Shown one piece after another: positions 1 through 64,000 of a stretch of DNA of 64,000 nt. A program made the translations under genes and the position numbers. The stretch's first letter is position 1, and the number at the start of each line of letters is the position of its first letter. The notes beneath the pieces were generated by a model. It was not told the DNA's origin and did not search any database. It was given only the letters and a program-made list of their open reading frames with translations. The stretch is from assembly GCA_022984795.1 (NCBI GenBank), contig JALIHJ010000046.1:124001-188000 (forward strand), in the 5' to 3' direction. Source of the stretch: Fabrea salina (taxonomy: Eukaryota; Ciliophora; Heterotrichea; Heterotrichida; Fabreidae).

Positions 1-1
1 G

Positions 2-184
2 TATGTAGGAAAAGTGCCTCAAGCCCAGCCAGGTTTCTATCTAGGAATTGACTTAGATGACCCACTTGGCCAAAACGACGGAAGTGTTGAAGGAGTTTAC
101 TACTTCGAATGTCCACCTTCTCACGGAATTTTTGTGAGACCTGACATGGCAGAGGTTATTTCAGGTGTAAATGAAGAACTCTAA
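2..184 (+). CDS. TBCB: Tubulin-folding cofactor B-like, CAP-Gly domain (3' end only)
   Basis: Only the last 60 codons are in the window; the gene starts upstream. The frame beginning YVGKVPQAQPGFYLGIDLDD and continuing through GQNDGSVEGVYYFEC and HGIFVRP is a CAP-Gly domain, which binds the EEY/F tail of alpha-tubulin. The very short tail after the domain (about 10 residues) and its position at the C-terminus fit tubulin-folding cofactor B, which carries its CAP-Gly domain last; this assignment is inferred because the N-terminal ubiquitin-like half is not visible. Another CAP-Gly protein is possible. It ends with TAA, 8 nt before the tRNA gene on the other strand. Confidence 0.75.
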   Translation, partial: YVGKVPQAQPGFYLGIDLDDPLGQNDGSVEGVYYFECPPSHGIFVRPDMAEVISGVNEEL

Positions 185-192
185 TTAAAAAT

Positions 193-263
193 GGATTGAC
201 CGGGGATCGAACCCGGGGCCTTCTGCATGCGAAGCAGATGTGATACCACTTCACCATCAACCC
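193..263 (-). tRNA. tRNA-Ala (anticodon CGC)
   Basis: The reverse strand folds as a 71-nt cloverleaf. The acceptor arm GGGTTGA pairs with TCAATCC, the D arm is GTG...CAC, the anticodon arm is TCTGC-TTCGCAT-GCAGA and the T arm is CCGGG-TTCGATC-CCCGG. The anticodon is CGC, reading GCG alanine codons. The third acceptor pair is G3:U70, the classical alanine identity element. CCA is not encoded and there is no intron. Internal A-box (TGGTGAAGTGG) and B-box (GGTTCGATCC) promoter elements are present. Confidence 0.95.
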
Positions 264-310
264 TCTTAGTTGTTTATGTGTTCTTTTGAATTTAAGTCGA
301 AACTATTATC

Positions 311-2785
311 TTAAGAGTTCTTAATAAAGCCCAGTAACTCTCCAACTAGCACTGAACCTTCTGCATCAATGGATGCACTTCTAGCAAGTTGTTCCAAGAG
401 TTGTTCTCCGTTTTCAATTTGAAGAGTTCTGAGGTTTTCTGGGTTGAAACTACATATAAGTTTAAGGGTCTTTAAAACAGGGGTGCTGTAGGACTCCTTG
501 AGTCGGTTAACAATTAACCCAATAGCATTGTCTCCTAGGTAGTTCCTGGCTTCTTGGCTTTTGTTTAAAAAGTCAGCTAAAAAGCTAAAAGCTTCAGTTT
601 CTGCAGAACTGCCCAAGTAGTTCAATACTGCATGCAAAAAGTCTTTTTGAGTAACTAGGTGCTGAACTACAGAGTGGTCCTTGCAAAGCACCAAAAGTAA
701 CTGGAACCCTCTAGAAAGCACTTCTTCAGAAGGTTTAGCCTCAGTAATGCTGGGTCCCTTAAGTATTTCTAGGACCTGACTTAGGATTTCTTTAGAAAAA
801 ACACGTCTTTTAGAAGAGTCAGAAGCTAAGTTCTTAATGAGCAGCAAAGTATAAGCTAGAAGTTTGTTGTTCCTAACTTCTAGTTTAGAAATGATTTTTT
901 GTCTTTCTTGGTAAAGAAGTTGTTTGTTTTCTCGGTTGTTGTAAGCAAAGTTAATTAAAGAAATTGCAGCTTGTGTAGCTAGTGAATAGTTGGGGCCAGT
1001 GTACACATTCAGCAAGTGAGGAATTAGAGGCTTGAGTACTTGTAGGTCACTTTGTTCTTTGATTCCTATAGTAACTCTGCACACTGCTCCTTTGAGTTCA
1101 AACGAAGAGTCTTTTTTCTCAAGTAAGTATCTTAAAAGTGTAGGGTATGCATTCATGTTTCCGCTGAACTCAAGTTCTCTTTGCAAGTAACCAGTTTCGA
1201 TCAAAGCTATCATTACTTTTTCGTTGAAAGTCCAGTTTGACCCGTAAATGTAACTGTTGCCTTTGGAGAACCCGCTGTCTTCAAGCATCTTGTCTACAAG
1301 TGAGTATATGTCTTCAGGAACCTTTTCTTCTTCGTCAGGAATTATTTGTCTCAAGTTAAGTAGTTCTTTGATTGCAAGTTTGATTTTGTTAAGACTTGCT
1401 ATGTCTCCAAAGACTCCTTTCATAACAGGTCCAATCATGTCTTCTAAAGTAAACCTACTCTGGAGAAGTCCTCCGTCTAAGCAGTAAGCCAAGTACCTCC
1501 TTACTTTTTCTCCCCACTTTCTGTACTCTATCGAGCCTTTGTCTGCTGCTGTGTCGCTTTCAAAGCATTTAAGCACTTCAATGGGAAACTCAGACATCTC
1601 TGGAGTCACTGAGGCAACCTGAGCTTCTGGTTTTTTTTCTAGCTCTTTGATGAGGTTTTGCAGTGAGTCAGAAGAAGCCCTAGAGATAATCTTCATCACT
1701 GACAAAATGAACTGGTAAGCAAAGCACACACGTTTAGGAGTAATGTTGAGTTGGTACTGAAAGAAGCTAGCAGTTTCCTCGTTCATAATTAAAGCTTCGC
1801 ACTTGTGACTTAGAATGTCTCTGTAAACTTCGTTGTTTGTAGCTGTGGAAAATACGCTGTCGGCAGGTTCTATAACTACAGACCTAGCTTTAGGGCCTCC
1901 AGAGCATATAAATAGGATGTCTTGTCCGCAGTCCACCATAGGAGGGATGAACTTCCTTCTCATTAAAATAACTGAAATGTACTCACTAGAAGTAACTAAA
2001 AGAACTTCCCAGCCTTTCCAAGAAGCTATGTCGTTGTTTAAGTTCATCTTTTTGAGGTAAGGGTTGTTTCTTAGATAGTAGTAGTCTTCATTTTGCTTTA
2101 CAAACCTTTCAACTAAGGTTTCGCACTTAGACTTTAAGTCACTTTGCAAAACTTCTACTTGTTTAAGGTCTTCAACTAGTACACTCAATTTGTAGTGCTG
2201 ACCACTTTTGTCTTCCCCTTGATACTCACCTGGAACTTGTTTGTTTTGGTTTAAAAAGTTAGGCGCAAAGAACCCGTAGCCTTTTAAGTAGTGAGTTTTA
2301 TCTTTGTTAGGTGGGTACAGGTAAATTTCTTTGCTGTTAGCTTCTTTTTGTTTAAGTCTGAACTTTTTGAGCGAAATTGGTTCTTTGTCTATTCTTAAGT
2401 AACCGATTTTTCCTAGTCTCCACATGTAGTCAGTTTCCCAGTAGCATCTTAAGTGCATTAAGAAGTTGGACTTTTCAGAAGAGATCAAAGTAAACTTAGC
2501 TGGAATCCCTTTGGGTCGGTCGTCACTTATCTCGAGTCTAAGGACGTCTTGAGGACCGCTTGTTTCTTTTTGGTCCACAACTCTGAGTATGTGTGCGTAA
2601 AAGACTTCGCCTAGTTTTTCGTTCATTTCTTTGTCAAGTATAAACATAGAGTGCTCGCTTAGGCACAAGATAACTACATCTTCGAAAGGACTGTCTTCTA
2701 TGCCTACGTGAGTTACTTGGCAGAAGTATCTGATTCTTGCTCTAAGTTTTCTTTTAAGGGCTTCTAATAGAGGATGAGACTGCAT
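311..2785 (-). CDS. Large protein with C-terminal armadillo/HEAT-like repeats, function unknown
   Basis: An 824-residue open frame starting at an ATG preceded by AATAATAA. I do not recognise the family. The first 130 residues alternate beta-strand-like segments (YFCQVTHVGI, VVILCLSEHSMFIL, VLRLEISDD, LRCYWETDYMW) and could be a PH-like module; this is a guess from pattern only. From about residue 560 to the end the protein is built of leucine-rich helical pairs (for example ATQAAISLINFAYNNRENKQ, NKLLAYTLLLIKNLASDSSK) typical of armadillo or HEAT repeats, so a scaffold or trafficking role is possible. No signal peptide or membrane segment is seen. The upstream neighbour on the same strand, RNASEH2B, ends 29 nt away. 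Confidence 0.7.
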   Translation of the reverse strand: MQSHPLLEALKRKLRARIRYFCQVTHVGIEDSPFEDVVILCLSEHSMFILDKEMNEKLGEVFYAHILRVVDQKETSGPQDVLRLEISDDRPKGIPAKFTLISSEKSNFLMHLRCYWETDYMWRLGKIGYLRIDKEPISLKKFRLKQKEANSKEIYLYPPNKDKTHYLKGYGFFAPNFLNQNKQVPGEYQGEDKSGQHYKLSVLVEDLKQVEVLQSDLKSKCETLVERFVKQNEDYYYLRNNPYLKKMNLNNDIASWKGWEVLLVTSSEYISVILMRRKFIPPMVDCGQDILFICSGGPKARSVVIEPADSVFSTATNNEVYRDILSHKCEALIMNEETASFFQYQLNITPKRVCFAYQFILSVMKIISRASSDSLQNLIKELEKKPEAQVASVTPEMSEFPIEVLKCFESDTAADKGSIEYRKWGEKVRRYLAYCLDGGLLQSRFTLEDMIGPVMKGVFGDIASLNKIKLAIKELLNLRQIIPDEEEKVPEDIYSLVDKMLEDSGFSKGNSYIYGSNWTFNEKVMIALIETGYLQRELEFSGNMNAYPTLLRYLLEKKDSSFELKGAVCRVTIGIKEQSDLQVLKPLIPHLLNVYTGPNYSLATQAAISLINFAYNNRENKQLLYQERQKIISKLEVRNNKLLAYTLLLIKNLASDSSKRRVFSKEILSQVLEILKGPSITEAKPSEEVLSRGFQLLLVLCKDHSVVQHLVTQKDFLHAVLNYLGSSAETEAFSFLADFLNKSQEARNYLGDNAIGLIVNRLKESYSTPVLKTLKLICSFNPENLRTLQIENGEQLLEQLARSASIDAEGSVLVGELLGFIKNS

Positions 2786-2814
2786 TTATTATTCTTACTA
2801 GTGAAAAACTTACT

Positions 2815-3513
2815 TTAAGTAACTTTTTTACCGAAGTTAAGTTTTGTTTGGCCTTTTTCTAGTTTTGGTTTTTTGTTGGTTTCAGTCTTTTTGGGCTGGG
2901 GCAAGTAGTTTTCAACAAGGGGTTTAGGAGCAGGTCTGCCTGCAGAAAGTATTTCTTCTAGAGTGTACTTGCCTCTAACCATTTCAAAGACACTGCTTTC
3001 CAGAAGTTCGTTCAACACTCCTAGTCCTAACTTAGTAGCTACTTCTTCTCTTTGGGCCCAAGGCACTTTTTCTTTAAAGCCTTTTTTGAGCACAGCTAAC
3101 TTTTTATCCAGCCAGTCTTTAAGTTTAGCCTCAGATACTCTAAAGTAGTGATTGCTTTGGAACTCTTTGGAGTCAGCCACTTTCTCAAGCTGCTCTGAAA
3201 GGTTAGGAAGTGTCCTTAAAAAACTAAGTCCAGACTCAACTAGCATTTCTTCTAAGTTTCTAAAGACTTCTGGTCTTTTATTCAAAGCACTAATTAACAA
3301 AAAGCAAGGGTCAAAAGGAGTTACCACCCAAAACTCAGGGTTAGTAATTTCGTTTCCGATTGCAAAAGACCCAAAAACTTCAAAGTGTTGCATAGAGTAC
3401 AGCCCCCACTCAGATACAATTAAGTGTTTAGTGCAGTTAGCTAAGTGAACAGTGTACACTTCGCCTTGACTGAGTTCTAAAGAAGTAATGAATAACTTTT
3501 TCCCGCCTTCCAT
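2815..3513 (-). CDS. RNASEH2B: Ribonuclease H2 subunit B
   Basis: A 232-residue protein resembling the accessory B subunit of RNase H2, the nuclear enzyme that removes ribonucleotides from DNA. The N-terminal part carries the family signature TPFDPCFLLISAL, followed by helices (HYFRVSEAKLKDWLDKKL), and the C-terminus ends in QTKLNFGKK, which resembles a PCNA-interacting peptide. The frame stays open 18 codons upstream of the chosen ATG, but those codons would overlap the divergent PUS3 gene. Starting at MEGGKKLFIT leaves just 4 nt between the two start codons, and the family aligns best from there. The stop is TAA. Confidence 0.8.
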   Translation of the reverse strand: MEGGKKLFITSLELSQGEVYTVHLANCTKHLIVSEWGLYSMQHFEVFGSFAIGNEITNPEFWVVTPFDPCFLLISALNKRPEVFRNLEEMLVESGLSFLRTLPNLSEQLEKVADSKEFQSNHYFRVSEAKLKDWLDKKLAVLKKGFKEKVPWAQREEVATKLGLGVLNELLESSVFEMVRGKYTLEEILSAGRPAPKPLVENYLPQPKKTETNKKPKLEKGQTKLNFGKKVT

Positions 3514-3520
3514 TATAATG
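3511..3520. promoter_or_regulatory. Shared palindrome containing both start codons of a divergent pair
   Basis: The 10 bases CATTATAATG are a perfect palindrome. The outer CAT is the reverse-strand ATG of RNASEH2B and the ATG at the other end starts PUS3, leaving only TATA between them. Any promoter and 5' leader for either gene must lie inside or across the coding sequence of the other. The symmetry is seen directly; a role as a bidirectional initiator is inference. Confidence 0.5.
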
Positions 3521-4510
3521 AAACCAACTAAAAAACCCAAACTGCTTCCTTGGGACCAGTGCCTCAAAAACCACGTAGCACTTAAAATCGCTTACTTAGG
3601 CTACAAGTTCGACGTAAGCTTTACACAGGGCCTTGCAATCCAAGACAACACCAAAAACACAGTAGAAGAACACTTGTTTGCTGCACTTAAAAGAGCTCAT
3701 CTTATAGAAGACAGGAAAACTTGCAACTACTCTAGATGTGGAAGAACAGACAAGGGCGTAAGTGCGTTTGGAAACGTAGTTTCGGTTGAACTAAGATCCC
3801 GTGCAGGACACCCTCAAGGCGACTACTACTACCCAGCAATCATCAACAAAATGCTACCCAAACAAATCAGAGTTACTCACATTGCTTATGTGCCCCACTA
3901 CTTTGACGCAAGGTTTTCGTGCCTTTACAGGGAGTACCGTTACTTGTTTTTGCCTGGAATTATGCACTTAGACAAGATGCAAGAAGCTGCTAACAAGTTT
4001 GTAGGACTCCATGACTTCAGGAACTTTTGCAAAGTGGACCCAGAAAACAACAAGTCCTTTGAAAGAAGGGTCCTGTCTTGCGAAGTGCGCCTAGAAGAAG
4101 GCATGGGAGTAGTAGTCATAAAAGGCTTGAGCTTCTTGTGGCACCAGGTAAGGTGCATGATGGGGTGCTTGTTCTTAATAGGAAAAGGTCTTGAAGAACC
4201 TGAGCTAATAGACAAAATGCTAGATGTTGAGTTAACTCCTTCTAAGCCCCACTACGACATGGCTTCAGAAACAGGCTTGGTTCTGTACAACTGTGCTTTC
4301 GAAGGGCTGGAGTGGACTGAAAGTCCAGAGAACACACAAAGGGTGTACTGGAACTTCAAAGAGATCTACTCAAGGTACTTACTGAAAACTACAATGGTGT
4401 CATGTTTATTATCCTCTCTTAGTCCTCACGAACTAGAGCAACCAACATCAAAGAAACGTAAGGTTTACACAGCACACAAGCCTATTCTCAGCAGAACTAA
4501 ACAATTGTAG
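3518..4510 (+). CDS. PUS3: tRNA pseudouridine synthase PUS3/DEG1 (TruA family), with one or two 15-nt introns
   Basis: The enzyme makes pseudouridine at positions 38 and 39 of tRNA anticodon arms. The catalytic motif RCGRTDKGVSAFG is the PUS3 form of the TruA signature; the catalytic aspartate is residue 73 of the spliced protein. Later family blocks are YFDARFSCLYREYRY and FLWHQVRCMMG. The unspliced frame is 330 codons, but the bases at 3614-3628 add five residues (VSFTQ) exactly where relatives have none, and they match the local 15-nt intron pattern, so the likely coding sequence is join(3518..3613,3629..4510), 325 residues. A second intron-like 15-mer lies near the C-terminus at 4458-4472. 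The start is the ATG in the shared palindrome; an upstream ATG at 3488 lies inside RNASEH2B and is unlikely. Confidence 0.9.
   Translation: MKPTKKPKLLPWDQCLKNHVALKIAYLGYKFDVSFTQGLAIQDNTKNTVEEHLFAALKRAHLIEDRKTCNYSRCGRTDKGVSAFGNVVSVELRSRAGHPQGDYYYPAIINKMLPKQIRVTHIAYVPHYFDARFSCLYREYRYLFLPGIMHLDKMQEAANKFVGLHDFRNFCKVDPENNKSFERRVLSCEVRLEEGMGVVVIKGLSFLWHQVRCMMGCLFLIGKGLEEPELIDKMLDVELTPSKPHYDMASETGLVLYNCAFEGLEWTESPENTQRVYWNFKEIYSRYLLKTTMVSCLLSSLSPHELEQPTSKKRKVYTAHKPILSRTKQL
3614..3628 (+). other. 15-nt spliceosomal intron hidden in frame in PUS3
   Basis: The sequence GTAAGCTTTACACAG has GT and AG ends, GTAAG at the 5' site and TA at positions 9-10, matching the three frame-restoring introns of this window. 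It has no in-frame stop and a length divisible by three, so the open frame passes through it. Removing it brings IAYLGYKFD directly next to GLAIQDNTKNTVEE, which has the spacing I recall for PUS3 proteins. Confidence 0.8.
4458..4472 (+). other. Candidate second 15-nt intron in PUS3
   Basis: The sequence GTAAGGTTTACACAG differs from the first PUS3 intron by one base and fits the motif fully, including TA at positions 9-10. Removing it joins TSKK to PHKPILS. Left in, it encodes part of KKRKVYTAHK, which looks like a basic nuclear localisation signal. The C-terminal tail is not conserved enough to decide by homology. Confidence 0.45.
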
Positions 4511-4522
4511 AAATATAAGTTC

Positions 4523-5473
4523 TTAAGTTATATTTCTTCGCAAAGAGTTGTTTTTTAGTCCTTGTTTGAGCATGAGTTGCTGCTGGTTACTAAACCTAAC
4601 TGAGTCTTGTCTGTTTTCTAGTTGAGTGTTTTTCTTAGGAGCTCCTTCTAAGTTCACGTTCCTATAGTTTTGTCTATAGTACCTAGAATACTCCTTTACT
4701 CCAAGTAGTTTACCTGAGTCCAAAAGAAGTTCTCCAGTCAGAGTGACTTCTCCGGGGATCTTTATCATCCTAGGAACAATAGTGCTCACTACTGAACTGT
4801 TGGAAGAAGCTTCTCCCAAGTCTACGTAATGTTCTTCATCACTCAGAATCTCAAACTCGTCTTCTTCCCAGTTGTAAAAGTGCGCGTACTCTGACTCATC
4901 ATAGTCAATGTTTAAGAAGCAGTGCTGTTTGTCGATCATGTGCTGCTGAACTGCTTGGCCGCTTTTAAAGTTATGAGCGCCTTCGTTGTTGCAGTGCAAA
5001 CAGGTAAGGTTTAAGTGGACTTTGCTCTGGAGGTACTTCATGAGTCCTTCTAAGTAAATTAAGTTTTGCGGTTCAGGAATGAAGAACCCATGTTTCAACT
5101 GCATGTGGTCTAAGTTCTTTTGGATTGACTCAGACTCAAAGTTACAAAAAAGACAAGCAGTCACAGAATTTGAATTCTTAAGAGCAACAGGGCCTTGTCT
5201 GGCCTTTTTCTTGTTTTGGGATTCCGTGTGCTTCTGATAAGCTTTTAAAGAGTTAAAGTTGCGTCCGCAGCAGTGGCACCTTTGCTCAGAGTTGCCTTGA
5301 GCTAGTAGTGAGTTTTCGCGCTGTTTGATTTGGTAAGACTCAAAACTAACAGGTGCTAGGTTAACTAGTTTCCTTTTGATATTGTAGGTATGAAAGTCTG
5401 ACTTGTAGTGGTCTTTGCTTTCTTCAGAGCTGTTCAGAGTCACTCTGCAAGAAGTACAAAACAATCCTTCCAT
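4523..5473 (-). CDS. REI1: REI1/ZNF622-type zinc-finger 60S ribosome maturation factor
   Basis: A 316-residue protein with the REI1/ZPR9 layout: an N-terminal C2H2 finger (FCTSCRVTLNSSEESKDHYKSDFHTYNIKRKL in outline, residues 5-36), a second finger (CHCCGRNFNSLKAYQKHTES, about 65-85), paired central fingers (CLFCNFESESIQKNLDHMQLKHGFFIP and CLHCNNEGAHNFKSGQAVQQHM) and the conserved stretch after them. In yeast the family acts on late cytoplasmic 60S subunits to release Arx1. The family's usual glycine-rich C-terminal part is recognisable around LLLDSGKLLGVKEYSRYYRQ. It lies tail to tail with PUS3, 12 nt apart. Confidence 0.85.
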   Translation of the reverse strand: MEGLFCTSCRVTLNSSEESKDHYKSDFHTYNIKRKLVNLAPVSFESYQIKQRENSLLAQGNSEQRCHCCGRNFNSLKAYQKHTESQNKKKARQGPVALKNSNSVTACLFCNFESESIQKNLDHMQLKHGFFIPEPQNLIYLEGLMKYLQSKVHLNLTCLHCNNEGAHNFKSGQAVQQHMIDKQHCFLNIDYDESEYAHFYNWEEDEFEILSDEEHYVDLGEASSNSSVVSTIVPRMIKIPGEVTLTGELLLDSGKLLGVKEYSRYYRQNYRNVNLEGAPKKNTQLENRQDSVRFSNQQQLMLKQGLKNNSLRRNIT

Positions 5474-5485
5474 TTAATTATGCCA

Positions 5486-6526
5486 TTAGTCTGAATCAAA
5501 CTCACTTTGGAATCTAACATCGTAGAAGTACCCGTTAAATACCTCATCAAAACCTTTTTCGGGATCAGCAGACAGCTCGTCATTCCACTCTCTAGAAACT
5601 TGATTGTTATCAAAGTTTTCTGCAGTTTCTGGAATGAAGGGAGCTCCTAGTTTTCTGGCATGCAGCTTAGTCCAAGGGAAGTTTTTCAGCCAAGGGTGGT
5701 TTTTTAGTTCCTGGATTCCGTTGTAGCCTAGTCGTTTAGAAGCTTTTCTTTGAATTAACTTGTTAGCAAAGTCCGCTGCTTCCAAAGACCATTCTAAAGG
5801 GACTTCTGAGTTCTTAATTTGGACTTGGCGGGCAATCACGGCATCCCTGATTTCCCGGCGGTTGCGTCCTAAGTAGGGTCTTTTACCCATGATGAGCTCA
5901 TAAGTAATCACTCCTACTGCAAAGAAGTCAGCAACAAAGCTGTGGTTTTGTCTGCAAAGCACTTCAGGTGCCATGTAGCCAGGAGTGCCTGAGGTTTCTT
6001 TAGAGTTTTCAGACTTAAAGTACCTAGCAATGCCCAAGTCTGTAATTCTGAGGTAGCCAGAAGAGTCCAGAACTAAGTTTTCAGGTTTGATGTCTCTGTG
6101 AATAATGTTGTTGTGATGGAGGTACTCAAGGCCTGTAACTATACAGGCTACGAAAAAGATAGTTTGCTCTTCTGTGAATGTCTGCTTTTTAGACATATGG
6201 TATCGAAGGTCCCCGCCTGTTAGTAAGTCCATGACTAAGTAGAGTTTGTCTCGGTCTTGGAAGGCGTAGTGCATGTTAACTATAAAAGGGTGCTTTAAAG
6301 AAGAAAGTAGTCTTTGCTCGTTAAGCACCGACTCTACAGACTTCTTGGCAATCACACGGCCTTTGAGCATTTCTTTCATGGCGAATTTTTGCTTGGTTTT
6401 TTCTTGGGTTACGTCCCAAACCTTTCCGAACCCTCCTCTTCCTATAGGGTAGTTCATTGTGAAGAAGTTTATATTAACAGGCTGGATGACTTCTTGTTTT
6501 TCAATCTTTATATTACAACTGCCCAT
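5486..6526 (-). CDS. AGC-family protein kinase resembling STK32/YANK
   Basis: A 346-residue kinase with all catalytic motifs: glycine loop IGRGGFGKV (28-36), lysine in FAMKEM (K51), HRD at 143-145, the magnesium motif written DLG instead of DFG (163-165), and GTPGYMAPEVL (180-190). The text around HPFIVNMHYAFQDRDKLYLVMDLLTGGDLRYHM is very close to the STK32 (YANK) subfamily. The protein begins MGSC, a plausible N-myristoylation and palmitoylation signal, so membrane attachment is likely. The C-terminal stretch FIPETAENFDNN resembles the AGC tail. The gene ends 12 nt from REI1's start on the same strand. Confidence 0.9.
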   Translation of the reverse strand: MGSCNIKIEKQEVIQPVNINFFTMNYPIGRGGFGKVWDVTQEKTKQKFAMKEMLKGRVIAKKSVESVLNEQRLLSSLKHPFIVNMHYAFQDRDKLYLVMDLLTGGDLRYHMSKKQTFTEEQTIFFVACIVTGLEYLHHNNIIHRDIKPENLVLDSSGYLRITDLGIARYFKSENSKETSGTPGYMAPEVLCRQNHSFVADFFAVGVITYELIMGKRPYLGRNRREIRDAVIARQVQIKNSEVPLEWSLEAADFANKLIQRKASKRLGYNGIQELKNHPWLKNFPWTKLHARKLGAPFIPETAENFDNNQVSREWNDELSADPEKGFDEVFNGYFYDVRFQSEFDSD

Positions 6527-6543
6527 ATTATTATAGAAAGTTT

Positions 6544-8652
6544 CTAAATACTTAAAAAGTACTGAAGTGTGCTTAAAAGAATCTGGTTAGGCACAGGCTT
6601 CACTAAGTGCATCACCATTCCGCTGTCGTACGACTTCTTGATTTCTTCGGGTTCTGAAAAAGCACTGCAAGCTATGATCTTGGGAGGGTCTGGGAGGAGT
6701 GTGTTGATTTCAATACTGGCTTCCCAGCCATTCATCAGTGGCATGTCGCAGTCCATAAGTATTACTTTTAGCTTTTGGCCTTTTTGAAGTTGTTCCTTGA
6801 ATACATGCACAGCTTCTTGTCCGTTGCTTGCTTCTAGGAACTTGAACCCATTGATTCTAAGTGTACAGGCCATAATCATCCTGTTAAAGTCGTTGTCATC
6901 CACTATTAGAATTTCAGGTTCGGTGTAAGTGTGGTTGTCAGGAATTTCTAAGTTCCTAATTTCCACTAAGTTGGACATTTCGCTAGGAATGATTTCTTGG
7001 GACCCTGACTCAGCTACTGCATCCACAACTTCTTCTGAAATGGGCAGTGAAAAGTAGAACTCGGAGCCTTTTCCGAACTCAGACTTCACTTTAAGGTCTT
7101 TAGCGCCTAGTGCTTTGACGAGTAGTCTTGATATGTTGAGTCCTAGTCCACACCCGTTTGACTCAAGGCTTCGATTGGAGGACCCTTCGAACATCTCAAA
7201 TATACTTGATAGTTTATCTGCAGGTATTCCAATTCCAGTGTCTTTAACACTGAGTTTCAGTTTCTTGGTAAAGGTGCATGTAGCTGTAAGTTCTATTATA
7301 CCTTTTGAAGTAAATTTAAGCGCGTTGCTTAATAAGTTGATAAGTACTTGTTGTAGCCTTAATGGATCTGATACTCCTGTTAGAGGCAACAGTTCGTCTA
7401 TGCGCAAATTCAGCCTTAAGTTCTTCTTCTTAGCTTGAATTTGGATCATCTTGAAGGTTTCTTCTAGCAGTTCTTGGATCTCGAACTCAACTAAGTTCAC
7501 TTTAAGAGTGTCAGTGACTATTTTAGAGTAGTCCATTAAATCATTCACTAAGCACTCCAAAAGCTTACTTGACACTTTTAGTATTGAAAGACTTTCAATT
7601 TCTTCTTCTGATAACCTTTCTGAGTCTGACAGCCTGTCGGCAATGCTTTTCATTGCAAAAATAGGAGTCCTCATTTCGTGTGAAATGCTTCTTAGTAGGG
7701 AGTTTTTGCACTTGTTTTGGGTGTCGGCTTTTTCAAGTTGAATCAGCCTTTCAGCGTCGCTAACGCAAATGAGTAGTGCTTCTTGGTCTCCCCAAGTGAT
7801 TTTTTTAACACAGAACTCTAAAGTCTTGGAATTATGGAATACCAGTCCTAGGTCTAGTTCTTCTCCTTGAGTCAGGTTCCAAGACTCTTGGATGTCGCTG
7901 AATACCCCTGAATCTGGAGTGCCTTGAAACTGGAACCTTCTGTTGGGCAGGTACTCAAAGTTCTGCATGGTTTGGACTATTTCTTCTTGGGAGCATTCTA
8001 GGTGCTGCAGTATTTTTTGGTTCTGGATTAGAACTTGGTTGTCTCTGGATATGACACTTAACCCCGTAGGAAAGCTTTGGATCAGTATTGTCAGTTCAAC
8101 TTGGGATCTTTGGGCTTGTTTGAGAAGTTGAAGGTTTTTTGTCTCCAGGGCACCAAAAAGCTTGTTGTTTAGAATAATAGCTGCTACGACCATGATCAGA
8201 ACTATTACTTGCTCATTGAAATTTTCTGAATCAAGGAAAACCCAAACCCAACACCCTAAGAATTTTGCTATAATAAAGCAAGTTGGTAAAAAGCCTGAAA
8301 CTAATTTGAGTTGGAAGACAAGTAAAGAAATACACGCTATTGATAAGAGGCTATTAGCTTGCAAAGGGTACACATAAAGAGCTAAGTGAACACAATGAGC
8401 ACTAACCAGTTCAAGTATTAAGTGGACCATAAACTTCTGCAGCCGGCAACAGTGATCAGGAGTGAAGTGCAGTAGAATAAAGTACACAGCCCTAATTATC
8501 ATACTTGAATTTACGTGAAAAAGTGAAGTTGGATCCTGGAACCATAAAAACTCAGAGACTTTTAAAAAGAAGCTTATTGTAAGCAAAAGCTTTAATAGTT
8601 TCTTAACCAAAGAGAAATTTATGGCTTGAAGGTGGTCTACCTGGTTTTCCAT
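6544..8652 (-). CDS. Membrane hybrid histidine kinase with receiver domain
   Basis: A 702-residue two-component sensor. The N-terminal 165 residues contain about five or six hydrophobic membrane segments. A PAS-like region (about 185-300) precedes the dimerisation domain with phosphoacceptor H325 in SISHEMRTP. The ATPase domain shows the N box LINLLSNALKF (around 438-448), the G1 box DTGIGI (471-476) and a G2 box NGCGLGLNISR. The C-terminal receiver has the acidic pair D585-D586, phosphoacceptor D634 in LMDCDMP and the conserved lysine K685. All catalytic residues are present, so both phosphotransfer steps should work. No phosphotransfer (HPt) protein lies nearby. The gene is 17 nt from the kinase on the same strand. 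Confidence 0.92.
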   Translation of the reverse strand: MENQVDHLQAINFSLVKKLLKLLLTISFFLKVSEFLWFQDPTSLFHVNSSMIIRAVYFILLHFTPDHCCRLQKFMVHLILELVSAHCVHLALYVYPLQANSLLSIACISLLVFQLKLVSGFLPTCFIIAKFLGCWVWVFLDSENFNEQVIVLIMVVAAIILNNKLFGALETKNLQLLKQAQRSQVELTILIQSFPTGLSVISRDNQVLIQNQKILQHLECSQEEIVQTMQNFEYLPNRRFQFQGTPDSGVFSDIQESWNLTQGEELDLGLVFHNSKTLEFCVKKITWGDQEALLICVSDAERLIQLEKADTQNKCKNSLLRSISHEMRTPIFAMKSIADRLSDSERLSEEEIESLSILKVSSKLLECLVNDLMDYSKIVTDTLKVNLVEFEIQELLEETFKMIQIQAKKKNLRLNLRIDELLPLTGVSDPLRLQQVLINLLSNALKFTSKGIIELTATCTFTKKLKLSVKDTGIGIPADKLSSIFEMFEGSSNRSLESNGCGLGLNISRLLVKALGAKDLKVKSEFGKGSEFYFSLPISEEVVDAVAESGSQEIIPSEMSNLVEIRNLEIPDNHTYTEPEILIVDDNDFNRMIMACTLRINGFKFLEASNGQEAVHVFKEQLQKGQKLKVILMDCDMPLMNGWEASIEINTLLPDPPKIIACSAFSEPEEIKKSYDSGMVMHLVKPVPNQILLSTLQYFLSI

Positions 8653-8661
8653 ATTTATAAT

Positions 8662-9753
8662 TCAAGTTAATTTGCTACCAAGTAGCTTAGGCTTTTTCTT
8701 TTTGCACAAGTTGGCAGAACTAGCAAGTTTTCTTTTGACTGGAAAGTTCTCAACGGAGCGGTAAGGTCTCTCAGACTGGAGTACTTTTTCCATGAGCTTA
8801 AAACTTCCAGACAATTGAGAATCATAAGGAGCTAAAAGAGTTAACTTGGCAGGCTTTATAGCGTCCACAAAAGCCTGGAGTTCAGGGTAGTTAGAATGGA
8901 GTGAGTGAGGAATTTTCTAACTAGAACTTACATAAATCCACTTTCCTTGCTGAAAGTACTTTTTGTTCCACCCTGATAAGTATATGCCGATAGTTTCTTG
9001 CTGAGTGTTTTTGTAAGGTATTTCTTTCATCTCTGCTTTAGAAACAGCTTTGATCCAGCCATCGTCTTCATTGGTGCTGAAGTACTCAGGTTCCAGTCCT
9101 AAGGTTTCGATTCTAGAGTACATTCTTGGACTCACTACTGCAAGCGTTTTAAACTTCTTAGCAAGTTCCAGAAGCAGCTCTTCTCTTCCGAAGTTGTCTA
9201 TGGAAAGCCACACGTTTGACTCGCTGTTCTTTTCAATCACAGAAACTATTTGTTGGAAGCACTCTTCTCTTGGAGGAAAGCAGTAGTCAGGCCTTGCAAA
9301 GGTGTTGTCTAAAAACAAGTGGTCTATTGGAATGATTTGCTTGGCCGAGTCAAGCAAAGCAGGGTGTTCCAGCATCTCGGGGCAAAATCGAAAGTCCCCT
9401 GTATGCAAGTAGTTCCCCATCTCGCCTTTGAACAAAAGCATAGCTGAACCAGGACAGTGGTTAGCATCTATAAGAGTGACCTCCACTCCTTTAGTTCTGC
9501 GATTGTCAAGGTATATCCAGTGCACTTCGTCGAATTCTAGTGGAATTACACAGTCCAGCCCAGAGAACTCCAGTTTAAGTAAGTCAGCTGTTTTTTGGGA
9601 ACAGTATATGGGTCCTCTGGACCAGGTGTTAGAAAGACCTGAGTAGTGGTCTGAGTGGTAGTGTGTGAGAAAAAATATGTAGTGAGGACTTTCTAGGCGC
9701 GAAGTGTACTTAAATCCGTCTACTACTATATTGGTTCCCGGTAACAAAACCAT
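8662..9753 (-). CDS. SNM1/PSO2-type metallo-beta-lactamase DNA nuclease (one 15-nt intron)
   Basis: The coding sequence is complement(join(8662..8916,8932..9753)), 358 residues. The first exon holds the metallo-beta-lactamase motif LTHYHSDHYSG (H31, H33, D35, H36), the later ligands DANHCPGSAM and LHTGDFRF, and a beta-CASP region. The frame stops inside GTAAGTTCTAGTTAG; removing these 15 bases continues as KIPHSLHSNYPELQAF, matching the family's conserved PYSxHSSxxEL block. These enzymes (DCLRE1A/B, Pso2) are 5' exonucleases in crosslink repair and telomere processing. At 358 residues this is a minimal form without the long N-terminal extension of DCLRE1A. A basic C-terminus (KKKKPKLLGSKL) may be a nuclear signal. 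Confidence 0.92.
8917..8931 (-). other. 15-nt intron of the SNM1-like gene
   Basis: Read on the minus strand the bases are GTAAGTTCTAGTTAG. They contain an in-frame TAG at the 3' end that would truncate the protein. Splicing them out restores the frame and the conserved SNM1 block just downstream. TA sits at positions 9-10, the likely branch-point adenosine. Confidence 0.92.
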
Positions 9754-9772
9754 TTTTTAGTTATTTAACGGC

Positions 9773-10633
9773 ATGGACTCTCAAGACTCCGAAACTAGTT
9801 CTTTAGTCCAAAAACCTGACAGACAAACTTGTTTTTACTTTAGTAAGTTTCTGAACGAGCACCCCTTAGTTGCTGAAGTTTTTTCAGGGTGCTTTTCAGG
9901 GTTACTGATTCTGCATTTCTGGGTTTCAGTGTACTTGCTTAAGCAAAGGTCTGTTAGAGAAGCTTTACTGCCTGTTTTTGTTCTGTTTTTAGAAGTAACT
10001 GGGCTTTGTGTTTCAGTACTTATAGTGTTTTTTAGTGATGTTGTGAAAAGAAGAATTAGAGGACTAACTCTTTGGCAAAGGGAAGCTTTGGGAAGGGTAG
10101 TTAGGAACTTAGTGGTTAGCTCTACACTTGCTTACTCAAGTTACTCTTTGTGGAGCTCTATAGAAAGTCCCAGGGTTGCTTTGGTTCCTTTGTTGGTAGT
10201 TAATTCTTGTGCTATCCTTAAGTTTTGTTTAGTGAGGAGTAGCTACACCCTAGTGTGGTTGGTTGGATGCCTTTTACTAGAGGTTCAGTTTGTTCTGTTT
10301 TATTTTACAGACTTGAACTGGATTTTAAAACTACTGCCTTTAAGTTTGCTGAGTGTGAATTTAACAGGGTTTCTGTGTGCTCAGCTTATAAGGAACATCA
10401 AGGAGCTAAGCAGCCTAGTTGCAGTGGTGTTAGGAATACTAGGCAGCAGCTTACTAGGAGTCTCTTGTGTACTTTTAAGTTTAAGTTTAGAAGGCCGCTT
10501 TGATTTCCAAAATTTTTATTTATGTTTGGTGTTTGGAATGGTTTGTTCTTCCTGTGCACTAGTTAAGCCTCTTAAAGAGTTGCTGCTAGACTTACTTTTT
10601 GGGCACTTAAGCCAAGAAGTAACCGAGATATAA
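9773..10633 (+). CDS. Multi-pass membrane protein, family not recognised
   Basis: A 286-residue protein with about eight hydrophobic segments (for example FSGCFSGLLILHFWVSVYLL, LLPVFVLFLEVTGLCVSVLI, VALVPLLVVNSCAILKFCLV, LVWLVGCLLLEVQFVLFYF, LVAVVLGILGSSLLGVSCVL) and a 25-residue hydrophilic N-terminus. I see no motif that gives a function. It is divergent to the SNM1-like gene with 19 nt between starts. The ATG at 9773 is the first in the frame. Confidence 0.75.
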   Translation: MDSQDSETSSLVQKPDRQTCFYFSKFLNEHPLVAEVFSGCFSGLLILHFWVSVYLLKQRSVREALLPVFVLFLEVTGLCVSVLIVFFSDVVKRRIRGLTLWQREALGRVVRNLVVSSTLAYSSYSLWSSIESPRVALVPLLVVNSCAILKFCLVRSSYTLVWLVGCLLLEVQFVLFYFTDLNWILKLLPLSLLSVNLTGFLCAQLIRNIKELSSLVAVVLGILGSSLLGVSCVLLSLSLEGRFDFQNFYLCLVFGMVCSSCALVKPLKELLLDLLFGHLSQEVTEI

Positions 10634-10695
10634 TTAACTATTTAAAATATTTGAGTGATTTTTCGGCCATTTCTGATTGAGACTTATAAGTTGCA

Positions 10696-13600
10696 ATGAG
10701 AGAGATAGAATTAAAGTGCGACTATGCCCCTTTAGAAGACCGAGAAGAGGCTTTTATCGAGGATATAGACTGGATGCTCGACAATCTCAGACTTTCAGAA
10801 GTTATAGAAGGGTGCCCTAAGAATGTCAGGTGTTTCACAACGATTGATGGGTATTTAGTTTCGGGATCAGATGATAACTCTATTAGGTTGTGGAATACTC
10901 AGACAAAACAACAGGTGGGTACCTTTGAAGGACATACCGGTGGTGTGAGGTGCCTAACCACAATTAACGGGTACTTGGCTTCTGGCTCAGAAGACAGAAC
11001 AGTCAGGCTCTGGAGTATTGAAACCAGGCAAGAAGTAGCTGTTCTAAGAGGCCACACTGAAAGGGTTAGGTGTTTGGCTGTGATGGAAGGCTATTTAGTG
11101 TCTGGGTCAAAGGATAACACAATTAGGCTGTGGAATCCTGAGTCCAAGGAGGAAGTAGGCGTTCTTGAAGGGCACACTGGTGATGTTAACTCCCTGGCAG
11201 TAATTGACGGTTACTTGGCTTCTGCTTCAGAGGACTGCACAGTGAGACTGTGGAGCACTCAAACTTGGCAGCAAATAGCATTATTTGAAGGGCACACTAA
11301 CGGAGTTGAGTCTTTAGCAGTAGTTAAGGATTCTTTGGTGTCTGGTTCTAAAGACAAGACAATCAGAGTATGGAGCGTCAAAACAGGACAACAACTAGCC
11401 ATTCTAAGAGGGCACACTGATAATGTTAACTGTCTGATAAAAACTGACGAGTACCTTGTGTCGGGTTCCAAAGACAAAACAATCAAATTATGGAATCTCC
11501 ATACCAAAGAAGAAGTAGCTACACTAGAAGAGCACACTGATAGCATCAAATGTTTGGCAATAACCAACGGCCATTTGGTGTCTGGATCTAAAGACAATAC
11601 AATAAGGGTGTGGAGCACTAGTGAAAAAGAAAAATCAACTACTCTTGAAGGGTGCTTTGACTCAGTTCGTTGTCTAGCAGCAACTTTAGGTTACTTGGCG
11701 TCTGGCTTTGATAATGGCATCATTAAACTGTGGAATCCAAAAAGTAAACAAGAAGTTGCTGTTCTTAAAGGGCACACTAGTAATGTTCTGTCCTTAACAG
11801 CATTTGGTGAGTACTTAGCATCGGGGTCCAGTGACAACACAATTAGATTGTGGAACACCAGCACCAAGGAAGAAGTAGCTGTTTTTAAAGGGCACACTGG
11901 CTGGGTCCGCTCTCTAACCACAATTAACGGGTACTTGGCTTCTGGCTCAGAGGATAAAACAATCAGGCTCTGGAGTATTGAAAGCAGGCAACAGGTAGCT
12001 GTTCTTGAGGGCCACAGCGAAGGCGTTAGGTGCTTGAAAGCAATACAAGGTTATTTAGTGTCTGGGTCAAGTGACAATACAATTAGGCTGTGGAACATTA
12101 AAACAGGGCACCAAGTTGACGTTCTTGAAGGGCACACTGATGATGTTAACTCCCTAACCACAATTAACGGTTACTTAGCTTCTGGTTCAGAGGACTCTAC
12201 ATTGAGACTGTGGAATGTTCAAACAAAGCAAGAAGTAGCTATATTAGAAGGACATACTGAAGGAGTTGAGTGCGTAGCAGCAATGAATGAGCACTTAATT
12301 TCTGCCTCTAAAGACAAAACAGTTAGACTATGGAACATTGAAACTAAGCAGCCAGTAGCCATTTTGGAAGGCCACACTGATAATGTTAACTGCCTAACAA
12401 CAACCAGCGAGTACCTTGTGTCCGGGTCGAAGGACAAAACTATCAGACTCACAACAATGAACTACAAGTACAGACTATTTCCTGGGTCTGACCTTGGAAT
12501 TCACCACTTCAAGAAACTAGCTAACTCAAGTGCTCTTGACTACAACAAAACCATCAACGAAATCACTATTATGCCTCAAAGAATCAATATACTCCACGTA
12601 CTTGCTCGCCAGGGAAAAGACAAACTGCTTGAAAAAGCACTTGAAGAAGGGTGCTATTTTCTAGAGTCCCGCGACAGAAGAACACCTCTAAGTATTTCAC
12701 TCGAAAAAGGAAACAAAAGATGCACTGAGGTGATCCTTAAGTACATTGGAAGTTTAGAAAACAAAGTAAGACAAAGAAAAATATTGTCACTGATGCACAG
12801 AGACCTTCCAAGCGTTCTGGAAACGAACTCAATCTACTTGGGCTCTGTGTGCGAAGCAGCTACTCTTAGTTTCGTGGACTTTATTAGGACAAGTGAACTT
12901 CCTCAGTATGTCAAGACCCAAACCCCAGTATTCAACCCTTCAGATTATTCGTCAGAACTCGAAGACGTAAAAATAGGCTGCACCCGGCTTAAATTCAACT
13001 TTCTAGAGGGTTCAGAAAGCAGCTTGAAACTACTAAAAGCCCTTGAAAGCACTGGAAGCTCAGAGTGTTTGTGTAGTGACCTAGTCCAAACCTTAGTAAG
13101 CTACAAATGGAGCAAGTTCAAGTTGCTGTTTTGGATTCTGGCGTTTCTTAACTTACTGAACGTACTACTCATAATGGGGATCACCTTTTCTGACACTACT
13201 TCTACTCGGCAACTACTTGCAAGGGTATTTCTGTGCAACAACTCCTTTTTTACGCTTTTTGAAGCAATTCAGTTATTTTCACTTAAGTTGAGGTATTTCT
13301 ACTCTACCAAGAACTACTTGGACCTTCTCAGAATACTCTTAGGCTACCTGTGGGGAGTGGTGTCTCTATCTTCAGAATTCAGCAACTTAAACTCAACCAG
13401 CATTCTGACACTAGTTACGAGTTTGCTGTTTTGGGTAGAAGGAGTCAGTGCTTTTAAACTGATAGAGTCTACAAGGTACTACACGTGGCTGATTCGAGAA
13501 GTCATTAAGGACATAAGGGGGTTCCTAGGAATACTAGTTTACTTCGTGGTAGCTTACTGCTCTATAATCGGAACCTCAATCAATTCAAGTTTCTTAGAAA

Positions 13601-14046
13601 CCTTTAAAACTTCCTACGACCTACTGTTGGGAGAACTCGACAGGTCAGATTTCGACGATATCCAATGGGTAATTTTTGTGCTTGGTTCACTGCTTAACTT
13701 GATCATTATGCTGAACCTCCTTATTTCAATTATTTCAGAGTCGTTTGCCAAAATAGTTTCAGAAAGGAAAGAGTCAGACACCAGAATAAGGCTAGAACTC
13801 ATTATAGAGGTAGAAAACTGTCTTTTCTGGAAAAGAAACCAAGAAGAACTGGCGTACCTCTGGTTCATTGAAGACTACCAAGGAGAAGAAACCACCCAAG
13901 AGTTAGAAATCAAGTTCAACAAGTTATGCAAAGAAACTCAAGCCATCAAAAACAAGATTGAAGAAAACTCCAGAAAAGTCAACCAGAAAGTCGAAGAAAA
14001 CTCCAAGAAACTAGAAGCCATAATGCAGCTACTAAAACAAAGTTAG
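10696..14046 (+). CDS. WD40 double-propeller / TRP-like ion channel fusion
   Basis: A 1116-residue protein. After a short head come 14 WD40 repeats (about residues 45-590), each with a core like GYLVSGSxDNTIRLWN, enough for two seven-bladed propellers. Several repeats are close to each other in DNA as well as protein, so the array grew by duplication. A short ankyrin-like region follows (NILHVLARQGKDKLLEKALE, RTPLSISLEKGNKRCTEVIL, about 630-685), then about six membrane segments (800-1020) ending in FVLGSLLNLIIMLNLLISII, the TRP/polycystin-type last helix and post-pore segment. The C-terminus is a charged coiled coil, a possible tetramerisation site. Expected to be a cation channel in the plasma or ciliary membrane; gating is unknown. 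Confidence 0.85.
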   Translation: MREIELKCDYAPLEDREEAFIEDIDWMLDNLRLSEVIEGCPKNVRCFTTIDGYLVSGSDDNSIRLWNTQTKQQVGTFEGHTGGVRCLTTINGYLASGSEDRTVRLWSIETRQEVAVLRGHTERVRCLAVMEGYLVSGSKDNTIRLWNPESKEEVGVLEGHTGDVNSLAVIDGYLASASEDCTVRLWSTQTWQQIALFEGHTNGVESLAVVKDSLVSGSKDKTIRVWSVKTGQQLAILRGHTDNVNCLIKTDEYLVSGSKDKTIKLWNLHTKEEVATLEEHTDSIKCLAITNGHLVSGSKDNTIRVWSTSEKEKSTTLEGCFDSVRCLAATLGYLASGFDNGIIKLWNPKSKQEVAVLKGHTSNVLSLTAFGEYLASGSSDNTIRLWNTSTKEEVAVFKGHTGWVRSLTTINGYLASGSEDKTIRLWSIESRQQVAVLEGHSEGVRCLKAIQGYLVSGSSDNTIRLWNIKTGHQVDVLEGHTDDVNSLTTINGYLASGSEDSTLRLWNVQTKQEVAILEGHTEGVECVAAMNEHLISASKDKTVRLWNIETKQPVAILEGHTDNVNCLTTTSEYLVSGSKDKTIRLTTMNYKYRLFPGSDLGIHHFKKLANSSALDYNKTINEITIMPQRINILHVLARQGKDKLLEKALEEGCYFLESRDRRTPLSISLEKGNKRCTEVILKYIGSLENKVRQRKILSLMHRDLPSVLETNSIYLGSVCEAATLSFVDFIRTSELPQYVKTQTPVFNPSDYSSELEDVKIGCTRLKFNFLEGSESSLKLLKALESTGSSECLCSDLVQTLVSYKWSKFKLLFWILAFLNLLNVLLIMGITFSDTTSTRQLLARVFLCNNSFFTLFEAIQLFSLKLRYFYSTKNYLDLLRILLGYLWGVVSLSSEFSNLNSTSILTLVTSLLFWVEGVSAFKLIESTRYYTWLIREVIKDIRGFLGILVYFVVAYCSIIGTSINSSFLETFKTSYDLLLGELDRSDFDDIQWVIFVLGSLLNLIIMLNLLISIISESFAKIVSERKESDTRIRLELIIEVENCLFWKRNQEELAYLWFIEDYQGEETTQELEIKFNKLCKETQAIKNKIEENSRKVNQKVEENSKKLEAIMQLLKQS

Positions 14047-14056
14047 TAAACTAATA

Positions 14057-15718
14057 ATGGAATCATCAGGAAGAGCAGGGGGAGTGTACATTCCTCCTTT
14101 TAAACTAGCCAGAATGCAAAGGAACCTTAAAGACCCTAACTCAACCGAGTACCAAAAGATGATGTGGGAACTCCTCAGAAAGTCCATTAATGGAATAATC
14201 AACAAAGCTAACATCAGCAATCTGCCCAGCATAATCTACGAACTCTTCAACGAAAACCTACTGAGGGGCAAGGGCCTTTTAGTAAGGTCTCTTCTCAAAG
14301 GCCAAACAACAGCACCTAACTTCACACACGTATACGCAGCTTTAGTTGCAGTAGTCAACACAAAGCTTCCTGAAATAGGCAGACTCCTAGTTGCCCGTGT
14401 AATACTACAGTTCCAAAAAGCTTACAGAAGGAACGAAAAGCTGGTTTGCAGAGCCACTACCAAAATGATAGCTCACCTTGTAAACCAGCAAGTAGTCCAC
14501 GAACTCATAGCTCTGCAGCTAGCAGCTCTGCTACTCCAGCACGCAACCGAAGACTCTATTGAAATAGCCTGTGACTTTATGATAGAGTGCGGACAGGTGC
14601 TGTCTGACCTGTGTCCTACAGGGGTGCACGCAATCTTCGAAAAGTTCAGAAGTATCCTCCAAGAAGGGGAAACTTCTAAAAGAGTCCAGTATACCATCGA
14701 AGAACTCATGAAAGTCCGCAGGAACAAGTTCAAAGACAACCCTGGCGTCTTGCAAGAACTCGACCTCGTAGAAGACGACGACAAAATTACCCACGAAATT
14801 GCTTTGGATGACGAACTGGACCCCCAAGAAGAACTAGACGTTTTCAACTACGATGAAGACTACGAAAAACACGAACAAGAGTGGGAAGAAATCAAAAAAG
14901 AAATTCTAGGCGAAGAAGAGCAGTCTGAAGAAGAAGTTGAAAAGTCTGAGGAAGAAGAAAACCTAATCAAAGACATGACTGACAGGGACTACATCAACCT
15001 CAGAAAAACTATTTACCTGATCATTATGTCCAGTGTGAGCTTTGAAGAGTGTGCTAACAAGTTAATGAAACTCAGAATCAGAGAAGGCCAAGAAGCTGAA
15101 ATAGCTATGATGCTTGTAGAGGTTTGCTTGCACGAAAGAACTTACTTAAGATTCTTTGGGTTGCTAGCTCAGAGGTTTTGCCTAGTGAACCCTGACTTCC
15201 AGGAGCACTTCCAGGAGGCTTTTGCTCACTACTACAAAACAGTCCACAGACTAGAAACTAACCAACTCAGGAACATAGCTAAGTTTTTTTCCCACCTGCT
15301 GTTTACTGACTCAATATCTTGGGCAGTCTTTAGAAGCATAGTACTGACTGAAGAAGACACCACTTCTTCCAGCAGAATCTTTATAAAGATTTTAATGCAA
15401 GAAGTCTCAGAAAACATAGGAACTGACAAACTCAAAGAAAAACTCAGCAACAAAGAACTCCAAGACTGCTTCAAAGGACTACTCCCAACTGACACACTTA
15501 AGCATACTCGGTTCGCCATAAACTTCTTCACCTCTATAGGTTTGGGACCACTTACTGATGAGTTAAGGCAACTTTACGAACAAATGGAAGAAGAAGAGTC
15601 TGAGTCCAGTTCGAGTGAGTCTTCTGAGGAAGAACAGCTTAAAAACCAAGAAGCTGCTCAAAGGTTCATGCAAAAAGAACTTGTTGAAAGACCCAGGAAA
15701 AGAAGTAGAAGTCGTTAA
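14057..15718 (+). CDS. CWC22: Pre-mRNA splicing factor CWC22
   Basis: A 553-residue spliceosome component. The opening GGVYIPPFKLARM and the MIF4G domain (about residues 10-235, including NFTHVYAALVAVVNTKLPEIG) are typical of CWC22, which binds eIF4A3 and is needed for the first splicing step. An acidic linker (DDELDPQEELDVFNYDEDYE) follows, then an MA3 domain (about 310-430, starting LRKTIYLIIMSSVSFEECANKLMKL). The tail has a serine/glutamate run and ends RPRKRSRSR. The gene follows the channel gene by 10 nt on the same strand and ends 3 nt from the stop of the convergent neighbour. Confidence 0.93.
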   Translation: MESSGRAGGVYIPPFKLARMQRNLKDPNSTEYQKMMWELLRKSINGIINKANISNLPSIIYELFNENLLRGKGLLVRSLLKGQTTAPNFTHVYAALVAVVNTKLPEIGRLLVARVILQFQKAYRRNEKLVCRATTKMIAHLVNQQVVHELIALQLAALLLQHATEDSIEIACDFMIECGQVLSDLCPTGVHAIFEKFRSILQEGETSKRVQYTIEELMKVRRNKFKDNPGVLQELDLVEDDDKITHEIALDDELDPQEELDVFNYDEDYEKHEQEWEEIKKEILGEEEQSEEEVEKSEEEENLIKDMTDRDYINLRKTIYLIIMSSVSFEECANKLMKLRIREGQEAEIAMMLVEVCLHERTYLRFFGLLAQRFCLVNPDFQEHFQEAFAHYYKTVHRLETNQLRNIAKFFSHLLFTDSISWAVFRSIVLTEEDTTSSSRIFIKILMQEVSENIGTDKLKEKLSNKELQDCFKGLLPTDTLKHTRFAINFFTSIGLGPLTDELRQLYEQMEEEESESSSSESSEEEQLKNQEAAQRFMQKELVERPRKRSRSR

Positions 15719-15721
15719 TTA

Positions 15722-18052
15722 TTATAATTTTTTCAAACCTAAAAAGCCCTCAACGTTAGTGTCTCCACTATAAGAAATACTCACTCTGGCACGAGCTGGA
15801 AGAGCCACAAAGTCTATAAGTGTAAGTCCTGTAATATTTCCACCTGAATGTTGTCCTGCTCCTTTAAGTCTTCCTGAACTGTGGTGCACCACGTAGCTTG
15901 CAGAGTTCACAGCTGACAAAATGGGCTCTCCGTTAACTAGGACTTGCACGTTGGGTTTTTTGCGACTGTAAAACCCAAAGTTAATCTCGTAGAGTCCTGG
16001 AGTGCAGCAGACAATTGAAGTTTTTTCCACCTCCCACAAAAAGTTGTCAGGTGCAGTGTTGATGCTTTGGACTTCCCAAGGAACTAAGTTGCCTGACTTC
16101 AGTTCTCCAGACTTCCAAATCCATCTTCCAATACAATTCTCTGTGCACAAAGCTTCAATGATCATTTGGGACTCGTTGATTTGTCTATTGAATTCTTCAG
16201 TCGAAACCTTGTAGTCAAGTTCTTTGTGGATGTCTGAAAGGGCTTTGTTGGCGTCTTCAACGTTAGCTTTGGTGTCTAGGAGTTCACAGACATCTTTGAC
16301 GTTGGACTTTTGAACCATGTCTTTGCTGACGTCTTCAAGGGCCTTTCTAGTAGTGGCAATATGGTTCTCGAGGGTGTGGAGGCTTGCTTTGGTGGACAAG
16401 GCTTTAAATATATCCTGGACTTGGCCTTTTAAGTGTTCGAGGTCTCTGTGGCTGGCTTTGTCAGAAAGCCACAAACTAGCTTTGGAGATGTCTAGTTTTT
16501 CGTCTATTAGTTTGTAGAACTCTTCGTTGTTTGGTTTTTCTTCTAAGGCTTTTCCAGTTTCTTTTTCGTGGGAAAGAATTCTTTCTTTTAGCTTGTTGCA
16601 AGAAGTTTCAAAGTGGTCTGAAAGGTCGTAGTAAACCTTGTTCATAGAGTCTTGCAACTCTTTAGGCTCCAGTTTGGTTTCTTGGAGACTTTTGACAGCT
16701 TGTTTTAAGTAGTTGACTTCTTCTTTGTTGATTCTGTTGCTAACTAAGTCGTCAATTCTTACGTCGAAGCTTTCTAAGTGCTCGTTGATCTGGGAAATCT
16801 GTTTGTAGACTTCGTTTTTATTGGATGAGTTCACAGCTTTTATGTACTTTTGGACTTCTTCTGAAGAACGACGTCTATCTTCCATAAGACCTTTAAGCTG
16901 TTCGTTTAGCTTATTGAGTTCATCGTCTACTTTGACTTTGTAGTTAATGAACTCTTGGTGCTTAGCTAAGTAAGAAGTGTTAGTTTCTAGTTCGCTGATT
17001 TGTTCTCTGACTTCTGACTTGTGCTTTTCGAACATTTCAAGTGTGGACTCAAAGTCAGCCTTTTTAGTAATAGAGTTGTATATTTTTTCGAGTTCTTTAG
17101 AGTCTATTTTTTTGTTCAAGTTGAAGTTAAGTGACTTCTTGACTTCTTCGATGTCAGACTTCATAGCTCCTACGTAAGACTCCAGAACTATGTTGTGGTC
17201 CATCAAGGACTTGTCTAAGTAGGACCTTAGGTCTTTCGAAAGAGCTTCAAATTCGTTTCTGTCAGCTTTTTGGGCCAGTTCTGGGTAAACCTCTGCTGAG
17301 AGTTCTGACTTGTCTGCTTTGGAGTCCAGAGTAAGCTCTATGTCCTCTAAGTCACTTTTCTCTGCTTTTGTTTGAATTAACTCGTAAAGTTCTTTTATAG
17401 CTTCTTTGTCAGCTTTGTTGCTTAAAAGCGACTCGGCGTCGGACCTATTCATCTTTCTGTGGAGGGCGTTGGCCACACTGTGTTTGTTAGCTTTGTTTTC
17501 TAAGGCTTCTTCTACGTCTGCCCAAGTGGCTTTTTCCTGTATTGAAGAGTTAAGGTTCTGGAAGTCTTTTTCGCTAGGTAGAGAGTTGAGCTTCCTGTTG
17601 AATTCTTCAAGTCTAGAGTGGAAGCTATGGAGGTGGGACTCGAAGTCCCTTAAACTTAACTTTTTGTCAAGCATGGCTTTTACCTCTTCAATGCTCGCTT
17701 TGTTAGTTAGTAGGTATTGCAAGTCACTTCGAGAAACTTTGTCTTCTAAAGAAGCTTGGTAAGGAGCTAAGTTGTTAACGGTGTCTTTAAAGTCTTCTAG
17801 TTCCAGTATGTCTGCTTTGTGTGACAGTGCTGAAGTAAACTCGTTTTTGGAGACTTTGTAAGCAACTTGGTGTTCTAAGTCTCTGATTTGGTAGCTTTGG
17901 GTCCTTAAAACGTCTGCCATTGCTTTGAAGGTTACTCTAATGATGTCTTGTATGTTGCGCCACTCTGAGTGGCCTTGCATTAGTTCGTCCACTACACTCA
18001 TGATGTTCCCCTCAAACGACTCAAACCGCCTATGTAGTCCTGATCCTTCCAT
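15722..18052 (-). CDS. Long coiled-coil protein with C-terminal C1q/TNF-like domain
   Basis: A 776-residue protein. Residues 1-630 are a coiled coil of loosely repeated blocks built round KAD, KAS or KAN (SHKADILELEDF, TNKASIEEVKAML, ENKANKHSVANAL, SNKADKEAIKELYEL, STKASLHTLENHI). From about residue 640 the sequence turns beta-rich (SIVCCTPGLYEINFGFYSRK, NVQVLVNGEPILSAV, GLTLIDFVALPARARVSISY), which fits a C1q-like jelly roll. No signal peptide is seen, so it is probably intracellular, and a cytoskeletal or basal-body scaffold is a reasonable guess. I cannot name the family. Divergent from the START gene with 21 nt between starts. Confidence 0.8.
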   Translation of the reverse strand: MEGSGLHRRFESFEGNIMSVVDELMQGHSEWRNIQDIIRVTFKAMADVLRTQSYQIRDLEHQVAYKVSKNEFTSALSHKADILELEDFKDTVNNLAPYQASLEDKVSRSDLQYLLTNKASIEEVKAMLDKKLSLRDFESHLHSFHSRLEEFNRKLNSLPSEKDFQNLNSSIQEKATWADVEEALENKANKHSVANALHRKMNRSDAESLLSNKADKEAIKELYELIQTKAEKSDLEDIELTLDSKADKSELSAEVYPELAQKADRNEFEALSKDLRSYLDKSLMDHNIVLESYVGAMKSDIEEVKKSLNFNLNKKIDSKELEKIYNSITKKADFESTLEMFEKHKSEVREQISELETNTSYLAKHQEFINYKVKVDDELNKLNEQLKGLMEDRRRSSEEVQKYIKAVNSSNKNEVYKQISQINEHLESFDVRIDDLVSNRINKEEVNYLKQAVKSLQETKLEPKELQDSMNKVYYDLSDHFETSCNKLKERILSHEKETGKALEEKPNNEEFYKLIDEKLDISKASLWLSDKASHRDLEHLKGQVQDIFKALSTKASLHTLENHIATTRKALEDVSKDMVQKSNVKDVCELLDTKANVEDANKALSDIHKELDYKVSTEEFNRQINESQMIIEALCTENCIGRWIWKSGELKSGNLVPWEVQSINTAPDNFLWEVEKTSIVCCTPGLYEINFGFYSRKKPNVQVLVNGEPILSAVNSASYVVHHSSGRLKGAGQHSGGNITGLTLIDFVALPARARVSISYSGDTNVEGFLGLKKL

Positions 18053-18073
18053 TTAAGCTTATTCAAATTTAAC

Positions 18074-18904
18074 ATGGAAGCTCAGGACTTTCCAGCCAAA
18101 CTAAACCAAATATACGAACTCTACCAACTCGACAAAATATCAGAGGCAATGGACCACTTAAATAAGTTACAAGTGGACTTGGAGTCTTACCCGCTTTTGC
18201 TACAGCTCACTCAAGACTACCACAGAATACAAACTGTTTACAACATGTTCAACGACACTGAAGACTGGGTGGTTGAAAACTCCACTGGGCCTGTTAGAAT
18301 TCTCTATAAAAAGGTTCCCGACACCCCTACTTACTCTATTTTGTGTGAGTCCACTTTGCCTATTCCCCTTTTTAACTTTTTGTCGCTTATTTACGAAACC
18401 GACTCCTACCCTAATTGGATGCCTTTTTGCGTAGACTCAGAAGTCCTTCAAAGCATTTCTCGCAGCAGAAAGGTAGTAAGGATAAGTAGCTCAGTGGGAC
18501 CTTACAAGCGAGAAGTTTGTATGGAGGGGTACGGAGCTAACTTACTTTTGAAAGAAGGAGCTGTGATGATTGTGTGCAAGTCGCTTGAAGACTCTAAAGC
18601 TGATCAACTCTACCAGACCAAAAAAACCCGGGCTGAAGTTACTATGTTTGGGTGCTTGATAAGGCCCATTGGAAAGGACTCAATTAGTGTTAGGGTGATC
18701 AGTAACTTTGACCCTAAAATTAAGTTTTTGCCTTATAAACTGCTTAACTTCTTTATGAGGAAACTTGCCAAAACCATTTTCAACAAAATCACTGAAAAAG
18801 CTGCTAACTTAGACCCAGAAAAGTTCCAAAACCCCCTAAACAGAGACTTCTACAACCACATAAACGAGTCTTTAAAGGAGTTCTTTGACAGGCATAAGAT
18901 TTAA
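18074..18904 (+). CDS. START (StAR-related lipid transfer) domain protein
   Basis: A 276-residue protein. A helical head (about 1-65) precedes a START-like fold: EDWVVENSTGPVRILYKKV, YSILCESTLPIPLFNFLSLIYETDSYPNWMPFC, then KREVCMEGYGANLLLKEGAVMIV and GCLIRPIGKDSISVRVISNFDP. Such domains bind a lipid in an internal cavity. No membrane anchor is visible, so a soluble lipid carrier is likely. Its TAA stop is followed after 5 nt by the ATG of the TatD gene. Confidence 0.75.
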   Translation: MEAQDFPAKLNQIYELYQLDKISEAMDHLNKLQVDLESYPLLLQLTQDYHRIQTVYNMFNDTEDWVVENSTGPVRILYKKVPDTPTYSILCESTLPIPLFNFLSLIYETDSYPNWMPFCVDSEVLQSISRSRKVVRISSSVGPYKREVCMEGYGANLLLKEGAVMIVCKSLEDSKADQLYQTKKTRAEVTMFGCLIRPIGKDSISVRVISNFDPKIKFLPYKLLNFFMRKLAKTIFNKITEKAANLDPEKFQNPLNRDFYNHINESLKEFFDRHKI

Positions 18905-18909
18905 TAATA

Positions 18910-19710
18910 ATGCAAAGAAAATTACTAGTAGACTCCCACTGCCACCTCCAGCAAATGGGCAACGTAAGTGGAGTTTTGCAGGAGTGCTTCGGGCTACACA
19001 AAGCAGTTTGCAACAGCACCTCAGAAGAAGACTGGGAAGAAGTACTTAACTTAAGTAAGTGCTTCACAGAAGTAGTGCCTTGTGTAGGCATACATCCTTG
19101 GTGGGGAAACCAAGTTTCAAGTGACTGGGAAACTAAACTAATCCAGAAACTACTTGAGAACCCACACGCACAAGTAGGAGAAATAGGACTTGACCACATG
19201 AAGTCAAAAATACCTTCTAAACAAGCCCAAGAAGCCATCTTCAGAGCCCAAGTCAGAATAGCTTTGGAGCACAACAGAGTTATGAGCATACACTGTGTAA
19301 AGGCCTTCGGAAAAGTAGTCAACATTCTAAAGCAAGAAATGCAGCTAAAAAAAGTGCCCTTTTTAATGCATTCTTACGAAGGACCCCTTGAAATGACCCA
19401 GGAACTTCTGAAGCACTTTTCGGACCAAGTAGTGTTTTCTCTGTCGATGGTTTCAGTTTCCAAAGAAAAACTCAGGAACTCCATACTCAGCATTCCTTTA
19501 GAAAACATCTTAATAGAAACTGACTCACCTTCCCAAGTAGTTACAAGCTTGCTTTCTGAGGACTCCCTTAAATACTACGACTCCAACCCACAAAACCACC
19601 CTAAGTTCCTCCACCACGTTTTATCAGCTTTAGCCCAGCTTAAAGGAATCGACCAACTGGAACTCGAAACAATCCTTTACAATAATTTTTTGAGAGTGTT
19701 TAACCTTTAA
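18910..19710 (+). CDS. TatD-family metal-dependent DNase
   Basis: A 266-residue hydrolase with the TatD metal ligands in order: DSHCHL (residues 8-13), VGEIGLD, IHCVKAF, MHSYEG and IETDSP. TatD proteins are 3'-5' exonucleases linked to DNA repair and apoptosis-like DNA degradation. Length is normal for the family. A GTAAG...CAG 15-mer at 19055-19069 lies inside conserved coding sequence and lacks TA at positions 9-10, so no intron is called. The gene converges on TTLL with 1 nt between the two stop codons. Confidence 0.88.
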   Translation: MQRKLLVDSHCHLQQMGNVSGVLQECFGLHKAVCNSTSEEDWEEVLNLSKCFTEVVPCVGIHPWWGNQVSSDWETKLIQKLLENPHAQVGEIGLDHMKSKIPSKQAQEAIFRAQVRIALEHNRVMSIHCVKAFGKVVNILKQEMQLKKVPFLMHSYEGPLEMTQELLKHFSDQVVFSLSMVSVSKEKLRNSILSIPLENILIETDSPSQVVTSLLSEDSLKYYDSNPQNHPKFLHHVLSALAQLKGIDQLELETILYNNFLRVFNL

Positions 19711-19711
19711 G

Positions 19712-20989
19712 TTATTTACTAGTTTTAAAGTCGTTAATCACTGAATTCATAACTCTTTGGCAGACCTGGTTAAAGTCCCTAGACCCAGCGGCCTTTTTGA
19801 GTTTGTTGAGTTCAGTTACTTGTTTTTTGTGCGGAAACACCAACTCAAAGTTTGCACTTGGACTAGAAAGGTGTTTGTTAGTTATTTCCCTTACGAGGTC
19901 AGAGTACTCGTCACTTATGATAGAGATTCTATCTGAAGCTGGAGTAGAGGACCTGGAAGGCTGGAACGCCTCAGGTTGCTTGGACTTAGTTTTTTTAGGA
20001 GGATGGGCGGCCCAGTACTCAGCTGGAGACTGGAGCTTCAGTACATCTATGATGTCATTGACTAAGGCTGTTTTCACCTTTGCATCTACAAAACACTCAA
20101 CGCCCAAAGCAGGCGAGGAGTTAACTTCGAGTATCCAAGGCTTAATGTTTTCGTCTATAATAATGTCAAATCCTAGTAACTCAAAACAACAGTCTATTTG
20201 AGGAACTGTTGGAATCAAAGTAACAAGGGTCAAAACCACTATTTTCTGAATGCGTTTCCAAAGAGTAGTGTAAGAGACCCCTTGAGACTCCAAGTACATC
20301 TCGAGTGAAGAAAAGTCCCACTTGTTGTTTCCGCTTTCAGTGTTGTACTTGTTAATAGAAGCGTTAGTAAGGTGGGAGAACTTGTTTTCTAGGTCAGAAG
20401 TGTCGTAGTTTTCACTACTGAACCTAGCCAAGCCTTCTTTATAAATATAAACAGTCAGTGGGTGGAAGTCAGTGATTAACACGTACACTCTCATGTCCCA
20501 CTTCCTTTGTTCTATTAGAAAAGGGTTAGAAATGTACTTCTGCACTATGCAAGGAGTATCATAAACCAGTTCCAAAATGTCTTTGAAAACAAAGATCTTT
20601 CTCCCCCGACTCATGTCGTTAGGCTTACAAATCCAAATTCCTTTACTTTTTTGTTCTGAAAAAAAGTTCACAAACTTGGTGTACTCGTTAGGCACCATAA
20701 AAGTAACTGGAAAGAAGTTGTAAACTCCTCCGTGCACAGCTTTCATTTTTCTAAGAATCCGGCACAAAGAGTCTTTTCTGCATATAACAGAGGTCTTTGG
20801 AAAGTGGTTGTAGCGCTGGTAAGGTTTTCCGTTTGCAAACTCAGAAGGTTTAGGTCTTCCGTTCTTCCAAAACAAACTCCAGTTGTCTACTCCGTGGTGC
20901 TCTTGGTGCTGGGTCCAGCCTCTAGACTCTAGAACCAAAGGAACTATTGCAGGTGCTCTTTCTAGTTTGAAATAAAACTCGCTATCCAT
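19712..20989 (-). CDS. Tubulin tyrosine ligase-like polyglutamylase (TTLL)
   Basis: A 425-residue enzyme expected to add glutamates to tubulin tails in cilia and cortical microtubules. The ATP-grasp core shows GIWICKPNDMSRGRKIFVF, VQKYISNPFLIEQRKWDMRVYVLI, FSHLTNASINKYN and the metal-binding end LGFDIIIDENIKPWILEVNSSPAL. The order and text are closest to the TTLL2/TTLL6-type glutamylases; the exact subtype is not settled. The C-terminal 100 residues are basic and not conserved. The ATG overlaps the end of the upstream Sec7 gene by 8 nt. Confidence 0.9.
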   Translation of the reverse strand: MDSEFYFKLERAPAIVPLVLESRGWTQHQEHHGVDNWSLFWKNGRPKPSEFANGKPYQRYNHFPKTSVICRKDSLCRILRKMKAVHGGVYNFFPVTFMVPNEYTKFVNFFSEQKSKGIWICKPNDMSRGRKIFVFKDILELVYDTPCIVQKYISNPFLIEQRKWDMRVYVLITDFHPLTVYIYKEGLARFSSENYDTSDLENKFSHLTNASINKYNTESGNNKWDFSSLEMYLESQGVSYTTLWKRIQKIVVLTLVTLIPTVPQIDCCFELLGFDIIIDENIKPWILEVNSSPALGVECFVDAKVKTALVNDIIDVLKLQSPAEYWAAHPPKKTKSKQPEAFQPSRSSTPASDRISIISDEYSDLVREITNKHLSSPSANFELVFPHKKQVTELNKLKKAAGSRDFNQVCQRVMNSVINDFKTSK

Positions 20990-23900
20990 TTATATTACTT
21001 TGTTGCTGTGAAGTGGGGTCTACTTCTTCTTGGAGTTCAGGTAGGTTCACTAGTTCCCAAGTCATTCTCCAGTGTTCTTCAGTAAGTACTTCTTCTGTTT
21101 TGACCACCAACATTAAGTTCTTCATCAACTCAAAGCTTTTTTCGTTGACTTCGCCTTGTTTGTTGCGCAGTGTTTGGTTCATGAGTTTGATGAGTCTCAG
21201 CCAAAAAGACACAAAGTCCGATGCACTTGAAATAATGGTTATTTTGGCCAGGAAAGTTTGGCACATCAAAGACATTGCTCTTTCTCGGCTTTGTTCGAAC
21301 TCGTGCTTAAGGGCAACTGAGCGTTCTTCTGAAAGGTTTTTAAGGGCTTCTTTGGTGACTAAAAAGGGCTCAATTACTAAAGGAAAAAGCACTCTTTCAA
21401 AGATCTCTTTCCAAGTGGCGCAGCTTTTTTGGGACTCTTGGGTGATGTTGCCGAGTATGAGTTCTTGGAGCAGGTTGTAAGACTTAATTCTGAACTTTTT
21501 GTCTTGTTCTTGACAAAGCTTCCCAACTATGCCCAGTATTTTCTTCCAAAAGTAAATAACTACTTCTGGAGCGTGCTTCTTAGAGATCCTTTTGAAGAGC
21601 GAGTTGATTAAGTTCAGACCTACTTCAGCTTTCCCAGAAGTGTCTTTTTTGATCTGGATTATGATTAAGTCTATGAGTTCTTCGTATAACTTAAGTTCAA
21701 TGTCTCCCAAGTTGTGCAGGTGATGAACTACTGCTGAGATGAGTTCAAAACTCGTTTTACTAGCTCCTTCAATGTTGCTGAAAGAATGCAGTAACTGCAT
21801 CAACACATTCCAACCACTACCTTCTATCAAGAACAGTGCGTTTCCAGAGTTAAGCAAAATCAAAAGTCCAGCTATCAACCGCGCAGCAAACCTGTTGAGT
21901 TTTTTAGGAGGAAGTTCTGACATGCTTGTTAACACGTTCAGCATGCTGTTTCTTAGCTCTGAAACTTGTTCGTGGTGGTGGATGCAAAGCCTCATGTGGC
22001 ACACAAGTGCCCTTTCGGTGCTCCAGTTGTGTGTAGAGCTGCATATCATGCTTTCAAGGTGACTGACTACTAGTTTCCAAATAGACTCTGAAAGTCTTTG
22101 TGCGTTGGCCAAAACTCCTGAAGAAAGGAGTTCCAAACAAAGCACTACGTTTATGTCTTCAACTGAGTCTTTGCACCTCTGCATCAGGGTTTTCAGTAAG
22201 TAGTTGAGGCTTTCTAAGGGCAGAGCTTTTGTGTTTTTGAAAAGCAAGTGCAGTCCAGTGTTTTCTACTTTTTTGCGGAGTTCTTGTTTGATTTCTTGCA
22301 TGACTTCTTCATGCTTTTTAGTAGGTTCTACTGGAACGCCTAGGTACTTTGCAAAGGAGTTCCAGAAACCACCAGCTTCTTCTTGGGTTTCTTCTTCACT
22401 TTTAATGCTTGAAGAACTACTTCCTGGCTTCCTGAAGAACTTAAAAAAGGTTTCGTCTAGTTCGTGGTTAGCCATAGGCAGCATCCTCCCTTCGCTGTCT
22501 ACGAAGTCGTCTAGTTCTATTACTTGCTGAGGCAAAAGTTTTAGAGAGTGGAGTCTCAACAAACAGTTCACTAAGTGCCCCCAAACTCCTCTTAAGTAGT
22601 CTTTGCATATCAGTGAAGAACCTACAGCTGCTTCTAAAGAGTACTTTCCTCGGTTGTTGTGGTAGAAACTAATCAGTGAGTCTGTGTTACGTAAGAAGCA
22701 CTGACACAAAGTACTCAGGAGCTTGTTGATGTGGTCTTGCATTTCGAAGTAAGCACAGATCTTAGACACCTGCATGAAGAGTTGTTTGATTTCTTTAAGA
22801 GGCTTTTTGGAATTCGCACAGTCTAGTGAATTAGTGAGTGTTCCTAAGAGTCCGCTTTCCCACATAATGTCAAACATGTCTTTTTCGTTTTCTCCGGCAG
22901 GCTGCAGTAAGAGCTCGTTTAGCATAGAGTAGTTGCCAGTTACTTGAGTCCGCTTGATGATTTTGCTCCACTTGTTCCGAGTGAGTTCTTCGTTCCCAAG
23001 TTCTTCGTGGTCCACAGAGTGCACTACGTCAAGTACCTGGATAGGTTCGTTTTTAATGCTTTCGTAGATGCTTGACAAGAGTTCCTTGGGAAAGTCTTTG
23101 CCTCCATTGACTTTTTGCAGGTTTTTCAGGTAGCTTTCTTCGCTCATCTTGACTTTGACCCCTGGGTTGTGTAAGTCTGTGTTGAGCATTATGATGCTGT
23201 AAGCCAGAAGGTAAACTGTTCCTTCGTCTGCGAAAATAGAGTCTGCTTGGTAGTAAGCTTTTGAAAACGCGTCTATGATTCTGTCGATTATCTGGGCTTC
23301 GCCAGGCATTTTGAAACTCGAAAGCACGTTCTTAAGGGCGGCGTCTATGCGCATTCCTTCGTAGTCAAAAAGCTTCATGAACTCTTCAAGCACTTCTACA
23401 CAGTAAGGTTCGTTTTTGCCCAGGTACTCTCCAAGCGTAGTGCTGTCTATAGCTGGGTTTTCTTTTAAGAACTTAGCTACTTCTTTGGCGTCGCACTGTT
23501 TAGACAAAGCGTTCATTTCTTGCAGTTTAGGAATGAAGTTTTTAGGGTTGTTGTTGAACACATCTGCTGTCTGGACATACTTTTCTTTAAGGGCTTTTTT
23601 TTGTCTTAAGTGGTTAGTTTCTGTTTTGATGTTTTTCATTTCAGACTCACAACGCATTGAAATTGAGTTGGTAATTGCTAGCAACCCTTCCAAGCACAGC
23701 TCGTTAAGCCTTATCAAGTTTTGGTGCAAAGGAAAAGCGTGCTTGCACAGAAACCCACAAAGCGACTCAAACAAGTTAGCAAAGTGCACGTCGCAGTCGT
23801 AGTTGGTGTAGAGTTCTAGAATAAGACTGGGCTCCCTGCAGAAGTCCACTATGCTTTCTAAAGCAAGTTCACTCCTTTGGTATATCGAAGGGTCTTCGGA

Positions 23901-24848
23901 GTCCTCGTAAGCACTTGCCATTTTCAAGTGGATACTGTTAAAAAACACTTCCAACTGCACTTTTAAGTGCTTTTTGACTGACTGGAACAAGTTAAAAACC
24001 ACTCTTAAAGTCAAAGACAGTATGAACAGGTCGTCAGTAGTGGAGTTGACTAACAAAGCTTTGCAAATATCATCTTGGATCACGTTGAGTACCTTGTCGT
24101 GGAGACCTATGCCTTCGCCAGCGGTTTCTAAAGCTGTGTTGAGTAAAAACAACCCTAAGCACCTTTTTTCCTTCCAAGCTGACTCTGCCTTTTCAGTGTA
24201 ACCCACTAGTTCGGCTAAGTGCAGAAGTGCGTTTGTTAAACAAGGCACTCCGTAGCACTCGTTGTCTTCTACTTCACTGATCCTTCCAAAGACTATCAAA
24301 AACATCTGCAGCAAAGTGTTTTGGGTCGTCTTTTTCAGCAACTCACTTACTCTTTCTTTTTCAATCACGTCGAAGCAGCGCTTAAGCATACTCCAAACAC
24401 TTGAGTCAGTCAAGTACACTGAAGCAGGGGTTCTCAAGCACTCCAAAAACACGTGGAGCAGTTTCATAAGCACTACTTCGTCGTTGCTGGTGTAGAACTT
24501 AGGGAAACTGCACTGAACTACACTGTTAACTATCTTGTTGAGAGTGTACCCAGAAGTTGGCCCCACAAACCCGTACAACAGGAACTTGTGGATTGAGGAC
24601 AGTGCAACTCCTGTGATGGGCCCACTGACGTCGCCTGACTGGATAACCTTTAAAAAAGGCCCCCAGTAGTCCACGCTGTCTGTGTCAGAACACACCAACA
24701 GGTTTTGGAAGAGCTCTTTGAATTCATTAATGTACTGACTAGGAATTACTGAGTCTGGGGATGCTGAAAAGTTAGGCACAAACCGCATAATCGCCAGAAG
24801 GTTGTGTATTTCGCCCTTCACACAGTTGACGATCTTGACTTGGTTCAT
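20982..24848 (-). CDS. Sec7-domain ARF guanine nucleotide exchange factor (GBF/BIG type)
   Basis: A 1288-residue protein that should activate ARF GTPases on Golgi or endosomal membranes. The Sec7 domain (about residues 430-620) contains the catalytic glutamate in SSFKMPGEAQIIDRIIDAFS and the second motif YLLAYSIIMLNTDLHNP. Helical DCB/HUS-like regions lie before it and HDS-like repeats after it, as in GBF1 and BIG. The open frame extends 30 codons further upstream, but those overlap EXO70; starting at MNQVKIVNCV leaves 7 nt between the divergent starts. The last codons AAT GGA TAG overlap the ATGGATAG start of TTLL in another frame. Confidence 0.92.
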   Translation of the reverse strand: MNQVKIVNCVKGEIHNLLAIMRFVPNFSASPDSVIPSQYINEFKELFQNLLVCSDTDSVDYWGPFLKVIQSGDVSGPITGVALSSIHKFLLYGFVGPTSGYTLNKIVNSVVQCSFPKFYTSNDEVVLMKLLHVFLECLRTPASVYLTDSSVWSMLKRCFDVIEKERVSELLKKTTQNTLLQMFLIVFGRISEVEDNECYGVPCLTNALLHLAELVGYTEKAESAWKEKRCLGLFLLNTALETAGEGIGLHDKVLNVIQDDICKALLVNSTTDDLFILSLTLRVVFNLFQSVKKHLKVQLEVFFNSIHLKMASAYEDSEDPSIYQRSELALESIVDFCREPSLILELYTNYDCDVHFANLFESLCGFLCKHAFPLHQNLIRLNELCLEGLLAITNSISMRCESEMKNIKTETNHLRQKKALKEKYVQTADVFNNNPKNFIPKLQEMNALSKQCDAKEVAKFLKENPAIDSTTLGEYLGKNEPYCVEVLEEFMKLFDYEGMRIDAALKNVLSSFKMPGEAQIIDRIIDAFSKAYYQADSIFADEGTVYLLAYSIIMLNTDLHNPGVKVKMSEESYLKNLQKVNGGKDFPKELLSSIYESIKNEPIQVLDVVHSVDHEELGNEELTRNKWSKIIKRTQVTGNYSMLNELLLQPAGENEKDMFDIMWESGLLGTLTNSLDCANSKKPLKEIKQLFMQVSKICAYFEMQDHINKLLSTLCQCFLRNTDSLISFYHNNRGKYSLEAAVGSSLICKDYLRGVWGHLVNCLLRLHSLKLLPQQVIELDDFVDSEGRMLPMANHELDETFFKFFRKPGSSSSSIKSEEETQEEAGGFWNSFAKYLGVPVEPTKKHEEVMQEIKQELRKKVENTGLHLLFKNTKALPLESLNYLLKTLMQRCKDSVEDINVVLCLELLSSGVLANAQRLSESIWKLVVSHLESMICSSTHNWSTERALVCHMRLCIHHHEQVSELRNSMLNVLTSMSELPPKKLNRFAARLIAGLLILLNSGNALFLIEGSGWNVLMQLLHSFSNIEGASKTSFELISAVVHHLHNLGDIELKLYEELIDLIIIQIKKDTSGKAEVGLNLINSLFKRISKKHAPEVVIYFWKKILGIVGKLCQEQDKKFRIKSYNLLQELILGNITQESQKSCATWKEIFERVLFPLVIEPFLVTKEALKNLSEERSVALKHEFEQSRERAMSLMCQTFLAKITIISSASDFVSFWLRLIKLMNQTLRNKQGEVNEKSFELMKNLMLVVKTEEVLTEEHWRMTWELVNLPELQEEVDPTSQQQSNING

Positions 24849-24855
24849 TATAAAT

Positions 24856-26487
24856 ATGCTAAGAGAGTCCTTAAACAAACAAGTCAGAGAAGCCTCAGTC
24901 AAAGGCTCAGAAGTCCTCAAAAAGATTGAAAAAGCCATTTCAAGGCTCGATCAGTTCTCCCGAGCAATGGAGCCTTTGCAGCAATTTTCCTCCGAGTTCG
25001 AAGAGACTGCTTCAACTATTGACCAAAAAATCAACCAAGTCAAAGACTTGCAGCAACTTTCTAAAGAAGCCCAGGACTTAGCCCACGAACTCCAGCACCC
25101 CTCTGACCCGCGTTCCCACCTCAAAAACGTTTCTCAAGCCCAAAACTTACTAGCTTACTACGAACGCAAGTCTTCCCACCCTAACTCAGCTTCTTTAGTA
25201 GCAGTGCTTAAAAAAGCCCTTGGAGAAGCCTATGAACACTCAGCTAATATCATGAACGAACAAACTTCTAAGTACACTAAAGTCTACGGAATGGGACCTA
25301 TAGCCGAGGACCAAGCTCAAAAAGACCTAGTTGAAATGCTCCAGCAACTAGCTGAAGTCTGCAGAAACAGAGCTCCTCAGTTTCTCCAAGGCTACATAAG
25401 CACTAGGTCTGAGTTCCTGCACAAGTCTGTTCAAGTTCCAGACCAAACAACTACTCCCTACACACCAGGTTCCCACAAGATAATCCACATGCTGGGTAAC
25501 TTCATTAAGAACCTCAAGCACGAAAAGGAACTTGAGGACCACCTGTTCCCTGCACTCTCAGTCACCGAAAACCTCAACCAAGTTTGCGAAAAGGCCTTCC
25601 AGGAACTGCGGGGATTTGTTCAGTGCTTCTTAGAAGCCCCCACCAAAATCTGCGAAAGTCTAGATATACTTTCTCAGTTCCAACAAACCCTTGTGCAGCT
25701 AGAGCCTCTGCTAGGCAAGTCTGCTAAGTATTACAACATGAGCAGACTGTATACTTCTGTACTGCAGAAGTGCCAGCAGTGGTACCGCGATTATGCAACT
25801 AGAATCCAGGAACTCAAGGTAGAAGTAGGTGAGTTTGTGCACGAGTTGAGTTTCCAGCTGTTTGAAGACCTGAAGAGCGTTCAAGTGTTCTGGGGAGGAC
25901 TGACTATTTGCAAGCTGGAAAACATTTCAGTGCAGTTGGTGATGACTCTGATTGACACTTTCAAGATCAAAGTGAGGAGCTTTACCACAAAGAACCCTTC
26001 TGTGTCGCGGGTGTTTTTGATGAACAACATTAGTTTTTGGCTGAAGAACTTAAGAGAACTAGAAACTGAAGAAAAGGACCAGTTCAAAAGTCGCTTAGAA
26101 AAAGACCTGCAGGCAGAAATAGACACTTACCTCAAAACCACCTGGACTAGAGTTTCTCAGGTGCTGAACGAAACTCCTGTTTTGGAGTACAAGAAAAACA
26201 ACACCCTCACAAACTCTTCCAGAAAAGCTCTGAAAAACAAGTTCAAAGCTTTCAACCAGGCTTTTTCTGAAACTTTTAACTACCACAAGTCGTTTAGCTT
26301 CTACAGCTTGGAACTTATTAGTTACTTGCGTGAAAGGAACTACAGCATTCTGGTACCTGGTTACTCTGAGTTGCTTCGGAAGTACTACTACCTAGACTTT
26401 TCAAAAAGGAAAGAACAGTACTTTTTGTTTTCAGCTGAAAAAGTAGAGTCTGGAGTCAAAAACATGTACAACCACCGAACTCGGTAA
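24856..26487 (+). CDS. EXOC7: Exocyst subunit EXO70
   Basis: A 543-residue protein with the EXO70 layout: an N-terminal coiled coil (1-90), then helical repeats ending in the family's recognisable SRVFLMNNISFWL block and a C-terminal region (NYSILVPGYSELLRKYYYL) that in yeast binds PI(4,5)P2 and Rho GTPases. EXO70 tethers secretory vesicles to the plasma membrane. The frame opens upstream, but the ATG giving MLRESLNKQVREAS sits 7 nt from the divergent Sec7 start and begins the coiled coil. Pairing of a Sec7 GEF with an exocyst subunit at one divergent promoter may coordinate secretory genes; that is speculation. Confidence 0.88.
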   Translation: MLRESLNKQVREASVKGSEVLKKIEKAISRLDQFSRAMEPLQQFSSEFEETASTIDQKINQVKDLQQLSKEAQDLAHELQHPSDPRSHLKNVSQAQNLLAYYERKSSHPNSASLVAVLKKALGEAYEHSANIMNEQTSKYTKVYGMGPIAEDQAQKDLVEMLQQLAEVCRNRAPQFLQGYISTRSEFLHKSVQVPDQTTTPYTPGSHKIIHMLGNFIKNLKHEKELEDHLFPALSVTENLNQVCEKAFQELRGFVQCFLEAPTKICESLDILSQFQQTLVQLEPLLGKSAKYYNMSRLYTSVLQKCQQWYRDYATRIQELKVEVGEFVHELSFQLFEDLKSVQVFWGGLTICKLENISVQLVMTLIDTFKIKVRSFTTKNPSVSRVFLMNNISFWLKNLRELETEEKDQFKSRLEKDLQAEIDTYLKTTWTRVSQVLNETPVLEYKKNNTLTNSSRKALKNKFKAFNQAFSETFNYHKSFSFYSLELISYLRERNYSILVPGYSELLRKYYYLDFSKRKEQYFLFSAEKVESGVKNMYNHRTR

Positions 26488-26516
26488 TCAGCATGCCAGA
26501 TAGCACTAGTAAATAA

Positions 26517-28178
26517 ATGGAAGGAGTATGGTGTAGTGGGTGCGAAGCAATTGCTCACTGTGAATGTGGGCAGTTTTTGTGTGCTCACACTATGCCTGGG
26601 CATGTAACCCAGGGCCATACTATTGGGCCTATTCTCCAGACTGCAAAGAAGGAGCCACCTGTTGTGTCCAAGAAGAAACTTCAAGTTCTTAGTTTGGGAG
26701 ACTTTATGATTTCTGAAGTCGAAAGACTCACTTCAGAGCAACTGGCACAAGTTGAGAGTCTGAGGAAAAGATTCTTGGACGGAGAAAACCAAGCTGAAGA
26801 AGAACTTAGAAAGATGAACTTTGAAAGGTACTTAGAAAGGGTTATGGAGTTTATGAAGGGTTTGAGTAATAAGATCAAGTTTGAGTTCCAAGAATTAAAC
26901 TCCAAGCTTGATGCTTTGGTGGAGGAAGTCAAAAAGCGCAGGGTTACAGAGACCGAAGTACAAGAACTTGAAAACCAACTAGAAAAACTAGAAGAACCAA
27001 GTGAAGAAAAGGCCAGGTGCTTGAGGAAGATCGGAATAGTTTACAAAGACATAGGCAAGTACCAAAAGGCAGAGAACTGCCAGGATAAGTGCTTAGAAAT
27101 CAGACAAAAAGCATTTGGCAACCAGAGTCCCGAAACAGCTGAGTCTTACAACGACTTAGCAGTGGTTTGCCGACTCATGAAAAACTACGATAAAACAGAG
27201 AAGTGCTGCTTGGAGTCACTAAGAATCAGAGAAGCGGTGCTTGACTCTCAGCACCCTGACTTAGCTCAGTCATATGATGAATTGGGAGCATTTTACTGCA
27301 AGAAGGGAAATTACCAGAAGTCAGAAGAGTACTTGATAAAGTGTTTGAGCATCAGAGAAGCAATTCTTGGCCCTCAACATCCCGATTTAGCCACAACATA
27401 TAAAAACTTGGGGTTATTTTTCAAGAACAAAGCAAACTACCAAAAAGCAGAAGAGTACTTACTAAGGTGCCTAAATATCAGAGAAGCTGTGTTTGATCCA
27501 TATCATGCCGATCTGGCTAATATATACAACAACCTGGCAAAAGTTTACTATTTAAACAACCAAAATCAGAAATCGGAAATGTATTTTACGAAGTGCTTAA
27601 AAATCAGAGAGGCAACTCTTGACTCTCAGCACCCTGATCTAGCTACTATATACATCAATTCAGCAACACTTTACTTAGGCAGAAAAGACTACCAGAAAGC
27701 AGAGGAGTACTTGCTCAAGTGCTTAAAGATTAGAGAAGCTATACTTGATCCCTACCACCCTGACCTAGCCACTGTATACGATAGCTCAGGGCTCATTTAC
27801 TTAAGTAAAAAAGACTACCAGAAAGCAGAACATTACTTCGCAAAATGCTTAAGAATCAGAGAGGCAGTTCTCGAACCTCAGCATCCTGGTATAGCTGCTA
27901 TATACGTCAACTCAGGAACACTTTACTTGAACAAAGGAGACTACCAAAAAGCAGAGGAGTACTTAACGAAGTGCCTGAATATCAAAGAGGCAGTCCCTGA
28001 CATCCCACATCCCAATCTGCTTCTTCTATACAAAAATTTCGGCCTGCTTTACTTGAACATGGAAGATTTCCGAAAATCAGAAGAATACTTCATAAAGTGC
28101 TTAGGTACCAAGGAAGCGGCCTCTGATCCTGACTTATCCTCAATACATAGAATTTTGGAGAAACTGCAGAATTTCTGA
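26517..28178 (+). CDS. Kinesin-light-chain-like TPR protein with N-terminal zinc-binding head
   Basis: A 553-residue protein. The first 40 residues carry a B-box-like cluster of cysteines and histidines (CSGCEAIAHCECGQFLCAH followed by PGHVTQGH). A coiled coil spans about 60-165. Residues 165-545 are eight or nine 42-residue TPR units, each with a core like YQKAEEYLLKCLxIREAxLxPxHPDLATxY, the form found in kinesin light chain and bacterial TPR_12 arrays. The repeats are similar in DNA, so the array is probably still changing. The stop is TGA, followed by TAA two codons on. Function is a protein-binding scaffold; partners unknown. Confidence 0.85.
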   Translation: MEGVWCSGCEAIAHCECGQFLCAHTMPGHVTQGHTIGPILQTAKKEPPVVSKKKLQVLSLGDFMISEVERLTSEQLAQVESLRKRFLDGENQAEEELRKMNFERYLERVMEFMKGLSNKIKFEFQELNSKLDALVEEVKKRRVTETEVQELENQLEKLEEPSEEKARCLRKIGIVYKDIGKYQKAENCQDKCLEIRQKAFGNQSPETAESYNDLAVVCRLMKNYDKTEKCCLESLRIREAVLDSQHPDLAQSYDELGAFYCKKGNYQKSEEYLIKCLSIREAILGPQHPDLATTYKNLGLFFKNKANYQKAEEYLLRCLNIREAVFDPYHADLANIYNNLAKVYYLNNQNQKSEMYFTKCLKIREATLDSQHPDLATIYINSATLYLGRKDYQKAEEYLLKCLKIREAILDPYHPDLATVYDSSGLIYLSKKDYQKAEHYFAKCLRIREAVLEPQHPGIAAIYVNSGTLYLNKGDYQKAEEYLTKCLNIKEAVPDIPHPNLLLLYKNFGLLYLNMEDFRKSEEYFIKCLGTKEAASDPDLSSIHRILEKLQNF

Positions 28179-28277
28179 ACTTAAACAGGCTTAATAAATT
28201 TAATGAGCTCAGAGAGTGCTACTGAAGTTTAATTGCTAAACCTTTTAATACAGAATTGAGTGTTAGATTAATAGTAT

Positions 28278-31200
28278 TTACCAAGTCCCTGTGTTCCAGG
28301 TGTTTGATGTTTGGTTGCTTGAGTTTTGAGTATCCCAAGAACTACTTTTCGGAGCACTAGTTTGGCTAGGCTCGCTCCAAGAACTACTTTGTGGGCCAGT
28401 GTTTTCAGTGGAAGTGGCCCAGGAACTACTTTGCGGAACACTAGTTTGACTAGAAGTATTCCAAGAAGTACTTTGTGGGGCACTGTTTTCAGAAGGAACG
28501 CTCCAGGAACTACTTTGTGGATCAGGGTCGCCAGATCCACTCCATGAGTTACTTTGAGGTTTAGTTTGTTCAGAGGGAGCATTCCAGGAACTACTTTGTG
28601 GAGCACCACTTCCCCAAGAGTTACTTTGCGGAGCAGAGTCGCTAGATCTATCCCAAGAATTACTTTGAGGAGGAATGTTTCCAGAGGGAGCACTCCATGA
28701 GTTACCTTGTGGAGCAGAGTCACTAGATCCACTCCAAGAATTACTCTGATGGGGAATGTTTCCAGAGAGAGTACTCCATGAGTTACTTTGAGGGTTAGTT
28801 CGTTCAGAGGGAGCACTCCAGGAACTACCTTGTGGAGCAGAGTCACTAGATCCACCCCAAGAGTTACTTTGAGGAGGAATGTTTCCAGAGGAAGTACTCC
28901 ATGAGTTACTTTGAGGAGCACTACTTCCACAAGAATTGCTATGTGGAGCTGAGTTACTTTGTGGAGCAGATTCACTAGATCCACTCCAAGAATTACTCTG
29001 AGGTGGAATGCTTTCAGAGGAAGTATTCCAGGAACTACTTTGTGGAGCACTACTTGTCCAAGAACTAGTGTGTGGAGCAGAACTAGCCCAAGAACCACTC
29101 TGCGGAGCGCTACTTTCCCAGGAACTGCCAGAATCATCCCATATAGAGGAGCTTCCTTGATCCCAAGAGTTGCTAGGTGGACTTCCTTGATAACCCTGTC
29201 GCCTAGGACCTCTTCCTCTTCTTGGTCCCCTACCTCTTTCACTAGGTTTACTGCAGTCCCTTGAAATGTGTCCACTTTCTCCACAGTTATAGCATTCTCT
29301 ACCCTTTCTTTCACTAGGTTTACTGCAGTCCCTTGAAATGTGTCCACTTTCTCCACAGTTATAGCATTCTCTACCCTTTCTTTCACTAGGTTTACTGCAT
29401 TCCCTTGAAATGTGTCCACTTTCTCCACAGTTATAACATTGTCTGCCTCCTCGTCCCCTTCTACTAGGAGTATCCTTTGGACTGCTTTCTTGGAAACAAT
29501 CTCCGAAACTCATTGGAGACGAGTGATCAACTGGCTGCCAGCTAGTGTTTGGAACAGGCGGCAACTCCTTCCAAGACTCAAAGTTGCGACTCATCTGCCA
29601 ATCACTAGCTACTGGAGTAGCTTGGAGGTTGCCTCCAGCAGCCCATTCCTCAACACCGATCCTAGGAGTGCTGTCATAAGGAGTTTCGTTAGGACGCGCA
29701 GGGGTGGATTCGTGGTGGATTTGAGGGGTTGGAGGGATGAGTTTGTGACTGCGTTTGTCTATAAAAGGAGTTTGGGCTCTGGAGAGTTGGCTTTTGTAGT
29801 TTCTGTCGTTGTGGTGCTGTTTGAACCAAGAAGTGAGTTCGTTCAAAGAACGGAAGTAAGCCTCGTGGAAAAACAACCCTTTAGGTTTAACTTTGATGTA
29901 TTCAGTAATCAGTTCGTTGTATGGAACGTACTCAAGCAGAATGTACTGGGGAAACTTAGAAGTGACTGTGAAGTAGTAAGGCACACTGCCAGTCATAGTT
30001 CTTTTTTCTTTTAAAATGTTGGTTTGGAGTTGGCTTATAGGGGAGGTTTTGAACTTAATGTGGTTCCTGCATTCTTTTATAAGTTTCGCACAGGGTTTTA
30101 CGTACCTGTCTACAATTTCGTCTAGGGACTCATAAGGTTCGCCTTTGATAGTGAATCTTTTTCCTAGTAAATTTTCTTTGGGTTTGTCGTGTTCTATGAT
30201 GTCTAGGTGGGAGTAAACTCTGTCAAAAAACTTCCAGGTGCAAGTCAGGTGGTCTGTGCCTTTGCTGGAAGGTCTGAATAAGTAGCTGCCTATTTGGGAG
30301 TTTTTCAGTTCGTCTTCAGCTGTTCTGAAACCTATGTTTCTGAACTTAGGATGGTTTATGCTTCTGGCAAAGTACTTTTGGGGCAAGTCTTGACCTTCCA
30401 TAACAGCTTCGTCGTTAAAGTCTTCTTTCAGAGGCACAAAAGCTTCATCTAGTTCTAGGTTTAAAAAGTCTCTGTGGTTTTTTAAGTCTTGGGGTGATAA
30501 ACTCAGTTTCACTCTGAAGAAAAGGTCTCTGGATTGCAGCCTAGCGTTGATCTGCGTGACTCTAGCCCTCACACTAGTGCCTTTGTTGAGTTTTAAAAGG
30601 TCTTCTTTACTAAGCCCCTCAGCTGAGGCCTCCAGTCCGGATTCCAAAGTTACTTTAGCGCTTGAATGAGTCTCGTCCACTGAAACAACCATTCCTTCCA
30701 CTAAACTGCCTACTTTCAGGATGTGCTCTCCTAAGCACAGGTGCAACAACTCTGTAGGCGATGGCTCAGTGAACTCGTGTTCTTCTACAAAGTAAGGATA
30801 AGTGAGCTCATTCACTACAAAGCGAAGCAGGTCTTTAGAACTCATAGAGTCAATGTCAAGTTCTTGCATGCGCTCGGGGTGCTGCATAGCTTTAAGCACC
30901 ACTTTGTGTGATTCAGTTTCTTGATCCTGCAGTGCGCTTCTTGCAACCATAATAGCAGTTTCGTAAAAGTAGGGGTGGATCCTTGTGGAGTCTAATGGGT
31001 CTTTGCCAAATACCTTAATAAAACCTGCTGCGTTCTGGTAGATCTTTTCAGGAAGCATTTTGCTCTGAAGCATTTCAGTGCGTGTTACAAGGGACTCTTT
31101 GATGCTTCCAAGCAAGTGTTGAGCCCTTACAGGACCTAATCCCGGAACAAACTCTAAGCAACTCTGAAGGCAAGGCTTGCCCAGAATATAGTTGATATCA

Positions 31201-33047
31201 CATCCTTTGTTAGCCACTGCTTCTACCGCAACCATTTCAAGTTCAGTTCTGCAAATAAAGCTTTTAACTGGATGCAAGTTAAGTGAAAGCAGCAAGTCTT
31301 CATTGGGGTCACTAACTATTCCAAGTACTTCTTCTAGCGGGTGCAGAGTTAGCCTTCCCAAAGACACTGCCAAGACACTGAGTTCTGAGTAACCTCTAAA
31401 CATCTGGGAGTTTTGGGACTCAGCAAACACTCTGGGGACCTCTAAGCTTTTCATAAACACTTGCTGTTCAGAGAACTTAGCAAAGAGTCTTCGGAGCTGA
31501 ACGCTTTGGAGGGTGTTAGTGCCTATTACGAAAGCTTTGGGAGAGTGCTTTAGAGTTAACTCAGTTAGTTTTTCTTGTTCGAGTTTAAAGTTTAGTTGGT
31601 CTGAATCACTAGAACTGGCATTAATTCTCAGAGTAAGATGACTAAACTCAGTTACTTCACAGACTTCCCCTGAAAAGTCCAGCACTACTAAAGCTGTTTT
31701 CGCGTAGAAGTTGGAGTCGTTCACCACTGCAAACAATGTTTCGTTTTGGTTAAGTTTGAGTGAAGGCGAGTTTAAAAGTGCTTTGAAGTTCTCACAAGCT
31801 ACTTTGGTTACATGTTTCTGGGCTTTTAAGTCGAGTATTTGTTGGAGTTCTTCTTGGAAAGACTTATACAGGTTTTCTAAAGCTTGTTTAAGGACTTCAG
31901 TTCTGAAAAGGTTCCACTGTTTAGTGTTATCAGAAGTTTCTTTGGAGAGGTAGGCTTTTTTCATCTTCTTAAGAACAGAGTCTTTTTGGGCCTCGAAACT
32001 TACTTTTATGAGTTGGTCTGATTGGCACTGCTTAGCTTCTGCCCAGAGTTCAGCCGAAAAAGACTTGTAGTCTTTTCCTAAAGCTAAGTTCTTGACTCTA
32101 TAGTAAGGATGGAACACGTCTAGCTCTGACTTGCCTTTTTCTGTGGGTGCTGTGAACACCTTCACTGAGTTTTGGTAGTGAGTTCTTAAGTGCTGTCTAA
32201 TTGGTGGAAAGCAAGCTATTTCGGCACTCATAAGTTCAGCTGCGCTGTGGAGTACTTTGAGTTCTTCAGTAAAGTTTTCGCCTAAGAGTTCAAAAGCTAG
32301 GTCTTGCGGAGAGTCTGGGTAACTAGTAACTTCGTGGACTTGTTTGTCTGCTTGGAGGTTCTGGTAAAGCTGGTAAGGACTCAGTGCTGCCTTTTGAGTG
32401 AACTTGTCTAAATTTTGCTGGCGTAGTGCCTGAAAACGGTTGCTAGGTTTAGGTCCTTCAAGTGTGTGTATGTAGCAGTTGATGAACTTGTCTAAGTCGC
32501 TGAATTCCTCTATATAGTGGGAGTTCTCACTGAAGATTTCGTCTTTAAAAGGCAAGAAGTCTTTGGGAAAGGTTTTGTCTCCAGTCTTTAAGTTAGTTGC
32601 TTCTGAGTTGTGGATGGCTTTTTGCAAGGTGTTTTGTTTACTGGTTCTTTGAGAAAACACAAAACTCCACTCTTGGTCTAAGCTTCTGAGTTCCCAGCAG
32701 TTTTCCTTTGTCAAGGGTTTCAGTTCGAAGATTTTGTACCTTGTGATAAAGCTTACTTCTAGCTTGTCTAGTCTGTAGAACCTCAGAAACTTCTCTACTG
32801 CTTGGAATTCTAGACTTAGCTGAGAGCACATCCACTCTGCTTCTTTAGTGATTTCCTCCGAAGAAGGGTTTTCTCTGTCTTCAAAAGCTTTTTGGAGTCT
32901 TTCCGGAGCATCTGTGTCCTCAATGTACTGGTCCGCTGCGTAGTAACTTTTTTTTTGAAGTGCTTCTAGACTGCTAGGGTGCAAACGAGGTCTTTTCGTA
33001 GGAATGGATTCTTCGTTGGGGAAACTTTCTGTTTGGTCCTCAGACAT
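28278..33047 (-). CDS. SPT6: Transcription elongation factor SPT6 fused to zinc knuckles and a tryptophan-rich tail
   Basis: A 1589-residue protein. The SPT6 core has a YqgF-like nuclease fold (about 450-540), helix-hairpin-helix (LEFVPGLGPVRAQHLLGSI), an S1 domain (VEGMVVSVDETHSSAKVTLE) and tandem SH2 domains (IGSYLFRPSSKGTDHLTCTW and following) that bind the RNA polymerase II linker. Beyond the usual end come three CCHC zinc knuckles, each CYNCGESGHISRxCSKPSER (about 1199-1274), an RG-rich patch, and about 300 residues holding 24 tryptophans in QSNSWS-type units of 10-15 residues. SPT6 travels with polymerase II as a histone chaperone. The tail resembles Argonaute-hook (GW/WG) regions; plant SPT6L also ends in such repeats. 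Start-to-start spacer to GPI8 is 24 nt. Confidence 0.93.
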   Translation of the reverse strand: MSEDQTESFPNEESIPTKRPRLHPSSLEALQKKSYYAADQYIEDTDAPERLQKAFEDRENPSSEEITKEAEWMCSQLSLEFQAVEKFLRFYRLDKLEVSFITRYKIFELKPLTKENCWELRSLDQEWSFVFSQRTSKQNTLQKAIHNSEATNLKTGDKTFPKDFLPFKDEIFSENSHYIEEFSDLDKFINCYIHTLEGPKPSNRFQALRQQNLDKFTQKAALSPYQLYQNLQADKQVHEVTSYPDSPQDLAFELLGENFTEELKVLHSAAELMSAEIACFPPIRQHLRTHYQNSVKVFTAPTEKGKSELDVFHPYYRVKNLALGKDYKSFSAELWAEAKQCQSDQLIKVSFEAQKDSVLKKMKKAYLSKETSDNTKQWNLFRTEVLKQALENLYKSFQEELQQILDLKAQKHVTKVACENFKALLNSPSLKLNQNETLFAVVNDSNFYAKTALVVLDFSGEVCEVTEFSHLTLRINASSSDSDQLNFKLEQEKLTELTLKHSPKAFVIGTNTLQSVQLRRLFAKFSEQQVFMKSLEVPRVFAESQNSQMFRGYSELSVLAVSLGRLTLHPLEEVLGIVSDPNEDLLLSLNLHPVKSFICRTELEMVAVEAVANKGCDINYILGKPCLQSCLEFVPGLGPVRAQHLLGSIKESLVTRTEMLQSKMLPEKIYQNAAGFIKVFGKDPLDSTRIHPYFYETAIMVARSALQDQETESHKVVLKAMQHPERMQELDIDSMSSKDLLRFVVNELTYPYFVEEHEFTEPSPTELLHLCLGEHILKVGSLVEGMVVSVDETHSSAKVTLESGLEASAEGLSKEDLLKLNKGTSVRARVTQINARLQSRDLFFRVKLSLSPQDLKNHRDFLNLELDEAFVPLKEDFNDEAVMEGQDLPQKYFARSINHPKFRNIGFRTAEDELKNSQIGSYLFRPSSKGTDHLTCTWKFFDRVYSHLDIIEHDKPKENLLGKRFTIKGEPYESLDEIVDRYVKPCAKLIKECRNHIKFKTSPISQLQTNILKEKRTMTGSVPYYFTVTSKFPQYILLEYVPYNELITEYIKVKPKGLFFHEAYFRSLNELTSWFKQHHNDRNYKSQLSRAQTPFIDKRSHKLIPPTPQIHHESTPARPNETPYDSTPRIGVEEWAAGGNLQATPVASDWQMSRNFESWKELPPVPNTSWQPVDHSSPMSFGDCFQESSPKDTPSRRGRGGRQCYNCGESGHISRECSKPSERKGRECYNCGESGHISRDCSKPSERKGRECYNCGESGHISRDCSKPSERGRGPRRGRGPRRQGYQGSPPSNSWDQGSSSIWDDSGSSWESSAPQSGSWASSAPHTSSWTSSAPQSSSWNTSSESIPPQSNSWSGSSESAPQSNSAPHSNSCGSSAPQSNSWSTSSGNIPPQSNSWGGSSDSAPQGSSWSAPSERTNPQSNSWSTLSGNIPHQSNSWSGSSDSAPQGNSWSAPSGNIPPQSNSWDRSSDSAPQSNSWGSGAPQSSSWNAPSEQTKPQSNSWSGSGDPDPQSSSWSVPSENSAPQSTSWNTSSQTSVPQSSSWATSTENTGPQSSSWSEPSQTSAPKSSSWDTQNSSNQTSNTWNTGTW

Positions 33048-33071
33048 TATTATGGGGGCTTATATTCAATT

Positions 33072-33974
33072 ATGATATACTTGTTCTTAGTGCTAGGCTT
33101 GGTTTCAGCTGACGACAACTGGGCTATAATACTTAACTCTTCCAAGTTTTGGTTTAACTACAGACACACAGTGAACGCCTTAATGATGTACCAAACTTTA
33201 AAGCGCTACGGGTTCTCAGACGAGCGGATAATTCTTATGCTGCCTGAAAACATTCCTTGCCACCCCCGAAACAACTACCCCGCTCAAGTGTACAACGGAA
33301 ACTCTCCAGAGAACCTTTACGGAGGCAACGTTCAAGTGGACTACAAGTACAAAGACCTGACCCCTGAAGCTATTACTAACTTGCTCACAGGAAGACACCC
33401 CCCAGGGACTCCTCTTTCAAAGCAACTAAGAACAGGTCCTAACTCCAAAGTGTTTTTTTACATGAACGGACACGGCGGAGACAGCTTCTTAAAAATCCAA
33501 GACACACTTGTTTTCAGAAACGTTGACCTAGCCGCTGCTCTTAAAGAAATGCACTTAAAAGGCAGGTACGGAGAAATGCTTATAGTTCTGGACACTTGCC
33601 AGGCGTTTTCTATGTTCAACTACATTGATGTGCCTAATGTGCACGCTGTAGCTAGCAGTCTCAGTCACCAGATGGCTAAGAGTTTTGGCTCTGACTTCGA
33701 ACTGGGGCTTTCAACCTCAGACCACTTTAGTTTTTACTTCCACGAGTTCTTCAGAGGAAAGTCTCTTAAAGCAGTGGAGCACCTCAACTTAGCCACTGTC
33801 ATTGATAAGCTCCCTAGGCGCTTGATTAAAGCAGACATTGGGTACAAGTCCCAGTCTTCTTCAGCAAGTGTCAAACTTGTTGATTACATGTCTTCTAAAA
33901 GGCAGCCTAAAGCTTTTCCAAGTATTAACTATCAGATTGCTAGTGTAGAACCATTTAATTGGGAAATTAATTAA
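33072..33974 (+). CDS. PIGK: GPI-anchor transamidase catalytic subunit (GPI8/PIG-K)
   Basis: A 300-residue C13-family cysteine protease that cuts the C-terminal signal of a precursor and joins the protein to GPI in the ER. The start MIYLFLVLGLVSADDNWAII gives a signal peptide followed at once by the conserved NWAIILNSSKFWFNYRH. The catalytic dyad is H134 in YMNGHGGD and C176 in IVLDTCQA. ASSLSHQMAKSFGSDFELGLS continues the family pattern. The short C-terminus lacks an obvious membrane anchor, which some protist GPI8 proteins also lack. An upstream in-frame ATG lies inside the divergent SPT6 gene and is rejected. Confidence 0.95.
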   Translation: MIYLFLVLGLVSADDNWAIILNSSKFWFNYRHTVNALMMYQTLKRYGFSDERIILMLPENIPCHPRNNYPAQVYNGNSPENLYGGNVQVDYKYKDLTPEAITNLLTGRHPPGTPLSKQLRTGPNSKVFFYMNGHGGDSFLKIQDTLVFRNVDLAAALKEMHLKGRYGEMLIVLDTCQAFSMFNYIDVPNVHAVASSLSHQMAKSFGSDFELGLSTSDHFSFYFHEFFRGKSLKAVEHLNLATVIDKLPRRLIKADIGYKSQSSSASVKLVDYMSSKRQPKAFPSINYQIASVEPFNWEIN

Positions 33975-33975
33975 T

Positions 33976-36900
33976 TTACTCAAGCTCAGTTTCTAAGATA
34001 GTTTGGGGTAGTTTTAGTGTTTCAATAGAGTCTGGTGAAGGTCGTATCCCTTCTGTAGAGTCTTGTTCTGGTACTTCGAAGTAGCGTGGACCTGGATGGA
34101 TTGTTTCAATAGAGCATGAAGTGGGTTGTAGTGTCTGAGGTGGTTGGAACTCTTCTTCTTCAAGGATGTGTTTAAATGCTTCCCTGTACACGTCCAGCAT
34201 GCAGTGTATGTCGTCTAGGTTGTCTTCTGGAGTGAGTCTTGGACGCAGTAGAGTGAACCTTTTAATGCCTCCTTCCATGTAGGAACTCTGGACCACTTTG
34301 GGGCTGTTGTACATGTCAGGGTCGAATCCGTCAGTTCTTCTGAGTCTGTTCTTGATAGCAGGAAATTTATCCAGAGTTATCTTGACTACTGCCTCAAGCA
34401 TGAGTTTCAACCAAAATCCCAGAAACCACAGGTTTGAACCTAGTATAAGGAAGAAGAGCACTAGTTTGGTGAACTCTTCCAGTCCGTTTGCAAGGTAGTA
34501 CAGTCCAGAATATATAGTAACAGTAGCTGTGAATATAGCCAGAGTTTCTAAGTAGTTGAGGTGGTCTACTACAAAGGGGTCCTTTAGTTTGTGAAGGTAC
34601 AAAGAAGACAACAAAACCAACAAACAGGTAAGGGCTTGAACTTGTGTTGAAAAGGTTTTGAAAAGCACTGCCAAGCACACCACTGCTATCTTTCTGTAGA
34701 GAATCACGAACTCCCAATAGAACTCAGAAGTCTTGTACCCGTTGAACAAGAACCCGAATCTGACCTTGTTGTGTTCCTTGAAAAGGTACCTTCTTTGCTT
34801 ATACATGAACAACAGTATCAAAGAAGGAGTGCCTACTCCCCACACTAGAATGCTGGGCAAAGCCACTCCAAATGTATAGAAGGTGTGCTTTTGGTCCCAA
34901 CATTCAATTTCTAGGTTTTCGATTAGCCAGGACCCTTTGCCTTCAATTTCTGTGCAGGCAAAAGCTGAAAACATGAGTCTGACTATGTTAGGGTGGACTA
35001 GGAAGAAAAGCACTATCATGGTTGTGATCAGTTCCTTTTTGAAGTAGGTGTAGTTGCCTTTACAAGATGCTATAAACGTCCAAACTACAAGGGATGCAGT
35101 CCAAATTATCGGAGGAAGCACTGCCATAAGTATCAGTTTTTGGAAGTATGCCTCAGCGGTGTCTTCACCTTCTATGTAGCAATCCATTGAAAACACTTGC
35201 TCAGTTGCTGTAGCTGTGGACTTTTGAATGTTAAACAAGATCAACACTGTCTCTGGCCAGTTCAGTTTGAACTGAGTAGTTAAGTAGACTATTTGGATGT
35301 AGTTGGTGAAGATCTTTATGTAAATTGAGTGCAGGGACTGGGGCTTGTAAGCTGACTTCAAAGTACTAAAAACGATTCCCGCTGAAAAAAGTACCAAAAG
35401 AACCAGTATTCCTGCTAGGCGTATGAAGTTAACTACTGGGTCTGGACACGGATCGCATTGGTTTTCGAAGGTTCTAGAGTAGCCTTCTTGGCAGGCTTGG
35501 CACATGTGTCCTCTGTAACCCTCTGAACAGTTGCCTAGGTAGTTGGAGTTGTCGGGTGACCCTATGCAAGCGTCTTTATTGGGGCATTCATAGAACTTGT
35601 CAGTGTTATTGAAAGCTCTCCAGTAACCTGGTTTTGGAAACATAGTCCAGTTGCCGAGACAGTGAGCTTCTGGAGGACAGGAGGCACAAGACTTGTCAGG
35701 AGACAAACTGTATTGATCTTCTCCACATACCTTACACTCTTTTCCAGTGTCGTACTCGCCTTTCTGGCACTCCCTTAAGTACACAGTAAGTTCTAGAGCC
35801 GAACTGAATGCAGCTAAGTCATTTTTTGTGTTTTCTTGGTTGGTTTGGATAGTGTTTGAGTAGATGCTGATGGTTACATTCTGGTTAGGAGAACCAAGTA
35901 ACCTGAAGTCATTAAAAGTAAAAATTCCTTTTTCAGCCTGGATTTCAGTTTTCCCTGAAACACTTGCAGTTGAACTTGTCATACTTGCTTTGCTAGAGTT
36001 GTCATCAGCCACTGTATGTCCATAGTGGTCTATAAGGGCTAATTCGAGTGAAGACTCTACTGCTTGGCCAGGTGCTGCTTCAATTACCAACAACTGTCTT
36101 TTTTGAGAGATGGCCTGCATAGCAACAGCATAAGACGCTACTTGAGCTCCGTAAACTGCAGAGTTGTTTAAGTAGTAGTTGGAGCTCAGTTCCGGTCTAA
36201 CGTTTTCCCAGTTTATAGCACCTCCTCTAGTAGCTGAGTTGTTGACAAATGAACAGTTGGAAATATAACTTGGGTAATGGTTTATATCAATATGTTGGAT
36301 GGAAACTGCTCCTCCTGTTTCGGCTGAGTTGTTTTTGAAGTAAGAGTTAGTAAGGTTTACAACTGAGTTGCTGGCATATAAAGCCCCTCCTTTTTCAGCT
36401 GAGTTGTTGAAGAACCTAGAGTCTTTTATTGTAAATGTGTTTAGTGATTCAAAGAACCTAATCATATAAACTGCCCCTCCTTGGGTACCTGAAGCCTCTG
36501 AAAAAGTGCAGTTTTCTATAGAGAGTTCAATGGGGCTGTATAATATCACAGCTCCACCTAAGTCTGAAGCACGGGTTTGGCTAAAAGTAGAACTCTGCAA
36601 AATGGCTTCTGAACCACTGATGTATATTGCTCCTCCTTGTTCAGACTCTAGGTTTTTGAACTGAGTACCGTAAACTCTGAGTGAGCCCCCTTCTGCTCTG
36701 ATAGCTCCTCCTTCTCTCGAAGCACCACTTTCAAAAACTGAGTCTTCAATTGTAGCATTTGAAAGGCTTAGTTCAAGACTGCCTGCGACTTTTCCGGACT
36801 GATTCTTAAACTCTGACCTACTGACTCTCAAAAACGAGTTTTCAGCCACGATAGAAGTAGTTGCTGGGTAGGTTTGGGGGTTTCCAAAGTCGTTTTTAGT

Positions 36901-38703
36901 ATGCCTATTAAATCTGGAGTTTTCAATGCTAAGGTTGGAGTTTTCCTCTGCCAAAATGCAACCCCGCACAAACTCCTCTGCCAAAAGGTTGTTAATGCTT
37001 AGTTTGGTGTTTAGGAGTTCAATTCCAAAACTCACGTTTAGCATTGAAGAGGACTCAAGCACTGCAGAGACACCTGGAACCCAAGAGTACAAGCGCACCA
37101 GGCTTTTTACACAGCTGGCATTTGAAAACTGCGAGTCAGTAATGCTCAGAACCTCACCACTTCGAGTGTACTCTCCGTAAAAACCACAGTAGTAACCACT
37201 TGACCCAGAAATGCTTGAGTTGCGGATTTCTAGTTTCCCTAATCTGTGGTAGTCGTTAATTGGGGCTCCTATTTCACTGTGGCTATTGAAAATACTGAGG
37301 CCTTTTAAGATTCCAGAACTAAAAGAAACCACTTCTCCTATATAGATAACTGCTCCTCTTGCTGCCCATGAGTTGTAAAACTGGGTGTTTTCAATTAAAA
37401 GCTTAACTCTCAGTGACTTTGACCCACTGTCTAAGAAAACAGCCCCTCCTAGTTCGCTTTTTGAATCCCTGAAAACGGAGTCTTTAATAGTTAAGCCAGT
37501 CTCATAGTTACTGCTTGAGTAAGGAAGGTAATACAAAGCACCTCCGTTACCGCTGTTACTTCCACAACTAACACACTCTAGGTTGTCTACTTCTAAGTTC
37601 ACAACATTCGCAGAAAAAACTCCCTTTAGTTCGCCTAGGCAGTTTGTGACTTTCACGTTTGTTAAACTGAGTGACTCCACTGTTTTGAATTCAGTTATTG
37701 AGTCCCTTTGGTTTTGGATGTTTTCAAAAACTACGTTTGAGAGGCTAAAGGATTCTACTGAGAAGGCCCTTAAGGCATACCCTACGTCTGAAGATGAGTT
37801 CATGTTAAAGAACTTAGAGTCAGTAATCGAAACACTACCTACATACTTAATGTCCAGCACTGGGGACTTCACGTTGGACTGCTTTTCACAAGGAGATCCT
37901 TCGATTTCTAAGGACTTTATGCTGATTGCACTGCTTAGTGTTTCTTCGATTTGGATTAAACCACTGCAATCTTCTTTTTGGTTGCCAAAAGTGAGTTTGA
38001 TGTTGTTTAAGCTCACACTTGAATTTGCTTCTTTTATGGATAAAAGTAGTTCCTTTATTGAAGAGTTAGTGACTGTAACTGTGCTAAGTGAAACATCAGA
38101 GTACTCTGTTTGAATCAGAGCAAAAAAACTAGAGTCTGAAATTTCTAGCTCTGAAATCTCTAAGCCTTGGCCTAGTTCTAAAAGGTCTTTGCTTGAAGAT
38201 ATACCTCTGAATCTAACATCTTTGAGCTTAAGACTACCTTTTGAGCTTACTAGAATAGATATGGTATTTAATTCTCTGAACTCAATGTTTTTGAGCCATA
38301 GTTCTTGACTTTCAATCAACTTTTGGGTCAGTTGAACTTCACTTTTTAGAATGAGGTTCTCCAAAACTAGCTTCGAAGCTGTACTTTTCATTGTAAAGCT
38401 GCTCTTAAGTATAAGTTTGGTAGAACTAGTGCCCTTTATATGCAGAGTTTTCCCATCCAAACTGCTGTTATTCAATAAAGGATCAGGTGAAGAGTCTGGA
38501 CAATTGGTGTCCTTAAGTTCGATATCTCCACTCGGAAGCTCAATTACAATGTTTGGTTCACTAGCAGTAAAATCTTTTTCTGCTAAGTAGCAATAAAAAT
38601 CAGTCCCATCGTAGTCAAAAACTTTCGCATCACTGCAACTATCCAGTGGATCATTGATGTCACTATAGCAAGCATGCACTAAAAGGATTCTTAAGAAAAA
38701 CAT
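33976..38703 (-). CDS. Giant membrane protein: beta-helix ectodomain, cysteine-rich stalk, about nine membrane segments
   Basis: A 1575-residue protein. After a short signal-like N-terminus (MFFLRILLVHACYS) residues 60-930 form a right-handed beta-helix with parallel units such as LTNSYFKNNSAETGGAVSI and FTIKDSRFFNNSAEKGGALY, the pattern of chlamydial Pmp and pectate-lyase folds. A cysteine-rich stalk (about 960-1080) of EGF/GCC2-like modules follows (CKVCGEDQYS, CPPEAHCLGN, CSEGYRGHMCQACQEGYS). About nine hydrophobic helices span 1085-1460, then a 110-residue cytoplasmic tail. Such proteins are common in ciliates, but no ligand is known. It is likely a surface receptor or adhesion protein. 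Its stop is 1 nt from that of convergent GPI8. Confidence 0.82.
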   Translation of the reverse strand: MFFLRILLVHACYSDINDPLDSCSDAKVFDYDGTDFYCYLAEKDFTASEPNIVIELPSGDIELKDTNCPDSSPDPLLNNSSLDGKTLHIKGTSSTKLILKSSFTMKSTASKLVLENLILKSEVQLTQKLIESQELWLKNIEFRELNTISILVSSKGSLKLKDVRFRGISSSKDLLELGQGLEISELEISDSSFFALIQTEYSDVSLSTVTVTNSSIKELLLSIKEANSSVSLNNIKLTFGNQKEDCSGLIQIEETLSSAISIKSLEIEGSPCEKQSNVKSPVLDIKYVGSVSITDSKFFNMNSSSDVGYALRAFSVESFSLSNVVFENIQNQRDSITEFKTVESLSLTNVKVTNCLGELKGVFSANVVNLEVDNLECVSCGSNSGNGGALYYLPYSSSNYETGLTIKDSVFRDSKSELGGAVFLDSGSKSLRVKLLIENTQFYNSWAARGAVIYIGEVVSFSSGILKGLSIFNSHSEIGAPINDYHRLGKLEIRNSSISGSSGYYCGFYGEYTRSGEVLSITDSQFSNASCVKSLVRLYSWVPGVSAVLESSSMLNVSFGIELLNTKLSINNLLAEEFVRGCILAEENSNLSIENSRFNRHTKNDFGNPQTYPATTSIVAENSFLRVSRSEFKNQSGKVAGSLELSLSNATIEDSVFESGASREGGAIRAEGGSLRVYGTQFKNLESEQGGAIYISGSEAILQSSTFSQTRASDLGGAVILYSPIELSIENCTFSEASGTQGGAVYMIRFFESLNTFTIKDSRFFNNSAEKGGALYASNSVVNLTNSYFKNNSAETGGAVSIQHIDINHYPSYISNCSFVNNSATRGGAINWENVRPELSSNYYLNNSAVYGAQVASYAVAMQAISQKRQLLVIEAAPGQAVESSLELALIDHYGHTVADDNSSKASMTSSTASVSGKTEIQAEKGIFTFNDFRLLGSPNQNVTISIYSNTIQTNQENTKNDLAAFSSALELTVYLRECQKGEYDTGKECKVCGEDQYSLSPDKSCASCPPEAHCLGNWTMFPKPGYWRAFNNTDKFYECPNKDACIGSPDNSNYLGNCSEGYRGHMCQACQEGYSRTFENQCDPCPDPVVNFIRLAGILVLLVLFSAGIVFSTLKSAYKPQSLHSIYIKIFTNYIQIVYLTTQFKLNWPETVLILFNIQKSTATATEQVFSMDCYIEGEDTAEAYFQKLILMAVLPPIIWTASLVVWTFIASCKGNYTYFKKELITTMIVLFFLVHPNIVRLMFSAFACTEIEGKGSWLIENLEIECWDQKHTFYTFGVALPSILVWGVGTPSLILLFMYKQRRYLFKEHNKVRFGFLFNGYKTSEFYWEFVILYRKIAVVCLAVLFKTFSTQVQALTCLLVLLSSLYLHKLKDPFVVDHLNYLETLAIFTATVTIYSGLYYLANGLEEFTKLVLFFLILGSNLWFLGFWLKLMLEAVVKITLDKFPAIKNRLRRTDGFDPDMYNSPKVVQSSYMEGGIKRFTLLRPRLTPEDNLDDIHCMLDVYREAFKHILEEEEFQPPQTLQPTSCSIETIHPGPRYFEVPEQDSTEGIRPSPDSIETLKLPQTILETELE

Positions 38704-38738
38704 ATTTAAGTCGTTTCTAGAACAATTAACAAACTGCT

Positions 38739-39331
38739 TTATAAGGTTAAGAAGCCTAATGAAAGCCCTGAAAAAACTAACCCTAGAAAAGAGCTGTCAT
38801 CTGAACCGTCATCAGAGTAGTCCTCAGAAAGTTGCAGTGAGCCATATCCGCGAGTAGAACTTTCGTGCTTTTGCATAACACCACTTTCCATCCTTCCCAT
38901 AAGCCCAAAGAACTGTATAGGTAGTGTTTTGGGTAAGGGCAAGATCTTGAAGAACTTCCATCTCCACTCAAACTTCGAGTCCATATGGCGGTGATTCCAT
39001 TTGAATTTGTATCGACTTCGGCAGGGCTAAAGTTGTCTTGGTCGTCGCTCAAGGGCCTTACGTTGTCTGGGGCGTACATGTCTTTTATCTCCTGGTCTGC
39101 AACCATAAGAACTGCAAAGTCAGCTCCCCCCATATAATGCCCGGTTCCATCCTGTCTTAAAGCAACTCCGTACCACCCATACTCATTGGTGATTGAACTT
39201 TCAACAGTCAAGTTGAAGGTAACCGAATTGTCTTCGTTGAAATTCCAGGTAAGAGTGGCTCCCTCTAGCTGCTCGGTCCCAGCTTTGCTAGTAACAAGCA
39301 GTAGTCCTAAGATCATTAGTACTTTTCTCAT
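38739..39331 (-). pseudogene. DOMON-domain, probably GPI-anchored protein with two frameshifts
   Basis: The reading begins with a signal peptide (MRKVLMILGLLLVTSKAG) and a DOMON domain (LEGATLTWNF, YGWYGVALRQD, HYMGGADFAVLMV, GITAIWTRSL), paralogous to the intact gene at 39808-40392. Near 38947 and near 38886 the homologous reading moves to a new frame each time by one base; the pieces LALTQNTTYTVLWAYGKDG and GVMQKHESSTRGYGSLQLSED align with LVENNKYLLLWAYGKLQG and GVMQHHMHSDRYYGVVTLS of the paralog. The last frame ends in a hydrophobic tail (SSFLGLVFSGLSLGFLTL), a GPI-attachment signal. Either the gene is decaying or the assembly carries two single-base errors. No intron motif explains the shifts. 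Confidence 0.7.
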
Positions 39332-39807
39332 ATTTATGGCTTATATTGAACCTTGTCAAAAAGGATTTGAGTAAATTTATTTATTTATTGGAATTGTTGT
39401 AAGCCGTCTAGGCCTCTGCTTCGTGTCTTGGGAAGTTTTTTGGTTGGGTTGTCATTTTCTTCTGCCGTTCTTTTCCTCTTGAGTTCCGTTCGTGTTTCTT
39501 CGTGTTTTGGGAGCGTCATTGTTCCGTTTTCTAGGCCTCTGCTTCGTGTCTTGGGTAGTTTTTTGGTTGGGTTGTCATTTTCTTCTGCCGTTCTTTTCCT
39601 CTTGAGTTCCGTTCGTGTTTCTTCGTGTTTTGGGAGCGTCGTTGTTCCGTCTTCCTGCTTTGTTTCTTCGTGTAGAGTCTTTCTGGTTTTAATGATTGTG
39701 TTTACGTAGTTCGGATTTGAGTGAATTATTAGTAACTTATAGGGTTACAATCATCTAGATTATGTTATCACTCAACTTAATTCTTCCAACCTTAAGATTA
39801 AATTAGG
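39332..39807. other. 476-nt spacer, the longest in the window, holding a GT-rich insert
   Basis: This gap between two DOMON genes has A/T-rich ends and a GT-rich centre unlike the surrounding DNA. The centre contains a two-copy 123-bp tandem repeat. It is bracketed by near-identical 15-mers, GGATTTGAGTAAATT at 39363-39377 and GGATTTGAGTGAATT at 39713-39727. I see no credible gene: the plus-strand frame through it is open only because the repeat length is a multiple of three. Confidence 0.6.
39407..39652. repeat. Two-copy 123-bp direct tandem repeat
   Basis: Unit 1 begins TCTAGGCCTCTGCTTCGTGT at 39407 and unit 2 begins with the same bases at 39530. The two units differ at only a few positions, for example GGGAAG against GGGTAG and GTCATT against GTCGTT. 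A short partly similar stretch (CTTTGTTTCTTCGTGT) follows the second unit. No transposon feature is visible. Confidence 0.85.
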
Positions 39808-40392
39808 TTATAATAAAAGGTAAAAAGCCACCCAGGAAATGACCAAGTGAAAAGCACTGTTCTCAGCATCTCCTGTATGGTTCTGCGACAGAGTTACAAC
39901 TCCGTAGTACCTGTCAGAGTGCATGTGGTGTTGCATAACGCCGCCTTGGAGTTTTCCGTAGGCCCAGAGCAGTAAGTACTTATTGTTTTCAACTAGGGGA
40001 ACAGTTTGGTTAGTAGATTGATTCAAGTTCCTAGTCCAAGTTGTAACTAACCCACTGCTTTCAGAGGAGGCACTCTGAGTGTCAAAGTACATCTTGGTGT
40101 TGTGGAGCAGTTCGTGATGCCCAATAGTGTTCATGTGATGGACTTTGCTTTTCTCTGGGTTGGTGTGGTTGAACCAAACCACAGAGTAGTCCCCATCAGC
40201 CATGCTGTACTGGGTCAAGTTTTCCTTGAAGGCAACTCCGTACCAGTCATAGTCCCTGAAAATAGAAGGATCTACATGAAGAGTAAACTTAACCTGGGCT
40301 TTAGCTATTTGCCAGTCCAAAACTCCGTTCTTAAGTTTCTCCTCACCAGCGTAAGCGACCACAGCTAAAACAACTAGCCAGTTGATGTTCAT
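39808..40392 (-). CDS. DOMON-domain protein, probably GPI-anchored
   Basis: A 194-residue secreted protein. It starts with a signal peptide (MNINWLVVLAVVAYAG), then a single DOMON domain with YDWYGVAFKENLTQYSMADGDYSVVWF, LVTTWTRNLNQ, YLLLWAYGK and MQHHMHSDRYYGVVTL. In the cytochrome-type DOMON domains heme is held by a methionine and a histidine, and candidates for both are present, so heme binding is plausible but unproven. The C-terminus, GDAENSAFHLVISWVAFYLLL in outline, has small residues followed by a hydrophobic end, a GPI-attachment signal. Several N-glycosylation sites (NLT, NHT, NQT) fit a surface protein. Confidence 0.82.
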   Translation of the reverse strand: MNINWLVVLAVVAYAGEEKLKNGVLDWQIAKAQVKFTLHVDPSIFRDYDWYGVAFKENLTQYSMADGDYSVVWFNHTNPEKSKVHHMNTIGHHELLHNTKMYFDTQSASSESSGLVTTWTRNLNQSTNQTVPLVENNKYLLLWAYGKLQGGVMQHHMHSDRYYGVVTLSQNHTGDAENSAFHLVISWVAFYLLL

Positions 40393-40424
40393 CTTTATCT
40401 AAAAGTTAACTCATAAATAAGACG

Positions 40425-41537
40425 ATGTCACTAGAAGCCTTTTTAGATACACGTCTGGGCGACCCAGTTATAAGTATTTCACTAAACTACGAAGGACTAG
40501 TTTACGGAACCATGATGGGTAAACTGTGCCATTACAACTTCATGTCTCAAGAAGAAACAGTCATTCACGAACTAAGCGAAGAGTACATTCCAGGAGTGTG
40601 GCTTTCTTTCGAAAACATGATTTATGCAGCTGTCGGGGACAGAAAAGTAGTTATGGTAGCACCGCCTTACCGAACTGAAGACCAACAAAACATTGCCTAT
40701 GACAGGTCCCACAACAGCATAACTTGCGAGTCAAGCCAAGTAATGATGCAAGAAGACACTGTGATACTCTTTAACCTAGACCCTCCTCGCGAACTAGAAC
40801 AAGACCTACCTCGACTTGCTTCTCCTATTTACAGTCTCCAAGCTTCCACACAAATTAAAAAACGCTTTGAAGGAGTCAGGTTCCCGCCCTTTTCTGTGCC
40901 CTTTGACTTCGACGGAAACAAGGTGCTTTGGATGGAGTGGAGGTCACAGGGACAACGAGTCTTGAACTCCTTTGCTTTGTCTCCAAATTCAAGAATCTAC
41001 CCTATTGCCGAGTTCTCTAACAAGTATGGCAAAGTTAGTTTTGCAAGGTTCTTGGAAGACAGAGTTGTCTTTGTGCACAACTTCCGGCACATCAAAACCC
41101 TTGAAGTAGCTACTGGCACTGAAAAGTCCTACTTAGGCAGACAAAGAGGCGACATAGTTTGCTTAAAAGTAGTTAAGTTCCAAAAACCTAAGTTCCAAGC
41201 AAGTCCTAACATAGTAGACGGAAGAGTAGACCAAGCCAGGCTCGAAAACTCAGACATAGAACTCGAACCTAACGGAGAAAACGAACACTTTAAGACCTTG
41301 ATTCTAAGTGCTGACACTGAAGGGTGCCTTTGCATTTGGGAGGGCGAAAAACTGGCAGAGGTCATTAGAGTCAGTCACTTGCCTCAGCTAACTCCTGAGT
41401 ACCAAAGCAAACAGTACTTTTCTATGGGTTACCCATATACAATAAATTCTTTTGGCTCGCGAATTGCAGTTTCTACTGACTTTGGAATTTTGGTAATAAG
41501 GTCTAAGTACCTGGAACACCTTGAACTAAATTCTTAA
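40425..41537 (+). CDS. Predicted beta-propeller (WD40-like) protein, function unknown
   Basis: A 370-residue protein without signal peptide or membrane segments. Blade-like strands repeat through it (VISISLNYEGLVYGTMMGKL, YIPGVWLSFENMIYAAVGDR, FARFLEDRVVFVHNFRHIKT, FKTLILSADTEGCLCIWEGE, RIAVSTDFGILVIRSK). The GCLCIWEGEKLAEVIR blade is the clearest WD40 unit. I do not recognise the family. The start is 32 nt from that of the divergent DOMON gene. Confidence 0.7.
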   Translation: MSLEAFLDTRLGDPVISISLNYEGLVYGTMMGKLCHYNFMSQEETVIHELSEEYIPGVWLSFENMIYAAVGDRKVVMVAPPYRTEDQQNIAYDRSHNSITCESSQVMMQEDTVILFNLDPPRELEQDLPRLASPIYSLQASTQIKKRFEGVRFPPFSVPFDFDGNKVLWMEWRSQGQRVLNSFALSPNSRIYPIAEFSNKYGKVSFARFLEDRVVFVHNFRHIKTLEVATGTEKSYLGRQRGDIVCLKVVKFQKPKFQASPNIVDGRVDQARLENSDIELEPNGENEHFKTLILSADTEGCLCIWEGEKLAEVIRVSHLPQLTPEYQSKQYFSMGYPYTINSFGSRIAVSTDFGILVIRSKYLEHLELNS

Positions 41538-41560
41538 TATTTAACACTCATCTGTATTAG

Positions 41561-41968
41561 TTAAGGTATAAGGGTAGCATAGACAAAGCCCCCTATTCTT
41601 ATCAAGGACATTTGGTTGGGGGTGTTCCCGGCCCTTCTCATTTCACACAGCCTCAGTAAAAGGAGCCTGAGACTCTCGAAGTTCCAGTTTTGTCTCTGGA
41701 CGGGCTCCTGCTGAGTGGTGTGCTCTACTAGGACTTTCTTCTTTTTGAGTTGCTTTTCCTTGTACTCGTGTCTGTGGGCTATTCGTTCGATAGAGCCAAA
41801 TCGCGATTTACAGAGAGGACAAGAATTCTCTATTTTAGACCAGTGCAGGATGCACTTGTAGCAAAAGTAATGAGTGCAGCAGGACAGCTTTCCTTGAATT
41901 TCGATTTTACTATAACAAATACAGCAGAGCTGTGCTCTTTTTTCGAACCTAGTAATTATCTTTTTCAT
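41561..41968 (-). CDS. Small RING-finger protein, probable E3 ubiquitin ligase
   Basis: A 135-residue protein with one RING domain at residues 15-55: CCICYSKIEIQGKLSCCTHY, FCYKCILHW and CPLCKSRF give the C3HC4 ligand order. The rest is basic (KEKQLKKKKVLVEH) and without known domains. A RING of this kind normally recruits an E2 enzyme. The substrate is unknown. Confidence 0.85.
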   Translation of the reverse strand: MKKIITRFEKRAQLCCICYSKIEIQGKLSCCTHYFCYKCILHWSKIENSCPLCKSRFGSIERIAHRHEYKEKQLKKKKVLVEHTTQQEPVQRQNWNFESLRLLLLRLCEMRRAGNTPNQMSLIRIGGFVYATLIP

Positions 41969-41994
41969 TATTAATCTTTAAGCTTAACATTAAA

Positions 41995-43194
41995 TTAAGG
42001 GTTGCTTTGGAAGCCTTCTTCAGTTATTTCTCTCATAGAGTGCTCTCTTGACTCTGGAGTGCTTCCTGCGTTGGCTTTGCCACAGCTGAAACAACTGAGC
42101 AGTTTAAAGTTCTTCTTGAAATTAAACTGAATTAAGCTTCTCCCTGCTTGCACACATAAGTTACTTCCTTTGTTGAGTATTATAGGTTTATTTATTCTGA
42201 CTAGGGTTCCGAACTTACTTTCATTGTCTTCTAAGTAGAGTCCAGTGCGGGTGACTCTGATCACAGCATGGTTTCTGGACACTGAGATATCAGATATTCT
42301 AATGTCTGACTCGTGGCCTCTTCCTAATTTCACAGTTTCTTTTTTGTCCAGAGTTATTACGTAAAGCGTTTTGGGAGCATTGGGGTCAGACCCTATGGCT
42401 TCCAGCACCATGTAGTTGCTCTCTGGCTTAGTCACTCCTATTATGTCGCAAACCACTCCTTTGATTTCTAGCTGATGCGGGTAGCGCATTTTGCACAGTT
42501 CGCACTGGAGGTTCTTCCAAGAGTAAGTGCAAGAGTTGTTGTGTTGCTTGCAGGCTACTTTGCAGGTGAGCCAGTGTTTAAGACAAAACAAGTGCACCAG
42601 TCCCATTGTGCCTGAGCACTTGCAGGGGTGGATCAGGGGGTCTTCTTCAGTTTCTTCTTCTGACAAACAGATTCTGCATGCGCCTTCGGCTTCAAAAGGT
42701 TCAACTACCAAGGGTTTTTCTGAGTTTTCTTGACAAACAAAAGACTGGCCAAGACCTCCTTGTGAGAGCTGCAGGGCTTGAACTTCGTTTTGTTTAGAAC
42801 CCATAGAGTACCCCTTGACTTCTTTAACGCGCATTTGAACACGTCCCAGACGGATGATATCTCCTTCTCCCAATCGATACTTGTTCTGGGGAACTTTCAT
42901 TCCCTTTATGCAGAGCCAAAGTTCTTCTTCAGCTTGAGAAGAAGGTGCTTGGGAAGGACTGATCAATAAAAAGTGGTTTTCGTGCTTCAGAAGCTGAATC
43001 AGTAACTTAGTTTGGTTTTCTTGGGGCAAATCAGTGGGCACGTAAGAAGTTATTTGCCTTCCGTGACGGTAAAGACAAGAAGTTTCTTTGACAGTTATGT
43101 TTGACTTAGTGGTTGACCTAGACTCGTAGTCGTAAAGGTTGTAGCTGTCTCTGTTCCAAGTAGAAGCTTTTATATTAAGGCTGAAATTCGACAT
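41995..43194 (-). CDS. RING-CH (RINGv) and FHA domain protein
   Basis: A 399-residue protein. Residues 45-130 look like a diverged FHA fold (YRLGEGDIIRLGRVQMRV is its end). A RING-CH finger follows: CRICLSEEETEEDPLIHPCK, CSGTMGLVHLFCLKHWL and CELCKM, the C4HC3 pattern of MARCH-type ligases. The C-terminal FHA domain (about 265-350) has LGRGHESDIRISDISVSRNH and ESKFGTLV, with the arginine, serine, histidine and glycine expected for phosphothreonine binding. There are no membrane segments, unlike most MARCH proteins. A phosphorylation-guided E3 ligase is the natural inference. Translation from upstream would need a TTG start, so the ATG at MSNFSLNIKA was chosen. Confidence 0.87.
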   Translation of the reverse strand: MSNFSLNIKASTWNRDSYNLYDYESRSTTKSNITVKETSCLYRHGRQITSYVPTDLPQENQTKLLIQLLKHENHFLLISPSQAPSSQAEEELWLCIKGMKVPQNKYRLGEGDIIRLGRVQMRVKEVKGYSMGSKQNEVQALQLSQGGLGQSFVCQENSEKPLVVEPFEAEGACRICLSEEETEEDPLIHPCKCSGTMGLVHLFCLKHWLTCKVACKQHNNSCTYSWKNLQCELCKMRYPHQLEIKGVVCDIIGVTKPESNYMVLEAIGSDPNAPKTLYVITLDKKETVKLGRGHESDIRISDISVSRNHAVIRVTRTGLYLEDNESKFGTLVRINKPIILNKGSNLCVQAGRSLIQFNFKKNFKLLSCFSCGKANAGSTPESREHSMREITEEGFQSNP

Positions 43195-43252
43195 TATTAG
43201 GAATACCCAACTATACAACCCAAACAGTACAAAGACTCAACATGATAATACT

Positions 43253-44893
43253 ATGAAAAGTCGGAAAATAAAGGACTTATTGCTAGGAGGATTAGAAGCA
43301 GCAGGAGTGCTTATGCTGAGCTCAGAACACGCAAGTTTAGTTCTAGTCTTGCTTGTTTCTACAGCTTTGGTTTGGCTATTCGAAAAAGCATGGCAAGTTC
43401 CTAAGCTTTCTTTGGTGCAAGGCTTAAGGATTCTGCTTGTAGCTCTTTTGAAACTAGGCGTTTTGCAACTCACTATTGGGATCTCCCAGATGTATTCTCC
43501 AATTATGTAAGGCTTACTTAGAGTGCTTGCTATGCAGCCAGCTTATATCTGCATCAATGCTTGTTTAGACGTGTACTCAGGCAACAAAGACTCCTCAGAA
43601 CTCTTCGTTACCATCCTTTCGTTGTTTTTAGGTTCGGTACTGTGTCTTTCGCTCCAGTACTATTGGTCGGTAGTTTTAGTAGGTGCAGTATTGTCCTATG
43701 CCCAGAACCACTTGCAGAGAATGACTGTTTCTGACAAGAAAAATGGAACCAAATTGAACTCTTACTCTTCGGCTGGTGCTTTGGCAATCTCTGCGGCTTA
43801 CTCTGTTTGGAAGGGAAACTCTTCAGGCGGACTCCAAACTTTAGGAATTTCTTTGGTTTCGGGGACCTTCGTAGGAGCTCTTGCTTTGTACCCCAAAGAA
43901 GAGCAGCAAAGACACCTAGGTTACTTAGGAGTGTTTTTTTCTGCTTGCAAGTACTTAGCAGCTCCTGCGTACCTTTGCTTGTACATTGTCAACAACACCT
44001 TCATTGTGTTTTTGGAATCCCACAGAGTAGAAGCCCCTGACCTAGAAAAGACTCCCCAGTCGCTGTTCCATCACATATTCATGCACAAAGACTCCAGAAG
44101 ACTGTCTTTGTTTTTGTTCATAAACTTGTTGTTTATGTTCGTAGAGGCCCTTTACGGGTACCTTAGCAACAGCTTAGGACTCATTTCAGACTCTATACAC
44201 ATGGCTTTTGACTGCACAGCTTTGGCAATAGGCTTGTATGCCTCCTACGTTTCAAAGTTCCCTCCAGACAAGGAGCATCCTTACGGGTACCACCGGTACG
44301 AAGTGCTTTCGGGGTTTGTAAACGCAGTGTTTTTGATATTTGTGGGAATGAGTGTTTTTGAAGAAAGTGTGGAAAGAATCATGAGTCCCCCAGAAATCAA
44401 CACAGACATGTTAATGTTGGTTTCAGTGCTGGGCTTGGTAGTTAACTTGATTGGACTCTTCTTTTTCCAAGACTCACACGGAGATAACAGCAACTTAGAA
44501 GGGGTGTTTTTGCACATTCTAGCGGACACTTTAGGCAGTGTAGGAGTCATAGTGTCTTCTTTGATGGTGGAGGCCTGGGAGTGGTACATTGCCGATCCCA
44601 TATGTTCTTTAGTGATCTCAGTTCTGATATTTATGAGTGTGTTGCCTTTGCTTTCTGAAAGTTTGAAATCACTCCTTGAAAGAGACACTGAAAAACAAGG
44701 TAAGCAGTTCAAGAAGCAAATCAGCGAAGTCGAAGGAGTAGACTTCATAGAAAAAATCTTTGTGTGGAAACTTGCAGCTGGCGAAGACGCTGCTATGGTT
44801 TGGGTCAAAGCCAAAGAAGGAGCTGACGTTATCAAAGTCACAGAGCAATGCAAAGCCCTTTTGCCCAGCTGGAACGCTGTCCAAGTTAACTAA
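43253..44893 (+). CDS. Zinc transporter of the ZnT5/ZnT7 (SLC30) cation diffusion family, one 15-nt intron
   Basis: The coding sequence is join(43253..43506,43522..44893), 541 residues. The N-terminal half has about six extra hydrophobic segments, as in ZnT5 and yeast Msc2. The conserved transporter half starts near SRRLSLFLFINLLFMFVEALYGYLSN. The zinc sites are SIHMAFD and HILAD (HxxxD in helices 2 and 5), a short histidine-containing loop (DKEHPYGYHRYEV) follows, and a cytosolic C-terminal domain (FKKQISEVEGVDFIEKIFVW) is present. It should move zinc into the early secretory pathway. The first frame stops soon after the GTAAGGCTTACTTAG intron begins. Confidence 0.92.
43507..43521 (+). other. 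15-nt intron of the ZnT gene
   Basis: The bases GTAAGGCTTACTTAG interrupt codon ATA (AT/A). Unspliced, the frame soon reaches a stop; spliced, it continues MYSPIIVLAMQPAYI through the next membrane segment. GTAAG, TA at positions 9-10 and the terminal AG match the other introns here. Confidence 0.93.
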
Positions 44894-44921
44894 ATAATAA
44901 TTTGAATTTTAAACGTTGATA

Positions 44922-45557
44922 ATGAGACCAACTAATTTAGGCTTCAGAAGTCCCAAAGAAAAAACTCCAGACTTTTACTTCCCACAAACTACTTTTGATG
45001 GCAGGAACCTCTCAACTACTCCTACTAAGTCACCAACTACGTTTCCTTCTTCCAAGCGTTTTCCGATTTACGAAATAGAAGCTAGGAAAACAGGGTTCAG
45101 AGTAGGCCCAGGGTCCTACAACACTCCTGCACACCACATCAAAGGGTCTCCAGTACTGAGGCCTTACAACGGAGGCAAAGACACTTCTAACAATGGTTAC
45201 TACTATGTTGGGGACTGCTTAGTTTACGAACCCTGCTTAGTGAGCAAAGGAAGGAAAAGAAGCATAGGCGAACACGACTGGCGAGTAGACGTAAGCCACG
45301 TTTTAACACAGAAAGGAAACGCCAACCCTATCACACTAGGTTCTCAGCAAAAAAGGAACCCCGAGGACACTCCTTGGTTCTTGCGCACTTTCGAAATTCT
45401 CGAAAAAAACAAAACTACCCCTGAGAAACGCAGTGCAAGCGTCACTAGAAGAGGAAGCAAGTCACCTTACCTCAAAAAGGTCAAGGCACAAAGCAGATTC
45501 CTGTTCAAAGACGCCCAGTCCGAGCGCCACTTCAAAAGGCTTATAAAAGACTTATGA
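44922..45557 (+). CDS. STPG/SHIPPO-like microtubule-associated protein
   Basis: A 211-residue basic protein rich in P, G, S and K. It contains VGPGSYNTPAHH, the core of the sperm-tail PG-rich (SHIPPO) repeat found in proteins of the ciliary doublet lumen and cortical microtubules, and similar weaker motifs (LGFRSPKEKTPDFYF, TPTKSPTTFPSS). Only one repeat is clear, so the family call is tentative. The start is ATG at MRPTNLGFRS; the codons before it would need TTG. Its TGA stop directly abuts the stop codon of the convergent aminotransferase with no spacer. Confidence 0.6.
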   Translation: MRPTNLGFRSPKEKTPDFYFPQTTFDGRNLSTTPTKSPTTFPSSKRFPIYEIEARKTGFRVGPGSYNTPAHHIKGSPVLRPYNGGKDTSNNGYYYVGDCLVYEPCLVSKGRKRSIGEHDWRVDVSHVLTQKGNANPITLGSQQKRNPEDTPWFLRTFEILEKNKTTPEKRSASVTRRGSKSPYLKKVKAQSRFLFKDAQSERHFKRLIKDL

Positions 45558-46787
45558 TTAAGATGTTACCTTGTGGATAGCTTCAGCAACGTACTTCACG
45601 TTTGAGTTGTTAAGTCCTGCAATGCTGATTCTTCCGTCCATAGTTAAGTAAACGTGGTGGTATTGGGTGATCTTTTTGCATTGCTCTTGGTTGAGTCCTG
45701 TATAGGCAAACATGCCTATCTGGTCAGTGATATGTGTCCAGTCGTGCTTAGAACCAAGTTCACTCAGGTTCCCTACTAAAGCTGCCCTCATCTCCATAAT
45801 TCTGCCTGCCATTGTTTTAACGTCTTCTTGCCACTGCTTAGACAAGGTTTGATCGTTCAGCACTGTGCTCACTATGCGTGCTCCGTGGAGGGGTGGGTTG
45901 GAGTACATTGGACGTGCTAAAATCTTAAGTTGCGAAAGGACCCTTTCAGCTTCGTCTTTGTCTTCACAAACCATCGACAACAACCCAACACGCTCTCCGT
46001 ACAAGCCAAAGTTCTTGGCAAAGCTTTGTGCCAGAAGTATGGGGAATCCCTTCTTGGCAAACAGTCTTGGAGCGTAGCCGTCCTTGTCAGTGTCTCCACT
46101 TGCAAAGCCTTGGTAAGCTGAGTCGAAGAAGGGCAAGTGTTGCTTTTTCTCCACAAGTTCAGCAAGTTGTCCCCACTGTTCGTTGTTGAGGTCGATGCCT
46201 GTGGGGTTGTGGGCACAAGAGTGCAAAATAAGAATGCTGCCTTCTTGGGCTGCTTCAATGTCCTTCATCATTCCTTCGAAGTCAAGTCTCAAGTTGGAAG
46301 GGTTGTAGTAAGTGTATTCTTTCCACTGGAGTCCAGTGTCTTTAGCAATGTTTTTGTGGTTGCCCCAAGTAGGTTTTGGCAGAAGCACGTTGTCTGACTT
46401 GTTGTAGAAGCGCTTCAAAAAGGACATCCCTAGTCTTAAGCAGCCCGTTCCTGACAAAGACTGCACACAAGCAATCCGGCCCTCTGCAAGTGCGGGAGTG
46501 TCTCCGTAGGCTAGTTTGGCAGAAGCGCTGATGAAGGAGTGCATTCCTTCAATGGGGAGGTATTCGTGGTCAGCTTTGGAATTGAAGATCTTTTCCTCTG
46601 CTTTTTGGACTGAAGGCAAGAGCCAGGGTTTTCCTTGGTCATCTCTGTAAGCACCCACGCCTAGGTTGACCTTTTGGGGACTAGAGTCCTTTTTAAAGGC
46701 CTCTGCCACACCTAGTATAGGGTCTGGGGGGCCTTGTGGTACATCTTTCCAGTAGGTAATTCCTCTTCTCAAGTATCTATTCAGCAT
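45558..46787 (-). CDS. GOT2: Aspartate aminotransferase, probably mitochondrial
   Basis: A 409-residue class I aminotransferase that exchanges amino groups between aspartate and oxaloacetate with PLP. The PLP lysine is K258 in AQSFAKNFGLYGERVG; the cofactor-binding blocks CAHNPTG (191-197) and FFDSAYQGFASGD (220-232) are intact, as is the N-terminal VNLGVGAYRDD. The first 15 residues (MLNRYLRRGITYWKD) are basic and free of acids until D15, a typical mitochondrial presequence. Length matches GOT2. The enzyme belongs to the malate-aspartate shuttle. Confidence 0.95.
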   Translation of the reverse strand: MLNRYLRRGITYWKDVPQGPPDPILGVAEAFKKDSSPQKVNLGVGAYRDDQGKPWLLPSVQKAEEKIFNSKADHEYLPIEGMHSFISASAKLAYGDTPALAEGRIACVQSLSGTGCLRLGMSFLKRFYNKSDNVLLPKPTWGNHKNIAKDTGLQWKEYTYYNPSNLRLDFEGMMKDIEAAQEGSILILHSCAHNPTGIDLNNEQWGQLAELVEKKQHLPFFDSAYQGFASGDTDKDGYAPRLFAKKGFPILLAQSFAKNFGLYGERVGLLSMVCEDKDEAERVLSQLKILARPMYSNPPLHGARIVSTVLNDQTLSKQWQEDVKTMAGRIMEMRAALVGNLSELGSKHDWTHITDQIGMFAYTGLNQEQCKKITQYHHVYLTMDGRISIAGLNNSNVKYVAEAIHKVTS

Positions 46788-46844
46788 TTTTATTGGTTCC
46801 TATTTAATTTTAAAGTACTTGTTGCATTAAGAATAAGTCTAGTT

Positions 46845-47372
46845 CTAAATTTGTACTGACTTAACTTGGGCAGGAACAAAGCTGCGCGAGTTGGGGAGTT
46901 GGAACTGCTTCACAAGGTTAAAAGTCATGGGGAAACAGTTCATTTTAGGCAGGGCAAAGGCAGCTAGTTTTTTGACTCCTGTGAGTTCCCTAAGGTTCTG
47001 TATGGCTACTTCGTAGGACATAGTAATGTTGTAAACTCCTTTGCTTCTCGCCAAAAGAAACAGGGGCTCTAGTAAAGCTAAGTTCTCTTTGGACTTAAGC
47101 ATGACTAAGCACTCTACACTTTCTATGTTCTCAGCGATATTGTTGATGCCTAAAATCATGTTTTGTTGGCAGAAGTTGTTGATGTTGGAGGACTCAGTGT
47201 GTCTCCTTTTAAGTTCAGGCTGGAACTTAGCATTGGAGGCTTGTTGGTTAACTTCTCTGCACAACACACTTATTAACTGTTGTGTTTGGGTTCTGGAGAG
47301 TTCACTCCAGACAACATGGAAAGGGTTAGCTACTATGTGTTTGTACTTTTTTCTGGCCTTCCTGGTGTCCAT
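46845..47372 (-). CDS. L7Ae/L30e-fold protein resembling RNase P/MRP subunit RPP38
   Basis: A 175-residue basic protein. The centre, ILGINNIAENIESVECLVML and FLLARSKGVYNITMSYEV and NLRELTGVKKLAAFAL, follows the L7Ae fold (NxxxxxIE, then hydrophobic strand, then LGxxxLxxLTGxKxxA). The N-terminal KYKHIVANPFHVVWSELS is reminiscent of RPP38/POP3, which binds kink-turns in RNase P and RNase MRP RNA. The family fold is well supported; the RPP38 assignment is from resemblance only. It is separated by 88 nt from the divergent start of the first secreted-protein gene. Confidence 0.6.
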   Translation of the reverse strand: MDTRKARKKYKHIVANPFHVVWSELSRTQTQQLISVLCREVNQQASNAKFQPELKRRHTESSNINNFCQQNMILGINNIAENIESVECLVMLKSKENLALLEPLFLLARSKGVYNITMSYEVAIQNLRELTGVKKLAAFALPKMNCFPMTFNLVKQFQLPNSRSFVPAQVKSVQI

Positions 47373-47460
47373 TTATAAACCTATTTGGACTTATACTGGG
47401 AATTATTCTAGAATCTAACAAGTCTTTGTTAAGTAAAATAGGTGAAGAAATAATTTAAAT

Positions 47461-48094
47461 GTGGTGGATAGCTCTTTTCGGAATTTGTGCTTTGGCAGAT
47501 CCTAAAGCCCCGCTTTGGCCCAACAAGTTCATGCAAACTTTCAACGAAACCTTTAGCTATGGTAGTTTCCTAGGCCCCTATACAACTAAGGGGACATACT
47601 ACTATGACTGGTCAGCCAAAAAATACAAGGTTTACAGAGAGAACGGAAGACACGACCGCTATTGTGGACTCAATGGATTCAAGCTTTTCGAAGACACTCC
47701 TTGCAGCCAAATAGTAGTTGACGGAGACAGGTACCTTCACTACCCTGAAAAAAATGAATGCTGTTTCTGCTGCTCTGCCGAGCATGGATGTGGAATGTTG
47801 TTCCCCCAATGGCTCCAGGATGCAGAGTACATTGGAGAAGAAGAACACATGGGAGTCAAAAGCTACAAGTGGAACAAACCTGGACTCCAAAACAACTTTT
47901 ACTATGAAACCATTGCTGAGGACCCATTGGACAGAACTATGCTCAGCATCTACCAGGAACCCAACGACCTCCAAGACTTCCACGACTTTTCTTCAAGCAT
48001 TCCTCAAGGCACCCTTGACTTGCCCAGTATTTGCTCTAAGACCACTACCTGCTCTTATTTCTCCACCTGCACACTGGTGCGTAACTCTTCCTAA
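47461..48094 (+). CDS. Secreted cysteine-rich protein, tandem copy 1
   Basis: A 211-residue protein with a signal peptide (MWWIALFGICALADP). The mature part has KGTYYYDWSAKKYKVYRENG, a cysteine cluster NECCFCCSAEHGCGMLFPQW and the stretch DAEYIGEEEHMGVKSYKWNK followed by FYYETIAEDPLDRTMLSIYQ. The order (YDW, then C..FP..W..GA.Y.G, then Y.E....P) resembles the plant At4g14100-type family of unknown function; I hold this only tentatively. About ten cysteines suggest disulfides and secretion. Copy 2 begins 31 nt downstream and is very similar in protein and DNA. Confidence 0.72.
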
Positions 48095-48125
48095 TTTAAT
48101 GAATTAGAAAATAGACATAATTTAA

Positions 48126-48767
48126 ATGTGGTGGATAGCTCTTTTCGGAATTTGTGCTTTGGCAGATCCTAAAGCCCCGCTTTGGCCCAACAAGTTCATG
48201 CAAACTTTCAACGAAACTACCACATTTAGCGGTGGTAGTTTATCAGGCCCCTATACAACTAAGGGGACATACTACTATGACTGGTCAGCCAAAAGATACA
48301 AGGTTTACAGAGATAACGGAAGACACGACCGCTTCTGCGGACCTAACGGGTTCAAGCTTTTCGAAGACACTCCTTGCAGCCACATAGTAGTTGACGGAGA
48401 CAGGTACCTTCACTACCCTGAAAAAAATGAATGCTGCTACTGTTGCTCTGAGGAGCATGGATGTGGAATGTTGTTCCCTCAATGGCTCCAGGATGCAGAG
48501 TACATTGGAGAAGAAGAACACATGGGAGTCAAAAGCTACAAGTGGAACAAAACTGGGCTTCAACAAAACTACTACTATGAAACCATTGCTGAGGACCCAT
48601 TGAATAGAACTATGCTCAGCATCTACCAGGTATCTAACGACCTCCAAGACTTCCACGACTTTTCCACGGACATTCCCAAAGGCACCCTTGACTTGCCCAG
48701 TATTTGCTCTAAGACCACTACCTGTTCTTACTTCTCCACCTGCACACTATTGCGTAGCTCTTTCTAA
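48126..48767 (+). CDS. Secreted cysteine-rich protein, tandem copy 2
   Basis: A 213-residue paralog of the upstream gene with the same signal peptide (MWWIALFGICALADP) and an unchanged cysteine pattern. It differs by a two-residue insertion (ETTTFSGGSLSGP against ETFSYGSFLGP) and scattered substitutions, for example NECCYCCSEEHGCG against NECCFCCSAEHGCG. Reading frames are intact in both copies and the cysteines are kept, so both are probably functional. The function is unknown. Confidence 0.72.
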   Translation: MWWIALFGICALADPKAPLWPNKFMQTFNETTTFSGGSLSGPYTTKGTYYYDWSAKRYKVYRDNGRHDRFCGPNGFKLFEDTPCSHIVVDGDRYLHYPEKNECCYCCSEEHGCGMLFPQWLQDAEYIGEEEHMGVKSYKWNKTGLQQNYYYETIAEDPLNRTMLSIYQVSNDLQDFHDFSTDIPKGTLDLPSICSKTTTCSYFSTCTLLRSSF

Positions 48768-48786
48768 TTTAATGAATTAGATAAAT

Positions 48787-49542
48787 ATGAGTAGGTACTC
48801 TTTGGCGTCTCCTTACCAGGACCGCTTGACCAAGATCTCAGGCAGACTAGACCAAATCCAAAACTCAATAGTAAAAGACAAAGGAAGCCGCGCAGAGCAA
48901 CTTAAAAGACACTGCGAGTCTTTAGAGTCGCAAATTTTCGAATCACAAGAACAAACCTGCCAAAGACTTAACCTTTTGCGAGAAAAAATCAATAAACTCG
49001 AAAAAGCCACTGAAGAAGACTCCCTAGCTAAGCAAAACTTCTTTGAAGAAAAAGCTTCTGAACTCCAGAACTTAGAAGAGTCCCTGAAGGAAATACTGCA
49101 AGAGTCGAATGCAGAATTGGACTCTACATACGAGAAACTAGAAAACTCACTCCAAGAAAAGTGGAATTCTATGCACTATGAAAGCAGCCGCCAAAAAAAG
49201 ACTGTGAAGAACGAAGTTGACTGGGTGGACAAGTTCTTTGAAACCAGAGTTTCTAAAATCCAAGAAATGCTTAAAAACGAAGTCCTGGAAAGAGAAAGCC
49301 TAACTAGCCAAGTAAACGAAACCCTTCAAGAAGAAACTAAAAGTGCCTACGAGTATACCTCTAGAGAAAAGCACAACAGGGAACAAAACGAAGAAGCTTT
49401 GCTGAGCATGCTGCAGGACGCAGTTTCCCAAGTCAAAGAACTCATAGACCACGAGAAAGCAACTAGGGAGTCTTCCCAAGACAGCTTGCTTAACTTGCTA
49501 GAAGACACCTGTTCTAAACTCAACTCGCTTAGTAATTATTAA
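48787..49542 (+). CDS. SF-assemblin/kinetodesmal-fibre type coiled-coil protein
   Basis: A 251-residue protein that is coiled coil almost throughout, after a short non-helical head (MSRYSLASPYQDRL). The opening LTKISGRLDQIQNSIVKDKGSRAEQLKRH in outline and the later REKHNREQNEEALLSMLQD and DHEKATRESSQDSLLNLLEDT follow the SF-assemblin/beta-giardin pattern, with length as usual for the family. In ciliates such proteins build the striated kinetodesmal fibres that run from basal bodies in the cortex. The specific fibre is inferred from the family. Confidence 0.85.
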   Translation: MSRYSLASPYQDRLTKISGRLDQIQNSIVKDKGSRAEQLKRHCESLESQIFESQEQTCQRLNLLREKINKLEKATEEDSLAKQNFFEEKASELQNLEESLKEILQESNAELDSTYEKLENSLQEKWNSMHYESSRQKKTVKNEVDWVDKFFETRVSKIQEMLKNEVLERESLTSQVNETLQEETKSAYEYTSREKHNREQNEEALLSMLQDAVSQVKELIDHEKATRESSQDSLLNLLEDTCSKLNSLSNY

Positions 49543-49549
49543 TGAATCA

Positions 49550-52303
49550 CTAGTTCAAAAAGTAAGAGTTGGAGTGGAATTTCAAGTCCCACCTTATGAT
49601 GGACTCTACTTTGGCAAAGGCTGTTTCTAAGTCTTGGAGTTCTGGAGCGTCCAGGTAAAAACCTTTGGGAGTACTTATGCACAAGTCCTCTAGAAGAGGA
49701 CGGATCTTTCCAGGAATGTCCAGACCCACTATAACTAAGTTGCCGGTTTTCTTTTTCAAGAGTTTTTTTAAGCTTTGGAAGTTCAGTTTGCTAGAAGTGT
49801 CTTCGCCGTCAGTCAGCAAAACTATCCAATTGCGTTTAAAGCTTTTTAAGGAGTTCTCAAACAAACTCGAAGTTTGGCAAGTAGTTTCGTAAGCGTTGAG
49901 TTCTTTCAAGCCTAACCTAATGGACTCGTAAATAGCTGTGCCTCTAGCTGTTTTGATCCTGTTAGTAATCTTGTTTTTGATGAATTCTTTGTTGCCTAGA
50001 ACTGGAGTTAAGTTCAAGACTATGTTTGGGAACTTGTTGAAGTGGATAAAGGCAACTTTGTCTCCTGAGTTAGTTGTGGTCTCTATTGTTTTGACTATAT
50101 TAGTTTGGGCTTCTTGGATTCTGTCCCCGGCCATGCTTAAACTTGAGTCAAGCAAGTACACAAAGTCTTGGGGAACCTCTTCAAAGTCTTCAAGTAACTG
50201 ACTTACTTGTTCATAAGGAAGGTTGTGGGTTTTCAGGATCCTGAGTAACTCTTGAAGACAAATCTTTCTAGTCTCAGGGCAGTAATGTTCGTTGAGTTCT
50301 AAGCTTTGTGTGAACAGTTCACAGGCTGACTGCAGGTGGCCCTGGGAGGCTTGTTGAAGTCCTTTTACGTAAAGGAGTCTTTCTTGGACAGCTGGTTCAA
50401 AGTCCAAGTTTTGAGTTAACTTGTCTAGTTGGTCCAAAACTTCTTGGGGGTCGTTGTCTTGCTTAATCATGATTTCTGCAATGTTCACTAAGCACACTGC
50501 ATAAGTAGTTTCTTGTTTCGTAAAGGCTTCTTTGACTTTCAAAAGTCTTTTCAAAGCTACTTCGTATTCTTCGTTAGCAAAGTGCGCTTTAGCTAAATAT
50601 ATTTTTAAGCGAGTTTTGTCCGCAAAAGCTTCAGTTAAGAACTTCAGTTCTTTAAGGGCTTTTTGGTAGCACTCACAGGCTTCCTCGAACCTGCCTGTGC
50701 GGAAGTTAATGTTTCCTAAGTTTTCGTAACACAGACTGGTTCCGTTTTTATTCCCAAAATCAGTGAACAGCTGAAGTGCGTGTGCGTAGTTCATGGTTGC
50801 TTGGGCATCTCCTCTGAAGTAGTCTTTTTGCTCAAACCTCAAAGCGATCTTAAGCTTGTTGAACACGTCGTAAACTCTAGTGAGTTCAAGTGAGCACAGT
50901 TGGTAGTGCTCCATGATGTCAAGGTCCAAGTCCCCATTAATCATTCTTTCAAGCACTTCTAGCAAGTCGTCAATTGGCCTCACTATTTGCAAAGTAACAT
51001 ACCTCGTCAAAAAGTAGCACAGCACCAGTATTCCAACTAACACCGCAACTACTATAATGCCTTCTATGTAAATGACTGTTAACAGTTCTTCTTTTAGAGA
51101 GTCAAAAGCTGAAGTCATTGTTCGCTCCTCAACCCTAATTCCAATAGAAGCAATGTGCGAACTTTCAAAGTCCAAAGTTAAGTTAGTCAACACAGGAGAA
51201 ATGGCTATGATTATTTCATTCCCGTACTGCTTGTACCTGGTTATTTTGTTGACTGGTTCAGAAAAGATAGGCAGCACTTCTTCGTTGAAGTAGTTAATTT
51301 CTGAAGAAACAGGGTCTTTGCCGAACTCAAGTTCTTGGATAGACGGAATGTAAGACAAGTTAAGTTTAAGGTCAGGGTGCAAAGTAACTATGTCGTTTAC
51401 AGTTAAAGCATACACGTACTGGGACCCCTCAGTTAAAGTGACTAGTTGTTCCCTGATTAAGTTCATAGAGTAGTCTAAACAAGAAGCTGAGCTGAACTCT
51501 CCTTGCAGCCACTTTCCAACGCAAGCAGTCTGGCCCAAGTAGCCCTGGGCAAAAATGTAAGGGTCAGTAAGGACAACTGTACCTTCAGTGCTGTTTTTGG
51601 TTTTTTGGAGCCAAGGCCTGCACCTTATGTCGAAGTAAGGAGGGTGTCCGAAAGCAGCTGAGCAGTTAGGATTTGCTAAGTACTCTACGAAGTAGTTTTC
51701 TTGGCGCGAGGGATTGACATACATAAGTCCTTCTTCCCAGTACCCTAAGTAGGCCTGGTCTATAACTGTTTCTAAGTTAACTGTTGAAGAAGAAATTGGG
51801 CGCAAGAAGAAGTCAAAAATTGTGCTTTTGTACAAATTTTGACGCGAAGTCTGGTTTAGTTGGTTATTTTCAGTTAAGTTAGGAGAAACATACCACATTG
51901 AAGTTTCGAAACTAGCTCCTTCAAACACTCCGTAAGGCTCCACTTTTCCCAAAGCAAACTCAACTGCGTTTACGTAGTTCTGGAAACCTGTGAAGTTTTT
52001 CTTGATCTTTAAACTAGAGTTATAGTACTTCTCTACCATTTGGCCTGACAAAAGCACTAGGTTTATAGGGTACTGGATTGAGTAAGCACTGGCTAAACTC
52101 AAGTACTGAGAAACTGTGCTGAAGGTTTCTTCTTTGTCTGTGATCATTTCCTGAGTTATCTGGTCTATCCAATTAGGGAACTGAAAGTAAAAAGGAATGT
52201 AAGCAATAAAGGCAGTAAGTACCATTCCAAAGACCATAGGCAACAGCATTTTACACATAAGTTTTCTTTGGAGGTTCCCTCCTTCCATAGTTTTATTATC
52301 CAT
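49550..52303 (-). CDS. Receptor-like protein: Cache-type ectodomain, HAMP, TPR and VWA domain
   Basis: A 917-residue protein. A membrane segment (about 20-42) leads into an extracellular region of about 370 residues resembling a double-Cache sensor (GHPPYFDIRCRPWLQKTKNS, VVLTDPYIF, ALTVNDIVTLHPDLKL). A second membrane segment (IYIEGIIVVAVLVGILVLCY, near 413-432) is followed by a HAMP-like helix pair (about 435-490), TPR repeats (about 505-690) and a VWA domain (about 710-890) with an intact MIDAS site: DSSLS, the threonine in RGTAIYE and LTDGEDTS. So it should sense a small ligand outside and bind a metal-dependent protein partner inside. The ATG abuts the stop of the polycystin gene; the next ATG (MEGGNLQRKL) is an alternative start. 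Confidence 0.85.
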   Translation of the reverse strand: MDNKTMEGGNLQRKLMCKMLLPMVFGMVLTAFIAYIPFYFQFPNWIDQITQEMITDKEETFSTVSQYLSLASAYSIQYPINLVLLSGQMVEKYYNSSLKIKKNFTGFQNYVNAVEFALGKVEPYGVFEGASFETSMWYVSPNLTENNQLNQTSRQNLYKSTIFDFFLRPISSSTVNLETVIDQAYLGYWEEGLMYVNPSRQENYFVEYLANPNCSAAFGHPPYFDIRCRPWLQKTKNSTEGTVVLTDPYIFAQGYLGQTACVGKWLQGEFSSASCLDYSMNLIREQLVTLTEGSQYVYALTVNDIVTLHPDLKLNLSYIPSIQELEFGKDPVSSEINYFNEEVLPIFSEPVNKITRYKQYGNEIIIAISPVLTNLTLDFESSHIASIGIRVEERTMTSAFDSLKEELLTVIYIEGIIVVAVLVGILVLCYFLTRYVTLQIVRPIDDLLEVLERMINGDLDLDIMEHYQLCSLELTRVYDVFNKLKIALRFEQKDYFRGDAQATMNYAHALQLFTDFGNKNGTSLCYENLGNINFRTGRFEEACECYQKALKELKFLTEAFADKTRLKIYLAKAHFANEEYEVALKRLLKVKEAFTKQETTYAVCLVNIAEIMIKQDNDPQEVLDQLDKLTQNLDFEPAVQERLLYVKGLQQASQGHLQSACELFTQSLELNEHYCPETRKICLQELLRILKTHNLPYEQVSQLLEDFEEVPQDFVYLLDSSLSMAGDRIQEAQTNIVKTIETTTNSGDKVAFIHFNKFPNIVLNLTPVLGNKEFIKNKITNRIKTARGTAIYESIRLGLKELNAYETTCQTSSLFENSLKSFKRNWIVLLTDGEDTSSKLNFQSLKKLLKKKTGNLVIVGLDIPGKIRPLLEDLCISTPKGFYLDAPELQDLETAFAKVESIIRWDLKFHSNSYFLN

Positions 52304-54493
52304 TTACTTAGACTCCCAAACTAAGTTAGCAACAAACATGTTGAGCAAAACGAACCTCCAGTACAAAAAGAGCATCACTGAAACAACTATCAACTCTATA
52401 GGGATGTAGTACTGGAACCCTAAGGAAGAGCTCCACCCTCCGAAGAACAACTTCAAAACACTCAAGTAAGCAGAGTCGATTCTGTTGGTGTACATGTCAT
52501 AAGTCCCAATCATGTACATGTAGCACACAGTAAACCCCATCACTGGCAAAAAACCCACTAGCAAAAACCCTACAGAGTCCTTTACGGACTTAACAAGTGT
52601 CAAGTAGAGCATTCTTACTTTTTTCACCCAAAACATAGTGTACCTCATCATTGAGATTCCCAGAAGCACAGCAATGAAGCTTTCTGTGTTGCCTATGATT
52701 TCCCAGCCTTCCATTAAAGGCACTAAGTCATTGTACTGGTTGTTTTTTATGTCCTTGATTGTAGAGTTGAACTTGCCAGCAAGCCACCCAAACTTCGCAA
52801 GTTCCACAACAAACACTGTAAGTATTGTAGCAATGCAAACGAATTCCCTGAAATTGGGCTTTCTAAATCTTTTCCAGAGTTTTTTGCTTCTGTGACTGCA
52901 AATGTCTCCGTAAAGGTTTCCAGGGAACTCAGTTTGTCCAAAAGCATCTTCGAAGTATCTAATTTCTGCTTTTAGTTTTAAGTTGTGCCTTACTTCTATA
53001 GCCAACAAAACCAAAGCCAAAAAAACAACTAGCAACAACAACAATGTTACTGAGCCTTCAAATAACTGGTAGTTCAAAGAGTATGTTTTGAAGCCAGGCA
53101 GAATGTTTTGGTACACGTCCACTTCCAAAAAGGCAATTCCTGTAGAAATTATCCCTTTAGAAGGCGCTGCAAAGTTCATAGAAACTGTCATGAGTCTTGT
53201 TTGCAAGTCGTACCAGTTGTTACTTATCAGCATGTGCTTTTTGCTGTTCCAAACAGAGTAGTTGTTGTGAGGCACCTCCAGAAAGAACCCTCCCATGTGG
53301 TAGACTCCGTAGAACCCAAACAAGTGGTCAGTGCTTTCTGGTTCTTGGTAAGTAAAGCCCTCGTTAGTTCCAAAGTCTTCTTTATTCTCGTTCCACGAAA
53401 AGTAGGGCTCTGGGCACAAAAAGTCCTCTATATATGCATGCTCACAGACTTCAGCGTTCGAACGAATCTGTCTGAACTGGAGGTAGCCAAGCATAGCAAT
53501 TGACTCTGCTAGTGAACCTTCCTCAAGTTCTCTCATTAAAGGCCTCAAGTAAATGAGTTCTTCTAGGTAGCTTATGTAGTTCCAAAAGGTTTTTTCGTTA
53601 GTGATCTTCATAAGTTCTGACTCGTTGGTAACTCCATAACTAAAGGGCACTTTAAGGTCAAGCTTGAATTTCCAAAACAAGTTGGAGTTGATTAAGTCAT
53701 TCATCTGGGAAGCACTTGTTACTTTTCTTTCGAAGTACACAGAAGCCACCCAAATTCCAAACAAGCACAGAAACACTATGGACTGCAGCACATAAAACTT
53801 GAAGTTGGTTTTCATCGCCTTTTGGAGGAGTTCTTGGTTGGTTTGCGGAATAACTCTTTCTTCCTTAGTTAAAGGACTTAAGTCGCAGTCTTCTTCAGGG
53901 TCTGAAATGGACTTGGGATTGATTTCTGGGGAAATCAAGTTGACCTTTTCTGAAAGAGGAGTATACTGCCTCAACACTATGTACAAAACTGCGTTTTCTG
54001 AGAACTTAAAAGAGTTCCACGTGTAAACTTGGCTAACTATTCTGTTGCTCAGAACGTACAAGCTAGGCATGGGGTTGGAGTTGCTTGGTTTGGAGTCAGA
54101 GAAAAAGATTTCCTCAGTTGGGAGAGACCAGTAGTTGCCTACTTTGTTCCTAAGGTCCAAAAAAGTAGTATCCTTTTGTATTTGGAAGCAAACTTTTTGG
54201 TGCTCAAACTCCACATCTATAGGAACGATTTCCCCAATGTTTTCGAAGTACTCTTCAAAAACCTTTGAAAGCACAGCCTGGTACTTGTTGTCTGTGGTTA
54301 GTTGTGGCTTTTGGTCCCTTTGCTCTAAGTTACTGAGTTTAATTCCTATTTCATTGATTTCCCGAGTGTAACTCTCGAAATCAGTTTTGGCTTTTCTGAG
54401 TTCTAGTTTTTTTTGCTTGAACTCGCTCAGTTGGTAAGAATACCTTTTAATGGCTTGGTCTATTTCTAACTCAAGCTTTCTGCCTTCTTCCAT
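52304..54493 (-). CDS. Polycystin-2/PKD2-like cation channel
   Basis: A 729-residue channel. A coiled-coil head (1-60) and a ubiquitin-like or unknown region precede the first membrane segment (about 232-254, VLQSIVFLCLFGIWVASVYF). The large loop after it (about 265-470) is a polycystin domain, with LGYLQFRQIRSNAEVC and the second cysteine in IEDFLCPEPY. Five more hydrophobic segments end with VVSVMLFLYWRFVLLNMFVANL; FFGGWSSSLG lies at the pore position. The C-terminal coiled coil of mammalian PKD2 is absent because the protein ends just after the last helix. A ciliary or cortical mechanosensory calcium role is inferred. Its ATG overlaps the upstream TAA as TAATG. Confidence 0.87.
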   Translation of the reverse strand: MEEGRKLELEIDQAIKRYSYQLSEFKQKKLELRKAKTDFESYTREINEIGIKLSNLEQRDQKPQLTTDNKYQAVLSKVFEEYFENIGEIVPIDVEFEHQKVCFQIQKDTTFLDLRNKVGNYWSLPTEEIFFSDSKPSNSNPMPSLYVLSNRIVSQVYTWNSFKFSENAVLYIVLRQYTPLSEKVNLISPEINPKSISDPEEDCDLSPLTKEERVIPQTNQELLQKAMKTNFKFYVLQSIVFLCLFGIWVASVYFERKVTSASQMNDLINSNLFWKFKLDLKVPFSYGVTNESELMKITNEKTFWNYISYLEELIYLRPLMRELEEGSLAESIAMLGYLQFRQIRSNAEVCEHAYIEDFLCPEPYFSWNENKEDFGTNEGFTYQEPESTDHLFGFYGVYHMGGFFLEVPHNNYSVWNSKKHMLISNNWYDLQTRLMTVSMNFAAPSKGIISTGIAFLEVDVYQNILPGFKTYSLNYQLFEGSVTLLLLLVVFLALVLLAIEVRHNLKLKAEIRYFEDAFGQTEFPGNLYGDICSHRSKKLWKRFRKPNFREFVCIATILTVFVVELAKFGWLAGKFNSTIKDIKNNQYNDLVPLMEGWEIIGNTESFIAVLLGISMMRYTMFWVKKVRMLYLTLVKSVKDSVGFLLVGFLPVMGFTVCYMYMIGTYDMYTNRIDSAYLSVLKLFFGGWSSSLGFQYYIPIELIVVSVMLFLYWRFVLLNMFVANLVWESK

Positions 54494-55599
54494 TATTTAT
54501 TTTTGTTTAACTCTACCTTGAAGACCGAGATTCCGAGATAGTTACTGATTTGGGAAATAACTCCTACCACAAACCTCATGTAGGACTTAGCTATGTAAGC
54601 CCCCACAAACACTAACGTCATTTCAAAAGGAAGCACTTGGAAGAACTTAACTTCACAAACCCAAACCAGCATTAAAATGCACTCTGTTTGGAACCAAGGG
54701 AACTCCATTCTGCTCACACTGCAAATTATAATTTTGGAACAGCACAGTGCAAAAACCACTCCTTGGATCAAAAGTATGATGCTGAACCTACTGTGGACTT
54801 TCTCAGTTTCTGTGCCCATTGGAATGAACCAAAGACTCAAAGAAACTGTTATCAGAACCAACGGAATTAACCTTCCAGCAGCGTTCAGGGGCTCTTTTGT
54901 AGTTGAGAAGGTGCTATACAGCATTTTGCCCGAAATCATAACTCCAGTGAGTAGACTTGGAATCACCAAGCAGTACTCCAACTGGACTCCTAGCACTTCG
55001 AGCTTGTAAATGTCTTTACCCAGCAACCCAGAACAAGCAATAACTATGACGTTCAGCCATTGTCCCTCTGTAACTCCAATGTTCATGAAGTGGGTTCTGC
55101 AGAAGTGGGTATGGTACTCTTCCCACTGGGCCAAGTAAAAACTCCAGTAGACTCCCAAGAAAATAAGGTAAACACTCAAAGAAACTCCGAGTCCAGCTGC
55201 CTGGGAAAGGGCCAGGATGATCAAAGTTGAAGACAGTGCGTCACAGCCATGGTCTATCAGCATTCCCAAAGGCGAACTAGCACCGATGTTCCGAGCGTGT
55301 TTTCCGTCAACCGCGTCCAGAGTTTGGTAGCCAAAAATCAGAAAAGCAGACAAGTAAAGCACATAGGAAGGAATTTGTTTAGAAAAGGTACTGTCGAAAG
55401 GCACCATAACTAAGTAAGAGGCCACCATACAAACCAGTCCGAGTACACTCACCAGGTTGGGAGCCAACCAAGTAGGCAGGAAATAAGCCAGAGGCTCCCA
55501 AAGCACCCTGTTTAGTACTTTGTCGAGGAAAGAATACCCTGTGCTGTTGTACTTGTGCTGAGTTAAGTATTTGAGGTTGGATTCCTTGATAAATACCAT
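54493..55599 (-). CDS. CDP-alcohol phosphotransferase (choline/ethanolamine phosphotransferase)
   Basis: A 368-residue ER or Golgi enzyme making phosphatidylcholine or phosphatidylethanolamine from diacylglycerol and CDP-choline or CDP-ethanolamine. The signature D-x2-DG-x2-AR-x8-G-x3-D-x3-D is complete: D95, D98-G99, A102-R103, G112, D116 and D120, with D120 as the catalytic base of the family. About eight to ten membrane segments are present, as in CEPT1 and EPT1. The choline or ethanolamine preference cannot be read from the sequence. It is the first gene of a tightly spaced three-gene minus-strand run. Confidence 0.93.
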   Translation of the reverse strand: MVFIKESNLKYLTQHKYNSTGYSFLDKVLNRVLWEPLAYFLPTWLAPNLVSVLGLVCMVASYLVMVPFDSTFSKQIPSYVLYLSAFLIFGYQTLDAVDGKHARNIGASSPLGMLIDHGCDALSSTLIILALSQAAGLGVSLSVYLIFLGVYWSFYLAQWEEYHTHFCRTHFMNIGVTEGQWLNVIVIACSGLLGKDIYKLEVLGVQLEYCLVIPSLLTGVMISGKMLYSTFSTTKEPLNAAGRLIPLVLITVSLSLWFIPMGTETEKVHSRFSIILLIQGVVFALCCSKIIICSVSRMEFPWFQTECILMLVWVCEVKFFQVLPFEMTLVFVGAYIAKSYMRFVVGVISQISNYLGISVFKVELNKNK

Positions 55600-55639
55600 T
55601 TATATTGTTTCTAGAGTTACTAAGAAGACTGTGATAAGG

Positions 55640-56011
55640 TTAGCTAGTTACTGCGAATTTCCTCTGAGGGAAGTTGAGCTTTTTCTTAAGGGCACGAAGG
55701 GTGAGTTTTTCACGTTCTTCTTTTGTGAGTCTTCTTCTGATAGCGCGGGTCTTCTTGAGTCTAAGGTCAAGGGGCTTGAGCTTTTTGTCTTTGAATTCCT
55801 CTCTCCTCTGTTGTTTCTTTTTTTCCTGGAGCACTGTAAGTACTCTTGCAATGTTTTTGCGGAACACTCTGATTTTAGAAAGCTTTGAAGGAGCTCCTCC
55901 AGCTACTTTAGCAACTCGCAGTTGTGAAAGTTCTGTCTTAAGGTCGTCCAGTTGCTTTTTGAGCTGTTCCTCGTCTTTTGTCCGCAAGTCGTATGCCTTT
56001 ACTTTCACCAT
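55640..56011 (-). CDS. RPL35: 60S ribosomal protein L35 (uL29)
   Basis: A 123-residue protein, the same length as animal RPL35. [40 protein letters not shown] and [18 protein letters not shown] are the uL29 core; the basic tail [19 protein letters not shown] is the eukaryote-specific extension. It lies near the peptide exit tunnel. The 93-nt upstream region holds inverted repeats that may be regulatory. Confidence 0.97.
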
Positions 56012-56104
56012 TTATTTACTAGTGACCCTAGGTCACTTCTAGGACTCCTTAGGGAGTTCAACCAACTTTCAAACACATAAACCTTAGCCACTTAACCATT
56101 ATAA
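56012..56104. promoter_or_regulatory. Divergent promoter region of RPL35 with two inverted repeats
   Basis: Between the RPL35 start and the divergent gene lie AGTGACC-CTA-GGTCACT (56021-56037, 7-bp arms) and, just after it, ACTCC-TTAG-GGAGT (about 56043-56056, 5-bp arms). This is one of the longer start-to-start gaps here, and ribosomal protein genes often carry dedicated factor sites. Promoter function is inferred, not shown. Confidence 0.4.
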
Positions 56105-56836
56105 ATGTATTCTCAAAAAATTTGTTGTGTTTGTGAGAACTGCGGATCTTACAAATTCAAAACCAGCATTGCCACCCAAACTGACTCCGACAAAGAATTT
56201 GCTATCATATCCAAACCTGGAGTGAACTTCCGCAACCTCATGGACGAAAGTAAGTTAGAGATGATAAAACCAAAACAAAACAAAGGAGACTCTGGAACTT
56301 ACGACTTAAGTGACTCAAACCTTAGTTTAACTCAAAGTTGCTACGAGTTTTCCAATTCCCCCGAAAAAACTAGGAGAACCCGCCTATACCCACTTGCCAA
56401 CAAAAAAATACACCACCACTACACCCCCAACAATAGCAGCAATGTTACTCCCAAAAGGGCACCTAGTCCTACTGAACGCCTTCAAGCCAGGCACTCTTTG
56501 GAAAAACTTTCCGCGCCCAAGTCTACTCTTTCCAAAAACCCCTTTTCTAGGCACCAAAAAATTACTAACGAAACTCTAGACAGCAACACCGAAGAAAGCC
56601 AACTTTCAGAAACCTACGACAACTTGTTTTTCAACTTCCACTCTGACAGGTCCCACCTCAAACAGCTTGTGAAACTTGAAAAAAACAGTTTGAAACAACA
56701 GTTCTCTCCTAGGTACTCCAGCAACCGCAAGAGTCTAGGTTCCAGAAGAGTACAAATTGACGAGTCTTTTTCTTTCAGCGAAATCGACTACACAAGTAAG
56801 TTTCTTGAGCCTGATTTAAGTCTTAAAATCGATTAA
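56105..56836 (+). CDS. Low-complexity, probably disordered protein, function unknown
   Basis: A 243-residue protein rich in S, N, K and T with no membrane segment. It opens with a small cysteine cluster (CCVCENCGSYKF), possibly a zinc site, followed by SIATQTD. The rest lacks recognisable domains, though short proline-directed sites (RAPSPTERL, QFSPRYSS) suggest phosphorylation. The long uninterrupted frame and compact spacing (8 nt to the next stop) support a real gene. I do not recognise it. Confidence 0.65.
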   Translation: MYSQKICCVCENCGSYKFKTSIATQTDSDKEFAIISKPGVNFRNLMDESKLEMIKPKQNKGDSGTYDLSDSNLSLTQSCYEFSNSPEKTRRTRLYPLANKKIHHHYTPNNSSNVTPKRAPSPTERLQARHSLEKLSAPKSTLSKNPFSRHQKITNETLDSNTEESQLSETYDNLFFNFHSDRSHLKQLVKLEKNSLKQQFSPRYSSNRKSLGSRRVQIDESFSFSEIDYTSKFLEPDLSLKID

Positions 56837-56844
56837 ATGTAAAG

Positions 56845-57387
56845 CTAAGAAAACAACCGGAACTCTCCAGCACCTTCTTTGAATAGTTGTGTGTGTATAT
56901 TAACTTGGGGTTGTACTTTTCTTTTAGGGGCTTTTTTTCTGAACTGGTCTGGTGCTACTAAGAGTTCTTTTTTGTGTTCCTTCTTGGGCTTTTTCTTCTT
57001 CTTGTTTTTCTTTTGGGGTTCCTTTTGGGGTTCCTTTTGGGGTTGAACTTCACAAACTAAGTTTTGATTGGGACGTGTAGGGTCGAATCTTTTGATTTGG
57101 GAACTACTTGTGCTACTGCGGTATCTGCAAGCTGAAGGAACTACTTCGCCAAGCAACTTAAGCATTTGGCCCTTTTCATCGTTTACAGGTAAAGACTCAA
57201 ACTTGTCCTTTAGGTCTTTAGGCAGTTTGTCCAATTCCACATCTCCCACAAACCTTGAGTCTAGTTTAAACCTGGGGTCTTCGCCGTAACTCTTCTGTAA
57301 GTCTAGCAAAGCTTGTCCGTTTGGGCCGTCAAATACAGGGTTTGTAGAGAACTCCACAGGTTCCAGATCTAGATTAAGCTTTTTCAT
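56845..57387 (-). CDS. Lysine-rich protein, possibly nucleolar, function unknown
   Basis: A 180-residue protein. An acidic-to-neutral N-terminal half (SYGEDPRFKLDSRFVGD, LDKLPKDLKDKFESLPV) is followed by a lysine tract (KKNKKKKKPKKEHKKE) and a basic end. The DPRF...DSRF pair is faintly like ribosome-biogenesis proteins of the ESF1/NUC153 group, but this is too weak to name it. The ATG at MKKLNLDLEP leaves 6 nt (TATATT) to the divergent SKP1-like start; an upstream ATG lies inside that gene. Confidence 0.65.
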   Translation of the reverse strand: MKKLNLDLEPVEFSTNPVFDGPNGQALLDLQKSYGEDPRFKLDSRFVGDVELDKLPKDLKDKFESLPVNDEKGQMLKLLGEVVPSACRYRSSTSSSQIKRFDPTRPNQNLVCEVQPQKEPQKEPQKKNKKKKKPKKEHKKELLVAPDQFRKKAPKRKVQPQVNIHTQLFKEGAGEFRLFS

Positions 57388-57393
57388 TATATT

Positions 57394-57879
57394 ATGGAAA
57401 AGCACATTAGGTTAGTGAGTTGGGAAGGAGAAACCTTCGAAGTTCCTTTTGCAGAGGTGCTGCAGTCTGAGTTCTTGGCAGAGACTCCTGATGTTTCTGA
57501 AGAAATCCACCTCAGTGCACTCCAAATTGACTCTTTTAGTTTAAACTCAGTTTTAAGGTTCTTTGAGTTATGCCGCAAAAACTCCAAATTCATCATTAAA
57601 AAACCCCTTAAAAGCAGGAAACTCCACAAAGTAGTTGAAGGCGAAGCTTTTGTATCTTTCGTTTCTGAGTTTGACTCAGACCAACTGCTGAACTTAATCG
57701 TTGCTGCAGACAAACTTGGTGTTAAAGAACTAGTTGAACTCTGTTCTGCTGCAATTGCTACAGACTACTCCAAAATGCCCTTTAGTCAACAGTTAGAATT
57801 ACTTGGAATGAAACTTGACTTAACTCCAGAAGAGGACGAATTCATCAGAAAATACGAATTCAAGTGGTTTAATGAATAA
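57394..57879 (+). CDS. SKP1-like SCF ubiquitin ligase adaptor
   Basis: A 161-residue protein of normal SKP1 length. The BTB/POZ-like start IRLVSWEGETFEVPFAEVL and the C-terminal LLNLIVAADKLGVKELVELCSAAIA followed by DLTPEEDEFIRKYEFKWFNE follow SKP1, which links cullin-1 to F-box proteins. The central part is diverged, and the last residues lack the usual W-x-F-E end, having KWFNE instead. It may be one of several SKP1 paralogs. It converges on the FHA gene with 2 nt between stops. Confidence 0.82.
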   Translation: MEKHIRLVSWEGETFEVPFAEVLQSEFLAETPDVSEEIHLSALQIDSFSLNSVLRFFELCRKNSKFIIKKPLKSRKLHKVVEGEAFVSFVSEFDSDQLLNLIVAADKLGVKELVELCSAAIATDYSKMPFSQQLELLGMKLDLTPEEDEFIRKYEFKWFNE

Positions 57880-57881
57880 TT

Positions 57882-58712
57882 TCAAGTTAAAGAGACGCTG
57901 GGGTTCGAAAGCTTAGCTTTAAACAAAGTCTGAGCAGCCTTGAACGCAAGTCCATCAAAAATTTCAAAGTCGTTTTCAGCCAACAACCAAGTCCCGTTAG
58001 TGCTGAGTTTTTTCCCGTCGCCGTCTTTGAGCACCCAACCTTTTTCGTAAAACACCACAAACTGGTATCTAGAAATGCTTATGTCTTGTATGTTAAGTGT
58101 GCAGTCTGCCATCCTGCCTACTTTGATAGGTTTTTCTTCGTCTTTGTGGAACTCACTAACTAAACCTTACTATACTTGGTCTTTCATAGGACCTTCAATG
58201 AATCTAAGTCTAAGGTCTCCGTTGGTGATTTGAACAGAAACGTGAGTATCTCCAAAAGAGATGATTTGGTTGCTTTGTAGCAAAAGAGGTTTGTCAAGCC
58301 TTATGAAAGTTCCGTCTCCTTGGCCTAAGTCTTTGAGTGTAAAAACACTCTTATCAGAATTGTACTTAACTTGGAAGTGCTGGTCCCCCACTCCTTTTTC
58401 TTTAGCCGAAAGCACTATGTCGTTGAGAACTTTGCCCTCTTCACTCAGTTTGGACCCTGCATAGACGCACCCGTCTTTGTGTTTGCGCAAAGAACTCACT
58501 AAGCCTTGCTGCGAGATTTTAAATTCTTTGCCTATTTCAAGCTCTTCACTGTCAATTATTTGCAGCTTAAGTAGGGGAGTTTCTTTGAACTCTTCTTTTT
58601 CAAACATAGTAATGATCCCTTTAGGGGACACTTTTTCACAGGATTGAGGTGAGTTCTCTTCAGTGTTTATTCGGAAACAACAAGGGAAAAGTTTATGCAA
58701 GCATTCTTGCAT
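57882..58712 (-). CDS. Tandem FHA-domain protein with one 15-nt intron
   Basis: The coding sequence is complement(join(57882..58155,58171..58712)), 271 residues. The first FHA domain (about 75-165) shows SAKEKGVGDQHFQVKYN and LKDLGQGDGTFIRLDKP. The second (about 185-265), reached only after splicing, shows IQDISISRYQFVVFYEKGWV and LSTNGTWLLAEND. In both, the usual SxxH is altered (GDQHF and SRYQF), so phosphothreonine binding may be weak or modified. The N-terminus, MQECLHKLFPCCFR, has cysteines suited to palmitoylation. The gene is unrelated in position to the FHA ligase at 42 kb. Confidence 0.85.
58156..58170 (-). other. 15-nt intron of the tandem FHA gene
   Basis: On the minus strand the bases are GTAAGGTTTAGTTAG. 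Splicing joins codon TA/T to give KDQVYEFHKDEEKPIKVGRM and carries the frame into the second FHA domain; unspliced, a TAG ends the protein at the exon boundary. TA is at positions 9-10. Confidence 0.92.
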
Positions 58713-58747
58713 TTTATTGTTATAGATAATTTAATTAAGTACCAATC

Positions 58748-59215
58748 CTAAGAAGGACTGCATTCAAGGTCCTGTTCCTGAATAGGTTCATAAATACTCT
58801 TGACAATTTGCACGCACTTTTCTTTGAGTTTAGTGAACAAAGACATAGGAGTGAGGGTTTCTTGGCCAGAACACAAAGCACTTAGTTTTTCAGGTTTGTA
58901 CAGGCATATTTGTAGGTGCCGAGTAAGGTCGTCCATCTGACCTGACCAGGAACACCCCTCGAAGTTGCAGAGGACCTTGACTTCTCCCACCATGTGAGCT
59001 GCTAGTAAGTGGTTGTTGGCAACTTTCAAGTCAAAGCGCCTTCTGCAGACCGGACAAGTCTTTTCTATTTTGCCCCACTGTTCAATGCAGTGTTTGCAAA
59101 ACACGTGCCCACAGGTTATTACTTTTGGCTTCCAAAAGATTTCGTCGCAGATTGCACAAAACAAGTGTTTTGAAACTTTTTCTTGCCGTTTGACTATGAA
59201 CTTTGGTCTTGACAT
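58748..59215 (-). CDS. RING finger protein with TRAF-type zinc finger
   Basis: A 155-residue protein. The RING domain spans residues 20-58 (CAICDEIFWKPKVITCGHVF, CKHCIEQWG, CPVCRRRF). A TRAF-like zinc finger follows (VLCNFEGCSWSGQMDDLTRHLQIC). This RING-plus-TRAF-finger pair is common in protist E3 ligases. It lacks a MATH domain or coiled coil. Substrates are unknown. Confidence 0.88.
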   Translation of the reverse strand: MSRPKFIVKRQEKVSKHLFCAICDEIFWKPKVITCGHVFCKHCIEQWGKIEKTCPVCRRRFDLKVANNHLLAAHMVGEVKVLCNFEGCSWSGQMDDLTRHLQICLYKPEKLSALCSGQETLTPMSLFTKLKEKCVQIVKSIYEPIQEQDLECSPS

Positions 59216-59275
59216 TTTGAATTCAAATTAATGACTGAGTTGGTAACAGAGTTAATGGAAATTCTTTAATTCAAA

Positions 59276-61227
59276 ATGATGGAACGGAAACACTCAGTCC
59301 CTCATTCAGAAGGTCCCTCAGAAAGTAGGTCCAGCAACGGCAAAGACTCCACCAAAACCAAACTAGCTGAGATGCGAGAAATACTTGCTGAAAAAGAAAA
59401 CATAATCAGTTCACAAAAGCATGCAATCAAGCAGTTAGAAGCTATCTTGGAATCTTCCCAAAAGAAAAACGCCAGTTTGCGTAAAACTGTCTACACACTC
59501 ACTAGGTACATCACTGAAGAACTCAACGAAGTAGTTCCCCCCTTCCAGACTTGCCCAATGAAGACTCACCCATTAAGGTAGAACCTGTTTCTTTCCAGAA
59601 GTCCCACAAAAAACCCAAGAAAAGCAAAAGCATCCGCAAAAGCAGGAACAAAAGCTTTGAACTTGGAGACCCCGTTAGCAACTTCAGTTCAGCTAAAAAA
59701 AGCGTTGCTAGCAACAACCAACCTAGACGCAGACTTGCTTTTGACGAAGGTTTAAGCCAGCACTTGTTTGAAGACTTCAGTGGAGCAGAACTCCTTAAGT
59801 CGATACTTGACGCACAGCTGTCCAGGGAAGAAATGGAAAAAATCACTAAGTTCTTGCTGGGCAAAGGCAGTCAAGAAACCTTTTTGTTTAAAACAAGGAC
59901 AGTTCTTTTCGAAAGTTTGAGTTTTTTCTTGAGTCTGAGAAACATTGCTTTTCTCAATTCAATTGAAGTCTTTTTGCCCAGAGTGCTTGAAATGCTAGTT
60001 GACATTTTGGAAGTCGAAAGAGTTGTCATTTACGGCTACGACCCTGAAGAAAACTTTTTTTACTCCAAAGCTGTGACAGCTGAGATCCCTAAACAAGTCA
60101 TTATTGAAGACACCATGGGTCACGTTTCCTACGCCAAAGAAAAAAGTCTTTTCATCAACAACGCCTACGAAGACCCTCGCTTTGACTCAAAGTACGACCA
60201 AATGACTGACTTCATCACTAGGAACCTAGCTTGCTTGCCTTTGAGGGTAGGTGACAAGTTACTGGGGATTTTGGAGTGTTCTAATAAAAAAGGCAACTTT
60301 GGGGAAAGAGACATGGTTATTTTGGAACAAACTGCTCGTCAAGTCTCAATGGGCTTTGCTGGCATAGAACTGCGTGAAAACTTGCAAGACTTGCAGCAAA
60401 AGGGCGAGCTTTACAGAGGTCACATCGAAAGGTCCCGGGAAGCCCTGTTAGTTCCCTTATTGAGTTCAATAGTGAGTAGTCTTAAGACCCAAGTTAACTG
60501 TGAAAGAATCACTATTTACATCCACGACGACCAAGCAGAAGAGTTAGTTTCCATTTTGGCTACAGACATCGAAGGAGTTATCCGCATTCCACTTAACTTA
60601 GGAATAGCTAGTTTGTGCTTTACAACTAGTCAAGTCATCAACTTAGACAATGCCAGTGACCACCCCCAGTTCAACTCCTACATTGACCAAAAAACAGGTT
60701 TCCAAACCAAACAAGTACTTTGCACTCCTGTTGGTTCCAAAGGAGTTCTTCAGTGCCTCAACAAAAACAACCAAGTAGCTTTTTCAAAAGCCGATGAGTC
60801 CAGAGCTACTGGAATGGCAGAGATACTCAGCAAGCTTTTTGAGTCAGCTGACAACCTAGAAGGACTTTTGCTCAGTTGTGACTTCAACGAACTTTGTTTG
60901 CAAGCTGTAAGGCAAGCGATAATCCACGTCAACTCAGAGGGCTTTTTGCAGAAAGTCAACCGCTTTGCTGCTGAAATGTTTTCACTAAGTCCTGAAAAAA
61001 TAGTAGGAGCTACTGTTTCTGAAATCTTTGAACACTCCCCTGAACTCCTAGAAAAGTTCGTCAAAACTACCCACTACCAAACTACTTCTACTTTCAACGA
61101 ACAAAAGTTAGTCGTTGCTCGTAACAATAAAGACCCCAAAACCATCAAAGTTGACGCTAGTTTTATTTTGATAGGCGAGTTGGGCGAGGGGTCTTCCTAC
61201 TTGATTTTGCTCACTCCAGTGTCATAA
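59276..61227 (+). CDS. GAF-GAF-PAS sensor protein, one frameshift near the N-terminus
   Basis: Two overlapping frames form one gene of about 650 residues. The first (from ATG at 59276) is a coiled coil, EMREILAEKENIISSQKHAI and onward, running to TRYITEELNEVVPP. The second continues from LPDLPNEDSPIKVEP through GAF1 (about 195-345, with CSNKKGNFGERD), GAF2 (about 365-505, with CLNKNNQVAFSKADES, close to the NKxxxFxxxDE motif of cyclic-nucleotide GAFs) and a PAS-like domain (IIHVNSEGFLQKVNRFAAEMF). The frames meet at a run of six C (59537-59542); seven would keep one frame, so a sequencing indel or a minus-one slip is likely. No 15-nt intron fits. There is no catalytic domain. Confidence 0.78.
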
Positions 61228-61241
61228 TTTAAACCCTAAAT

Positions 61242-62777
61242 ATGGAGCGCGTTCTGAAGTTCGATCATAGAAAAGGCGGGTTCATGCAAGTGGGACTCCC
61301 CAAAACTACTGAAGAGTTCACTGGAATACGCACTGAAGCTGCTGTAACTCTAAGGAAAAAAAAACGCATGCAAGCTATGATGAACAAACGCATGAAAGTA
61401 AGTCCTTCAGCACCAAGTTTAACTTTGGATGAAGTCATTTCAGGACTGTCTCTGAACTCCCTGAACTCAGTTAAAGCTCTCCGGAAACACCTATGTGCTC
61501 CTAACTTCGACAACTATGAACTCATGCAGAAGTGTCCCAGTATAGTAAACACTCTAAGTCCAGGACTTTGCAACCCCAACTCAGAACTTGCCTACGAAGT
61601 TATGTGGTGCTTCACTAACTTAGCTTTGGGCCCAGCTCACTTTATCTCAGACATTTCTGAACTTGTGCCTGAAATCTGTGGGTACATTTTGGAACCTAAA
61701 AACAAAATGCTTGCTGAACAAGCTTGTTGGGTACTGGGCAACTTAGCTGCAGACTCACTTCAACTTAGGGATACTATAAGGCAGGTCTGTGGACTTTTAA
61801 AAGCCATGTCCCGTCTTTTGGTTTTTAGAATTCAGTCACTCAGCACAGTTGCTTGCTGGGCTTTATGCAACCTTATCAGGGGTCCTAACTTTGACGTTTC
61901 GATGTTTATAGAAACAAACATTCTGGACCCTGTTTTGGACTTAACTCAGAAACCCATTGACAGTGACATGTGCATTGAAGCTCTTTGGCTAATGACCTTC
62001 CTGACCACTAACCCCGGCAATGAAATATTCGAAAGGATCCTGCAGCCCAAGTTCTTAGAAAGGTGCTTCAGCATCCTCGAAACTAGTAAAGAACCCTCAG
62101 TGACGATTCCTGTTCTGAGGATCCTTGGAAACATTCTGTGTTACTTTGCTGAAAGGCAGACTTTTGCAGCTGACTTAAGGTTCATTAAAGCCCTTTCTCA
62201 GAAAATAGAAAGTGAACACCAACAAATCAAAAGGGACGCTTTGTGGACTGCAAGTAACCTAATTGCATCTCCAGTTCTCAAGCAAATAGTTAGCACTCAA
62301 GAAGGCATAGGTTTAGTAGAAAAGTTACTTTTGAGTTTGGAATACGACAATCAAGACGTCAAAGCAGAAGCTGGAATTGGTATATACAATTTTGTAGTCG
62401 CTGATGAGTCTTACTTCCTTCCACTCATCATTAGAAAAGCAGGCCTTTACTGTGCTAAGTTTTTTAGTTCCATAGTTGAAAACGTGCCTGTTTGGCTGCA
62501 GTTCGGAATTCAGAACTTAACTGACCCGGACTTGCTGAAGGTTTCAGTAGACTTCATCCACTTGTGCTTAGAGTACACAGAAGAGAACTCCCTAGACGTT
62601 CCTGAAGACTTGCACTTCTACTTGCAGTCCTCCGAAATTCAAGAAAAACTTGAAAACTGCTACGCTGCTTTCAACAAGGACCAAATGCGACTAGGCCAAA
62701 CTGAACAAACTGTAAAGGGAATGTGCACACACATACTCGCCAAATACTTTAACAGTAATGATATGATATTTACTTAA
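61242..62777 (+). CDS. Importin alpha (karyopherin alpha)
   Basis: A 511-residue nuclear import adaptor. The basic N-terminus (RTEAAVTLRKKKRMQAMMNKR) is an importin-beta-binding segment. About ten armadillo repeats follow with the NLS-binding W and N positions still visible in several (EVMWCFTNLALG, EQACWVLGNLAADS, VACWALCNLIRG, DALWTASNLIAS). It is more diverged than the conserved housekeeping importin alpha, so it may be one of a set of paralogs. Its stop overlaps the convergent PILS-type gene by 8 nt. Confidence 0.9.
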   Translation: MERVLKFDHRKGGFMQVGLPKTTEEFTGIRTEAAVTLRKKKRMQAMMNKRMKVSPSAPSLTLDEVISGLSLNSLNSVKALRKHLCAPNFDNYELMQKCPSIVNTLSPGLCNPNSELAYEVMWCFTNLALGPAHFISDISELVPEICGYILEPKNKMLAEQACWVLGNLAADSLQLRDTIRQVCGLLKAMSRLLVFRIQSLSTVACWALCNLIRGPNFDVSMFIETNILDPVLDLTQKPIDSDMCIEALWLMTFLTTNPGNEIFERILQPKFLERCFSILETSKEPSVTIPVLRILGNILCYFAERQTFAADLRFIKALSQKIESEHQQIKRDALWTASNLIASPVLKQIVSTQEGIGLVEKLLLSLEYDNQDVKAEAGIGIYNFVVADESYFLPLIIRKAGLYCAKFFSSIVENVPVWLQFGIQNLTDPDLLKVSVDFIHLCLEYTEENSLDVPEDLHFYLQSSEIQEKLENCYAAFNKDQMRLGQTEQTVKGMCTHILAKYFNSNDMIFT

Positions 62778-63741
62778 ATGTTATAAATACCAATGAAAAT
62801 AAAGGAACTCCCACAAGTGGAAAGTACTGCAGCACAAAGTTGCTAGAGCCCTTCAGTACCAAGTGGGCTTCATTAGCTATGTTTACATAGTTGACGTACA
62901 TGCAAAAGGCCATTACTTCGTTTATCCCAAAAAGCCCTATGCTGAGTTTAGTAACGACTAGACCCACCAAAGGATAAATCAAGCACCTAGTAACTAAAAC
63001 AAGCTTGCTTTTAGCAATAAACTCCAAGCCCCCCACTAAAGTAAGTTGGCTTATGATTACTCCAGTGATTCCGATTGAGTTTGCAGAGTCAATTAAAGAA
63101 TAGAAAACCCCTGAAGAGTTCCCAAGTGAAAATTCAGCTACCCCACTTCCCAGTACTCCTAGTACTTGTGCTGCTAGAGTAATCTGAAAAACTGGGTTGG
63201 TTTTTTGTAAAGCGTTGGATTTTTCCAAAAAAACAGAGTTCTGGGTAGTTTCCACAAGTTCTATTTCTTGGACTTTGGGCTTTTGTAACTTGCTGAGTCG
63301 CCATAACACCAAGTATCCTGTGAATGACTGAACTATTAAGTAAACTTGGGCTCTACTGCAGGATTCTCCTCCAAAGGGTCCATAGCTAGAGCACATTCCC
63401 TTTAAAACTAGTATTGGCAAAGTGCCTACACTGTTAGGCACCAGTGAACTAGTTTGGAGTGTTCGAAGTTTATAAACTTTTTGGTACAGAGTGCCTAGTC
63501 CGAGTCCCAATAAACTTATAACTAGGGGGTTCAGTAGTAACACCCAGTAAGCTTGTTCCATCCTAAAGTTGTTGAGTAACTCAATAAACATGTAGATTGG
63601 AAGAAAGCACTTGGTGCAAGCTTCAAAAATCATTCGGTTAGTTGCTTTGTCTGAGTTCCAGTTCCTAGTGAGGAACACTCCAGTCAGCAGAACTAAGCTA
63701 TAAGGCACTCCTCCCGATAAACATCCTAAGAAACTTTCCAT
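62770..63741 (-). CDS. PIN-likes (PILS)/auxin efflux carrier family membrane transporter
   Basis: A 323-residue protein with about ten membrane segments split by a hydrophilic loop near 165-190, the layout of the membrane transport (PF03547) family. NSVGTLPILVLKGMC followed by SYGPFGGESC matches the conserved N-x-G-N/T-L-P motif and the loop after it in ER-located PILS proteins. The substrate in ciliates is unknown. The ATG giving MESFLGCLSG was chosen; a longer frame would need TTG. Its start is 6 nt (TAATAA) from the divergent C2 gene. Confidence 0.82.
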   Translation of the reverse strand: MESFLGCLSGGVPYSLVLLTGVFLTRNWNSDKATNRMIFEACTKCFLPIYMFIELLNNFRMEQAYWVLLLNPLVISLLGLGLGTLYQKVYKLRTLQTSSLVPNSVGTLPILVLKGMCSSYGPFGGESCSRAQVYLIVQSFTGYLVLWRLSKLQKPKVQEIELVETTQNSVFLEKSNALQKTNPVFQITLAAQVLGVLGSGVAEFSLGNSSGVFYSLIDSANSIGITGVIISQLTLVGGLEFIAKSKLVLVTRCLIYPLVGLVVTKLSIGLFGINEVMAFCMYVNYVNIANEAHLVLKGSSNFVLQYFPLVGVPLFSLVFITFK

Positions 63742-63747
63742 TAATAA

Positions 63748-64000
63748 ATGCAAACAGGAAACTTAGTAGTTAGACCCTACAAAGCAGACTTGAGAAGGAA
63801 CTTAGATCTATTCAGTAAAATGGACCCCTACTGTGTAGTTATTGTAGGAGGCCAGAAGTACAAAACGAGAGTTCACACAAGAGGTGGAAAACACCCCATG
63901 TGGCAAGACCAATTTATTTTCCGGAGGTCAACAGAAACCGAAATTAGGTTTGAAGTTTGGGACTTCGACAAGTACTCAAACGACGACTTAGTGGGAGAAG
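63748..64000 (+). CDS. C2-domain protein (5' part only)
   Basis: The first 84 codons are in the window. MQTGNLVVRPYKADLRRNLD, KMDPYCVVIVGGQKYKTRVH, GGKHPMWQDQFIF and EIRFEVWDFDKYSNDDLVGE form most of a C2 domain. The calcium-binding aspartates are present in MDPY and in WDFDKYSNDD, so calcium-dependent membrane binding is likely. The domain starts close to the N-terminus, as in small single-C2 plant and ciliate proteins. The remainder is off the window. Confidence 0.85.
   Translation, partial: MQTGNLVVRPYKADLRRNLDLFSKMDPYCVVIVGGQKYKTRVHTRGGKHPMWQDQFIFRRSTETEIRFEVWDFDKYSNDDLVGE

Follow-up and report, generated by a model that had tools for sequence, protein, structure and literature searches.

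The SPT6B gene and its canonical paralog

The window analyzed here, a stretch of 64,000 nucleotides from the genome of the ciliate Fabrea salina, contains on its minus strand a long open frame (28278..33047) that codes for a protein of 1,589 aa, ends in a TAA stop and can be read in the standard code with no intron needed. Profile searches identified this protein as an SPT6 by way of its tandem SH2 domain (SH2_2; E = 5e-55), and it also matches human SPT6 (E = 7e-69, 236 bits), with which the phmmer alignments run across 207-737 and 823-1094. A search of the whole genome (18,328,466 bp in 103 contigs) recovered two SH2_2 matches: the above protein, hereinafter SPT6B, and a canonical SPT6 encoded on the minus strand of another contig (L010:2683-7386), hereinafter SPT6A, which scores 328 bits against human SPT6 vs the 236 bits of SPT6B. 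The two are about 40% identical overall (44% over one part and 34% over the other). Of the pattern matches in viral_contigs and genome_contigs, 0/9 and 0/92 respectively were confirmed as SPT6 relatives.

The domains of SPT6B are all encoded on the minus strand. Two of them exceed the Pfam cut-off, namely the HHH_7 helix-hairpin-helix domain (aa 586-679; 31011..31292; 39 bits vs 71 in SPT6A) and the tandem SH2 domain (aa 890-1078; 29814..30380; 186.5 bits vs 187.9 in SPT6A), while an HTH_44-like domain (aa 66-143; 32619..32852; 35% identity to SPT6A) and HHH_9 fall below it. The SH2 pair is followed by a TP-rich linker (aa 1079-1150; 29598..29813) that is common to SPT6A, with 41% identity. 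In SPT6A the HTH_44, HHH_7, HHH_9, S1 and SH2_2 domains are all above the cut-off, and YqgF and SPT6_acidic (E = 0.0075) are below it. The YqgF, Spt6_S1 and SPT6_acidic models found no match in SPT6B at E<=1, but all parts of its core except the acidic one align to SPT6A, inclusive of the YqgF and S1 parts that were missed by Pfam. Conservation between the paralogs is highest in the tandem SH2 (56%), followed by HHH_9 (54%) and S1 (43%), with the HTH, TEX-like, YqgF and HHH_7 parts at 33-35% identity. A search against NCBIfam gave no matches, and structure predictions from two-row alignments were unsuccessful, with a mean pLDDT of 33.7 for the SPT6B core and 31.3 for that of SPT6A.

An earlier note on this DNA, made from the sequence letters, had described the SPT6 core as complete. 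This holds for the SH2_2 and HHH_7 domains recovered by Pfam and for the remainder that aligns to SPT6A, but not for the acidic N-terminus, which is absent from SPT6B: the N-terminal side of SPT6A contains 147 residues with no counterpart in SPT6B, and there are 34 D/E in its first 90 residues. A missing N-terminal exon is unlikely, given the in-frame stops upstream of the SPT6B start and the C13 peptidase gene that begins upstream on the opposite strand (its exact start being a by-eye reading). The acidic N-terminus of SPT6 is its histone and Spn1/Iws1 side, and its absence places the chaperone function of SPT6B in doubt. Membership of the SPT6 family rests on the core, and we do not claim full chaperone function for the protein. 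The sequence suggests that SPT6B serves as a scaffold docked on the polymerase and is not a chaperone in the full sense. The SH2 pair of SPT6 has been reported to bind the phosphorylated linker of RPB1 (PMC10991848), and binding of SPT6 to the RPB1 linker is also described elsewhere (PMC12716044); we infer that SPT6B would still dock on Pol II, as a reduced chaperone. The single RPB1 match in the genome (L057, G000:C29) is a protein with a heptad CTD that contains a YSPTSPA-like run, unlike the RPB1 of Paramecium, for which no CTD repeats are reported in the available text of PMC12716044.

Under an alternative genetic code (table 6) the SPT6B frame would pass its TAA and reach 28209. We favor the standard code as SPT6B, SPT6A, five PIWI frames and SPT5 need no sense TAA or TAG, a support that amounts to consistency rather than proof. 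The window also contains three candidate 15-nt introns (8917, 43507 and 58156) of the form GTAAGNNTTANTTAG or close to it, and a long frame results when they are removed; the introns of Blepharisma are reported to be predominantly 15 and 16 bp (PMC9942806). Along with the standard code, the compact gene arrangement and the piggyBac-like and double-RNase III frames described below, such introns are what one would expect of a heterotrich. The gene neighboring SPT6B (26517-28178, plus strand) codes for a protein with many TPR repeats, among them seven TPR_10 stretches.

Zinc knuckles and the tryptophan strip

C-terminal to the linker, SPT6B displays in succession three zinc knuckles, a basic stretch and a tryptophan-rich strip. 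The knuckles lie within residues 1204-1265, are recognized by their CX2CX4HX4C sequence motif and comprise one copy of CYNCGESGHISREC and two of CYNCGESGHISRDC (29397..29438, 29325..29366 and 29253..29294, all minus strand). They had been described as three near-identical CCHC knuckles, and indeed the 72-bp units that encode them are 97% identical to each other; because of this near-identity their number could be off by one copy. The basic stretch, RGRGPRRGRGPRR, contains the sequence RGRG (aa 1271-1283; 29199..29237, minus strand). SPT6A has two knuckles of the same CX2CX4HX4C pattern.

The tail of SPT6B, counted from residue 1266 to 1589, holds exactly 24 tryptophans in 324 residues, all of them in a strip (aa 1295-1589; 28281..29165, minus strand) built of units of approximately PQSNSWSxSS and rich in S and P. 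Thus, the tally of about 24 tryptophans beyond the SPT6 core given in the earlier note is confirmed in both number and position. The same applies to its account of their flanks: the residue before W is S in 21/24 cases (T in 2/24 and I in 1/24). The distance from one W to the next is 10-14 residues in 19/23 spacings, 15/23 being either 13 or 14, with the four remaining ones measuring 8, 7, 29 and 5 residues. The 25 frames of >=300 codons within the window have a W frequency of 1.08%; with this as background, the chance of finding >=24 W in 324 residues is P = 3.5e-13, and 0/20,000 random placements of these tryptophans were as regular as the observed one. A cruder control using 99 open frames of >=150 codons from the window and eight further genome stretches places SPT6A first for W in the densest 100 residues (12), SPT6B next (8) and then three frames with 7, 6 and 6. 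By this ranking SPT6B is remarkable less for its peak W density than for how many tryptophans it has, how long the tail is and how regularly they are placed.

The tail resembles an Argonaute hook in that it is repetitive and of low complexity, and in that its W are set among small residues. Its motifs are mostly SW rather than strict GW or WG, as had been noted earlier; with 0 GW and 2 WG, GW/WG is not its main motif, and we call it hook-like rather than a hook. In SPT6A, where the tail that follows the knuckles is 115 residues long and contains 12 W (P = 5.7e-9), GW/WG is the main motif (7 GW and 5 WG). The layout of knuckles and then a W strip is hence common to both of these old paralogs, even though no similarity was detected between the letters of their tails, and the layout is therefore neither an artefact nor unique to SPT6B.

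Protein searches of the genome with each SPT6 tail found only the query itself. A genome-wide DNA pattern for spaced SW matched 102 places, as against 76 for the reversed control; a corresponding GW pattern matched only two places, which overlap and lie outside the SPT6 genes. As it did not recover even the known GW tail of SPT6A, it is an insensitive probe that a knuckle-less GW protein could escape. The 28 CCHC matches in the genome trace back to 17 distinct frames, some of them cut at the ends of their loci, with one match lacking a frame under the stricter motif. Within this set a dense W tail occurs in the two SPT6 proteins only, the densest W per 100 aa being 8 in SPT6B, 12 in SPT6A and at most 5 in the others. 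Two further frames of the CCHC set (at L036 and L040) look by eye like ion channels of the cyclic-nucleotide-gated type, each with a single knuckle near the C-terminus.

Selection on the strip

The DNA that encodes the SPT6B tail consists of tandem repeats whose several periods are mixed and overlap, and for this reason we examined selection at the protein level. Repeat units were anchored at 21 P[QHK] sites, which are independent of W; one register-shifted anchor was moved by one residue. In the coding frame the units show a pS of 0.61 and a pN of 0.25 (pN/pS 0.42), while the two other frames give pN/pS values of 1.04 and 1.39, the latter with 428 codon comparisons skipped owing to stops. The tryptophan is kept in 19/21 of these units (18/21 if the anchor is not moved). 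Of the two that lack it, one has a TGT codon (Cys 1373) in the expected place (28929..28931, minus strand), a decayed unit by comparison with the rest, and the other has lost the position.

When codons are compared in pairs across units, the W codon shows 0.37 nucleotide changes per pair, the five codons that precede it between 0.37 and 1.13, and the three that follow about 1.7. The tryptophan is thus not alone in its constancy, and the lead-in is kept as well. The tail is accordingly constrained as protein: to judge from the comparison of units, selection retains the W and its PQSxS lead-in, while the residues after the W turn over.

Possible clients of the strip and the significance of SPT6B

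The tentative explanation that we place first is that SPT6B is a derived second SPT6 that would act as a polymerase-docked scaffold, with tryptophan hooks for which PIWI proteins would be the likeliest client. SPT6B would be held on the polymerase by its SH2 pair, through the phosphorylated linker of RPB1, and its knuckles and RGRG stretch would touch the nascent RNA. The tryptophans, each a weak hook but numerous, would engage proteins that have pockets for this residue, the likeliest single client being at least one of this genome's five PIWI proteins. Docking of a PIWI protein might then place small-RNA complexes beside the transcript being scanned. SPT6A, whose strip is shorter and of the GW/WG kind, is probably the general elongation factor. 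The number and spacing of the tryptophans, which are beyond chance, and a low pN/pS in the coding frame only both favor the scaffold. So do the retention of W across units with far-diverged synonymous positions, the recurrence of the layout in SPT6A, the confinement of dense W tails to the two SPT6 proteins within the CCHC set and the strong conservation of the tandem SH2.

The genomic inventory favors a PIWI client. The five PIWI frames all have PAZ and Piwi domains, and the two compared with solved structures are both of the PIWI clade. Alongside them are three piggyBac-like frames and three that each code for a pair of RNase III domains (G000:C53:124028-124960, C18:105470-106387 and C37:190163-191068). 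One of the latter three has 1375 codons, and they are perhaps a Dicer and two Dicer-like proteins. One of the PIWI proteins (L015:3552-5960; G000:C16) has Glu where the first and second catalytic Asp would stand (GVEVF, YREGIS), and it may consequently lack slicing.

The tryptophan-pocket residues may speak against a PIWI client. Taking the human AGO2 pocket residues to be numbered K660, E695, F659 and P590, and reading the PIWI positions at fixed offsets from the catalytic motifs, we find P590 kept in 3/5 of the PIWI proteins, F659 and E695 in 1/5 each and K660 in 0/5; these AGO2 residues are thus mostly not conserved. Another point against is that the motifs of SPT6B are SW, not GW/WG. The tryptophan pockets of the PIWI clade are reported to be variable in general, and reports of GW binding in the clade are noted in the same source (PMC12477606). 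Furthermore, deletion of the WG/GW tail of Arabidopsis SPT6L was reported to leave chromatin binding and RdDM unaffected (PMC11127964), which speaks against a small-RNA role. The proposal of the earlier note, a polymerase-bound chaperone that serves as a platform for RNA and Argonaute, is supported in part. In its favor, an elongation factor of Pol II does bear a W strip under selection and knuckles of the RNA-binding type, SPT6A adds GW/WG motifs, and PIWI, RNase III and piggyBac-like frames are present; it is weakened by the pocket residues, the dispensable Arabidopsis tail and the absence of the acidic N-terminus from SPT6B. From the sequences at hand, the SPT6B tail possibly binds Argonaute proteins, and such binding is best termed putative.

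Comparable tails are known from other lineages. SPT6 with a GW/WG tail has been reported in streptophytes (PMC10991848) and in Physarum (PMC9864664), with animals and other eukaryotes having only hook-less SPT6 according to the available text of PMC10991848. Plant SPT6L ends in a disordered tail that holds many W in GW/WG context, and in Arabidopsis it is one of two SPT6 copies (PMC10991848, PMC11127964), as in Fabrea. It belongs to a far-off clade, the parts of these reports available mention no knuckles, and the other Arabidopsis copy is described there as lacking the hook, whereas in the present genome neither copy lacks a W tail and the motifs of SPT6B are SW. The SPT6 of Physarum polycephalum is a non-plant case with a WG/GW domain of five repeats, far fewer than in SPT6B, and knuckles go unmentioned in the available text (PMC9864664). 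The tails of plant SPT5L/KTF1 and of the Pol V subunit NRPE1 are polymerase-bound W strips that recruit AGO4 (PMC11127964, PMC10991848); they differ in their core protein, and AGO4 recruitment depends on the tail there, while the link in SPT6B is putative.

Closer relatives offer partial parallels. Tetrahymena CnjB also carries retroviral-type CCHC knuckles; neither it nor Wag1 has an SPT6 core, and neither is known as a polymerase-bound factor. Both are ciliate GW-repeat proteins needed in the selection of Twi1-bound small RNAs (PMC5666084). In Tetrahymena, the SUMO ligase Ema2, which is specific to conjugation, is reported to have Spt6 as its main target; DNA elimination is mildly defective in a SUMO-defective mutant, and Spt6 SUMOylation is not needed for lncRNA transcription (PMC10830130). 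Tetrahymena Spt6 is described with an N-terminal low-complexity region, a TEX-like region and SH2, and the available text of that report makes no mention of C-terminal knuckles or a W tail. Paramecium has several SPT6 copies (PMC12716044) and the elongation-factor paralogs Spt5m/Spt4m for developmental noncoding transcription (PMC12716044, PMC12203969), with no SPT6 tail described in the parts of these sources available. Literature searches on SPT6 with zinc knuckles, with ciliates or Piwi and with Argonaute or GW repeats found, in the texts available, no ciliate SPT6 with a knuckle-joined W tail. As far as these searches show, an Argonaute-hook-like SPT6 tail is new in a ciliate, as are its presence on both paralogs, its joining to knuckles and the use of SW for GW in SPT6B.

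A quite possible alternative is that the tail is a general elongation-factor repeat similar to the Spt5 CTR (TPAWNSGSK in S. pombe), which would be disordered and phosphorylated and, independently of Argonaute, would assemble a transcription condensate or recruit factors of RNA processing. S. pombe Spt5 does have W-containing repeats (PMC12716044), the tail of SPT6B is rich in S and P, and the strip occurs on both SPT6 copies, inclusive of the canonical SPT6A, so that it may serve general transcription. By eye, the one SPT5 found in this genome has no repeat tail, and SPT6 could have taken over such a role. Moreover, RdDM proceeds without the tail of plant SPT6L, for which condensates or clients of another kind have been proposed (PMC11127964, PMC10991848). 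Conversely, the SPT6B unit and its spacing of 13-14 residues are by eye unlike the S. pombe repeat, and the GW/WG motifs of SPT6A are the hallmark of an Argonaute hook. We give a small-RNA platform and a general transcription scaffold akin to the Spt5 repeats about equal weight.

It is improbable that the tail is functionless low-complexity growth, a Ser-Trp-rich product of slippage that is merely tolerated. The tandem array with its overlapping periods and the recently duplicated knuckle units would fit such an origin, and the retention of W may in part reflect that 2/9 of the single changes of TGG yield a stop. However, the depressed pN/pS is confined to the coding frame, the tryptophan persists in nearly all units defined independently of it, and W tails occur on two old paralogs. 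Collapse or expansion of repeats during assembly, which the earlier note had named as a potential refutation, could have altered the count of the near-identical knuckles by one copy, but it is a most implausible source of W units as diverged as these (pS 0.61), which are not assembler-made copies, or of the same layout at a second locus on another contig.

Returning to the scaffold with PIWI clients, one could envisage that ciliates evolved an SPT6 W hook separately from plants and joined it to knuckles that bind nascent RNA, and that the second copy, having shed the end that serves as histone chaperone, turned into a platform dedicated to riding on the polymerase, holding many PIWI-small-RNA complexes on the transcript in genome scanning and DNA elimination. 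We regard this full scenario as rather unlikely, though worth stating. SPT6B is a direct candidate link between the small-RNA complexes of ciliates and nascent transcripts. If the tail instead serves general transcription, W strips on SPT6 would not in themselves be Argonaute hooks, as the reported Arabidopsis deletion already suggests.
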